Assembly: GCA_008360955.1 (NCBI GenBank)
Contig: LUCM01002370.1
Span: forward strand, 1 to 64,000
Reading direction: 5' to 3'
From: Fasciolopsis buskii
Lineage: Eukaryota > Platyhelminthes > Trematoda > Plagiorchiida > Fasciolidae
DNA length: 64,000 nucleotides
The translations under genes and the position numbers were made by a program. This document shows, piece after piece, positions 1 to 64,000 of this stretch (position 1 is its first letter; every line of letters starts with the position of its first letter). The notes below the pieces were generated by a model. That model worked only from the letters and a program-made list of their open reading frames with translations. It was not told the DNA's origin and ran no database searches.

Positions 1-590
1 GGTGGAGAGCACTGAGTAGTGCCGGTCGATCCACGGAGTCGAAGGGACCTTTCAAGTTGAGGAAGACTACGATCGTAGGGCGGCGGTGCGTGTGGCGCGT
101 TTTGAGTATTTGTCGAAGAGTGAATATCTGGTCGACGCAACTTCGACCCGGACGAAATCCGGCCTGTTGTTCACGGATACTACTCTCGCGAATCGGTGTC
201 AAACGGCGAAGCATTATCGAAGCTAACACCTTAGTAACTATCGGAATTAAACTAATCCCACGATGATTACTGCAGTCACTCCGCGTACCCTTCTTGGAGA
301 TGGGTACAATCAGTGACTCACCCCACGACAACGGAATACGCTCCTCGTTCCAAATATCACGAAGAAAAAAGGTAAGTGATTTCACCAGAGATTCCCCCAC
401 TTAATTCGAAAAGAACTGGGGGAAGGTCTTGGAGACCGGCCGCTCTTCCCCTCCTCAGAAGTCGAATATCCGACTCCCCTTCCAATTCCGTTGGGGTATC
501 AAGTGACACCTCCCAATGATTTGCAGATGCAGATGCCGGACCAAATTCGTTAGCATGTGGCCAGCTGGCCAATTTGCATTCGTTCCTGTG
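1..590 (-). mobile_element. RTE-type LINE reverse transcriptase remnant, cut by window edge
   Basis: Read on the minus strand, this gives the N-terminal half of an RTE-type RT. In order come a linker (LLRRGRAAGLQDLPPVLF, about 500-410), LSWGESLIVPISKKG (about 340-295), NHRGISLIPIVTKVLA (about 270-225), QQAGFRPGRSCVDQIFTLRQ (about 180-115) and RT motif A as VFLNLKGPFDSVD (about 70-30). A frame change near 357 breaks the reading frame: 572-357 is open, then another frame continues to base 1. In motif A the expected catalytic Asp is Asn (FLN rather than FLD), so the enzyme would be inactive even with the frame intact. Motifs B and C would lie left of the window. The endonuclease domain was not recognised upstream, so the copy may be 5'-truncated near 600. 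Clade assignment is from motif resemblance only. Confidence 0.82.
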
Positions 591-960
591 TTGATGCGTC
601 GGTATCTTCGCAAGTTAGCGAAATACTATATACGTAAGCAATTTGAATGAGTAGATAAAATACCTCCAGAAGCACGTGACCGACTTCGCAGCTACTATCG
701 CTGTTAGATACTCATCCTTCCAAAAATGCTTATAACTGTAAATTCCCAGTGAATGTCACCAGAATGCAATGAGTATCGCCAGGTATGTGCAAGAAAGCTC
801 TATGTTGAAAAATCTCAAGAAGGACCGTTGCTGTGATTTGCTGACAGCTTAACATGTAGTGAAACATTCATACTATTTCTTTCCTCACTCTTTCTCGCCC
901 ATCGTCTTCTTCGTCCCCCATGGCTCCAGTGGCACTTGATGTGCACACAGACCTGTGCGA

Positions 961-998
<38 letters not shown>

Positions 999-2159
999 CT
1001 TGTTGACAAGTCCCTGTTAGAATCAAAGGCTTTGCTTGAGAACCCTAACCGTTTTACTGCTTAGCGGCTAGACCCCTTCGCAGCACCCATCCACTATGCC
1101 GCATGAGTTACACGCTTGCACAGAATTTCATACTGCATCAGTCATTGAGCAGGATAATCAAGACCGCACTGTTTGTTGCATCAACGAGGATGGGCAATGA
1201 TAAGTATGCTTCTGTTCAAATTTACATCTCTTATTCACCTGGTGTCTTCTGTCCCCAACCGTCTCTGTTCCATCTGCATAACCATAAAACTGTCACTGAA
1301 AACATGCCCGATACTTGACGCGGTCTATTGTTAGAATGTCATAGATGACTTTCAGTCCCCCGGGCGCATAACTCAGACCTTCTCAACATCGGAATGTCAG
1401 CTTCAACGTGTGTTCTCATCCAGGTATTTAGTGCCCATAATGGACGCCCCAGCAACTGACATCTGCCGTGTCCGTGAAACACGAATTTAGGACTGGAGGA
1501 GGGTAATTCAACTAGCTGCGCGCAATATCTCGTCAAGACATTTCATGCTTATATCAGGAGATGAGGCAGTCCGCACTAAAGGTAGACGCAGCGCAGGAAT
1601 AGTCCCAACTTACAAGGTTCAAGCGGCATTTCAGACTGGGTCCTGGTTAACAGTCGCTTAGGCATCATAAGACATCAGAGATAAGTTAGTGTTTGGAAGG
1701 CTAGCTTTGCTAAACGCAACTTGTTTGCCATCTCGGTATTTGCTCTAACAGACTGTATTACTGAAAGGCAAAGGATTTTTATAATGAACTCGCTATTCTC
1801 CTTTGGAAGAGCAAAGAATACGATAGTGTGGTGCCAGCTGATGTCCGTAATGGACAAGTCGCCTAATTAGGCGGGTGCTTTGCCGTGCACGCTCAGCGCA
1901 CATATAACGGGAATGGGCAACTCCAATTTAGTCCAAATAATCCTCTATTTCCGTCCAGTACACGCTCCGCTACACGGCGCTTTAACTCCATCTGAATCAG
2001 ACCGACCACAATGCAATAGGGTACCGCTGACGGAATTCTATCAAGAAACCACATTCCTCACTGGTCCATATGCGTAAAACCGGACCGCGCGCTAGTCCTG
2101 ATGCCGCTTACGTTGCAGCTCAATGACCGTCGACGTAAACCCCAAAACCCGGTCAGCGG
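591..2159. other. no gene recognised
   Basis: Nothing coding is recognised on either strand. The only distinct feature is the AAT microsatellite at 961-996. Open frames up to about 65 codons occur, as expected by chance. Confidence 0.5.
961..996. repeat. (AAT)12 microsatellite
   Basis: Twelve uninterrupted AAT units. Read on the minus strand it produces a poly-tyrosine run inside a 64-codon open frame, which is a repeat artefact and not a gene. Confidence 0.97.
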
Positions 2160-3345
2160 CAGACGTCTGTTTCATCTGCATGTTTGCAACAGTTACGAGC
2201 AGAAACTATGAAAGCTAAAAACTCCGACGAACAGCAGTGCGGGAGGGCACTGGAATCAAATCAAGCGCTTGAGAGCAAGTTTCGACTGCGGTCCATAATC
2301 AGTTCTCAATCAAAGATATTTGGTCACTCAAGGGTCGCCGAGGAAAAAACGCTAGGCCCTAGCTGTAAAACGTGCATAAGGCACGACGGCACTCACAGCG
2401 TCAAGTGACGACAAGTCTTAAGAAAGATCGTGGAAAATGGTGGGTTGAAACAGCCAAGAAATGGAAACAGCAGCTGCTTCAGGTAACAGCCAAAACCCGT
2501 ATAAGCTACATACTTGACAACGGGCGGTGAACTTCAGTTTCTGAAAATGCAGCCTCCCTCTGAAGGTGACAGAAAAATTAATTTTATTTATACATTCCCC
2601 GGCATTCGAACAACCAAAACCAAGTTCGTGCTTACGGTGAGACTTTACCTGAGTTCACCACAATAAATTTTCGTGCCAACTGCACTATTTCACTTGCTCT
2701 GCTCAGTTTTGTCATTGAGATGATTATGGAGATACCCCTATGCTCATGTGAGAACAATGGGATTAATAGTTCCTCAGACAAGAACCTGTATGACTTACTG
2801 TGTTCGGACGGCGCTATGCTACAGAGTGAAGAATCAAGTAAGTTGCAAGTTTTTCCTAATCGTCTTAACGAATGTGTAGGTATGTCTGGGATGCGTTTTA
2901 CACCTTCAGAGTGTGTACTGTTGTTGCAAGACTGGATTGGTTCGAAGTCAAACTTTGTTCCTACAAGCGAGCAATTGAGTAAGGTAGATAGTTTTCGTTG
3001 CTTGGGCAGTTGTATTATATCCGTGTGATCTTATGTCAGAGGAAGGCCCTTACCGGCGTTCCGACAGTAAGATTGCTTCTGTTCGTGACTCACAAACTCG
3101 GTGGATGCAGATATCCAGAGACCACCAATGACTGAACATCTGCGCGGTACTGCCAGAAAGTAGTGCTATTTTCTATGACGTGCTTGAAGCGTGATTGCAG
3201 TGAAAGAGGCATGACCCACCAAACCTGGGAGGACCAATAACCTTGACCCTGAAACTTGGAGTGGGACAGAACCGCATAGTCACATTAGCTCAAGTGTTTA
3301 GACGATCCGGACGACAGCGAGTTGCCGTCAACCACCGCAATGGCC
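2160..3345 (+). mobile_element. RTE-type LINE remnant with internal deletion
   Basis: Plus-strand pieces of an RTE-type polyprotein. The linker between endonuclease and RT is seen at about 2424-2530 (DRGKWWVETAKKWKQQLLQ). The sequence then passes over roughly 150 unclear bases directly to the end of RT motif B and beyond (about 2660-2715, SFVIEMIMEIP). An open frame at 2720-3028 follows, containing LNECVGMSGMRFTPSECVLL, LLQDWIGSKSN and EQLSKVDSFRCLGSCI, the conserved region after RT motif C. At the motif C position the sequence reads CSDGAM, so the catalytic Asp pair is lost. RT motifs 0 to A, which the copy at 1-590 retains, are missing here, giving an internal deletion. Weak similarity to the C-terminal part (RIVTLAQVFR) runs to about 3330. 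It lies in opposite orientation to the copy at 1-590. Confidence 0.78.
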
Positions 3346-4723
3346 GACATACTTGGGATCCTAACCTCTGATCCTCTCGGTGACAGGCGTTTGATACACT
3401 TGGACATCCCCGGCCAATTGTGAGATTGGATGTGGGTACTGGATCAGACGCAAGAAGGGGTACTGAATTAGAATAAGTAAATGTGACTGAGATATATTAA
3501 ACATGCCCCCAGATCGATCATACCATTTTCCGAGGCAGTCATGGCATGAAAGATGGCCTAAGGAGGTCAATCGATCGAAAGGCAAAATGGTCCGGAAACC
3601 TTAACCAGCGGATTGCCCCAATTAGTTGAGTGGAATCACCCATCTGGGGTTTGCGAGATCCTCCAGACGCGACAATTGGAAGCAGAACGTGACACGGTCC
3701 AGAAATGTTCCTGCATTCTAAACGTTTACTTTTCTCTACAGTACTTCTGGTTTAAAATATTTTGATTTTTTACTGTTATTGGATGCTGAGGCGCCAAGTA
3801 AAACCTGAGTATATTAAAGAGAAACCAATCGTAAGCAAAACTAAAGCTGGGCACAAGATGAGTACCCCTGTCGAGTTACTAACTTTGGAGGACTTCCCTC
3901 ATTCAATACAAACTTGATCGAATGTCGGGGATTTTGAACCCAAACAAACGCTTCTTCCCGTAGTTAGCGCAAGCGTTTCACTTTAATTCCCTACTACGCT
4001 TCTGGTAACCAGATAATGCAAATTTTACGACTACCGTACACGGTTGGTCCACTAACTGTGATTGTGATTGTGTACTAGTCGCAAGTGGCAGCCGTGGATG
4101 AAGGGTCTGTAGCTCTCAGAAAGGTCCACCGAAGGTTTCTGGCGACAGACGGCAATTCGCTGTTGCCCGGCTTAATACCGTCTGAACTAACGAGATCTCA
4201 CTCGATTATGTGCCGATAGAAGTTCAAGAGCCACGGTGGCTGTTTCTTCGTTCCTCCATGAAGTGGGCCCCGGCGGTTCTGGAGCAAACCTCTCCCAGTG
4301 CATCCATGCCTCATGCACATCATGAAAACAGGTGTGGGTAGTCATGATTATGTAGTTAACAATTTCCATCACAACCTGCAGTTTCATGACTCGACTGACG
4401 TTGTGTAAAAAATCCGGAAACGGAAGGGGGGTGCCTACAGGGGAAACATGAAGCGCACTAAAGAAATATGTTTGAAGGCGAGAAATTATCAGCTTTAAAG
4501 CTAATGAGGTCAAGTTTACCATTGCCCGAAACCGCCGAATGCAGCCAGGCTTAGCAACATGAATTACAAAACAGCTAAGGCTTTATAGGTAGTATATGGA
4601 CATACTGAGGTCGCCTTTTGTGACCAATTCCGTAGAGCAGCACAATGTTGCAAGTCCACAGCCACTAAACACCGAGTTAGTGACGAAAAGACAGCTAAAA
4701 TTCAATTACTTCATCACGCTCAC
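3346..4723. other. no gene recognised; probable PAF1 intron sequence
   Basis: This lies downstream of the last identified PAF1 exon on the minus strand, so it is probably intronic. I looked for the next PAF1 exon (the segment after the QAMIR motif) and did not find it. A 111-codon minus-strand open frame at 4187-4522 resembles nothing I recognise. Confidence 0.45.
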
Positions 4724-5832
4724 CGTATCATGGCCTGGTTAACTTCCTCCTTCTGCTCAGCTGAAGACTTGTTCTTTCGTGAAGGGTCATCATCGAAAAT
4801 AACCTAAATACAAATAAGAATTAGAGATAAAAAGATATCAGCATTAAACCCGAAGCACTGGCCAGTTAGCAAAAAAGTACCTGTCAAACAGTATCCAGTG
4901 CGCATAAAGAAACCTGCGGAACGGGCTCATTTATGAAACGGTACTCTATGAGTGTTTTGTTCTGGTATACGAATGAAGGAAATGACAGGAACAAACAAGA
5001 GCCATATAAGAACGAAACCGACATTGACGACGGACCTGCGCACATGGGTACCGCCACAAAGCGAAATCAGGGAGAACCGGCAAAACCTCGATGGCATGCA
5101 CATTGGGCTTGCTGTAGTGTTTGGTGATTGGTTTTCTCGCAGCCTTGAATGTAGCTTCAATAGCATTTATTTGACTTTCCCGGTCACGATAAACGATTTC
5201 TTCGTTCAGATGGCGTTTCACGCTGTACCCAAGTCTTTACGAAAACGATTAGAGACGACAATATTGACTAACTTTGACTCGACTTTCTCAGATTTATTCC
5301 ATCTGTTGTACAGTTCTGTGGAGATATACTCCGTGCGCCTCAGCCAGGAAACTGATTTCTGATGCCTGGACTTCCTGGCATTGATGGCGGCAGGAGTGTC
5401 ATCCTCTAGAAGTCTTTCATCATCAGGATGCAGCTTCACTTTACCAAATAAGACGAATGAGTGGTCCTACCTGTTCGATCAATTTTGAATACATCAGGAT
5501 CAATGAGGTCTACCTCCACACCAACGTCAGTCTCGGTGAGAAGCTCGTGCTTGTAATTTCTTTCTAGAGATGTGGCAACGTACTGCAAGAAACTACGGAA
5601 AATTATGAGGAAAATGAACTTACCGAGACGGTTCAAGTGGATAGGAGAGAAACTTCGGATCAAACGGCAGCTCTGGCAAGTGGTTATGGTATTTGAGGCG
5701 GCAGAGAAGAGATTCCGGTCTGTTTAAATATTAATACTAGGGCTCGCACTTAAACCTTATGTCTTTCGCCCTATCTTGTGCGTAATCATCAGCCTTTTCA
5801 CTGGCCTTTGAGCCACCATCAGACAGCGTCAT
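4724..5832 (-). CDS. PAF1: PAF1, RNA polymerase II-associated factor 1 (exons 1-6, partial)
   Basis: PAF1 is the scaffold of the nuclear Paf1 complex, which acts with RNA polymerase II in elongation and co-transcriptional histone modification. Six minus-strand exons join in phase: 5832-5756, 5719-5624, 5592-5471, 5438-5273, 5222-5036 and 4803-4724, giving 242 codons plus two bases. Introns are 36, 31, 32, 50 and 232 bp, all GT...AG. Conserved landmarks match animal PAF1 in order: LPFDPKF (residues 43-49 region), RFLQY (58-62), [18 protein letters not shown] (74-91), [12 protein letters not shown] (130-141), [21 protein letters not shown] (189-193), PDF...PCAQVIFDDDP (213-223) and QAMIR (239-243). 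The start at 5832 is the only ATG giving a short N-terminus in frame with exon 2. Human PAF1 is about 530 residues, so the second half, including the acidic tail, is absent from this window or lies beyond its left edge. The exon 4/5 junction is four residues shorter than expected and is the least certain. Confidence 0.92.
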
Positions 5833-6079
5833 AGCACCAAATACACGTAGTCGAACACCCCATCCAAGGTCACTCCAGTTTAGCTTTCACAGGACAACTT
5901 TTAGCCCACGCCATTAGCCTCAAGAATACCTCCGATGGTATGCACTCCGGCTGGGCGTTGACTTCTTCCAGGTCCAGTTCAGCGAGTTCCGGTCAAGGAA
6001 CCGAAAAACGGAGTACCTCATCTCACCCAGACAATGGGAGACATTACGAAGCGTCAGTGTTCACAGTCAAAAACATGGA
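5833..6079 (-). promoter_or_regulatory. short upstream region of PAF1
   Basis: Only about 250 bp separate the PAF1 start codon from the recognisable end of an upstream LINE remnant. Any core promoter and 5' UTR exon must lie here or inside LINE-derived sequence. I see no clear TATA box and no trans-splice leader acceptor I would defend. The call is positional. Confidence 0.3.
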
Positions 6080-7755
6080 GCAGGAAGATTCGTCGAAAGC
6101 GCGCCACACTTCTCCCATTGATGCCATACCTGAGGCCTCGCTGCACCTCGGCTTCCATCCAACTCCTGCTTAAACGTAACCACGTTGCACCTCGTCGCCA
6201 AGTCACCAAGAGTTCATTTTCATATATTTGCTCTCCCGCTACTGAAGAAGTGCTGCCTGACTAACAGTCCATATCCTTTACTTTCATGCTCCTTTTAATG
6301 GCCTCGCGTTCGAGAGACTTCGTCTTGTTGAAAAAGCCGTATGGAATAAGAATCAGAAAGCCGGTTACAATCTTTGAGGTCTTCATCAAGTCCCCTCGGT
6401 GCCTCCTATCCAGTGAGAGGAGATAAGGCACTGGGTCATTAATCGTACGACATCCCGCCCCTTCCCTCGGCCATTCTGGCGGCCTATTCCTATGCCTGTT
6501 CAAAGCAGGCAGCGTTTATCTTGAAAAACGAAAACCAAGCCTGCATGCGATATTCTCGCAGACGCCGACTATGGACTTGCACAAAGGTATGAGCACTTCT
6601 GACTTCTGGCAGAACAAGGCCATGTCGGTCCAAATAATTCATCCCTGGTCTTGCGGCCTTCCGTGACAAGTTGTTCTGGCCATTTAAGGCCTGACTTAAC
6701 GATCATTTTCAGATCTTTCATCTTGCTAATGTCGTCTGCAGTTTAATGTACCCGGTCATGTGATACTGTAAGGCTTTCATTGCCGCAGAAAAATGAATTT
6801 TGCTTTCATTTGGGAGCAAGTCACATTTGTCAGTCCAATCTTAGACAGCCCCTATATCGCTGCTTAGGTCTAGTCTGCCCTTGACATATTTGGCGAAGAA
6901 AACTGGGTAATATTAGGGCGGGAGCTGGATCCTTCACACCGAGCAGAAATGACAGTGGTCCCAAAAAACCAGTCTTGTGGAAAGCCGCTCGTAACTTCGA
7001 GCTTGACGGAGCACCTGTCCCATAACATGAGGTAAAGTCTCCCTCTGTTATACCTGTCCCTGGGTAAAAAACGCTTCTAGCCTTATTAGGAATGGGCGAT
7101 GATTCACTGGGTCGAACGCCATGCTGAATTAAAGATGGACCGCGACATGTCTACCACTGCCAACTATTCGAGTGGCTCTATCCAAGAGACACAGGTTATT
7201 GGGACCAGACCTAACTTTATGAAGACGTGCTGGGATTGACATAACATTAAGTACTAAGGTAAGCGTTGGGGATAAGTGGCCAAATTAAGTTAACCACCAT
7301 AGAAAGCTAGTGAGGCTGACTGAAATGTGGTTTGCCATGAAATAGCAAGGGGTTCATTTATGTATATACCACCAATCCAGTCACCTCATATTTCGCCTTG
7401 TTCTATTCTGACCTGGGACAGCTTGCACACCGGGCCGGCGATGATACCGGCTGATGGCTTGACGATAGCCGGGTGAATATTACTTGACCCAGCAAACTTC
7501 TTTGCCTGACAGTTTTGGTTATCTGAATGTATCGTCCTCCGTTGTCAACGGTTATTCATTGGTTAGCTGCTGAGTATCTAATACAAGCTCCAGGGCCAGC
7601 GCTGACAAATATGGAACACTACCGAGGTTTTGGGCCAGTGCGCTTGCTTCGCTATGGCCATCTTTGATGTCCCGGCCTCCAGTCTGCAACGGATATTCGT
7701 CACCCCTAATTGAACTTTGATCGCATGTGGGTGTAGTCGCTTTTTTTATTCCCAC
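6080..7755 (-). mobile_element. decayed LINE, RT plus C-terminal region (jockey/CR1-like)
   Basis: Minus-strand translation recovers an almost complete RT region broken by stops and frame changes. A linker (SEASALAQNLGSV, about 7655-7615) is followed by IHPAIVKP (about 7470), GPVCKLSQVRIEQGEI (about 7435-7395), motif A as MAFDPVNHR (about 7120-7095), motif B as SGFPQD (about 6988-6972), a lost motif C (AKYVKG where ADDVK is expected, about 6890) and DWTDKCDLLPNESKIHF (about 6840-6790). Then come DISKMKDLKMIVKSGLKW (about 6735-6680), LDRRHRGDLMKTSKIVTG (about 6410-6355) and VVTFKQELDGSRGAA (about 6183-6140). The order is that of one element, so it is a single old insertion. It sits immediately upstream of PAF1 in the same orientation. 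Clade assignment is tentative. Confidence 0.8.
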
Positions 7756-8089
7756 CTAGCTTATTGCGCCAGTTTCAGTATACACTTGGTATTTTTACTT
7801 CTATAAGCTTCACCTAGCTGTTTATACTTTTTGCGCGCGGGATCCCATTTAGCTGGTTTTGAGCAATTTTCAATACCACCACCACCACTGATTTCGCTGC
7901 CTACTGGCCCTTTTGATGGCTTCCCTCCTACAGTGTGCTTTTGCTTTGCGATTTCTGCGGCTTACGTGTGCAAGTCTATTCTGCAGGGTTAGTCGAGATA
8001 AACTGTTTGTCCTTCATCATTTCTCCACCTATTCCCATCGGCCGCGTTTTAGGTTAACTCGGCTTCTGTGGCTTGGAACTCGCTCAACG
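7756..8089. other. spacer between two LINE remnants
   Basis: T-rich sequence with a short ACC run (7876-7889) and no recognisable domain. It may hold the 3' end of the LINE at 8090-8885 and the 5' part of the one at 6080-7755, but neither boundary is visible. Confidence 0.4.
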
Positions 8090-8885
8090 GACACTGCCTA
8101 GACGGCAGAAATTCGGGCCTTAAATTTGTGACTCCCGGCATGGTACGCAATGGACTATTTCTGACTTGGTCATTTTGTGTCCGGCAAATGACGTTTACCA
8201 AGACTTAGTGATAGATTTCACCGTTGCGATTGTTATTTGACTGCCCCTAAATCCTGGAATGCGCAGTCCCTCTTACTAATCTGATATCATCCGTACAGAA
8301 GAGGAATGGGTCAGACAGCTCCTGCGCCAAGCCGTTTATCAAAAAAATAGGAAAGAAAGAATCCAAGAACAGTCCTGAGGAACTCCGCCTGCCACATCTG
8401 ATGTAGACCCTTGGTTACCCACCCTAACTTTGAAACCAAGGTTACTGAGAAACTGCCTCACCCACCGCTTAGGTGGTTGTTATGCCGAAAGCTGGCATTT
8501 ATGGTATAGCTAAAGGGACTTAGGAAATTGAAAGCCTTCTAACACCTAGTTAACCGATCTCAATTGCCTTGACTTCACCCTTGTTGGTGTTTCACTGGCA
8601 AAAGACAATAGCTTCGTTAAGCACTACCTGTTTTTGGCAAATCTGCTTTGTGTCGAGGTCAAAAACCTGTTCGTCACAAGATGTGATTATAACTGATCGA
8701 TTATTATTTGTTCTAAGGACTTGCATAACACTGACGCCATGTTTACAGACCTACGGTCGTTGGCCTTATGGCTAGAAGCTGCCTGTAGCAGTTTCCCAAT
8801 CCGCGTGCATAGAACAAAAGTCTGGCAACCAGCCGCTGGATCTTCCAGACTGGTCTGTTTTCGGCTGGCACCTTTAACTCCCAAC
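8090..8885 (-). mobile_element. decayed LINE reverse transcriptase fragment
   Basis: Minus-strand RT motifs occur in order: NDRRSVNMASVLCKSLEQII (about 8765-8705, equivalent of NYRPVSLTS), STQSRFAKNR (about 8660-8628, equivalent of QHGF), a degraded motif A (LEGFQFPKSL near 8530), FLSNLGFKVRVGNQ (about 8455-8412), motif B as GGVPQD (about 8392-8373) and motif C as FLFCTDDIRLVRG (about 8305-8260). CTDD replaces the usual FADD but keeps both Asp residues. Several in-frame stops and one frame change after motif B rule out activity. It belongs to a different RT lineage from the copy at 6080-7755, judged by motif wording. Confidence 0.78.
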
Positions 8886-9383
8886 GCCGCGTATGTTCTG
8901 TTAGTCCTGAAAGAGAAACTATTGGGCCCAGTATAAAGTCAAACAGATTAGTTTAGTTTCCATACCCGAAATTCATGATTATTTTATCGAAATTTCTCAA
9001 CGTGTCCTCATCTGTCAGCTCACCTGAAACCAATACCAGTCTAGACCAGGATTTCGAAGGCTACCTGACAATAAGACAAACTAGAATAAGGTACCCAAAG
9101 TTGTGCCGGTTTCCTTCCAAAGACTGCCGACACCAACGACTTAGCCGCTATACCATCTTCCCTGCAGCTCTAATAGTAAAACGGAATAAATCAACAGAAA
9201 TGGAGGAAGCTGTACCGTAATTCAACGCATTCTCCCATTTTCAATACATTAGCCTCGATTAATCCCCATTTACATTCCTATTCTCTGCATTAGGTCCGCA
9301 GCGCAAAATATTCTGGCCATGGAAACTCTCAAAATATCTAACGTATTACTCCGATGTAGTTACCAACTTGTTTGCAATTGAAT

Positions 9384-9812
9384 TAATAATAATAATGTAT
9401 ATTTCTCGATTTGCGAGATGCAGGCGCAAGACAGGATCAAGTTTTACAAAGGTGATGCACAGGAAATACGAACAATATCAATCGAAGGGAGAGAGGGTGA
9501 GAGCGACCTTGAGTAATTTGAAAGGTTTGTTTGATTTTGCATTTTTCTCGAAATACGAGAGACATGCGCAAGGTAAGATCAAAATTGGGCAAAGAAGGCA
9601 AAGTGCAGACACGGAAAACGGAAACCAAATGTGCAATGCACTGTGGTTTCGCTCACAAGATCATAACAGGCAATGTGATTTCCAGAGCACGGGGTTTTAA
9701 ATCAAAGCTAGATAATGTTTCGCGAATATTTTTCTGTGGCTGATAACCAGTCTTGTACTGCGAGTAATATTATGTTTGAATGCATCAAAGTCGCGTATCG
9801 CAGGCGCAAACT
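9384..9812 (+). repeat. anonymous repeat family 1, copy 1
   Basis: About 430 bp, matched in reverse complement by 30028-30440. The core (about 9445-9715) is nearly identical by eye. It starts with a short AAT run and the string TTTCTCGATTTGCGAG. An internal partial direct repeat is visible: the stretch from 9400 (TTTCTCGATTTGCGAGA) and that from about 9542 (TTTCTCGAAATACGAGA) share about 50 diverged bases. A 22-bp insertion near 9416-9440 distinguishes this copy from the second one. Both copies have open frames of about 110 codons, but conservation covers all frames and flanks, so recent copying explains them better than coding. No transposase or RT is recognised; it may be a SINE-like or non-autonomous element. 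Confidence 0.85.
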
Positions 9813-11039
9813 ATTTTGCGTCATAATGGAAGCCTGATCGCAGTACTACGCTGGTCACCCAACCACATAAGTTCTTTATTAATACCTAGGACACAATTTT
9901 GATACATCACTGCTAAACAATCCGACAGTTGGTTTAAGGCCAATTCAATTCAACTCCCTATCCTGTGTCATAAACCTTGACTTTTGCCTTGCTTGTTTTA
10001 CTTCCTGACCTAATGTTTCATTCACACGACCAACCCTAAGTCGGGTGATGCCTCTATTTTTTTACTGTTCATTACTCTCTATATCTCCAAGCAGGCACCC
10101 AAGCCGGATTATTTTACTCTATTATGTTTCAGCTCCCGCACCCAGGCTATGCGGGCTATTACCAGCTCCGCCCCTGTAAGGGGAACTCCGAATCTACTGG
10201 ATTCTCGCTCCTGCTTGGACGCTGTTAGCCGGATCTGGCACTGGTGTACTGGTCCAATCAACCCAAACCAGGTGGCTGATTCCGCTGGATAGTATAACCC
10301 AGGCGGATCTTTATGACCGGTCAGAAAAGTTACTACTGCTGCCGGAATGCCCTGTGTTCTCCTCCAAAGTCCCCAAACGTACTGCCGTCTAGGATAACAA
10401 GTTGCGACAATAAGAATGACAGCACGGATAATACCTTTGATTGATGCATTTTAAACTTTTGAACTACAGCATAAACGTTTTTTCTCCATCGCATTCAGCA
10501 ATCTTGAGAGTTACATATTCCGTCCGTGAAAAACGTTTCATAAAATCCCGTTTTGCAAATAGTTCGGTGGTCTTGACAGTATTCTTTCGCCTTCCTCAAC
10601 ATTTCATCGGCCCTATTTTGTTGTTGTACGCGATATCTTATTCACTTTTCATAGCGTTCTCCCTGATTTGGACTAACCACCATCCAATTGTCATATTCCG
10701 ATTGACCCTCATCTTTTAAGTAAACGGTTCTTTCCATCACTTGACGGTCTTAACGTTTGCGGCCTCCGGACATATTTCGACATCCTCCATTGATCTTCTG
10801 TCTAGCGTTGCGCCAGCGACAAGCCCAGTTATTGCACTTAAATACGAAATGACTTACAGTCGGTTGCCCATGAGCAGTTCCAATATCCCGGTATAATCTT
10901 GCAAAACAGTATATTCGATTTTGGCTTTTGTCTGACATACTTGAGCACTGCTTATTGCTTTGCAGATTCTGATCGTTCTTTCCGAATAATCCAAAGTAGC
11001 ACATATCCCAGTATACCTTCTGGTTTTTATTATTCTCGT
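9813..11039. other. no gene recognised; pyrimidine-rich
   Basis: Strongly C+T-rich on the plus strand, especially 10000-11000. A hydrophobic 92-codon open frame at 10441-10719 follows from the T-richness and is not supported as a gene. Confidence 0.4.
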
Positions 11040-11125
11040 TTCCTTTGTGTCATCCATTTACAACTTGAATCTTCCATTTCGCATACCTTACGTAAATCGA
11101 GAAATATACATTATTGTTACTATTA
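11040..11125 (-). repeat. anonymous repeat family 1, diverged partial copy
   Basis: The terminal part of family 1 recurs here in the orientation of 30028-30440. The string CGTAAATCGAGAAATATACA (11094-11113) corresponds to about 30406-30425 with one change, and TTTCCTTTGTGTCATCC (about 11040) corresponds to TTTCCTGTGCACCATC (about 30374). Similarity further into the element, toward 10950, is uncertain. Confidence 0.6.
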
Positions 11126-14100
11126 CTTGTCCCATTGCTGGACGACACCGTTACGACTGACGATTGCTTTCATCAAACTTGAACGGGAAAATTTGTTCTC
11201 CAGACTGATTAGCTCTTCCTGATGAATTACCGTTTTGTTCTTAGGTCTGGTTGTCCTTTTTCGTCAGCCGGGACATTGATTCCTCGGCCCTCCTCATTTT
11301 TTAATCATCAGCCCATTCTAATACCTAACAGAAGCGCTTGTTGGCGGTTTGTTTGAAAGCACAAATTTTATTACCATGTGTTCACTTTTGCCTAATAGTT
11401 TCTCGGGTTTTAACTTTCTGATATCCACTTGACACCTGTCGATCAACAAGTATTGGGGGCCTTGCCCTACTCTGTCCCTGGTATCCTGCCCCACATTTTA
11501 GCTCAGACCATGAGAAATCACCCAGTGTACGTCTGTCTCCCCTTGAGTTCCCCTCTGGGCACCTCCGTTCTTCCTGCTGATCTCCGGAAAATTGGAGTCA
11601 CCTAATGCTGCAACTTACCCAGTCTGGGCCAATGCTGCTTTTATCGGACCAAACAGCTCCTTATTCCCCAAGCATTCTCAGTTGTGGCTCTGTATATACA
11701 TAAAATACATTTCTTGTTATTTCGGTTCAGTTGAACTGACACAGAGATATATCCCAAGAGGACAAGCAAGCGTCCAGAGGACGTTTGATGGTATTTGCAG
11801 AAAATGGCTTGCAAGCTTGTTGGTTTTATTTCCCGGGCGATGCCACTACTTTACAAAAGACCCGGTTTCCGGTGCAAGAAATGAATGAAGAACAACCCAA
11901 TCTTGCACGAACGGAGGGAGAATCATCAATGTGTGCGGGTTCCAGACAAGTATTCAATGCCAAACATAACCTAGGTATCTCCTAGCTGCGGAAATAGCGG
12001 CCTATCACATCCCACTCACGACCTAATCATAGCTAAAATTCAATACAGCATGCACCCAAACGGTGCCTGCAGGTGAGTTGTTCCATCCATTTGTCAGTCT
12101 GTTACTGATGTGGTGCGCTCCATCTGTCAACGTAGAACGATAAATAATTGGTTTCCTTCCCTTTAAATTATTTCTGAGGTCGCTATCCTGGTAAAAAGGG
12201 CGTAGGATGTATAAAGAGACGCTCACTCAGAGCGTGTCACCAGCGATCACTATATACGGAGATAAGAATGACGCTGACTCTATGCTGACCGGACGACGCT
12301 CAGTGTCAAATTAACGCCTGCGGTCAACGCATGCATGAAACTTGCACTTAATGAGGAGACAGTCGGGCATGACCGGAGCATGGCAAACACCCTTTCGTAG
12401 AATACCGACCGGAAGAATGGATTTGGTTTTGTGTTCTTATCAAACGACGCTGTGAACTCTTGCATGTCCTAGGAAGTAGGTATCGAAATGATCGTCCAAG
12501 GGGAAAATGATGTCTCAGGGAAATATAAAACAGTTGCACAATTTGATGATTGGCACCCAAAACGAGACAGTAAGCAGCATCCATTGGTGCCTACCCAACC
12601 TCCGAGCCCCCTTGGTTTGAAATTGGCTTTGGGAATTTCCGTGTTTGCTGCCATGACGTTGGTAGACTTTGCTTTCCAGTAAACATGTTAGTTTAAACGA
12701 TGTTAAAATGCAGGGTCGTGGGTTGATTGTGGACCCTCCGCATTGGTAATAATTCGTTAGCTTGGTTCCTCTTTTATCTGACATACCTTGTCGGTGACGA
12801 ATATGAAGAAAGTAGCCGGCCAGAGACGCAAGACTCCAACATGGATGTAATTTCGGCCATTCAACATCCCATTGCAACACTTATCATCAAAATAATTCTT
12901 ATTATGCACACCAAGAAGACTGAGGAACAAAGAAATCGTTTTTAAAAACCTCATGAATTTTTTATTCTGCCACGGCTGATGATTTGGCTGGTTCGTTTGC
13001 TACGTCTTCTGATGGGGCTGCAGGGTGTGCTCGTAAACACGGGGTTATAAGGTGTCACCTCGATGGATTACTGAGTCCACCTGTATTACGGCACTGGTAT
13101 TCATTCCGACATGTTCTTTGGCTTGGAACGGTCTATAGTGCCGGAATCTTTGCTAGCTTTGTGGCCCATCATGATTCATTTATCCGCGATGTGCGAGTGT
13201 TAAAGGGACGGCTGTTCTTGCTCAGAGAAATGCATGTATACAATAATCTGGTTTAGGATGCACGTACATTGTGGTGTTTTATTCACCGGCAGCAAATAGG
13301 TGCCACATGTGCACATCCTGCGTTGAGCTTGCGGTGTAGTCAGCGTAACAGTAATAAACTAGACAGTCTGGAGCAAATATGTTCCTGGGTAAGCGGAGTA
13401 CGCAAACGAAGGTGTGTCCAGCTGCTGTAGTCTGGGCGCCCGCTTGTAGGGCATTACCGCATTCCGGTAAAGCTGCTGAAAATGCTTCACTTCATTTGGG
13501 GACCCTATGGGCCATCTTTAGTCTTCAGTGGAAGCATTCTACCATTCCATCAACAGCAGGGATCTAGCCTGAAAAACTGGTCCGCCTGGTACCCAAACGC
13601 TGAAGCAGACTTTCAAAAGTACCTTCAAAATGTGAACCACTTTGGTTGGGAATTATGACTGAACACCCAATTAACTAGAAAGGCCTAAATGTCGGTTTCG
13701 TTAGTGGTGTTTAACAGAGGGGGCCGCGATCTTCCATTTGGCCAAGAGATTTAGATCATAAAGCAAATCAACATTGCCCTTGGACGGAGCAATTTAATCC
13801 AACGGGTCGACATGGACATCTGAGAAAGTTAAATGCACAATAAGAAAATTAACCTTTGGATTTCCGCATGCCCATGCAAATTATACCTATGCATTTGGAT
13901 GTATTCTCCAGTCTAAGTGGCGAGGTTGCGATTCAGGTTGTACGGTTTTTTGGACGTTTTAATAGTGGAATAGACATAATATATTTGCGACCTTGTTGCC
14001 GGCAACCTGAATGCACATGCCTTGAGAACCGAGTAATGCAATGTAGGCACCGATAAGTCCTGGGTGTGTCCCTGTTGGTGCAGTGCATGAATAATAGGTT

Positions 14101-17100
14101 CATGATAGGCGTAATCCGTGACATGTGGACCTTCCGTAATGTACCATAGGTAAAAAATGGCCAGCTGATATCGGACTTTGGCCGGCAAAGGTACTATTTC
14201 TGATCTCTTTGGGTTGCAGCTTCTTAGAAGTAGCGTGCCTGCTAAGAAACGTGTCTAACTTTCCCGGCTTGGTGAATACATCAGGCGGCTGAGTAGCAGC
14301 GTGCCTGTGGGTGTGGTTGGCGTAAACTGCTGGAGTGCCAACCTCCATGGATGGCTTAAGCATCTCAAGGTTGTCTAACAAAGCGGGCCCGGAAAGCGAA
14401 GTTTCGATGGTGGTAGCATGATCTGTTCCTAGGTTTGGATCTTGCTGGTCATTTTGCGTGTCGGTCAAGGCTCGGACTTTGTTGCCAGCTGCTAATGGTG
14501 GTCCCCGGTTATTCGATCCGCTACATCCACCTTATAACCTCCTGGCACGAACTCTGTATTTCGAGCACCTGGCCGATGGTTGCCGGATGGAAGTCAGCAA
14601 GTGAACCCAAGGGACTGCAAGGGACGAGGGGTTGGTGGTAGACAAAACCTGTACTTTTGGTAACGACCTGTTTTTGTTCTGGAGTTTCGTCTGCAGCCTC
14701 GGCACATTCGCCCAAGCTCCAGCTGTGCATGAACATTGCCAGCATGTTTTACGCTTAAGTGCGCCTCGGCCGTGCCTCGCGAGAACAGTGTTCTCCTGGA
14801 GACCGGACAAATTGATATACACGTTCACTACAGGTGCTCGGGTGGGGTCATGTTCCTCAGCCGTATTTAGGAGAAAAGACTTTGGATAGTGTTTTATTTG
14901 AGCGAAGCCAGTCACTTGATAAAGGCATCTCAAGGAGGGCCTGAGGATTGCAGTGACGCAAGTACCTTGCGATATCGTGATTTCTGTGTGATATCTGCCT
15001 GTTCGTATTAGTTGGAATTGCTGATAACAAACTGTTATACTTCGACCACTGGTTTGGCGTTTGCTTTCTCAGGGCTAATCTCAAAGACAATTATGAATGC
15101 TTCGGTGTCATAGGGAAGTTTTCCAGTTCAGTCATATGCGGTGCTTTATACCAGGGTTAATACTCAATTGGCGCGCACACTCACGTCCATAAAGCGTTAC
15201 AGCTACGAAAACCAAACCTGAAGTGAGTTGAACTTATGCTTATTAGACCGTCACGCAAAGGCGATAGAAAAGTGAAAGCAGTAGCGATAAGCGGAAACAT
15301 TCGCCAAGTGGCTCTTTGGTCTATAAGTTGGACACCATTGCATGCATGCCCCGGCTTGGTTGGTAGCAAAAAAGAGAATAAAGATCACGTGCATGTTGAA
15401 TCGCACAACTTACAGGGACCTAGCTTTCGCATTCGCTGAGGACATATTTCGGAATCTGCGTGTGTGATCACAGTGAAGACGAAAGCCACATTTAAACCAA
15501 CAGCCGAGGATGGTTAGAACAACAAATGCGGACAAATATGAATCATTTTAATCACAACTCCTGAGCACTTCATTGTCCAATACAGAGCAAGTCCAATTAC
15601 GTCAATCCCCGTTCCGGAGATCTTCCGTATTTGAGCTTTAGTCATTCCTCTCACAAGGTGTTAGCCTTTAAAGGATCTATCTCTTTAAAGAAATGGAATG
15701 CAAAGCTTGGTAATTGGTAATAACAGAATCTGCTTTGTATCCACTTCTAGTTAGCCGGGCAGTGGATGTTCTGGTTAATTGAGATCCAGGAATAAACCGG
15801 AGGAAGTGGCCAAAACAGCCTGAAATTTGCTCCAGCGGTTGTAAGGGCGAGCGAAACGGGTAAAACTTCTTATCTGATAAGAAGTATAGATGCATGTTAT
15901 GATCCTTCCAGGCAATTACTGCGCATGAGATGCATGGCTCGGTTGATTCCAGATTGCCTTATCTTTTTTGATAACTTGGTTCTCGGCCAAAGTTTGGCGC
16001 CTCTGCAAACGTGGATTGCATTGATGTGGTGGGGTAGCGGAAACCAGTTAGTGAATAAAGGATTGAGCAAAAAACCAATTTGATTGATACGATATTCCAT
16101 GAAACATATGTGAAATTAATCCGCTTTCCTGGTTTACTGCCAGTACAGTTGTGGCACTAGTTGTGGGCGGCCGATTTCAGTGCTTTTGGCAAGTCGCACA
16201 ATGAGACAAGAAGCGGACGCTCCGTTGATAGAAAATCTTTCGATTGTTCTCCTCTAGGATCCCGCCAAAAACATTTTCAATCGCTGGTGGGTTAAACCTC
16301 TAGACCGTTGCCTGACATTATAGACGACAAACTTTATAAACGCTACATATGCGGCAATTTTGAGCAGAGGGCCTGAAACAGGCCATTGATCTAAAGAAAA
16401 ATGAAGGGGGCGTTTTACAACAAGCACTGGGGTCTTTCACCGGTGTCCAGGTGTGCATGTAAGACGGCATTTCCCATCTTCACCGTGAAATCACGGTCAG
16501 CAAATACGTTCCACGGTGGTTCTTGTATTGGACAAAGAAGTGTGTGACTTAACGGCTCAAGGAAAGTGGATATGCGAGACTCTGTAAAAGACCCTGTTGA
16601 AATTGACAAAGACGCTGTACGAAATCCAGCCGTCGTCCTAGGCTTCATTAGGCTGACCAAAAGAGTTGGCACATTGAAAATGAGAAAGCTCTCATAGGGA
16701 ATACTTTGTTGAGAAAAGAGTAAGATTTGGTTTGAAGGCTAACTTTGGAGGGTAGCTCTATTTGTAATGAATTGGCATACCCAGCTTCACGTCCCCAGAA
16801 TAGGTGAAATGGCTGAGTTTTTATTTTTTTGGATAAACCGCATTTTAGACTTCTCCGAAGGAAGAAATTCACTGAAGCTTCTACCGAATCCGTTTTCTCG
16901 TCTGGAATTACGGTTGGGACTTATCTGGGCCCACGGAGAAATGTGAGTTCTGCCTCCGGAATCCATAGGAGCCGCACCCTTAAGAAAAATGTGACGCAGA
17001 GCAGTTGGTGCTGTTTTGGAGAAAAATTAGGGGTGTCAGGTCGTGGTGAAGTGAACCAGGTCGCTCGGGAACCGCAGGAGGGTTTTCAGCGTCAAAACCT

Positions 17101-20100
17101 TTGGGACCCCGAGGACAAAAGAGGATGTTTAACGCTTCGGGCGTCGCGTAAGTCAAAATAAATCTCTGTCGTAAACGGAGCACAAGTGAGGATGGTTTGC
17201 TGAACATTAGCTCTGTACTGCATAAATATGGAGCCATTCAGTGGGGGAAATTCCTAAGTTTTCCGCCACTTTGAAACTGTTTTTTCTATCCATTACCGTT
17301 GTGCCTTTTTGTTATCGTGCCTGGCAAACAAGCGCAATCTCTCCGACAAAAGGCTAATTTGCCTGGGGTTCGCTGTCCTCTAAGTCATGAGTCAAAAATC
17401 TTGGGACTAATCGTTAGTCGTCTGATTTAAGCTCTTAGAGCCCTCCAGCGGTCCTATCAGCCGGGAATTTGTGCGACACCTTGAGTCGCTTGAAGCAAAG
17501 AAAGATACTTGAACAGACAGAGGTGGTCCCAATGATGGACCCAATTGTATTTGACACCAATGAAAGGGAAGGGTATTTCGTGGTGACGGCAAACGGTAAA
17601 AATAGGTGGGCGTTGTTAACTTGTGGGGAGAAACATTCCATAACATGGATTTTGTGGTAATGACCTTTAACGAGTTAACTGAGGATGGAAGGACATATAC
17701 CCAATGGTTACCTGTGTCGCTTCCAGGAGTTTGACGGTAACATTTAAAAACGTGCAACATTTTGAGCGATCGAAAATTCTTCTCTCGTTGTGTTTGTTTT
17801 TTCCACATCGGACGATTTTTCCAAACGTTCTCACAATTGCACTTGTTTTCCTTACCGTTCACTTCCTTTGCCATACATTCACGTTTATTTGTTTTGTCCT
17901 CGTGCTCCTTAATAGTTTTGTACATTGCGTGTGCTCGCTAGTTACCTTGATTTGAGAGGGTTAGTATTGTTATGACCCACTTTCATTTCAACATCGACGT
18001 TGTTCGATCATGGAGCTTTGGTCTGTTTAAGGCGATGTTTGGCTTTTACGTTCAGAAACGCGTTTGTTTCGTCTGATCAAGTCTACACAAGCTGCTGCCT
18101 TTGGTTGAACCACGGGCAAGATAATTTCTATTTATTCCTTTTCCTCAAGCGTCGTTTGACACCGACGTTTTCCCATTTCCTGAATACTTCTTCGACCCAC
18201 AGCAAAAAGTATGGTTTCTCCGTAAGTGGTTTTTACCCAAGAAAAGTTTCATAGAACTTGCAAGGCATTCTTCTATTCTAAAGAGTTTCGCAGCATTTTG
18301 GCCTCGGCTTGTTTCGAGGATTCGAACCGTCATGTAAAGCAGGTCATGAGCATCTTTGGGTTAATCGGGTTGTAAATCATTGATTAAACTTACTTGGACC
18401 GCGATACTTCATTTAGTCCTTGCGAAAGTATTTTGCTAAGTAAGAATTTGTTCCATCTGCCATTGGCCATCCGGCATTCGGTGAGCTAAGCTAACCGTGA
18501 AGAAGATGAATTAGTTATTTATATTCCCTCAGCACAGCAGTGCTCTACCTCGATTGTTGGAAGGCTAAGCCCAGGCTATAAATTTTGGTCAATAGGGGCA
18601 ACATCCTTATCTCAGTTAAAAGTTGAAACGTTTTTCCAAATCGGCATATCTCCGACAATATCTTCTCCAAAATCTTGCCTGGAAGCGGCACATCTGGGAA
18701 TAGGGATTCCTGATTGAAATGCATCTGTGGCTTTCCAGTTTTCTTGAAGGGCTGACACAGGGTGTGGTGTCTAAGATTATCTGCTTGATTTTTGGAATTT
18801 TATTATACAGGCCTTAAGCAATTGCCACTTAGACAAATGTATCTTTGCTGAAGATCCGAAGCAGTCGTTCCACATCCGGCTGAATTTCTGGTAGGAGTGG
18901 GTGGGACGGAGGAAATTTTCTGTGTGTTGGTACTGTTGGGAAAACCAAGATTCATTTCAAGGGTGGCTTTCTTGGGTGAAGAGTTCTCTACCAAGAAGTT
19001 GTCGATGTTTTCTAGGGCCGATGCTAGCCTTCTTTTTTATCCTCCGTTAACGGTGAATTTTGAGAAATTTCAGAATTACGTGGCATCGCTTCTCATGGGA
19101 ACCTCTGTGACATTTTCTAGACTAGATTCAAGAGGAACGGCGTGCTGTTATTATTTTTGAACTGCCGAACCTGGGCTAGTTTTGTATTCCGTTTCAGCTT
19201 CACTGGGTGCCCTGGTCGCGACTAGGAGGTAAAACTCAATAGCTTTGCGGGGGCTGGGGAAACTTTGCACGATTTATACTGTTCACCAAGAGGATTGGAA
19301 TGGTGCGGGCCAAGGGATATTTGTCGGAGGACATCGGTGGCCTACGTTTAGCTTTGTGCAGTTTGAAGAAATTGTGTCATGCCCCCTTCCCGTCTAATTT
19401 GTACAATTAGGTTTTGCCGATGGCGAGAGCTTGTCTCAGAGTCTAGGTTTCTCTTATTCAATATCAGCCTTTTTGCAAGAATCGAGCAGCTGCTCTTTCT
19501 CCATGTGCCTTGGCCTTTAATGGGGAAAGAGAATTTGAGACAGCGAGGAACCTGTGCGTATGAGCCTCGTGGGTGACCCGGAATGGTGACATGGTATTAT
19601 GCGTTTGTTGCAAATTCCAGCACCGCAAAGAATTTTAGCAGCATCGAATGCTTGGTGCTCATCGATATGCTATTTGTAAGGGCTAGATCGCTAAGGTCCC
19701 CAGCTGGTCAAACTCATCCTCAATCCATCGGATTGTCCGTAGAGCTCAAAACGTTCCAGTCCTTGCTCCCCTAAATCTGACCTGGCGTTTACAGCCTGCA
19801 GTGGCTTTTCAAGATTGATACAATTGTGTTGGGGAACAGCGAAGTTAAAGATAGAGGATACCCCCTACCCCGTTAGAAAAGGTAACACCGTTGACGATTA
19901 TCATTGCGGGACGGAAGTCTGCAGCCTAGAATGCGTTCTGTCACAGACTGACTGTGTCCAAGATGAAAAATTAAAAAATGAAAAGGTATCGTTTAAGTCG
20001 TATCCCACAGAAATAATTTCCGGAGAACTTTTTACGACGGACGCAGCTGCACCGCACTGCACGAGTTCTTAGAGGGAGAAAGCAAAATCCCCGAAAATCT

Positions 20101-20289
20101 CTGCTTTCCATTTTGATGCTAAAATGGTTGTGCATCTATGACAGCAGCTTAGCTCTAGGTAATGTGACGCAAACAAGCGCTGCTGAAAAGCAAAAATGAA
20201 TTTAGTTTAACCATTTGTTCCATTGTTTTTTTATGGATTAAAGAAGGCTTGTCCAAGACACCCAGTTACTTTGGGGATGCGTGGCACTT
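11126..20289. other. long stretch without recognisable gene
   Basis: No domain, RT motif or RNA gene is recognised on either strand. The longest open frames are 172 codons (17407-17925, minus), 133 codons (14532-14933, minus) and 122 codons (14100-14468, minus), within what chance can give in 64 kb. A minus-strand frame at 15677-15895 contains GHFLRFIPG, faintly like a gypsy RT tail, but no neighbouring motif supports it. Much of 16000-20000 is purine- and G-rich on the plus strand. Confidence 0.45.
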
Positions 20290-21690
20290 ATCAGAAGAAA
20301 CTGAAAGTGAAAATCTTTCTCAAAGCGACATTCATTATCTTCTAGAACATAGACTTATCACCCCTGGACAGCGTGGATTTCTTCGCAAGAAATCCTGCGC
20401 TACTCACATGATTGACCGCCCAAAGAAATTCAGACTGTCCTATTAAGCATTATTGGGTCGAAAATCTGGACCTTGTCCTCGTTTTGTGGAGCCTACTGCA
20501 GCCTCATGGGAATTGCGGGTGTTAGATGAAAATAATAAACCCCTGTAAAAATGACGATGAAAACTTATCCGATTCATCGCATTACGCTTGTGGCCTCAAC
20601 AGCAGTCCAGAATAACCATGGAAATCACTTTGTAGGAAAATTTGTTCCGAGATCTTTGGAGCATTCTAAGAACTGGGCATCAAAGTAACCGTTTCTCTGA
20701 ATTATACTAACAAGTTTTCCTCTGATTTTAATAATGCGCCATAGAAACGATCCTATCCTGACAAGAGTTTTGGCAATCTTGGTTCAGGAAGCGCATGGTT
20801 TGTCTCTGTGTATGAACAAAATTTTGAGTTCATGAAGTAAATGAATTATTGTTCTTTTTATCTGTAGGCTTTCCTAGGTGGCTAAATAAGATTGCATCAT
20901 ACAGTGTTGATGATTCAATTCCGTCATAGTTTTTATCATATCTACAATCTGGAGTATATTCGTTTAAATAAATGTTTTCACATGTGAACCTAGATTGGTG
21001 AACAAGCGGTGCAATCCAAGGCTGCCTTCTGAACCCCCGGATACCTTGCTTTACGTCAGCCGTCCTCGGTGTTATCTGCAACGGCGTCACTATTCTCGTT
21101 GATATCGATAACAGAATTGTTTACACCATTTACCCTGACGCTTTGGAGTCTACCGTAAGTAAAATATCGGAAGACGTAGCGTCATGCAGTTCCTGAGCAA
21201 ACGGCCGGAAGAAGGAATTCTCCATTGAAAAAGCAGCATCGTGGAGTACAAATGCATTATATCGAAAAAATTCAAATTTGGTAATCAGATCATCCCCGTT
21301 AGCTGTGAAGTTGGTGACCCAGGCCTAATTTAATCTTTCATCTTAAACTTCTCGGAACATGCTAGCACACAAGTTTCAAAAGCGAATAAATTATTGGGAC
21401 AGTTTAACAGAACTCTGAATTTGACGTAAAGCAAACTACATCTTTTTAGAACCCAGGTCAGACCCATTCTAGAGTACGGCTCTCTTACCTGTTTGAACAT
21501 CAAGCAATGAGGCAGAGTGGCGATTGAATACGTCCAGAGTGCGTTTACCAAGCAACTGATCGGCCAATATGTAAGCCTAAAATGCACCGAACGCTATGAG
21601 TCGCTGAATTAAGTTTCCCTGTGACTCGGGCGCACAAGAGCATAAGTGGTAATCTTTATTGATATCATTAGAAGGGGCAGCTGCGTCTCC
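20290..21690 (+). mobile_element. decayed LINE reverse transcriptase remnant
   Basis: The plus strand carries a pre-motif-A segment in an open frame, HRLITPGQRGFLRKKSCATH (about 20349-20408). After a poorly readable middle come MHYIEKIQIW (about 21252-21281), ANKLLGQFNRTLNLT (21384-21428), LHLFRTQVRPILEYGSL (about 21437-21487) and IEYVQSAFTKQLIG (about 21524-21565), the typical post-RT region of jockey/CR1-like elements. The spacing of about 1.1 kb between first and last landmarks fits one element. Motifs A, B and C are not recognisable and several stops interrupt the frames, so it is an old inactive copy. A possible further C-terminal part extends toward 21900. Confidence 0.72.
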
Positions 21691-23194
21691 GCAACTTGTG
21701 TTAAAAACCCACTCCCATAATCTCTCCGAAATTCGGGGTTGGTTGTCACTCCCAGTATAACAACATCCACCGGGGCCAACTCGTTTTTGTTAAATATCTG
21801 TCAATATAAAACAAACCACCCGAACAGTTGCGCATAATATCATCTAGTGCATACAAAAAGAAGTCTGTAGAGTAGTTACCGTTTCAATTCTCACCCTTCT
21901 ATATCGCCTGAGGGTCGAGTGCATAAAAATTGATTGTGCTTCTAAAGAACGTCAATCTCATTGTTCCATTCATCATGGGAAACGAGATAAGTTTTACTCA
22001 TATCGCCACATGAAAAACCAAAAATAAATTGACATCTTGATTTTTTTCTTTCTCAGTCCTCACTGATATCTCTCTATCCATTTTAAACAGTTCAGAGCTC
22101 CAATCTCCCACGCCACCGTGGTCCTGCGTGCAGAATCCTCGGTTTTCCCCCGCTTTTATTCCATTTTGAAATTATTTTTTCTTCATTTTCATAAAAACTT
22201 ATATAGCAGATTAGATTTGTCTCTCCCACCCCCAACTTCTAAATGAGCTCGACGCTAGAGCTTGCCAATTGCATACATGCATTTCCACGTCGGATAAACC
22301 TCATCCTCCTTCTGTCTTCAAAAACAATTCCTATTTCGCAATAATCTGGCTCCAAGTCAAAAACCCGTTTTTCTTTGTTTGGGGGTGATCACCAAAACTT
22401 CACTCCCCTTTGCTCTCCTAACCAATTTCGACACGGTCGCCAAAATGACCACTGCTTTGGAATATCAACATCCACTATCACTTTCATATCTTAATTTTCG
22501 TCATCGCCCCTCCTTAAGTAAATGATTTTGGTTCGTTGAAACCACCTTTGTTTCTGATGAATCCAAAGGATTCCTTCCAGATGAGAATAGGCCGACATGC
22601 TGGATTCTTTCTTTCGCATTCCCCATCGATATGACTCACCGTGAACATAGAATCGTAAGTGGTTTTTTCTTTTACCTCAGTGGCAGTTTCCACTTCTTGT
22701 CCTTCAAAGGCATGGTCTTTTAGAGTGGAATAGATTCCATGATTTCTACCCTGTGAATTTGGTCCATCCCTGGTGAGTCTCTATTTCGCCTCGTTCCGTA
22801 GCTATCTGCCGTCGTTGTTCATCATCCGTCCACCAAAGAAACAGTTCACTCTCCTTTACCCATGAGCATAGACGAGCCACACGCTAGATTAACCTGTCCA
22901 CTTATTTACGCAGAACTAAAAGAACCGAATTGCCAACAAAATTAGCCGCCACTGCTATATTTTGGGTCTCAATATACCTTATAGCACCTTCCATTTCTAA
23001 GCCTCTCGTAAGGTTGTTCGCTTCTTAATCTGCAGCTGACATTTGGGACAGACCATGGCTCGTTCTTTTCCTTTTCATGCCGTTCACTTTTGGATGTCAA
23101 CAATATTTTTATAACCTAGCTATCTTGGCTTCGGCTCGCCTATGATTTTCATCTAGAAAAATTGTGTCTCGCTTATCCTACATACACCACACTT
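21691..23194. other. no gene recognised; strongly pyrimidine-rich
   Basis: The plus strand is heavily T+C-biased; for example 22141-22200 has 31 T, 12 C, 13 A and 4 G. No domain is recognised beyond a possible tail of the LINE at 20290-21690. Confidence 0.4.
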
Positions 23195-23935
23195 GCATTC
23201 CTTCCTTCGCCAACCGGGTACACCAGCTTTATCACAATAATGCGCGAAGGGGTCGGGTCCAGCGCTTTGGTCGGCGTACATCTGGCGGGCAGCTCGGCTG
23301 CAGCAGTTTGCCGATGCGCATAGGTTGGCGGATTGCACCTCCCGTTTTCATCTCTAAACGTTGATTTTCAGGTTGGGTGACCAGCTTTCGGTCAAGCCCA
23401 CCAAATAACGTTGTGATAAACAACCCTCTAGCACCAATGCTAAGGTGAACTCTTTTGTACTGGTCTCCTCTTACTTCTTCCCAAGGTTCTTTTCCAAAAC
23501 CATACAAAACGGGCTCACGGGGAAGTATTTTATTGGCATTTGATATGAGCTGAATTTCCACATGTATCGCAGCATTCTTTAAAAAATGTATGAGGACCAT
23601 CTTTTCTCACGAACCTTTGTTCTTGTCTGCCAAATATGGCAACATACTGACGCTTCTGGCAGCTGTTCTTCTCAAGAGTCCATCAGACATTGCCTCATTT
23701 GAGTACGGTTCCTTTTCTTTTTCCAACTATGCCTACACCTATCTGAAATTTATGAAACCAAAATTGCCCAAAACCCAGTTCATAAACCAGACAAAAACAT
23801 ACATAATTTCTGACCCGTATCGCCATCTCCACATGCCCAGCAAACTGTGCTTCTAATATTCGGTCAAATTTGCTGCAAGTGTCCAATAAGCGCAATGCTC
23901 ATCAGACTAGACATTCCGTTAGAAACTGATCGCAA
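23195..23935 (+). repeat. anonymous repeat family 2, copy 1
   Basis: About 740 bp aligning in direct orientation with 29205-29945. Landmarks shared with that copy include CATCTGGCGGGCAGC, ATAGGTTGGCGGATT, TTTTCAGGTTGG, CATACAAAACG, the CATTTGATAT/CATCTGATAT pair and CATTCCGTTA. By eye the identity is roughly 70-80 percent with many small indels, so it is older than family 1. A 122-codon minus-strand frame (23232-23600) exists only in this copy and is broken in the other, so coding is unlikely. No protein domain is recognised. Confidence 0.75.
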
Positions 23936-26900
23936 ATTTCCAAGTCTCTGGTTTAGTGCATTTTTTCCCACGCTTTATTAAATATACTAAGTCCAGTTAC
24001 TGTTGATTCCCAATATTCAAGAATCTCACCAAATTACGGGACTTTCTGGTGGTACCGTCGATCCATTTTGGCCTATTGCCTGCTTATAGTGGACCACAAG
24101 ATGCACAACAGTGGCACCAAGTGACACTAGTGAGTAGTTCCCGTTGGTCTCAAATCCTCCGCGTGGAAATTTGTTGCCAATTATGCTCTTACCATGCATA
24201 TATATGATCCGATGCACGTGTTATTAGCTATTGCATAGGCATCCCACCTTTTGCACATGAAGGCCTTTTTTGTCACTATCGTCGCACGTCATGGTCATGC
24301 GCCCTTCAAGTCTTGTCCAAGAAATGGGAAATTATTTTTATTGGTATTGTTATAACGGTGTGATGTCTAGATGGGAGGGTGGCTGTACGTTTTAGACAAA
24401 GCTGAGATGGAAGTTAGTCAGTTTACCATACGCTGTTAACAAACCACGGAAAAGTGTCTGATTCAACAACTTTGTGCTTCTAATCACTAGAAGGACCCTC
24501 TTCTGTCACTTTCGCGTAGCTATACACCGAAGCTCTTGGATTACAGCACTTTGATGGGCTAGCACTGTGCGGAACGCTGCTGTTTTGAAGTCATATCTCC
24601 TTTGTTTATGGTAGAAAATAGTGGGACTCTCATAATTACCGGAAGCGATTTTCATTACCATTATCATCTTCCTTGGTAGTGTGTTTCAAATGGCTAAAGT
24701 GCAGATGGAAAAGGATTGGTCTTTGGAAAACCCTCGGGAACATAAGTGTGACACCTTTTGCTATGGACTGTTGAAGCGTTCCTCTTAGGGTTCTTGATGA
24801 ATGCGTCTACCAGTACTCAAGAGAATAGATTGAACAGGAGAAAAAGCTACCGACTCTTCATCTCAAATGGACAGGAATTCAGAGGCAGAGATTTTGGTAC
24901 ATAAAGGTGCAACCTTCCAAATCACATGTTGGTTCAGTGGCTGTTCGGTCCTATCTGACTGGGGAAGAAAAGGCTTAATATATCAAAATACAATTTACAT
25001 GAATTAGCTGAGGTTTTCTAATATTAAGGTAAGCATATGGCACGCAGATTATTTTATTATCTCTTGGTATCACAAAAATGGTAATTTATTAGAGGGCTAG
25101 AACAAAAGTGCCTTGCGGCGATCGAACTTTTGTATATGGGCTGCCCATCCAAAAAGATTCTCTCGGCGCATAGACAAAAGAAGCGCCTACATACTGGTTA
25201 TTTTGCCCGAGCAAATTCTAGGCGGTTGAGAAAAATCTTTAAGTCTTCTGCTAGTTTTACATTGCCGGCTTCCGCCTTCCAATTGGCCATGTCGCTGACG
25301 CATATCATTGTTAGTTGGGATAGGCTTTTGCAGGTCGGAAACGTCTGACCCCAGAGCTAAAATTTGTAGAACCTCAAAGTGAGTTGATGCCACCACGGAA
25401 AATGAGATGCCAACTCGTGACTTAGGTGAATGACTGAATAGGGATAGTAAATTAATCTTTGCGACCGATCCGTCACCCAATGTGGCCTAAGATTGACGAG
25501 AAGAACATCGTGAGGTTCCCTTAGAGGTTAATAAAAACCCCTCGGACATCTTACCATAGCCATGAGGCTGTACCAGATCATCTGTTTTACTGAGTTTCTT
25601 GATAATTCGAAATGTGCCCAGGAGGAATCCATGCCAAAACCACAATATCTGGCTGGTTTTTTGCAGACATGCGAAGATCTAAAGCGGTTTAGCTCATTCT
25701 AGAAATAATAGGCCGGCTGATTGGTCGGCAGATTTCCGAAGCATTGTGATCACATTTTTAAGATGTGCCAAACGGTTTATTTATAGCTTGGGGAGGCTCA
25801 CCTGTTCCTGAGCAAGGTCGATGTAGGTAAACATATGAAGACACAAGACAATGTACTGGCCCTTCTAGGTTACCTCGCAATACCTCATGGAATCAAAAAG
25901 GCTCTGCCGCTTTAGCTCTGACTCCAACTTGAAGGATGAGGTTTCTACGTGGTCCCGGTAAAAAAGGTTTTCCAATTGGGACCGGGTCGGATAAGAACAG
26001 AGTGGTCACTCGAACCGAAGATATTGATGTTTCGATGATTCCAGCAGACGGAATGGTGGGCTGCGCAGCAGCAGTCCGCAAGGCTTGGCGGCAGGGGATG
26101 TGGTTTTTTCTTTTTCAAAACGGGCATTTAAACGGAGTGAACTCATTGGCAAAAGGGCCTGAATTTTTTACCCCTTGCCATTGCTGGAATTACTCCCGGA
26201 ATGATGCATTACATGGGTTTCGGGTGTATCTTGAAGCATCCTGATCTCCTAGCAAGGACGTCGTCCTTATCCCTGCATGAAACTGGCGGCATTCAACCAG
26301 TAGGCATCTAGTGGTACGGAGCATCTTCGCCAGCCCTGGGGCTGCACTCTAGGTGCGAAGAACAGGTCTGCTATTAAGACAGTCTCTTCGAACTTTCGTT
26401 TCCGGCTTTTACATCGGTAGATGGATCCGTATCTGTCATTGTTTCTGAGATTTACAAGCTCATTCTTTGGATTTTTGTATGCCAAAGGGGAACGTTAATC
26501 CACTGCCGTGTGCGGATTAGGGATTGCGTTAGCTCGTGTTCGTGTGAGCGTATGGATAGATTTGAGAAAGAGCCAAACAATAAAGATGTGCTCATTTTTC
26601 CTGGAGTAACCGTTCCAGATGTTCTGACCAGCAGACTCGAGGTTGTAACGGATACCGGTGGCCGCATTGACTGAGTGCCAATGAGTTAAGGATTTAGAAG
26701 GGAGCACTGTGATTAATTCCGCTTAGCGGTAGGAGAATTTCCGACACACAAGTAGAACGGTTTTAGAGTAATAAGACTGAATGCGAATCTGGCAAGCTTT
26801 CTAGGAAACAAATTGTGGAATGCTGATGTTATCTGCAGCACTTTTCTGCCAGAACGACCTCTCGCAATCAACTATGTCCAGTTCTTTCTAGATCGACCGG

Positions 26901-29204
26901 AGCCATGTCATACCGATGTGGGTGAATTTTGTTCGGTCTGGCCCCTGGGTCTGCTTCCGGAAGTAAGGACGCAGTACACAAAGGATATAAGAATGGAGTA
27001 TCCCCCATAAAGGTGCGGCTTGAACAATATGCCTTGTATCCTTCGAAATGGAGCAAAGTAACTGCAAGTTTGAAGCTACTTTCATAACACAGGACTCCAC
27101 CGGCCCGGCATATTTTTGTTTCACACATTAGTGATTTGGACAGTGGAATTCTACTGCACCATTGAGATGTTTCAAGGGTATCAAAGACACCAAAATTGAC
27201 ACAGTGGGGGTCCTTGATTCTGGTACTAAATTTTTAGGATTTAGAATCTTTTTATAGGTACTTTACTTTAAGGGCTTGCGACGTGACCGAGGAAAAACGG
27301 ATAAACAATTTCTGGGGGTTAGCGATGGGTTCAGAAACCTTTCGGGAGCATGCACACTGGGTAAGTATCTACCAGTAAAGGTTCAGTTTGGATTGTATCA
27401 CCAATGGTACGGGCCTGATCAAAGCTTACTAGCAATCAGTGTAATGCAATCCCGCAGTGGACATATTACAGCAGCATATCCTGGAATTTATTTTGCCACA
27501 GAATTTTATACACACTGGTCATCAAGGTCTTTGACGGTTTTACGTTCAACCTATCGGGATGACCTTTTATTTTCGTTAGTATTGAAGGCGATGCCGGGAA
27601 ATCAATTATTTTTATTTATCGCCACATGACTTGGGGATTTCAGTGCGTCTCTTATTCTGGACTATCGGCCAAGCTCTTGAGCTGTGGCGTCTCGGATAAT
27701 TTTCTGTAGCCTCTAAAATCCCATCTTCCTAGCTATCATCGGATAGTTTCAGTTAAGAGTGAATTATTGTATCACGTCCCTGTTACCAGCAATTTCTTTC
27801 AAGAAGACTTAATCGCTTCCTCCCATTTCTGCTGTGTATTGACGGCACTGTACTAGCTCAACAAGATAGTATTGTTTCATTTGGCTGACGATAATAAGAC
27901 CATGTATGAATTCCAAATTCATGAATTGGATTCCACATTTTCTAACAACAATAAAGATTTAAAACGACACAACAACTGGTGGGCGTCTAATTTGACGGAG
28001 TTACATGCTACTAAAATTTGGTGCTGACCAACAGATGCCAAGTGTCGGACGACGTTCTAAGGACAGATGAAACATATCTGACCGTGAGCCAGGAATATGT
28101 TATCCATGCATGGCGTTTTCGAGCATTGGCCCTTTTAAGTTGTTAAGGCTGAAAGGGATATCGGGCTCGTTTTTGTTTCATTTGGGCTATTTAAGTATAT
28201 CTAACTATCTAACTAAACCCTATTGCAATACTGCCAAATCATATTTTCCCGTCTAACAAACGCGGACCTACTGTTGATTGAGAGTTCTGAGTTTTTCGCT
28301 TACTAAGAAACTCCCGGGGTACTCCTTCTCATCGCCATGTAAATAACGCTTCTCCCTGTTTTATCTGAGCCCATTGGGGATCAGACTTTTACAGGTAAAC
28401 TCTTTCATTCTGTTTAGAATTTTTATTGTCCGCCATTAACTGTACGATTTCCGTGAAACATGCATCTATAACATTTTCTGTGATAAAGGCGCCTCAGAAT
28501 CACCAGTCTACGAACAATGTCAAATTTAAGGTGTAATTTCTTTCTGACCAAACACCCAAACCTCTGAAACTTCCTTGAACAAAAGTAGATTAGCCATTGA
28601 AGACAAACCGATAACTTTATGATGCACACATTTAGATATTCAGCCGGATAATACCAGTAATCCTTCCCACCCGAGAGCCTACTGGACACCTGCATAAACC
28701 TCTGAATATCCTCCGCACCTGCGGGCTTTTCTTCACCTAACGGTTACTCTTTCAGCTCACACCATCAAAACCCTATCGCGAGCGTGCCTTGTCCGCAAAT
28801 GCGGCTGAACACCGGAAATCAGCCCACTCTCATACAATTACGAGAACCACATGCCACATAAAACCATGACTGGAGGGGAAAATGGCAAAGTACTGAGTGG
28901 ACCATTGCGCTTCTTCGAAAGAAACATACACACGTCTGCCCCCTGGAAACGTGTTAACGCGGATTGTGAGGGAGGTTGACATTCATTAATGATCGATGAC
29001 TCCCCTTTCTGCAGGTATAAGCCCCGGCGAGCTTACCCACGATGGTACAAAGTAAGTACTCGTCTTGTTGGCTAACGCTAATGTAACAGCATCCAGATCA
29101 GGGTCGTAATACACATGAATTCCTCTCCGTTGAAACTGTGATTTTAATTTCTTAAATGGGGATTAGAAATGATATGAATAATCACTCCAACCCAAAATTC
29201 CCTC
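23936..29204. other. no gene recognised
   Basis: I recognise no RT motif, host exon or RNA gene. Open frames reach 117 codons (27276-27629, plus) and 102 codons (25936-26244, plus) without a recognisable domain. The section between about 28250 and 29200 is C-rich on the plus strand. Confidence 0.4.
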
Positions 29205-29945
29205 CACCACACCACGAGTACGCCGGTGTTACCACACTAGTGCGGGGCGCGGTCATATCCACCGCTTTGGCCGGCGCACATCTGGCGGGCAGCCTGACTG
29301 CAGCGGTATGCGGGTGCAAATAGGTTGGCGGATTACACTTCCTGCGTTCACCCTCAAACGGTGGTTTTCAGGTTGGTTGGCCAGCACTCGGTCAGCCCCA
29401 CTCATTAGCACTGCTGTGGTAAACCGCGATTTAGCTCATAAGTTCACGTGCACCACTTTGTATTGGCTTTCACTTGCTCCTTTCCAAAATTCTTCTGCCG
29501 AATCCATACAAAACGATCTCACGAATTGACAGCATTTTTACTGGCATCTGATATAAACTGACTTTCACAATGCACATTGACATCCGAAAACAGCCGAGGA
29601 CCGTCATTTTTCATCAACCTCTTTTCTGGTCTGCGGAATTTGGCAATAGACCGACGATCTTGGTAACAGATCTTTACACGAGTCCACGAGACATCGCCTC
29701 ACTTGACTGCGGTTCTTCTTCTCCTTTTCCAACGCCACCCTCATCACTGAACCACGCTGAAATTCATGAACTAAAATTGCTTGAGATAAACCTCATGTAT
29801 TAGTAGTAAGATCGCACAATTCCCATCCATTGTCACGGCTTTCCTTGCTTAACGGACTGTGCTTTAAGAATTTCCGAGTTTCATACTGCCTTTTTTGGTA
29901 TCCAGTTTGGTTTTCACTCGTATCCATTCCGTTATCACATCCATA
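29205..29945 (+). repeat. anonymous repeat family 2, copy 2
   Basis: Direct-orientation partner of 23195-23935. It keeps CATCTGGCGGGCAGC (29279-29293), ATAGGTTGGCGGATT (29320-29334), the TTTTCAGGTTGG block (about 29365) and an AGACATCGCCTCA block matching AGACATTGCCTCA of copy 1. The two copies are about 6 kb apart. The right end lies about 80 bp from family 1 copy 2, so the families may be nested or may have inserted next to each other. Confidence 0.75.
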
Positions 29946-30027
29946 TTAATACTCATCTCTACCATATAACTCCTGGTTATGGATTATCCCGGCCAACGGG
30001 CGGCGAGAGCCAATGCCCTCCAGCCAT

Positions 30028-30440
30028 ATTTTGCGCCCGCGATACGCACCTCTGATGCATTCAAACCTAGTATTACTCGCAGCACAGGACTGGTAATCAG
30101 CCACAGAAAATTCTTTGTGAACCATTATCTAACTTCGATTTAAAACCCCGTGCTCGGGAAATCACATTGCCTGTTATGATCTTGTGAGCGAAATCACAGT
30201 GCATTGCACATTTGGTTTCCGTTTTCCGTGTCTGCACTTTGCCTTCTTTGCCCAATTTTGATCTTACCTTGCGCATGTCTCTCGTATTTCGAGAAAAATG
30301 CAAAATCAAACAAACCTTTCAAATTACTCAAGGTCGCTCTCACCCTCTCTCCCTTCGATTGATATTGTTTGTATTTCCTGTGCACCATCTCTGTATAACT
30401 TGGTTCGTAAATCGAGAAATGTACATTATTATTGTTATTA
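30028..30440 (-). repeat. anonymous repeat family 1, copy 2
   Basis: Reverse-complement partner of 9384-9812. The core is nearly identical, with scattered substitutions such as at 30163-30165 (CTC here, CAG-derived in copy 1) and 30195. It lacks the 22-bp insertion of copy 1. Right of 30440 the sequence no longer matches. High similarity over the whole length, including non-coding flanks, suggests recent dispersal. Confidence 0.85.
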
Positions 30441-31394
30441 TAAAATGTTTCTACTGTGCTGGATGTTTGCGATAAAACCATAAAATTATCCCCACTTAGC
30501 GCAGCTTCCATCTTGATCTTAGCTTGATCATACATTAGGTCAGACAGTTTCCTTCGAGAGCCTTCCCCATTTCCTTGCTTTTATCGGCGTTCAGATTTAC
30601 TCCCTCACCTTATCATCACAGATACATGGAATCACAGAAGCTGTGGCCAACTACAAATCAGTCCGAGCGCACTTGCCGATGTGACACACCATGACCTTTC
30701 TGATTAGCATTCAATATATCTATCTCCAGTAATCCAGAGTCAAGAGGTATCATATCGGCCTCGCCGTGACCGGGTGTGACTACTGGTTCATCCAGACCCT
30801 GTTGTGTGTTAGGGTTGGCATCAGTTTATGCTTCGATCTCCCAGGACTATTTCAATCATTTTCAGCTTTAACTGTTGCGCTCACCAAAATCCTTGGTTGA
30901 AGTGTCTTCAGACTGTCACCCACGCGGGGCTGTATTCTCCACGTCAGATTAACTAAATCTGTCCCTATTTATCATGGTGGAATGGAATTCCCAATTGCCG
31001 ACCTTCGCTGTATAGCAGTTTTTCCTTCATTTTTACCCCTTCCGCATGTGGTGATTCCTCTCGTTCAAAAATTGAATGCCACCGTCAAGGCATATATAAA
31101 GTCGCGTGCTGTTTCTCCTCTGCTGGCAATCATAGAATTGGTTGTTAGGGTCACGAATTTATTTCGGTTTACCAACTAATTGGATTCATGCCATCACAGA
31201 TGGCCGGGCTCATCCGTTAATTTAATTGCTCTCCTGGCATTTTAGAAGCTTGCTGTAATACTTCGCTATCCGGGTAAATCACCTTGATTTGGATAGTGAT
31301 AATACTAATATTGATCTACTTCTCAATTGAGGCTTCCAGGTTCCATGATCACCATTTATAATTTAAACAACAGGGTAAAATTTTCGTAAAGCTG
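30441..31394. other. no gene recognised
   Basis: No recognisable coding or RNA feature. The longest open frame is 65 codons (30982-31179, plus). Confidence 0.4.
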
Positions 31395-32051
31395 TTATGT
31401 AAAACAAATTTTGAAAAATAAAGCGATTGATTGAGACCGTGGACTGGGAAGTGGAAAATCGGATATGTTAGCGTTCATGGGCTCCAAATTTTTCGTGTCA
31501 ATTTCAGTCGGCCTGTACCGGATTTTGAGCTGTCGAATTTGATTTAGTGCCCGGTCGTTAGACGGCAGCGAACAAAAACGGAGGATTATGAAGTTGGTGG
31601 AAAATAGAGGCCCAATATATAGAGCCAAAGTGAAGTGAAATTGGCTATCGATTGGGATCCGGCGGAAGGACTCGGTAGACGGACTGATGGAACTCAGATA
31701 CAATGATTTAACTTTTACGAGTTCCAATTTAGGATCGGCGATTAAGGAGCAAATTTTTATGTACATGCAGCTAGATTGCCTCGTCCACATAAACATATGT
31801 GGATTGGTCCAAAAATACATAATTTGTAGATCCCGAATTTGAGCCTGAATGTCAATCGAGGCAAAAATGAACTGCAAAAGAGGACGTTTTAGAGACACGA
31901 ACGATGGTCTTTGGGCGACATGCATAATGAATTTAGCAGGAGCAATGCGCGGAGAATTAGCTTCAATTGAAATGCCAATAAATTCGTGTATGCAATTTGT
32001 TTCATTTATTTGAATACAATCCACGGCGAACCACAGGACGAAGTCAGCCAC
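31395..32051 (-). CDS. hypothetical 218-codon open frame
   Basis: This is the longest open frame in the window. At this base composition an uninterrupted frame of that length is unlikely by chance (my rough estimate is well under one per window), but local purine richness of the plus strand removes many minus-strand stops and weakens the argument. The translation is rich in Ile, Ser, Phe and Leu, has no obvious signal peptide or membrane helix, and resembles no family I know. I see no splice partner exon on either side. It could be a real exon, a decayed element ORF or a composition artefact. The start ATG at 32051 is simply the first in frame. Confidence 0.2.
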   Translation of the reverse strand: MADFVLWFAVDCIQINETNCIHEFIGISIEANSPRIAPAKFIMHVAQRPSFVSLKRPLLQFIFASIDIQAQIRDLQIMYFWTNPHMFMWTRQSSCMYIKICSLIADPKLELVKVKSLYLSSISPSTESFRRIPIDSQFHFTLALYIGPLFSTNFIILRFCSLPSNDRALNQIRQLKIRYRPTEIDTKNLEPMNANISDFPLPSPRSQSIALFFKICFT

Positions 32052-35000
32052 TGTGTTAAAAATCCGGGGGACTGAAAGTAGTGTGAGTTCATGAATGGCT
32101 AGGCAATTTAGGCCGAATTGATGTTCGAATAATGGTGCGGAAACTGGATGCGGGACAAGTGTGTTGCTGAGAACAGCGAATTCTTAGGTGGTGGACATAT
32201 GTGGCGGTTTTGTAGATGAGCCTAAGTGCAGCCAGGTAACCATTTGCGCTCAGGCAACGACAGCCATTGTGGTGACTTTACCGATAAGAACGTTAAAAAC
32301 CTGGAGTCACTGCGGACTTGCAGGAGGGCGGAAGACCTTTGACGCAAGAGTGGGAAGCAGGGCAACCCGAAAGCCGTGGGGCCAATGACGTATGGTGAAC
32401 TTCATAGTTTCTCCACTGGCAGAACAGATTCCAGGCTACAAAGTGCAGCACCACATTTACCTTTATGGTCCCATTATCAGCATCCGTGGTGTAAGCATAG
32501 GTTGATCTAATTACAATTGACAGGCAGAAACTACACCATTTTTGATATTCCGACTTGATTATGCGATGTGCGGTGGGGCTTCAAATAGGAAGTAGGTATG
32601 TCAGACTAAGGCTAGCAGCTTACACTACACTCATTTTCGTCCGAAAAGATGCAAACGGGTGGAATCCGGTCGAGGTGGCAGTGAAGACGATGTAAAGTAA
32701 TCCGAACCAGGTACAGTCAAGTTATTGGAAATAGGGAAGGCAGGGAATTTTTGACTGCCTCATTTCAAAATGAAAAAAGCACTGGAACCGGTGGAGTCCA
32801 CCTTAGGTTCGTAGATCGGAGGAGAAAAGAGAGGGAGGCAACGGCCTAAATGCGAACAAGGATATCACGAAAAATTCACTGTAGTATTCCAAAAATGATA
32901 TGGAAATTAAAGGTAATTAGTTAGGTTTTAGAGAGGACGAAGGATAATGAAATCGGGTGCTTTTCTGGACGCATGAAGCAGAGATGAAGGTTCGGTTTAT
33001 AGCGGGTTGAAAGGAACAAAACCCTCTCGCAGACTGACCGTGTTGTTTTAACAGCTGAGAAAAGCAAATAATGACGATAGACAACACATAACTAGGAGAG
33101 GAATACTGGGATGTTACCAAGCCTGACGGAGGTTGAGAATAAGGCTTAGAAATGACAAACACAAATGACATTTAACTCTTGCCGTGCATGGATAATGAGA
33201 CAGAAGTTGCGCTCATGATGCCCCGAGGCTCAGCAACAAGAGGTGAGAAATAATCGTGGTGGAACGCAAGATTCCAGAAAGACGTCATACGCCTGGTCCG
33301 ATAAGCCAAATAAACCAATTTTGAGTGTCACGTGCTAGGTTTTGACGGTGCTATATGACCGTTTTTTATAATGACTGGTTTACGATACCCTGTTTCGCAC
33401 CGAATACTATTCCTTAAAAGTGGTTATTTGACTAGAAAGAATTGGGATTGTGTGCTTCCTCAAAAATCGGACAGAAAGGGTGTGATTGAAAAATTGTAGT
33501 GTAGATGCATTGACGACGGATCCTCTCACCAACGTGAAGACCCCGCATGACAGAACAAAAGCGCTTGAACTTACATTAGGTCTTCGAAGCCACATTGGCT
33601 CCAGTCTCAACAAGCTACACTTCTACTCATCGGAGACTTCCGGACTGTTTCCCATCATTTGCTTAGTAAGTGGTCTTAGGAATATGTTAACAGCCATCTT
33701 GTCGCACTGGAACATATCAAAGTGCACAAGAGCAGCCTATCTTAGTGGTGATATAATGTGGGTAATCTAATGTCTGACTGGCTCTGACGCAAAACCAAAA
33801 GCCCCACCATTCAGTTCAGTAAGCATTTTAGATCTATTGACTAGTATGTCAGTATGCTCTGGAATTATAAATATGGCGGGCTGTTGTAAACCAAAGTCAT
33901 GCACTTGGGCTTGGTGGGAGCCAGTTCTCTTCCAAGTCTTCGTGAGCTGGTTGGAAAGCAAAACTTAAAAATGAGAATACATTTCTTCTAGGCTGAAAAC
34001 TCCATTAGCTAGGTTTTCCCTGATAACGGATTTGTTTAAAGCTAGCACCATTTTTGGAATTTTAAAATGTGAACCACTGGAGCCGAAAACCTTTAGACAC
34101 TTCACGCAGTCTTCAAAGAGGAAGGGGGTCTCATGGAACTACTAAAAATAGATCATATAGTATCAGAAACATTAGTGACCAACCACTTCCATGAATATCC
34201 CCAGTAGTTACGGGCTGTGATTTGGAGAGTTTCTTAGCATACACATTGTGACCACATGACTTTGGACAAAGTGATGGCCATAAGACTTGACTTCTGGTAA
34301 ACGGGAGTGGGGTACATAATTGGGGGTCTTTGTTATATGTAGAAGAACCGCGAACACTACCATAATTCGCGGCCACGGTAATGAGATTCAAAAACCCAGT
34401 CGTACAGTTCCCATATGACAGGATGCATAAAACCATACTGTCTTAAAAATGAAGTGCTTGCTCATTAGCTAGTTGGTGGGTTTTACCTTCATCAACCTTT
34501 CCACCGTTACGGAAACTGTTCGGATGGGATGTACTGTGGATAGTTATGTGAGTGTGGCCGAGTTATTCTTTTTGGCTCATTTTGTTTATAAAAGTCCCCC
34601 ATGGAGCAGGGTAACAGCCATTCTCAAAGTATACAAACCTCAGGGCTGCTTGGAGAAAGGAGTTCGGACCTTGACAGACAGAGATTTTCACATTAGTAGT
34701 TTGGGTAAAATCTCAGACGGGTTGAAGGTAATTTTGGACAAATGTTCACATGTAGGTAACATGGGACACTGAAGGGAAGATCCGTTATCGTTAGATAGCA
34801 AAGCTGCAAAAATTGAGTTAAAAGCTTTGCCCATGTCCAGTCGATTCTCCAGGTGGGTTGTACGATAGGGGGTTGGTTGGGGCCGTTGGTTCATTTGTTT
34901 CATAAACTTTGTTAAGAGTTTTAATTTATGAAGTGTATTATTGATGTTGAGTTTCTGTCAAAGAAAAAGCTGTCAGAATAACGTTCGAAGGTGTAGACAA

Positions 35001-38000
35001 CTCGGCTTGACTGGCGCAAAGCCAACAGGCCTCTAACTGAAGATTGTTCGGAAGAAGGAAACCGTTCCACTTTTAAGCGCTAGCCAAAGCAGTTAATGCA
35101 CTTCCATGAGGTTTGTAAAATGGCCCACCGAGGTACGTGTGGCTTTTTGGTAATGAGTTAGCGAAAAGCAGCAGCAAAGTGACGAGAGGCAATATCCCGG
35201 AATATTCTACCTGAAGGGGATTTCTACCTTTGTTAAACCCCATGTAAACATCAAGAAGGGAGTGCTAACAGCATAACACGCAATGTATTAATCCGGCCCC
35301 CCAGATATACAGCATTCAGGGAGGTACAAGGGAGGTTACGAGGGGCCGAGTATGAAGACTAAAGTGTTTCGGGAACAATGAGGTTCCCAGATTTCAAAAT
35401 GTGCATAAAATGATGCCACTAATTAGGATAAATACCTCAACTTTTGAAGAATGCTTTTGGAGTTCAGATCGGGAGAGCAGTAGAAAAAGTCAGATGTCAT
35501 CAAATATTGTGCCAATGTTAGGACATACAGAATAATCCAAACGGTTTTAATTAGAATGCTAGAAGTGTACGGTCTTGAAATGATCCAACCAAGCGGCCCG
35601 TTGGGATGCACAGTGCACTTGTCGGACTTTTGTTTGGTAAGTCCGCGTCAGCTTAGAAATAAAATAAATAAACATATATCGAACTCCTATTGTGTAAACT
35701 TCAGAGTTTCAGGTTCAAGTAACCCTTTGCAAACACAGTTTCGTGGAATAACTAATCGCAAAAACGATAGAAGACGGGGGAACAGCATAAAACTTTTCAA
35801 ACACAGGATAAGCCGGAGTGCTTTTACTTATAGTATCAATTGACTATTTTCAGTGGTATGTCAAAGGCTTATATTGCAGTGAGAACGTATATCGCTGATT
35901 TCTAATCCGTCTTCATTTATTCCGAACTACATTCCTCAAACCTTTACTTCAAAACTAAGGGGAAATTTAAGTCGGATATAGAGAAGTTATATTAGGATTC
36001 TACGCAAGCTAACAGCCGTAGTTAGGGTTGCAAAAGCAATATTTGACCGAAGAGTAGCGATTAGTGAACGATTCTGGAATAGCCTGATTTCTATATCTAG
36101 GCTAACCTCCAATGAAAGTGATGGTGGCTAGAAGACTACAGAGTCCGTGCCAATTCAAACTATCGCAAGAATGACAGGGATTCTACGGTCCAGCCCCGTG
36201 GGCTCATGTAGCAAGCAACATACCGTATGCGTTGTCGGTGACTCCCATCTTGCGCAAGCCGCTTTTATTCTTCTGTTATCTACAGATTTAGATGCCCACC
36301 CGTCTATTTGGATATACAAAAAATGGCGTCGAAAGTTCGAAACAGGCCATGATCTTCGAACACTCAAATACCACCTTAAAAAGTCGACACCGTTTACATG
36401 CTGATCACATATATTTGTTAACGAATGATGCTCACAGAATCCGAATGCTTGCCTTTTACTAGATGTCTTCGGTGCCCGCATTTACTTTTGGTTATTCCTC
36501 CTTATTCCACTTCTTGAGTCCGACTGACTGGTCTTAGGCAATTTTTTATCGAAATATGCGTCTGATCACTATTTGCCTACGATGTCTTTCATCTGATTGC
36601 GCTTTATTCCTTTCACAACAGCGTTTCCTTCATCGACGCTTTTGAATTCTGGAACCATCTCATAAAGCGTCCCGCTATCCCAAAAGCGGTTAGTTCAGCC
36701 ACATCATTCATTTCAAACTTGGAAAGTTTGTCATCCTCCTTTTAGACCACTGCCGCACAGAAGTCCATCAATGAGTTACTTCCAATCAAATATCGCTGTT
36801 TGCTCCGGTCATTGAGTATCATATTATTACACGAATTCACTGCTCTCTGAATACAAGCCGCTGCAGGCTGAGCCCTAAGCATTTCCCCATAGTTCATGCT
36901 GCCCACAGCCACAAAACTTCTGCTCCAAAGCCATCTGTATCCATCACCATAGTCTTCCTTGATACTTTTACCCAAATCTACCTTGCACCATTCAGCAATC
37001 TACAATTTCCTAAGAAATACCCCAGTGGCCTGATTCTTTCCAGGGTTGTACTGTCACTCGCAATTAGGGTTATAACAACGACTTTCACCACTGCGGCCTT
37101 CTGAATTCCATAGACAAGTTTTACTTGAACGAAACTTGGGTCCCCCGACCAGTTCCCTATGAGGTGGTCACAACGAAATACCTCTATGAAAGCAGTCAGC
37201 CATTTAGTAATACAGCACCACAACTCTTCCGCTCTGTCATGACAACCACCAAAGAACTCTCGTTTTCACTTCAGCCATAATCCTCACAACGGCCCCAACG
37301 ATGGCCCATCAGTCTTTGGTAGCTACAACCTCTCCAATTTCAAGCTGCTACAAATTTACGGTCGCTCAGCTATGAGTAACGTAAGTTGCGCTCTCTGCGA
37401 TGCACCCTTTCCTCGCTGTCAGTTCCAAGATCTCGAGACTTACGGCAATCGTCGTCACAACAGACTATCTCGATTCCACCCTATTTGATGACATTGTCAC
37501 TCGGCCTTTTTCGAGTGATTATCAACAACGTCACCACTCGCAACGCTTAATCCTGGCCACTGGAAATAGGCGAAGTTTGCATGCATCAAAATTTTAAACT
37601 GCGGAATACCTTTAGGTGAACCTTAGATTTCTCCATATGACTGTTAGCAAATGGATTTTGACATGACTCGCTCGCTGCATCTGAGGACCAACTTTGTCAG
37701 CGGGCACTCATAACCGTTTCATAACTGATTCGTTGCTCCGTGAATGCCCAGACTTTTACGGTCACGTTCTGTCCATAAAGAAATAATGATGTACATCATG
37801 CATAACAGTTTGAAACTCCGTGACCCTAAGAGAACCACTGGATCTCTTAACTCATACTTCTACGCCCTAAATACCACCCAAATCACACATCTACCCAACA
37901 TCCCGTAGTCAGCAGACAAAATGCTTCGTCCATCTCGTCTAATACAAAAACAGAATTAACACTAGCCCGTCGTACCAACCTGGCCCGAACATTGGTCTGC

Positions 38001-38089
38001 TTACTGCATTCGGCTTCGGCAAACAAGACAGCGCTTCCAATGGTAAAACCGTTCAGCACAACCATGTTCAGTGGAATGTTGCTCGTGCA
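32052..38089. other. no gene recognised
   Basis: 32100-35500 is purine-rich on the plus strand (32821-32880 has 26 A, 17 G, 10 C and 7 T). 36400-38100 is pyrimidine-rich. Open frames up to 108 codons have no recognisable domain. A frame at 35556-35843 ends in NDRRRGNSIKLFKHRIS, faintly like the C-terminus of a LINE RT, but nothing else supports it. The 5' part of the LINE at 38090 may lie in 36500-38090, though I cannot identify an endonuclease. Confidence 0.4.
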
Positions 38090-38830
38090 GCGGAAAGTAC
38101 CCACCATAATTCCCCTCCACTAAAAGCCGCCAATGAAAGACCCACAGAACCATCATCCAAAAAGTCACGCTCACTTTGTCCAGGTCCATGGAGGGGATTG
38201 TCGTGTGCCAGCTATATAACGTCGAGACCAACAAAGCAACTGGTGACCAAGAGCGTGGATTTTTGAGTACAGATTCTGTACCTCAGGCCAGTTGGATTTC
38301 TTTGATCGGTTTAATCTAAAGGCCGGCACGAGAAGGGCAACTATGATATTCTTCTCTGACATGACCAAGGCGTTTCATCACTTGTTCCATGAACAACTGC
38401 TATTAGAAGTCGGGTGGTCCGGGCTCGTAGACCAGTTCTAATTTTGGTCAAAATTTTATCCCTCTAACGGCTCTCATTGTGTCATTACTAACGGAACCGT
38501 ATCCCAACCCATGAAAATCACCAGCTGTGTGATACAACGTGGTGTCCTTGGCCCGTTACTTTTCCCGGGATAGGTAAATAGCTTCTTTGGAGCGGCGCGC
38601 CACTGCACACCTTTCCTATTTGCTGAGAAAAAACCAAATAGTCTATTCTTTCGAGCCATATTCGTCGCCCCAAACCATAGCCAACATCATGGAGAATTCA
38701 AACTCATTAGATGATTAGTTTAGGCAATGGGTAATGCAGTTCTCCGCAACGGAAAGCGCTGTCTTGGTCTTTGTCATAATACCACGCGTAGGCTGCTTAG
38801 TAACAGTTTCTCGGTGCTGGCCAGCCGGTG
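38090..38830 (+). mobile_element. decayed LINE reverse transcriptase fragment
   Basis: Plus-strand RT landmarks in order: KPPMKDPQNHHPKSH (about 38125-38170, equivalent of NYRPISLT), a segment ending in ERGFLSTDS (about 38250-38278), motif A as FFSDMTKAFHHLFHEQLLL (about 38350-38406), SHCVITNGTVSQPMK (about 38474-38516), motif B to linker as SCVIQRGVLGPLLF (about 38523-38565) and a post-motif-C piece with FRQW.MQFS (about 38720-38745). Motif C (FADD) is not recognisable. There are stops and at least two frame changes. The motif A and B wording resembles jockey/CR1-like LINEs of flatworms. Confidence 0.78.
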
Positions 38831-41800
38831 TGCAAAATAGCTAGGCTTGCAATGCTTCTACTCATTCAACTTCCACGAGCGGATGAGTTGGCAAAATATC
38901 ATCGCAAACTGGACGAACGGCCTCATTGCCGAAACATTTAGCCATCCAAGCTGCGAGCTAGTGCTGCGCAAATCACAAAAGAGACCACAGTATGAGTTCA
39001 GTTGAATAATATTCTCCGACACGCTTAGAGCCGATCCTGTTGCAATAGAAGAAGCGCAAGTGGCACTCAAAAGCAAACTTCTTAGTCGCACATCAGATCT
39101 CGATTATAGGGAAGGAGGCAAGCTGCCTCACCTGACCTTTGGCTACAACACATCAAGCGGAAGCTCAATTTCGTTTCCAAACTCTTAGGGTCTCAAACAC
39201 ATGACTATAAACCCTATCGCACTCTCTAACGAGTCATCTCGCTCCCTAACGAGTCATTTCGCTCTCCTAGAAATCGACTCTCACCTGCTGTAATACCAGT
39301 TATTAAAGCCTTTCGGGTCAAAATGTTCAAAATTGTTTACGTAAACTTATGAGGTATGTTTTCAGACTCTGTGCGGCCTTGATAGAATCTAACACAATTC
39401 AAGTCTGCCCATGTTTGTATAGTATATTTTATGACTTTGACGTTTATGGTGTGTTGTTTGAGTGCAATGTTAACAGTTTTCGAACTCTGTCTTATTCCGA
39501 ATTCCCTTGAATTTTCTGTGGTTTGGGGAACGGATTTCGACAAACTTTTTCGTACTAGCGCCTAGATTTCATTGGGGTTTTCATTTCGCAAGTTTTGCCC
39601 GAACGACCCAATTTTATGGGGACATCCTACCGCAAGCTTTTAAAAAGTAAACCGGAGATTGGTTTGTTATGTTTGTGGCTGAGCGGTCTGTTACATGCGT
39701 TGTTTATAGGGTTCACTTCCTGTATTATTCTGCACGTGGTTGTCATTTTCCTCCTGGAGTAGCTCTAGTGCTGCTTTAATGGATTATTCGGAGTGAACTG
39801 CGAACCATTCACTGGGAGCGGAGATGCGAGCGAGGCCGGATAATTTTGAGTCATCTGTCAGGCATGGTTGAAAATGTTGATGATGAGTGTATGCACACTT
39901 GTACAGTGATTTCTATCAAGGTTTTCTGTCTAGTAGATCCCTTGTTAGTCCAAGATTTTTTAAATGTTCATGAAGAATCTATTGAAACCGCTAGTATACC
40001 TTCTGTATTTGGCCAACAGGAAGTGTATGAACCAACTTGTGGCAAACTTATCGCAAAATCTATAGTCCGGAATCACAAAGTACATATTTAATATCCGCCG
40101 GAGATTATTGTTGCTTCTAATTTAACAAAACTTCATCGATCTAAGGTAAAACCCCCTGGTGTTTCTCTGATAACATTATTTACAGTACCATTAAACATGT
40201 GAAATGAAGTATCGTCAAGGGGTGTTGGTGAAATGAACTTTCGTCTGCTCCACACAATGGTAGCAGGTGGTTTGTTTTTGCAAGAGTTTATGTGCACAGT
40301 GGCCCAGGTGTCTGTCATTGGTCATAGCTCGTAAGGATACAACCTTCGTGCAGCTTTCATCGGCTAATGTGAGGACCACATTGGAAGAATTCAGGGGGTT
40401 TCGCCTGAATACTCAGTGCATCCACGAACAGTTTCGAGGGGGCCTCGTCGAACATCTAAACCTAAGCTTCAAGGTGAAGTGTGTACACAATTAAGACTCC
40501 ATAATTGTATACGATATGTATTGAAAGTGTGCACCACTGTGCCAGACTCCTGCTTGAGGATCCTGCTGTTTATTGATGACGTGTTAATACTCCCTGGACC
40601 TTTCGAATAATAGTGCCATTTTCTTGGTCAAATTTTGGAAAATATCTGATGTACTTTTCGTAGGTGTCCTCCATAGCCTGCACAGGCCCCAGGATGTCTT
40701 CGTTTTCCCTCGTGCTTTGGCCAGTTAATATAATGCTCTGCTTTCGGAAGGATACTTTCGTGAAGATAAAATGCGTTTTAAATTATGGTTTCCGACGGCC
40801 CAGCTGATGTTCCGGTTGCAGCTATGAAAAGCAGATAAATCAGAACGGTCGACTTTACGTTTCTTACTGAACCGATAGTGGGTTCACTTTGAAGATCATT
40901 TGAAAGAAAAGAAAGGACGAAGATTTTCGTGCAAGGCAACAGCAACATCACGTTGGAGCATCTGCGTTTGTCAGCGTTCCCGCCTACTTGATAACAGCTT
41001 ACCCTTGTGATTGCAAGGTGTGATTACTAGCAACATATGGTCTAACCGGCGCTACACCACTCCACGTCTTGAAATTCCATTGTCGCTGCTTTCAGTTTAC
41101 TAGTGTGCTATTGTGACATTATTATCGGAATTAGAAGTATTTTCCTAGATAGAAAACTTCCGCCAATTTCACTGAACATCAAATTTCGAATTAATCTCTA
41201 ATTAAACATTTTCCTGCGTTTCTGTCCAAGCTGATGCTCTCATATTTCCAGGTCTAACCTGACCGTAATTTAAGCGTTTTTATTCTACACAGCACGACTT
41301 CTGTCAGTCGGCTGGTTTGTTTCTGAGAGTAATTGTACACATAGGCCTGTCCGCTCAGTTTTCCATCCACGCATTTCAACAGCTCTCAATATCATTCTGC
41401 TCTTCAGATGTTTGTTGCAACTCAGACTGTTTCGGTTTATGCCCCAGTATTGGGTGCTCTATTGTACCCAGTTCTTTAAACAACCATTATCCGTGGTCAA
41501 TTACTATCGATCTACCAGCTTAACCTTCTGTACTATTGGTAGGCACACCATATACTATCCACCGCAGATGATCACATAGCCTGGGGATATTCACAAGTTA
41601 GCTAGCATATATAGAACCCATTAGAATTTCCCTTCTAGGAAATGCGTCAAACGGATTACATGGAATATTCCGTTGTTGCTATATGGGTAACAACTATAGG
41701 TAGTAACACTTTAAACCTCTACCTAAATGTTAACCTCAAACTCTAAATTTCTAATCAAAAGAAGAGAGGCTTGCGGTGTAGATCGGCGAGTCAGATGTGC

Positions 41801-44800
41801 CGATGATAATAATCACACAACTAAAACAAATCCCTCAAAAGCTGCAGGATAAGCATACCGTTGAGTGTAACCCGACAGTCGCCCATGTGAACGTAGGGTA
41901 CAGCGTTGAGGCTGTGAAGGAAATTGGCCGTCTTTAGCATTGAGCTTGACTCCCACCAGCCCAGATCCGAAGCTGCAAGAAGTGAGACCCCTACAGTCCG
42001 CGTTTAACTTGTATGCCACTGGATCCTACGCCGTAGAATTAGTGAGGTATTAGCGTACTGGGTTCTCCACATATATACACGGTCCCGACCGTCTGAGTTT
42101 TCACCCCACTTCTACTACCTTCCTTATGCATACCATGCGCGTATGCTGACGTCCTCTAAAACAGCGGTCATATCATCGCATTCGAAACAATTAACATTAT
42201 CTTCGCCACTTTTTCCTCCACATGTACACACTTAATGTCACACATCTAAAATTGAAAAATGCCAATGTTCTGTCAGCGCTGCTTGTTCTAAACCAGCTGA
42301 CCCAAATCCTTCGATTTAGTCCCTAATCCAATTTGTTAACGGAAAACCATACAAACGACAGCCCAATTCAACCGTTTCCAACTTCTTTTAATTGGCTGAT
42401 AACGAAACACTCTTTCCGCTTTCCATCCTCTGGATACTCTCCAGCCGACGGACTTATTTTCATCTTTTTAGTTTCACCCATCGCCGCAACCATTCGGATT
42501 TGTCTTGCCCTACTAACCTTTGTATTCTCCATGACCCAAATAAGGATATTGCCTCCTGACCCGATCGCAATCATCAGGTTATCTAAGGCCAAAGTTCCAA
42601 ACCATCCCCTATTTTTAATTAGCCTCTGCTCTCCATATCACTTCATCTGAGGGCGCAAAAGAACCTAATATAATAGTTTAATATGGACATTACCAAAGAT
42701 TGCCCATCTCTGGCCGCTGGATAAATGGAATATTTCGCACATTTTTAAAGGTGCATCTTCAATTGCAGCATCATTATATGTTCAACTCTCGGACGTGGAA
42801 ATACCACGGTTATGTCCCCCAGGGTTTTCCCATTCTTTTCCGTAATTTTCAGCCCTTTAACTTATCTATTTATATTCCCATACCACTCTTCATATCTCCT
42901 CAGCTGGGGCACTTACCAGACTGTCGTTTCCTTCGTTATTTAAAACTGCATATACGCACCTCGAGCAACAGCCCAGGGAGACCAAAAAATTTAATTTTCA
43001 GGCCCTACTGAAACAGAACGATGATATCAACCAGCAAGACTCACCAATGGCAACGTACTATAGGTTCTGTCGGAACTAGAGACCGCGTAATGTAATATCT
43101 AACGGCAGTGCCATGAGCATACAAATCACCCGTACGACACAGCTTGACGTAACTGCGACTAATACGCCAATCGTAGTAACGACGAACCTATACGAAAATA
43201 GCCACATGCAACCCTGCCGTTCAGTTATCGTCATTACGCAGGATATCTTTCCGATTCCCGTTTGGTTTATTAATTTCCCTGCGATTGTCTACAGTTTGAT
43301 CCCCATTAAAATGATCAAAAATGATCCAACCCAATTTCACATTACCATTTGACATTTTATGTAACGTATTGCGTATCATACTTCATTTTTCGCATAGCAT
43401 TTGGTGACAATTTCTCTTGCCGCATCTTCAAAAAACAGATCACTATTTTCCACATCAGTGTTCTGCCGAACTCCACACTTCCAAAAGGATTTTGCTTATT
43501 TCCTTGGTTGCCGAAGCCACCTTTAGCTTCCATTCCCATTTTGATGTTACTCGTCTACTGTCCCCTTCCATCCTCTCCTCCGGTCGTTTTAGCCAGGTTC
43601 GCCAATTTTTCATCCGTCAATCATGATTTATTGACTTTCTTCGTCGCAGATTACCTTCCGCGGACACTGCTAAACTTCGAGTAATTTGGCCACATCTTGA
43701 CGTCTTCCGCTGTCCTCCAACCGAATTTTGTTACTGCGAGACGTACTTTTGACGTATCTCAACACTGGGCAATGTGTGAAATATTACTTATTTTAACCCA
43801 CTGGTAACCATATGTAATCCTAATTGATCTTTCTTTTTGCTTCCATCGTTGGGCTATGCTCCTCGGTGGGTTCTATTATGCCGTTGAAAATCTTTATCAT
43901 GCAAACCAGCATGTCTCTCGAGATTTCCGAGAAATATACCATACCACTATGCATTCATATACAGAAATATCTGCATATGGGTATCCCGGATTTTGCCTCC
44001 ACTCCTGCACCGCTTATTCCGGAATATTGTTGCTTGTTGTTATCTCTTCTTCGGAGAGGGCTTCTTGTGGGACCTTTTGCTTCCTTCTAGGGTCAGACGT
44101 ATCCCAGTTCATTTCGCATTTGCATCTGATGTATGTACTGTAATTACCCTTTCATTTTCTGTTTTCTGCTTTCGTTCCCCCTAGCTAATTGATTACATAA
44201 ACACAATTTTCGGTATCAAAGATATTACGTTGGGCAGCGTAGTGTTTGTGGGGTCGGTAAAATATAATTTGCAATGATTTCCCTTTGATTCACATATATC
44301 AGTGCTAAAGAATACTGTGCGCTCCCTGTTCTTTATCTAGTGCCCTTCCAAGAGGGGTAACGAGGACAGAATGAATCTCAAACTCAGCCTCAATGTCTCT
44401 GCCATTAATGTTTGTCAGCCGACCAAGAAATAGATTATTTTTGACGCCTTATTTGACGAAATGCCGATCCCGGTACGATGCGAATGTAAATCTCAGTAAT
44501 AATGTTCAGGAAGGTTCCATCCCTGACAACAAAAGGTCAATCCATTCTTTAGCAGACACGTTATTTCCTGAACCGCATCATTGGGGTAAGCGTAGATGTC
44601 TGCCGTCTTGAACATTTCACAGTAGAGTCCAACAATGATCATACGCATACTCGGACTATGATTTCCCTCAAACGTCGCCCAGAGTTCTTGAGATGCCTAT
44701 CTGTCAACGTCATTCTGTTGGCATGCATTTTCACTGCTGTGGTTGAAGTATTTTAGATTCTCTTCTGCTACAAACAGCGCTGAATTGATTCCGCAAGACA

Positions 44801-45099
44801 ATTTTATATATTTCTCGCAGACATTTTTAATCGTAACTTTTTTCTCCCAAAAGAATTTGACGGTACTTCGACAGATCGGGTGCTGAGCTTAAGAATATTT
44901 CCACTATAGTGCGAATTAATCTGGACCGCAGTGCTGTAAACTTGACGGTAATTGCCTAGGTAGGGCCTTCTAAACTGCAGTGGCTTGAACCAGTTTTGCT
45001 GTCATCAGGCAGCGTGACCCTATTGGAATCACAATAATTTAGATTATCAGAATGCACATCAATAATTCGAACAAGTCACAAAGCCAGAAAAGGTTGCGT
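38831..45099. other. no gene recognised
   Basis: No domain is recognised. Between 39846 and 40610 several medium plus-strand frames follow each other (39846-40091, 40267-40494, 40416-40610) with possible splice sites, but the joined products look like nothing I know. 42000-44200 is strongly pyrimidine-rich on the plus strand. Confidence 0.4.
39223..39262. repeat. two-unit 20-bp tandem repeat
   Basis: CTAACGAGTCATCTCGCTCC is followed by CTAACGAGTCATTTCGCTCT, two units of 20 bp differing at two positions. Confidence 0.85.
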
Positions 45100-47075
45100 T
45101 AGTTTGTACTGTATTGTATCGTATTGCATAGAATTTTGTGTACAAAAATATGTCGTATTTCATTCAAAAACTGCGAGTTTAGCAAATAAATTAAGGGGAA
45201 AAAGCAATTAATAAATGAAATAATAAAAAGGTCACACTCATCGCATCGTAAAGTACTCATCCAGGAATAATCATATCGCATGAGGACAGACTACTGGGGA
45301 ATTCGCCTGAAACCCGGTCATGGTTTGTCAATTTTCGTGCTAAATATTTGACCATGGAAATCCTATAGATATTGATTCTGGAGGGTATGGAACAAAAATC
45401 GGATCGTGTCGGAATATGAGAGCGACACTTTGAAATATCAATGTGCAGAGGATGCGTGAGGCCAGAAAGATTTTTGTGAACAACTTTCTCAAATGCTGAT
45501 AAGCGTTGATCGCACAGATTAAGAGACAATCCAGTTAGTGGTATGAAGGACTCACGGCTAATAATTGATAACCCCCGGCAAAGAATTTTAGTCTTTTCTA
45601 AATAAACCTGGAAAAATAACAGGAGAATAGTAAAGAAGGACTGGACAAACACATTGTTATACACATCCGGGAGATGGTGCAATGTTCTACATTGTAGTGT
45701 CGAAGCTTCCTGATTTGAAATGTCAACCGTTTGAGACTTTACACAGGTGGAACTGTGAGTAGTTCACATCAGATTCTTTTGATAGTAACCCCTAGATATT
45801 TCACAGAATCAGCCAGGGTAAGTGGTTTTGAGTTGGTGGAAGAAGTTTCCGATGGGTAGGCCGAACGAGGGGGAGGGAACAGACATTCAAATCATTTAGA
45901 TTTGTTGAGATTTAAACCAGCTCGTGCAGAGAAATCGTAAACGGAAATTAGGTTGTTAGAAAAACTTTGAAAACCATCGTTGTTCAAAATGACTTGAGAG
46001 AGGGCAGAATCACCAGCATACTTAAACAGATGACAAGGGGAGCTAGTAGATAAGTCACCGTAGAGAAATGTTGAAAGAACAGCACCCCGAAGCACTACTG
46101 AGTTGCTGATCAACGGTTTCGAAAATTTGCCGTCCATTCGTGTGCACCAGGTTCGGTTAGTAAAGTAATCAGACAGCCATGCTAATAAAGAACTGGGACA
46201 ACCAAATGTTTGCAGTTTGTGGAGTAGAAGAGACCGTGGGACAGAATCAAATGCCGACGAATAGTCTAGAAAGACGCAACGCACAGATTTCATCAACGCA
46301 TTTAAGGGCTTGCAAATGTAGTGATTGAGGGAGGCGACAGCGTCCAAAGTGGACTTGTTAGATTTATAGGTAAACTGAAAAGGGTCGCCAGGAGGATACG
46401 TAGAAGGACGCAGGCGCTTAAGTAGTGCACGCTCCATTAGTTTAAGACCAGAAGACGTTAAGACGACGGGGGCGAAAATGTTTTGCCAAAGCAGTAGAGC
46501 TGTTAGATTTAGGGATGGGAATAATAGTGACGGGTATCCAACAGTCAGAGACAGGAAAGGAGGTTAATGACGAGTTAGTTAGAGAATTTAATGCACCGAT
46601 CAGAGCCACAGCACCATGCTTTAAAAGAGGTGAGGACAGAATGTCAGGACCAAACGCTGTGGTAATTTTAGTGGCGCAGAGAAAGTCAAGCACCTCGTCT
46701 CTAGAAAAACTTGTAACTGTCTTATCATCACCTGGCCAAATATGACCGGGGTATAGTTGGAACGATGAATGAAAGCCTGATTGATACTGTCTACATCAGC
46801 AAGAGTTTTCGCATGCTTCTCCTTCTTCCCACACAATATTCGAATGCCTTGCCATAGGAATCTATTGTTATTACCACTCAAAAGTTGGCTGGCGAACGTC
46901 ATGTCGATGCGTCGTATTTCAGCTTTTATTAGGTTGGAAATGTACCGCACACTTCAGTTATTACGAGAAGTGTTCCTTACATCGTCTTAGAGATTTCAGT
47001 TTCTGGGTGGAGATACGGCCGTTTGAGACGAATAGTGTTTCTGAGGGGCACCCCTTTCACTGGAGTTACGTAAGG
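45100..47075 (-). mobile_element. CR1/jockey-like LINE remnant, RT through 3' tail
   Basis: This is the best preserved LINE here. On the minus strand a pre-RT part (46950-46740, RFLWQGIRILCGKKEKH) is followed, after a frame change near 46725, by GPDILSSPLLKHGA and WIPVTIIPIPKSN. Another change at a C-run near 46468-46472 leads into the main open frame 46437-45892. That frame holds FQFTYKSNKSTLDAV, motif A VFLDYSSAFDSVPRSLL, motif B region SNSVVLRGAVLSTFLY, motif C as FKYAGDSALSQ (YAGD where YADD is expected, so one catalytic Asp is lost) and GLNLNKSK. After a TGA the same frame continues to VKYLGVTI (about 45800), and a shift near 45680 leads into the C-terminal segment 45682-45257 (THPLHIDISKCRSHIPTRSD). 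The 3' end is marked by short CAATA/GATAC-like tandem bases near 45105-45135. Confidence 0.85.
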
Positions 47076-48489
47076 GGGCATTTCTAACCATAATGACAAT
47101 GTTATCACTCGCTACCTTATATCTGCCGATGTGATACGAATGAAAACAATTGCATAAATGATATTGAGCGATGCACCTTCTTGAAGTTCCAAAGTGGACA
47201 AAGATCCGTTATCATGCTAACCGCCAACGCTGAGGCAATATAGTTAATGCATCTCAGCAGCTCACCATCGGAGCTGGTGACTATATTTTCGGCATTCGGA
47301 GGAGCGACAGTAGCCGATATTTCCTTCTTAAACCATCCATATGGTTGTCTTGGAAAAGCCACAAATTCTCGGACGCAAGGCAAAATGAAAATAAGCTAAA
47401 GACAGGAAAGAGCAGCTAGCACAATAATGGTAGTCATGAAAAAATTAGGGCAGAATTTAACTCCGTTAGTTGGTGTCGCTAATATGAGCTTCGTACAGCC
47501 TGCAATTTGACTGTAACAATATGCCTCTTAGAAGGCGGTTTCCCATCAAATAACCCGTACTTTCAACTCAGTTAGCCATTGTTCAGGTCTGATCTGCCGT
47601 TTCGTATCCATCTGTCTGCCTGCGTTATATACGTCAAACTACCCCACATTGTGATCAGTGCTTTTGTGTTAATCAGAGATCTAGGAAGAGGAATGCAAGC
47701 CATTAGAAATGCTGTCAACAAATCTGGTTATCAGGGATGAAAATCACATTCGAGTGTCCGCGAGTGGCAATGCTGAATGCGACCAAATTTCCGCGGTGGG
47801 CGTCAGTCTCATGAGTGAGGATCTGTTACGTCCTGTCTCAGCGTTTTGCTGGATAACAGGAACACAAAGGCAAGGTAAACATATAAAAACGGATAGACAC
47901 AAATGAGAGTGAAATTTACCAGTGAAATGTGATACTGCATTCCATCACGGGAGCACACCTGGCCCGTTGACCTTCAGGCCTAACGAAAGAATAGCCAGCC
48001 ACGAGCAACCTTCGGTTCATCAGAAACAAAGCTGGCGGTAAAAGTGCAAAACACCTCTTTCGGTGCAATTTACACATGAAATTGTGATTACCAAGAAATT
48101 AAAATTTAACCTGACTTTATATTGTTGACACTATTTGATGAATGAAAACAGTAACCAGAGCGAGGCATACTGCCGGATATCTCGTTTTAGCGGGGGAATA
48201 CTTGGAATCATTTGACGGCTTTCTGAATAGATCTAATATTTTAGACAAATAACGAGCCTTACTGGTAAAATTTGGGTCATTTTTTTGACAGTTCACTGGC
48301 GTCTATGGTTATGAGCTGCGGTTCGACGGATGCTGTCTCGTGTGTTTCTCTGTGTCACCCTACCAGCCATCGTCAATGCAGAACTACCCCAAAGCCTAAA
48401 TGAACCAAAACACTTACGGTTTCAGTGTGTACCTCCCTTACCTAAATGAGCTTTTTCCTTAGCATCTTCACGTCAATTTCTTTGAAACA
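47076..48489. other. no gene recognised
   Basis: Flanks the LINE at 45100-47075; its 5' part (endonuclease) would lie here if present, but I cannot identify it. Short open frames only. Confidence 0.4.
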
Positions 48490-48650
48490 TGGCCGGGTAA
48501 GATCAACCTATTTGGTGGGGGCACAATAGGCTGAAGGCTCGGCTGCGGCGATTCGCGAGTGCTGTTAGGTTGTCGGAACAACCCTCTTGCGTTCACCTCC
48601 CAAAATTGTTTTCAGGGAGAATCACGTCCCGCTTTGCAACTAGCATGGTC
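48490..48650 (+). repeat. anonymous repeat family 2, short diverged copy
   Basis: Shares with family 2 the ordered blocks GGCTCGGCTGCGGCG, TTAGGTTGTCGGA, TTGCGTTCACC and GTTTTCAGG, with indels. It covers only about 160 bp, matching roughly 29285-29420 of copy 2. Confidence 0.55.
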
Positions 48651-49224
48651 TTAAAATGTCTTCTTTGTGGGGTTCCCACGAACTTCAAGCTCCCAAGTTT
48701 TCACTTGTCCGCAGCTCAGCAGGTTGCACAAATGTCCTATGCGTCGGGCCATTTAATGAGCCAGGCGTCTCAATTATGCCTCCCATTTTCAAGTACTGTT
48801 CTGGTAGAAAGATATCTTAGATTTAAACCTCTTCTCTCCCACCTCTCTGTCGTTCGCTTTACTAGTCTTTGAACCTGCAACTAACGCGTCTTTTCCTTTT
48901 TTATGTATAGGGACCATGCCTGGAAGAAATACTCTGGGACCTAATTGCCGTTTAGTCAAAGGAGTGAACATACCTGGATTCCAGAAACATATGACAGGCC
49001 TTGTCCTACAAAGTCCTCGGTGGGCTGTTTACGGTCTTCTTACACCGCTTCACGCAATCAAAGTACGTAGTGGCCCTAAGTGCGAGGTCCATGTTAATTT
49101 AATTTGCCCTGCACGAAGCATTACCAGGTTTTCTTGCTGGTGCCAGTCAGTCCGAGGACTAAGTGATCAGTCTACTCTTGGCTTAGTTCACCGACCTGTC
49201 CCATCTGATAGTCCCGCCAGATAC
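48651..49224. other. no gene recognised
   Basis: May include the 3' part of the minus-strand LINE at 49225-49745, but no post-RT landmark is clear. A 100-codon plus frame (48570-48872) has no recognisable domain. Confidence 0.35.
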
Positions 49225-49745
49225 CTTCGCTAACTCCCCCATAAGCCCACTCCGTTACCACGCACCCCTTTCACATTGTCTGTAAAGATATAACACCGAG
49301 GTGTTGTCACTGAGGCCAAGTCATTTATGTACAGATGAAAAAACAAGAGTCTGGGAGATGGTCTTTGAGGAACACCGCTGATTGTATTTCTCTGTAGAGA
49401 ATTTTTATTACCCACTCTTACCCTTATCACTCACCCACTGGTGGAATTTCCAGTATATCCATAACATACCTGCCTCGCGCATATGCAGTCAATGTTCGAC
49501 AGGGTCGAAAGCCTTAATAGAATTAAGTAACCAGACTTTAATTACGCTCCCACTATCCAACACAGAATTTACGTCATCGAAGAAACAAAGCAGGTTTACG
49601 GAGCACTACCTGCTCTTCAGGAAATCGTGTTGGACCTTGCGTAACAGACCTCAGTCCGCCAAATGCCTGCATATATGCTTACTCTTAGATTCTCCAAACA
49701 TATACGCCTTACGCATGTCAACCCCACCCGTCGATAATTAGCAAC
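49225..49745 (-). mobile_element. decayed LINE reverse transcriptase fragment
   Basis: Minus-strand RT motifs in order: NYRRVGLTCVRRICLENL (about 49740-49687), QHDFLKSR then CSVNLLCFFDDVNSVLDSG (about 49640-49550), motif A as LNSIKAFDPVEH (about 49530-49495), motif B as ISGVPQRPSPRLLFFHLYIND (about 49385-49325) and motif C as CYIFTDNVKG (about 49295-49270). FTDN replaces FADD, losing the second catalytic Asp. Motif A also lacks its first Asp (LNSIKAFD for LDFSKAFD). One frame change near 49650, another between motifs A and B, and several stops are present. The wording is distinct from the other RT copies here. Confidence 0.8.
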
Positions 49746-49925
49746 CAGTGCTCTGTCTTCACCCCTGCACATAGCTACTGCTACTGCAACCTCGACTCAG
49801 CTGACATCCTCTCCTGTGCTACCATGGCCCGAAATAAGCTCTACATACTTTGGCCAGCGATGAATGTTAGTGCCTTTTTGATCTCTGTGTTTACAGTTGA
49901 TAACCGTATATCTGAGAAAAAGAAC

Positions 49926-49985
49926 GTGGCGAACAAGCTCGTTTCTAGTTGTTCGTATTCATGCTAATACATAAAACTAAATATG
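49926..49985 (+). mobile_element. solitary Penelope-like element arm sequence
   Basis: GGCGAACAAGCTCGTTT is followed by a diverged GTTCGTATTCATG and an A/T-rich segment. It matches the left arm of the inverted repeat at 60064-60109 and continues to resemble the A/T-rich bases inside that arm (60110-60135). No GIY-YIG or RT coding is seen next to it, so this is an isolated terminal fragment or an old copy reduced to its end. Confidence 0.6.
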
Positions 49986-52900
49986 GTTGGAGATGGATCA
50001 AAGAAAATTGTCTATTTGCGGTCACATCAGCTAACAGCTCTAAGAATGTGTGTGTGTATGTATAATTGACCAATTTCTCACAAGATCAGGTTGTAAACCA
50101 CTTGTTGGATGATGGCAAGTGGACCAGGGATGTTTAAGGGTTTGAACAATTCCCCATGATCCATCTCCAACAATGTTCGTTGATTTCGTATCTGGTGAAA
50201 ACTAAGCCGAGGAGCGATGGATTGTGCCCATTTCTATATCTAGTGTTTCTTTCGACGTGTTAGGCCATGCAGCCTTTACGTAACCAATGCAGGAAACCTT
50301 CCTCAGTCCCACCGTACATGCAACACTTCGTATTCCGTTTTATCCTGGAGCGGTTGAATTCCCGAAAAATAAGGATGGAATTTGCACTGAATGTTTTCAG
50401 TGAATTTGGAGAATGCAACCGCAAAAACAGTGAGTGTCCTGCGTCCTGTCAACCTCATGGTGACAGCACATAGTTGAACATTAACTGCGTGTACATTGAC
50501 CCAGGATATTTTAAGAACCAATGCTATCTCACTCCACGCAGTGTCCTTAATTTTGTCCCGCCTGTAGACGTGATATCGTTTTCCCACCCCGTGTGGAGTA
50601 CTTTGAGCAGCGATCTCGGTAATTCCAAATATTTGTGCTTTGCTTTCGTCGGCTGTGGCTAACAGTTTCTTACCTATATGGTTTAATCCACATTTCCTTC
50701 AGACGCAACACCCGAGGATTTGCCCCGTGTTTTGGCAGTGCAGCATTTTGTGATGTTCCTGGTGACCTTTGTCGAATAAACCTGCCTGCGGCGGCTGGAA
50801 ACCCATTATGCAGGTTGGTGTTGGCTCTTCTCAATGCAGAAAGTTTTGATAACCATTGTTTTCTTCAGTTACTTATTTTCCTGGAGAACGTGGAAAGTGA
50901 GAGTCGGACTTCCGTGTTGCTGTTCGTGGTGATATCGCTACCTTTATCTTGGTAGGTGCCTCTATGTCCACAAGCTCAAGAAATTACGCCCTGCACCGGC
51001 GCAGATAGTTCTGCAGTTCATCGGCTGGCATCTGATATCGGCCTCCTGTACACTGTTCAACTTTGAAGACACTGGCTGGTAGCTTATTTGTGACAGACTG
51101 TTTGGTGAGCTCCTTCAGGATCCGCCTTCGTGACCAAGTCTCCCTCGGGTAGCTTGAAGTTTAGTGTTTTCTTGTTCTAAGTATCCTCCTAATGTGAAAA
51201 GTTGGCGGAATGTCGGTAATCCCAAATACATCTTGAAAGCCGCTGCTCTTTGGTTATTTCAAGCATTTGATCCACAGATAAGGCTTTCCTTGCGGTTGAA
51301 AACTGGTAGCCTGTGATTGGAAGCCCTATTCATTACTTGGGTTCTCATTTGGGAGACGTGAACTTGGTTTTCTAAACCAGTGAGTCCAAGTGAAAGCATT
51401 CTGTGATTACTCGGTACTTCTTCACAGGATGCTGTTTGCTGAGTTGCTTTCGCATTGTAAGCTTATTTTGCGCCCCATTAGTCTCGCCTCACTGGGGTTA
51501 ATGCAGATGTCTTTAGATTAATTTCTGTTTTATTTAGCACCAGCTCAGGGGCTACGCGTATGACCTTGGTTTCGCTACCACTAGCAATAAATATGGGCTA
51601 TATGCCTTTTAGCCGGGGTCTGCAGATGCACCTCACTGAGTTTCTGTTCCTAATAGACAATTCATGCTCTTTGTTTACAAAGCACTCACAAGCCTGCCAG
51701 GAGTTTTGGTAGAAGAGTTGGCAAACTTCACTCCTAATCCTGGAGCATTTCGACTGTCCCCGTCTTTTGCCAACTTCACACAATTATCTATAGGTCTAGT
51801 CTGTCGGACCCTGTGTTAAGGAGTGGATCCAACGAGGACAGAATTTCACAAAGGTCGCAGCACAAGTTAAAATTCAAAAAGAAAAAGGTCAGTACAAAAA
51901 CAGTCCACGATACGTGATTCGCATACTCAGTAATGATGCACTGAAACCATGGCAAAAACGTCAGAAGGTGTGCCCATCAGAAGAGGGATCCGTCCATTCC
52001 AAGAAAAGAAAAAAAATAGGTGTTTCTGCGGCAGGAGTGAATCAGTGAAATTAAGTATGCTACTTGTTATTCTAATAAATATGTTTGAGCACGGAGAACA
52101 CTTCATGGATTCAGACCGATTGGTAACTCACAATGTTGTGAGTTCGTATATGCGAACACACTGTCGCACGACGGCCCCTTACTAGCAACCTGAAAAAATG
52201 ACCTCCAAAATTGCACCCCATTTAAGAACGCAATAAAGATGATACGAAAAAACGTTCCAAAGAATTTGCGATTTGCGATCATCGAAATGCTGGAATATAC
52301 AACTTGGCTCGGCGCGGATTCACCTTCCAGATCCAGAAATATTCAAAGTCAACATAAGTCTACAGCTTGTAGAACCGATTGTCCTAACGCAAATCTCTTA
52401 TTATTTCTGCTTCCCTTTAGCCTTTGTGACCACTTGTGCGTCACTCTTACTCGGCTCGATACGACTGCAATACTGACAACCCTGACACCCGACGGATACA
52501 ACGAGAAGACAGTCAGAAGTGGTGGAAGGTTGAGTATATTTTGTCAGGGGCGTGCGAGCGAAACGTGCGTGAGCAACGCGCAAATGGCGACCGCGCCGGG
52601 CGGTCAAATTTCGGTTAAACAAGCTATCCGGAGGATTAAATCAATGTCCCGCTAAAGGCTCGCTCGAGGGTTCTTCCGGGGTAATCGGTACCACAGCTGC
52701 AAAAGCTGATCAAGCTTAGAATAATCACTTTAATACTTCAAGTTATATATCCCAACCCATATAACGGGGGAAAACTCAGACGGATAACTAGCCCCATTAT
52801 TGTAAAGACCCTCTTCAGCTTAAGATTTCAAGTCAGGTCTACCCGACTTCGTCTAAGTCCCACCTGGTGGAGGCCGAGGTGCTAGTAAAGCTACCAATGA

Positions 52901-53484
52901 CCCTTTCCTCACTGCAAAGCCACCATTCTGATTGCTAGACTTTGGAACTTCTCTATGGATTCTCTATCCTTGCAGCAATAGTGGACGTAGGACTGCAGAC
53001 GGTGTCGTAGAAGAGGATGCAACATTACCTTGAACTATAGCCCGAACACCAATCTAGCATGTAGCCCTGGTGCATTGCTTGATGAAACTCCATGTTGAGG
53101 GCCATTTGGCATTATCTGAAGATTGAAAGTTGCACATAACCACAAACTTTAAGCACTTGACCTCTGATGCACAATGGAGTGGTGTACTGGTAATTCACTC
53201 TGTAGCCTTATTCAGCAAAAGACCATCGTGGAGATTCAGCCGTGGGTTCCGTCGATCTGACTATCGCTGTACTATATCTAAATCTTGAAATATGTGGTTT
53301 TGCCGTTCTTTTGACATAATTACCTAAGGTGAAACAAGGGTTTGTCAGTTCAATGCCATAGTGTTAATACAAAAGAAGAACATAGCAGGTCAAAGCACAT
53401 AGGCTTGTGCTTCTGCTTTCTGTCTAATGCCATCTACATTCATCTTCGGCTTTCAGACGACATAATTCGGACGCTATGTTCCTC
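49986..53484. other. no gene recognised
   Basis: A minus-strand frame at 50303-50587 contains RRDKIKDTAWSEIALVLKIS, which recalls the first helix of a MADF-type DNA-binding domain, but the rest does not follow. A 138-codon plus frame (52239-52655) has no recognisable domain. A GT-rich run at about 50048-50060 is short. Confidence 0.35.
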
Positions 53485-53938
53485 AGTAGTTCTTCCGCAA
53501 TCCAGCTGAATACCAACGGATTATCATTGTGTATTGGTTCGATTTTGGCCAACTTTGGCGTGAATAGGAAGCTCCATGTTTCACTTCACCATAAAGGTCG
53601 GGCTTTGCGGGGGTTCCAGAAACCCCGTTGATATTTATGAACAAAAGACCATTTACCGGTCGTTGAGCAATCGGCAAGATAGGGCAACACAATAAACGGC
53701 CAAATTACATACATAATCAATGAAAATTAAGTAAGGCTATAGGCTCCTCAGGTGTAGAACCCGTCGGGACAACGCGGCCGTAATAAGTCTATTCAGGGTG
53801 GCTCGCATTTCGAAGGAGTGATTACACTTCCCCGAAGTCGAACGGGTAGTATACTCATCAAATTGGGTACAATTAGCTTATGGAAATTTACACCTCAATG
53901 ATAAAAATATTCCCGCTTGGTTTGTTCGATCGCTTGAT
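53485..53938 (+). repeat. block A, first copy
   Basis: 454 bp, duplicated at 55489-55942 with no difference seen by eye. On its left it joins unique sequence and on its right it joins block B directly. No gene is recognised in it; a 69-codon minus frame (53483-53692) has no known domain. Confidence 0.95.
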
Positions 53939-55487
53939 AATTTTCAAGGAGTTTTGTTAACCTCAAGGCCTCCTAACGCAGTGTTTTCTCATGTGGGTGT
54001 AGATCAGCGCTGTGGTAGCTTAAGATGTATATATGCGTTAAAAACCCGTGGTCATGCAGATGAGCAAAGGATGCGTGTAATATCAGGCGGTGAAGCTGAA
54101 CAAACCGTTATGAGCCTGCCGGCAGCGTAATGGTTAGACCATTCGACTCAAAATCATTCAGATCTGACCGGCATTCCAGTTTGAGTGCGATAGATATGCA
54201 CTGCTCATGATTCCCAACAAAGATGAAACAACTGTTCTTGCTTCAATGGTTTCGCAATAATGAGTTGGGCTTTGACCTTATGAGATTTATATTTTCGCGA
54301 TGTCTATGAATATAACAAACAAACCGATTGATGAGAGGAAGAGGGTCTCGCTCTCTTTAATTACGCTTTATCGTGTTTTGCAGAATAAAACTGCAAGTAC
54401 TAACGGTAGTGTATTTTGGGCCGTTTGAACTGCAGTGTTATGCTGCATTTCTTTTTACAAGGAGACGCTGCAAAGCACAAATAAACTGCAAGGGATGCAG
54501 TGGGGTTTAGTGCTCACTTGGTCGAAAGGCATCAACTCATACAAGAGGGTCATTTTACCAAAACAGAGAATTGACTATATGCGAGAAATCTGACTGTCGT
54601 TCGTGTCTATCTCATTTCAAGTTTGAGTTCATAATCCATCACACTGAAATGAGGAACGTATAGGTGAAACCGTGAAACCGAATTTATATTTAAGACAGAA
54701 CTAAAACTGGCTTAGTTCGCATGTGGCACATTTCATCCGGCAATTAGTTTTATGACAAATCAACAACGCGTCCAACTAGGGTGGGATTTGAAATAGGGAC
54801 AGGCTCGTCACAAAGCACTGAGAAGGTAAGACCGTCGTCGCTGAGATCAATTATCATATCAGACACATTAACTAATACAAATAAATTCTAATGTCTCACT
54901 CTCAAAATTTTTCAAACCCGTGATAATTTTCGAGATTAGACCAGAAATGAGCATTTTGGTTTTGTAAAAGTCATCATTTGCCGTTTACACTACGCATTAG
55001 TTCGCTTGCTGTTTGGGAATTGTGGCCTCTTAGCAGCCTTGGAGGGATAAAAGATTAAAGATTTCATTTCTATTTAGAAGTTCCTACTAATTACGATGGG
55101 GGGGGGGGAAGCTCGTCTGCACGAGGTGTTTCGCTCGAAATCCAGGGGGCACGGACATCCCGAGCGATTATTTCAAGTTACCCGAACCGCTTTGAGTATC
55201 CCCTTTGAAGCAAGCAGAGGAACGTTGGAGGTGATACCGGTAACTTGTTTTACATTAGCAATTAACAATTTACAAAGAGCTAGACTATTTTTAGCGCGAG
55301 AATATCAAAATGTAGATATATAGATTCAGCTCACGAGTAGAAGCTGTACTCCCTGGTTGTCTGGCATTAAAATGACTTTGCTGTAGAGAATGAAAAGGGT
55401 TAACCGACGTGGACGTTAGAGGTGCTTCGACCCTATTTTTAGAACGGAAAAGAGACAAGATCGAGATGATGGTTTGTGTCTTGGTGT
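53938..55487 (+). repeat. block B, first copy
   Basis: About 1550 bp, duplicated at 60824-62371. The copies differ in a poly-G run (11 G at 55098-55108 against 9 G at 61984-61992) and at an ambiguous base (G at 54970, N at 61856). It contains the tRNA-like hairpin at 54117-54173. No confident gene. Confidence 0.95.
54117..54173 (+). ncRNA. tRNA-like hairpin sequence (degenerate, possible SINE head)
   Basis: TGCCGG at the start pairs perfectly with CCGGCA at the end. Inside, AATGG-TTAGA-CCATT forms a five-bp D-arm-like hairpin within AGCGTAATGGTTAGACC, close to a tRNA A box. Next comes GACTCAAAATC, an anticodon-loop-like element (CTCAAAA). No good B box or T arm follows. Best read as a decayed tRNA or tRNA-derived element head. 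Its second occurrence (61003-61059) is the duplicate of block B. Confidence 0.3.
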
Positions 55488-55488
55488 N
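55488..55488. other. single N at a duplicate-block junction
   Basis: The only base between block B (ending 55487) and the second copy of block A (starting 55489). Its exact placement at the junction marks an assembly join. Confidence 0.97.
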
Positions 55489-55942
55489 AGTAGTTCTTCC
55501 GCAATCCAGCTGAATACCAACGGATTATCATTGTGTATTGGTTCGATTTTGGCCAACTTTGGCGTGAATAGGAAGCTCCATGTTTCACTTCACCATAAAG
55601 GTCGGGCTTTGCGGGGGTTCCAGAAACCCCGTTGATATTTATGAACAAAAGACCATTTACCGGTCGTTGAGCAATCGGCAAGATAGGGCAACACAATAAA
55701 CGGCCAAATTACATACATAATCAATGAAAATTAAGTAAGGCTATAGGCTCCTCAGGTGTAGAACCCGTCGGGACAACGCGGCCGTAATAAGTCTATTCAG
55801 GGTGGCTCGCATTTCGAAGGAGTGATTACACTTCCCCGAAGTCGAACGGGTAGTATACTCATCAAATTGGGTACAATTAGCTTATGGAAATTTACACCTC
55901 AATGATAAAAATATTCCCGCTTGGTTTGTTCGATCGCTTGAT
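55489..55942 (+). repeat. block A, second copy
   Basis: Copy of 53485-53938 at constant offset 2004. Here it continues into segment C instead of block B; the sequences part after the shared T at 53938/55942. Confidence 0.95.
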
Positions 55943-58900
55943 TGGGACCTGCATTGCCTTACTGAAAGGTACACAAAGATTTCGTCCAAGTATAATTGTG
56001 ACCAGTGAAACTGATGATAAGATGTCTGAATGCATACGAATATTTCACATAATTTTCGAGGTCTACTTCTCGGCAATCACGATAGATAAAGCTAGAAAGT
56101 GACCAAATATCGGCAGTTTCCTTTGTATTTATTTAGCTCAAGTATGTTTGGATGACTTGCTCGTACTCATTAGCTATGCGGTTCAAAATACTTTCTTAGA
56201 AAGTTAAATCTCGAAGATGTTCATTCTAAAGTAGCGCTATTCGGAAGTGAAGTCTGACCGCTAATCATGGACAATCACGCGTATTGTTAGTTGCCGGCTT
56301 TCAGATGGTGTTCGTAGGCAAAGACTCAAAGATATCACAATCCACGGCTTCAGTCAGCTAGTGCCGAGAATTGTGCACAAAACAAATGGCAAACAGATTT
56401 ACGAAAATTTCAGAGAAATTGCTATGCAAACTGTCTTGGTGATGAGTAAGATGTTAACATTATACGATGAAACGAAAGTCATCAACAGCAAATCGCCCCG
56501 AGACCTAGAGGCACTATATTTATTTTTGTGGTGAGGATTCAAACCGTACAATGCCCTACAAAAATGAATACCAGTGATAGTTATGATTCACTTCATAGAG
56601 GTTAAAATATGGGTTACTCAGTTTTGCTATGAATATCAACACCGTTTTCCCCTTCTGAGCACTGGGGCGCAATAAAACATGCGAGTATAGACGTGATTCT
56701 TATTGGAATCGGAGCTTATATCACCGGCTTGGCCAGATGAAAAAAATGAAATTTTCAAATACCACGGTTTTTCACACCTGAGTTATGATTGCGGGTAAAC
56801 GCTGGCTGCCGGAAGTAGCGAAACCCACCCAGCGTCCGGAGTGCAGAGTAGCCCGTAATCGGGATGGTTACTTTGAAATTTTCCATGACATTCATTAGAT
56901 TAGGTAGAACCGACGTCAGTGTACAGGGTTCATTCAAAAACAAAATTAGATCAAAGACCTTGTTTCTGGTTTGTTCCAGTAAAGTCCCCGAGAGGGTCAC
57001 ATAACCCAGAAGGTTCGCGCTCTGGCCCAGAAAGAATCGCAACAGTGATTTCATAAGCAGTCCAAGGATGTTTCAAGAAGGATTATCTATCATATTTTTC
57101 TGTCATTGTTTTATCCTGGTGTTTTTGACATATCGCATTTAACCCATCTTATATTTGGGCGGATAAAGACGTCAAATAACTCTCACAGGAAGTTGATTTT
57201 AACGGGTTTAAACAATTCAAAAATATCGACCAAGGTGAGTACGGTTTGAGTAACTCCCTCAAATATATGAAAAGAATTGCATCAGAGTAGCAAATATTAA
57301 AAGCGCCCGATATGCATGCAAAGAATGAGCAACCATCTCTACGCAATCAAAATGGACTGTTTAGTTCAGAAACTCATAATAGTGACATCCCTGACAACTG
57401 CTTGAAAACTTATTATGGACGTTTTCAGGAACCAGTGAGCACTAATATACATTATTTTATCAAGTTTGTAATAGTAGTAAGAGGAACTAGCAAGCGGCAG
57501 TAAAATGCATCTAATTTTATCTAAAAACATGATCAATGGGATAATAACGTTATCTCCTGGAAGATTATTGGATATGTAATACATTAAATAGAGCATGAAC
57601 AATTAGGTCAATCCCGTTCACTTTTTCTGTCTGCTCTTCAGGTAAAAACTATTTTGTGGTGCAGCCTTTCACTTTTCGCTTCGGGAAAAACAGTGCGTAT
57701 TTTCTTACTCAAAACAGCGCTATAAGAGCAGTAAACTCATCAGTGACAGGAACATTAGCGACAGAACCCACGTTACAACCGCAACAGTCTCCGAAGAGTA
57801 AAAGAGCGCTGCGTCCACCAGAATGAAACTGCCAAGTTACAAGATTAATGCAGTTAAATTCGATGAATACGTTTATGTTATTACAATGCGAGTAACTGGG
57901 TGCGTCCATGTCAGTAGACGTCAGTGTAAGCAGATTTAGTACTGCGAAATAAACCTACATCGCTACATGCGATTATACTGACCAGCTTTGATAAGTCCCG
58001 ACAGTTCGCCTTTTTAGGCGATAACCGAAACGAACTATTCATGTTCAAATCATTTGGGACACCATTGTAAACAGCAGTTCTCCGGCGCAAATACCTTAAG
58101 ACATTCTCCGTGTCTTGTATTACCTAAAGTAAAACACAAAAATGTGTGGTTCCCACTGATTTCCAGCTTCTGAACAACTTCGGAATATTGTAATCAGCTC
58201 AAATTGGCGATCTTCTGGTGAGTATGTTAGTGCATTTACTAAATGTACGTATGTCGAAATACGCCTATCCTACAGGTTGGACCAAGAGTCAACAACGATA
58301 AGGTAAAAATTAAAAGGAAAAACAGGTGTTTCACATGGAAATATGATTGGTTCGCTGGTGTAAAAGTTGTATGGAACATATTTTGTCTACTATGAAGTCT
58401 AGGTTATTGGAGATTAGCGTTTTAAACAGTGGACTTTCCTCTTTCTAAGAAAAGGCTTTTGTAAATTTTTGGTCAAATAACACCAGTTTAGTTTGTCAAT
58501 GTTTTGTGAGGATCGGAGGTGTGCTTACAGTGTTCAGGATATCCATATTAAAGTGGCGTATGTTGCCTGAGTCGATTATCCTTTTTCACTGTTCATGGCG
58601 GAATCCAACCAAGTTATTTCAGTTGTTCACGAAAAAACGCGGACGACAGTTCTTTTAGTAGTTGGTTAGGACCGTCCCAAGTATTTTTAATTTATACTGA
58701 GCTGAAATCTAGGTTAGTTGCATTGTGGATTTTACTCGGCAGCAGCAGTTTTTAATATTTCCGATGGGTTATCGTTAGTTACTTCTTCGCAAGTTCTGCC
58801 GCAATGTGTTAATCACAAGCAATACTTTTAAATGTATCTTGGTAAGCTTTGTCCTCTAAAGCTGAAATATTTACTTCCAGTGACTTTCCTGGTTGATCAA

Positions 58901-60063
58901 GTATATTGGCAGAAACTTCAGGACTTCCTTTTTCTCAAATAAACTGAATATCATTAGGAATCAACAAAAGAAATCATCAAATAAGCGTAGAGAACTGTTT
59001 GTCAGGTTTTAAAGATTTTGAACTAATCCAAATGGGAAAATTTTGACCTTTTTGAGGTCTGAACCCACGCATGGACGATATCCACGCACCGGTATCATGT
59101 GTTTTAATGCGCATGCTGCGATTCGAAGCCACAATGTTCGCGCTTTTTCTTACGGATCATTAGTTGTCAGTCCAATATAAGCAGGCATATTACATCCGTT
59201 GTTTGACAGACAGAACTAAACAATATTAAAAATCAACCATTAGTTTCCAGCTAGAGAACAAATGTTTGGTTTGGATGCCTGCAACATTCGTCAACTTCAA
59301 TGCATCTGAAGTGAGTTGAATCAATTCGCAATTCATACACGACCGTGATTGCAAACCACTGTGTCCTGGTTGGAGTACGACGGGGCTCTGTCCCGGCAGC
59401 CAAAGTGAAAGGACTTGAATGTAGGGAACATTTTGTACATGTTTTTCGGGCTAGTAACTAATCGTCCGAAACTAAAACATTCAGACATTATCCAGTGTGA
59501 AGTGGCAGTTGAGATTATAGAGAACACGTAATAGTGAAGTGTGAGTAGATTTCACTCATGCGTACAAAACTCACGGAGAAGAGTGATTTGGAAAGTGAAG
59601 AAATTCAACAACTTCTGAATGACTCCCTTCTTTTCAAAGTGAATTTCAAGGCGAAAGTTTAGTTTTTCAGACCGGGACAACTGGGCTCAGTTATGCGACT
59701 TGAATTGTAAGTTTCTATGCAACCTCAAATCCACTGGCAAAATCAGTCTGATTGGATCTAATACGAATTCCGGTTACCCTAGTAAGCTGTTACCGTGACT
59801 GATTTCTGAATGCCTGTCTCTAAGTCTGTGCATTCTATTGGATTTTTCTCAATCTGAACGTGTTGACTGAAAGGACTGTGCTGGGCTTCGGAAATCAGAT
59901 TTTTATTCCTGTTTGCCCGGTAAATGGCCTTCATCTCCAAGTGAATTTGGAAATTCGTGCTAGTCATTGCTCAGACTGAGGAAGTTTTGTTAGGTCATGA
60001 TCACTGGTCTTGGGTTTTAGCTGTTCTGGCATGAGACTCCCGAAAAATCTTCAAATCAATTTT

Positions 60064-60109
60064 AACACAAGTTGGCGAACAAGCTCGTTTTCAGTGATTC
60101 GTACTCATG
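60064..60109 (+). repeat. inverted repeat, left arm (46 bp)
   Basis: Perfect reverse complement of 60759-60804. It encloses the GIY-YIG coding fragment and ends in ACTCATG. Confidence 0.97.
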
Positions 60110-60206
60110 TCATTACATCACTATATATATATTGGCAAAATATTTTCACTATAGGAAGGATTGGATTAGTCATTTACAAATATGGGTGGGGAAGGGATTT
60201 GTGGTG

Positions 60207-60761
60207 TCAATTGTTTTGTTGTCTAGGGTTAGTATTGGGACGGACGGTGGGCCAAGGGAGTTGAAGCGCAACCACAAATTGTTTTTGAGAATAAAGTGGA
60301 GGATTGTGAAGACGGATTGCGACAGCTTCCGCAGTGCTCAAGAGGCGACACTTTGCCAACCTGGACTGTGGACCTCTGACCTTATACAGGGTCCGGAAAG
60401 CTTGCGTTACATTCACGGTGTGGTTAGTCTGCGCTAGATGTGAAACCACTGCGCTATTAAGTGACTTAATTGTTCCAGTGCCTAACCATGCCGGGTGGTG
60501 CTCACGGATGCGTTGAGACAAGCGCCTGGTCGTGCGGCCGATGTACACTGTCCCACAGGAACATGTGAATGAATAGATACAAAGCGAGGCTGCAGAATCA
60601 GGGACTTTGTCTTTCAACCATAATGACACTACGGGGCGGGATTTGAATAGGATACGAAGCTTGGCTGCGTAGAACGTCTTATTGATAGCACTAGTCAGTC
60701 TTCGTCGTGCTATTTCAGCTAGCGTGTCACCTTTGAATGGCAGAGATATGTATACCGGCAT
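60207..60761 (-). CDS. Penelope-like element ORF fragment with GIY-YIG endonuclease domain
   Basis: 184 codons corresponding to the C-terminal part of a Penelope-like retroelement polyprotein: the linker after the RT thumb and the GIY-YIG endonuclease that nicks target DNA for reverse transcription. Residues 1-50 carry the linker (VYISLPFKGDT, then a segment ending in FYAAKLRILFKSRPV). The GIY-YIG core is CIYSFTCSCGTVYIGRTTRR (61-80), with YIG at 73-75, basic residues R79, R80 and R84, then REHHP (86-90), a conserved His near 108 and the late Glu in TAEAVAIRLHN (143-153). The closely spaced CSC is usual for this group. The frame is open throughout, so this part is well preserved, but the RT domain that should precede it is missing: the right arm of the inverted repeat and the end of segment C lie immediately upstream. 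A 5'-truncated, non-autonomous copy is the best reading. Confidence 0.88.
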   Translation of the reverse strand: MPVYISLPFKGDTLAEIARRRLTSAINKTFYAAKLRILFKSRPVVSLWLKDKVPDSAASLCIYSFTCSCGTVYIGRTTRRLSQRIREHHPAWLGTGTIKSLNSAVVSHLAQTNHTVNVTQAFRTLYKVRGPQSRLAKCRLLSTAEAVAIRLHNPPLYSQKQFVVALQLPWPTVRPNTNPRQQNN

Positions 60762-60804
60762 GAGTACGAATCACTGAAAACGAGCTTGTTCGCCAACTTG
60801 TGTT
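60759..60804 (-). repeat. inverted repeat, right arm (46 bp)
   Basis: Perfect reverse complement of 60064-60109. It overlaps the first codon of the GIY-YIG frame and ends 19 bp before the C/B' boundary. Upstream of the ATG an in-frame TGA within the arm shows that the polyprotein frame is interrupted here. Confidence 0.97.
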
Positions 60805-60823
60805 TTCTCAATGTGCTCAGTGG

Positions 60824-62371
60824 TAATTTTCAAGGAGTTTTGTTAACCTCAAGGCCTCCTAACGCAGTGTTTTCTCATGTGGGTGTAGATCAGCGCTGTG
60901 GTAGCTTAAGATGTATATATGCGTTAAAAACCCGTGGTCATGCAGATGAGCAAAGGATGCGTGTAATATCAGGCGGTGAAGCTGAACAAACCGTTATGAG
61001 CCTGCCGGCAGCGTAATGGTTAGACCATTCGACTCAAAATCATTCAGATCTGACCGGCATTCCAGTTTGAGTGCGATAGATATGCACTGCTCATGATTCC
61101 CAACAAAGATGAAACAACTGTTCTTGCTTCAATGGTTTCGCAATAATGAGTTGGGCTTTGACCTTATGAGATTTATATTTTCGCGATGTCTATGAATATA
61201 ACAAACAAACCGATTGATGAGAGGAAGAGGGTCTCGCTCTCTTTAATTACGCTTTATCGTGTTTTGCAGAATAAAACTGCAAGTACTAACGGTAGTGTAT
61301 TTTGGGCCGTTTGAACTGCAGTGTTATGCTGCATTTCTTTTTACAAGGAGACGCTGCAAAGCACAAATAAACTGCAAGGGATGCAGTGGGGTTTAGTGCT
61401 CACTTGGTCGAAAGGCATCAACTCATACAAGAGGGTCATTTTACCAAAACAGAGAATTGACTATATGCGAGAAATCTGACTGTCGTTCGTGTCTATCTCA
61501 TTTCAAGTTTGAGTTCATAATCCATCACACTGAAATGAGGAACGTATAGGTGAAACCGTGAAACCGAATTTATATTTAAGACAGAACTAAAACTGGCTTA
61601 GTTCGCATGTGGCACATTTCATCCGGCAATTAGTTTTATGACAAATCAACAACGCGTCCAACTAGGGTGGGATTTGAAATAGGGACAGGCTCGTCACAAA
61701 GCACTGAGAAGGTAAGACCGTCGTCGCTGAGATCAATTATCATATCAGACACATTAACTAATACAAATAAATTCTAATGTCTCACTCTCAAAATTTTTCA
61801 AACCCGTGATAATTTTCGAGATTAGACCAGAAATGAGCATTTTGGTTTTGTAAAANTCATCATTTGCCGTTTACACTACGCATTAGTTCGCTTGCTGTTT
61901 GGGAATTGTGGCCTCTTAGCAGCCTTGGAGGGATAAAAGATTAAAGATTTCATTTCTATTTAGAAGTTCCTACTAATTACGATGGGGGGGGGAAGCTCGT
62001 CTGCACGAGGTGTTTCGCTCGAAATCCAGGGGGCACGGACATCCCGAGCGATTATTTCAAGTTACCCGAACCGCTTTGAGTATCCCCTTTGAAGCAAGCA
62101 GAGGAACGTTGGAGGTGATACCGGTAACTTGTTTTACATTAGCAATTAACAATTTACAAAGAGCTAGACTATTTTTAGCGCGAGAATATCAAAATGTAGA
62201 TATATAGATTCAGCTCACGAGTAGAAGCTGTACTCCCTGGTTGTCTGGCATTAAAATGACTTTGCTGTAGAGAATGAAAAGGGTTAACCGACGTGGACGT
62301 TAGAGGTGCTTCGACCCTATTTTTAGAACGGAAAAGAGACAAGATCGAGATGATGGTTTGTGTCTTGGTGT
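60824..62371 (+). repeat. block B, second copy
   Basis: Copy of 53938-55487 (offset 6886, then 6884 after the poly-G run). It continues on the right into unique sequence, whereas the first copy stops at the N. Confidence 0.95.
61003..61059 (+). ncRNA. tRNA-like hairpin sequence, duplicate of 54117-54173
   Basis: Identical to the hairpin in the first block B, with the same outer stem TGCCGG/CCGGCA and inner stem AATGG/CCATT. If the block duplication is an assembly artefact there is only one such locus. Confidence 0.3.
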
Positions 62372-64000
62372 CTGGTAAGGCGAGAGCAAATCTCCCAAAA
62401 TCATCCACTGAAATTCAATTCGTTTTCCACATTTTCAGTTGCCGGAAAAAAGAACGAGAAGCGAAATATCAGTAGTAAAAGAACTAATAAAGTAGGATCG
62501 GATGAGACAAATAATCAAAAATTAGTGACAAAATGTGACTTACTCATAGAGTAGGATGGAACAACATTGTGACTAATCTTTATCTAATGATTCGGAGTTG
62601 CATGCTGATAAAAGATATCCAATTCACCATTACGCCAATAATATTCCTATCAAAGCTAATCAAGCATTTACTTATGCTTAGTAGCCATTCACAAAATGTA
62701 AGCCACTTATAAATTTCTGAACTTCTATAGAACTTTGTCCCTCATAACACACCAAACTGGTTTTTTGACACTTCACCCGTTTTGTTTGAAGGGGTTTGTT
62801 CCGCCAACTCAGTAGTCTTACTACTGCTTTTATGTTTCCCGGTTTTGCTTCAAGTGACCTGAAATCCGAAATATGCAGCTGCGAATTAGAGACTTAATAA
62901 GAAGGCAAGCTGAGAAAAGGATTTCTAGCATCTGACGCTTACTGGACTACGGTAGTCCGCTCAGTCAGCTTCATTTCTGTATCCGATCCAATTTTTATTG
63001 GATTCCCGCAGGCTGTCATCCTCTAGCTACTTTCATTTTACACTTTAAAACAGAAAAAAGCGGATTATTTTAACATGGACTGAAGGACAATATTTATTTT
63101 CGTGTGATTAACGTCATGCGGTTGAACCTTGGTTACGAAACGGCATTGCATAACAGGATGAAATAAAAATACCACGACGAAAAATAGCTCCGTTACTTGT
63201 GTTATCAAGTTATTCGAGAATAAATGTAAGAAAATAATAGTTTCTTTAAATAATTAAACTGTCTGTGTGCAGCGTTTGTGTTTGAGTCGTGATGGGGAAT
63301 TCAGCCACTAACAGTGGCCTACGGATAGGGATTAGCAGTACGCAATGTGCGATCCCAGCTATTGGAATGAAGTCACTGAGAAGCCCATATTAGCTGTGAA
63401 ATACGTTGTCCTATTTACAAATCAAGCGTTTGTATACGAAATAAGAAAAATCCAGATCAGTGAGATGGCATTCGAGCTATATTTGAACTTTACGACCGCT
63501 GGTTGTCTACACAGGCTGTAGCAGAGCTGTCCAGGATTGCGTCACGTGACGTGAACATACGTTCAGAACAGTATGTCACCGTTCTTCTAGTAACAATGTC
63601 ATGCATCTAAATTATTAGAAATCGATCGTTAAACTGTAATTCCACTTCGTAATTTCGTCACCAACGTAAACCATTTTTGTAATCTTATGAAACAAGTCAT
63701 ATTTTCTGTGTATAAAATTAGTCTGAAACGCAAATATTTAACCATAATTTTTATCTCATCGTACCGGTAATTGATCTTGCAATGTACGATCACATTTGCC
63801 AAGGTGCCATGTTCCCATTACACAGCCAGCGGGAAACCAGTGACTTATTTAGCCTGATGCAACTGACATGGCTTTGACGGTGGATTTATGTTAAGTGTTT
63901 CTAATCATCAACAATTCAAATTGCTGACAATACATTGTGATGAGCCAGCAGAATACCTATGTACCGTCTGACCACTGTCAAACTATTAGCCTACCGACTT
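62372..64000. other. no confident gene; possible terminal exon near 62293-62554
   Basis: A possible 64-bp intron (62375-62438, GTAAGG...TTTCAG) would join the frame starting at 62293 to one ending at a stop at 62554, giving a basic C-terminus (AGKKNEKRNISSKRTN...). The product is not recognised. The remainder to 64000 is AT-rich without recognisable features. Confidence 0.3.

Follow-up and report, generated by a model that had tools for sequence, protein, structure and literature searches.

The first 64,000 bases of a 456,439-bp Fasciolopsis buskii contig (C1426; these bases are referred to here as the window) appear to contain two alleles of one locus placed one after the other, which differ by a 4,882-bp deletion, a reading to which we give a probability of roughly 0.87. 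Two blocks, A and B, occur twice around a single N and a segment C, in the order A-B-N-A'-C-B' (Table 1), which an earlier note had taken for two concatenated haplotypes. Concatenation is strongly favoured, because the borders of the duplicate coincide with the N, no other full-length A or B is among the genome matches listed, and the same architecture recurs at a single N on a second contig (C3000). The arrangement is most likely an artefact of an already known kind around an ordinary deletion; what is new here is the direction of the indel.

Table 1. Features of the duplicated locus in window coordinates; allele labels follow the preferred reading.
Feature	Position	Strand	Basis
Block A, joined directly to B (short allele)	53485..53938	+	454/454 identical to 55489-55942
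Block B, short-allele copy, ends at N	53939..55487	+	1546/1549 columns identical to 60825-62371
Stub of about 12 bp of Penelope-like tail in short allele	53939..53950	+	identical to 60825-60836; 16-20 of 20 ends agree
Dispersed repeat of about 220 bp in B, tRNA-SINE-like look	54045..54270	+	at least 53 own-genome matches, 70-80%
Single N at presumed contig join	55488	.	sequence
Block A', long-allele copy	55489..55942	+	454/454 identical to A
Segment C, long allele only, 4882 bp	55943..60824	+	sequence comparison
Penelope-like element, 5'-truncated, extending some 12 bp into B'	60064..60836	-	own-genome element ends
Inverted repeat of 46 bp, left arm (pLTR part)	60064..60109	.	46/46
ORF of 187 aa, C-terminal GIY-YIG endonuclease part of element	60207..60770	-	65 homologues, best E 6.6e-74
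Inverted repeat of 46 bp, right arm (inverted pLTR)	60759..60804	.	46/46
Optional pLTR tail, spanning the C/B' border (60824/60825)	60814..60836	-	terminal matches in other copies
Block B', long-allele copy	60825..62371	+	1546/1549 columns identical to B
Second copy of dispersed repeat, in B'	about 60931-61156	+	inside B'
Second single N, opposite G in B	61856	.	sequence comparison

The earlier note described A and B as each present twice with almost no differences, and this is borne out: the copies agree at 454 of 454 bases in A and in 1546 of 1549 columns in B. The three differing columns are the N at 61856, opposite a G, and two columns in a G homopolymer, by which B (1549 bp) is longer than B' (1547 bp). 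Likeness by chance is excluded by the length and identity of the copies, and sequence comparison found no leftward extension of the similarity between A and A'. Across about 2 kb there are no base substitutions between A and A' or between B and B', one site being an N, so that SNP proof of two haplotypes is missing at the window. Also as the earlier note had it, one N (55488) separates the final base of B from the opening base of A', with nothing else between them. The window contains two single Ns, and the other, at 61856, is away from any duplicate border.

Further copies were sought in the organism's own assembly (703,196,239 bases in 6,974 contigs) using 53300-55487 as the query, with scoring of the best 40 among 2597 first-look candidates. 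Three of the 56 matches listed are near-identical, each of them on C1426, and no further full-length copy of A or B is among the 56; the absence of such copies elsewhere depends on the ranking of those 2597 candidates. A dispersed repeat inside B accounts for 53 of the 56 listed matches (70–80% identity). Six of its copies were aligned, and by eye this repeat looks tRNA-SINE-like. Rfam returned no RNA family in 53400-62500 at E up to 1, and ARAGORN (bacterial code) returned no tRNA gene in the 64,000-base window.

The frequency of single Ns was taken from a census set comprising the window and loci L002–L019 and L023–L031 (290,579 bases in total, including four long N runs of 18,812 bases together; 271,764 non-N bases). 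It holds three single Ns, namely the two in the window and position 7525 of C3000, and at three per 290,579 bases the probability that an N would fall on one given base by coincidence, with no artefact involved, is about 1e-5. The N on C3000 is the sole single N in the census set outside C1426, and the order A-B-N-A'-C-B' is found there too; the order thus recurs at 1 of 1 independent single Ns that could be examined. On C3000, the first 102 right-side bases are identical (102/102) to left-side positions 6539-6640 (A), and left-side positions 6648-7521 (B) reappear on the right, from 7610 to 8472, in two pieces, with the right-side copy carrying an extra 7,507 bp ahead of B'; the left-side B stops 3 bp short of the N. 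The C3000 case is messier than that in the window: seven bases separate A from B in the short copy. The first, clean piece of B differs from B' at 11 of 561 positions and is followed by about 30 bp without a counterpart in the right copy; the second piece has 27 gap openings and one mismatch in 307 columns, most of the surplus bases lying in the right copy. This piece has the look of long-read sequence that was not corrected, which suggests that long-read filling was probably used.

Under the concatenation model, the left contig (flank-A-B) would represent the short allele and the right contig (A'-C-B'-flank) the long allele. Because C sits within the overlap, the contig ends would not have been mergeable as a plain end overlap, and a scaffolding or gap-filling step may then have left one N between them. 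According to PMC5368935, ALLPATHS-LG assigns a negative gap size to contigs that overlap, and SOAPdenovo2 has a tendency to place gaps inside overlapping contigs. PMC9516828 describes false (heterotype) duplication in draft assemblies, and the window resembles the cases set out there in that presumed allelic copies are adjacent on one scaffold with a gap, here the N at 55488, between the duplicated pair. It differs from those cases in that the gap is a single N and in that what distinguishes the copies is an indel of 4.9 kb, not SNPs; the differences in the window are structural, with no SNP in the 454 bases of A and with B differing by an N and a 2-G homopolymer. Since two contigs of one locus would have been concatenated, the 2-kb duplication is probably false, and the locus in its long form would be about 2,004 bp shorter than the assembly shows; the earlier note had put the real locus at about 2 kb less sequence, given the allele model.

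The short A-B copy might instead be an assembly error, arising from a chimeric or mis-joined read path, so that no deletion allele exists. We regard this as improbable: the stretch on C3000 that resembles uncorrected long-read sequence (27 gap openings and one mismatch in 307 columns) speaks for such an error, but in the window B is clean over 1,549 bp save for the homopolymer and the N in its partner, and the single base shared at the A/B junction is too little for a repeat-driven misjoin. Somewhat harder still to credit is a real 6.9-kb tandem duplication of A-C-B whose first copy later lost C, the N having come to lie at the junction by chance. The order A-B-A'-C-B' is by itself also compatible with such a duplication, and the near-identity of the copies could reflect its being very recent; however, it requires two events and, besides, an N that happens to fall on the one junction base (about 1e-5), and it does not account for the same pattern on C3000.

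Within the preferred reading of two concatenated alleles, the indel of 4.88 kb that the earlier note proposed corresponds to C, the 4882 bp from 55943 to 60824. The first 2 kb of C (55944-57944) has one match in its own genome, which is itself, and against the census loci the repetitive part of C is confined to 60064-60824. This part belongs to a 5'-truncated Penelope-like element. A GIY-YIG domain was found in its 187-aa ORF, although the Pfam score is weak (E 0.0057; 17.4 bits, under the curated cut-off of 22.6). One of the 65 homologues of the ORF is named a GIY-YIG endonuclease by its source, and in an alignment with seven homologues the core is conserved. The best match is 67% identical, and homologues from Paragonimus westermani and Fasciola hepatica reach 63% and 54%, respectively. 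A further homologue carries the label Streptococcus dysgalactiae (65% over 81% of the query); this is taken for contamination or mislabelling. No solved structure resembling the ORF was returned at E up to 1. The reading frame of this copy begins at 60770, as a result of the 5' truncation, and includes no reverse transcriptase part.

The family is large, with 3,771 first-look candidates in the own genome, of which the best 40 were scored. Among the terminal matches listed for other copies, 23 reach query positions 801-815, 19 end at 781-784, and one ends at 772; the presence of both tail-bearing and tail-less ends indicates that the tail, about 23 bp long, is optional. Sections of PMC3846280 and PMC11167929 that deal with Penelope-like elements attribute to them a GIY-YIG endonuclease, often inverted pLTRs, and an optional tail (31 bp in Adineta; PMC3846280), together with a short target-site duplication that is frequent but not constant; Adineta copies lacking the duplication are also described (PMC3846280). 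The window copy is like the elements in those sections in having inverted pLTRs (arms identical at 46 of 46 positions) and an optional tail, and unlike them in being 5'-truncated, with a frame that has no reverse transcriptase part. By eye, no target-site duplication was seen at 60063/60064 and 60836/60837.

The optional tail crosses the border between C and B', and it is this that polarises the indel. To place the end of the element, 20 of the 23 listed tail-bearing ends were read, which were picked because their matches extend that far, so that counts from these ends locate the end of the element and do not give the frequency of the tail. The part of the tail ahead of the C/B' border is present in all 20. 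After the T shared by the junctions, per-base agreement with the window is 20, 20, 20, 20, 19, 20, 20, 20, 19, 18, 19 and 16 of 20 over the first 12 bases, and in the columns after these it is 2, 12, 10, 4, 5, 5, 4, 8, 6, 8, 3 and 7; the exact 10-mer after the T is present in 16 of 20 ends and the exact 12-mer in 13 of 20. The element thus ends at about 60836, 12 bp inside B', with an uncertainty of about 3 bp because most of the other copies share a few more bases among themselves (12 and 10 of the 20 ends still match the window at columns 14 and 15, respectively). The same 12 bp stand at the start of B in the short allele, and in 271,764 non-N census bases, on both strands, this 12-mer occurs at these two places only. 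Beyond it, the outer flank is the same in the short and the long copy, whereas the flanks of the other ends differ. A site that had never been occupied would need an accidental match to the last 12 bp of the element; hence the short allele would be a deletion derivative and not an empty site.

Most likely, a 4,882-bp deletion turned a long allele into the short one, and the deletion polymorphism is probably real and of an ordinary kind. The ancestral long allele would have carried DNA of which at least the first 2 kb is single-copy, together with the 5'-truncated Penelope-like element, and deletion of 55943 to 60824 would have removed C and with it the element, save for some 12 bp at its end. 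The right breakpoint thus most likely lies inside the tail of the element. The earlier note described a simple breakpoint with one shared T and without a target-site duplication, and indeed one T is all that is common at the A/B junction (53938 = 55942 = 60824); the breakpoints may have been joined at this base by ordinary end joining. A simple deletion with 1-bp microhomology is a product of end joining, and the window matches such a deletion in its clean breakpoints, its one shared T, and its freedom from filler, differing in that the right breakpoint falls about 12 bp inside the end of a retroelement, which allows the polarisation. Given zero substitutions in about 2 kb here versus 11 of 561 positions on C3000, probably either the deletion is recent or diversity in this region is low.

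The preference for deletion of C over a standard transposon insertion in the earlier note is hereby strengthened, and the choice between deletion and insertion now leans strongly to deletion, as the Penelope-like tail crosses the C/B' border. Least probable of all is that the alleles are concatenated but that C was inserted into the short allele by an element-mediated event carrying 4.1 kb of other DNA: C does bear an element at one end, and PMC3846280 reports, for Adineta, host DNA picked up along with Penelope pLTRs as well as one Penelope junction that formed by microhomology without a target-site duplication, but roughly the terminal 12 bp of the element, followed by an unchanged outer flank, are already present in the short allele, the left end of C has no match to the element end (self-comparison of the window), the last 60 bp of A compare with the element end at the level of shuffles (366 of 1000 score as high), and the own-genome matches listed for the first 2 kb of C include no second copy. 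A transposon insertion of C was rejected, in view of the tail stub in the short allele and of a search of both ends of C for terminal repeats or a target-site duplication that found one T only (self-comparison at E 1e-4, shorter repeats by eye). Recombination between two element ends was likewise rejected on the shuffle result for the last 60 bp of A.

For this assembly, the findings mean that single-N joins can mark unmerged alleles and that tandem duplicates beside such joins are not to be counted as gene or segment gains. The end of a truncated retroelement can polarise an indel from a single assembly. It is unlikely, but conceivable, that the deletion was the work of the Penelope-like element: its endonuclease, or breakage at the inverted repeats, would have cut about 12 bp inside the outer end, and resection would have removed the 4.9 kb; if true, Penelope-like elements would make segregating deletions at their own ends.

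The window holds a second single N, at position 61856 within B' (the right-hand copy of block B), where B has G at the matching position; this N coincides with no border of the duplicates. The dispersed repeat of ~220 bp carried by both B and B' (see table) had at least 53 matches at 70-80% identity in a search of the whole Fasciolopsis buskii assembly, in which the best 40 of 2597 candidates were scored. Judged by eye, the repeat includes box motifs resembling tRNA; ARAGORN returned no tRNA match for it, and Rfam no RNA family match.

Repeats and reverse transcriptase fragments of the window
Feature	Position	Strand	Basis
377-bp repeat, inverted pair	9438-9814; 30026-30402		93.6% identity between the two
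Reverse transcriptase fragment	2-400	-	Pfam RVT_1, E 5.9e-14
Reverse transcriptase fragment	45892-46563	-	Pfam RVT_1, E 4.2e-16
Dispersed repeat, ~220 bp	54045-54270; ~60931-61156		own-genome search

Among the own-genome matches listed, Penelope-like matches occur as oppositely oriented pairs on contigs C4376, C5801, C1355, C3857, and C5116, with a spacing of ~120 to 1,280 bases within pairs.

On contig C3000 of the same assembly, L016:6539-7525 together with the locus L017 represents a second candidate for a false duplication. A single N is present at this locus, the right copy has an additional segment of 7.5 kb, and part of the locus contains what look like insertion errors of long-read type.
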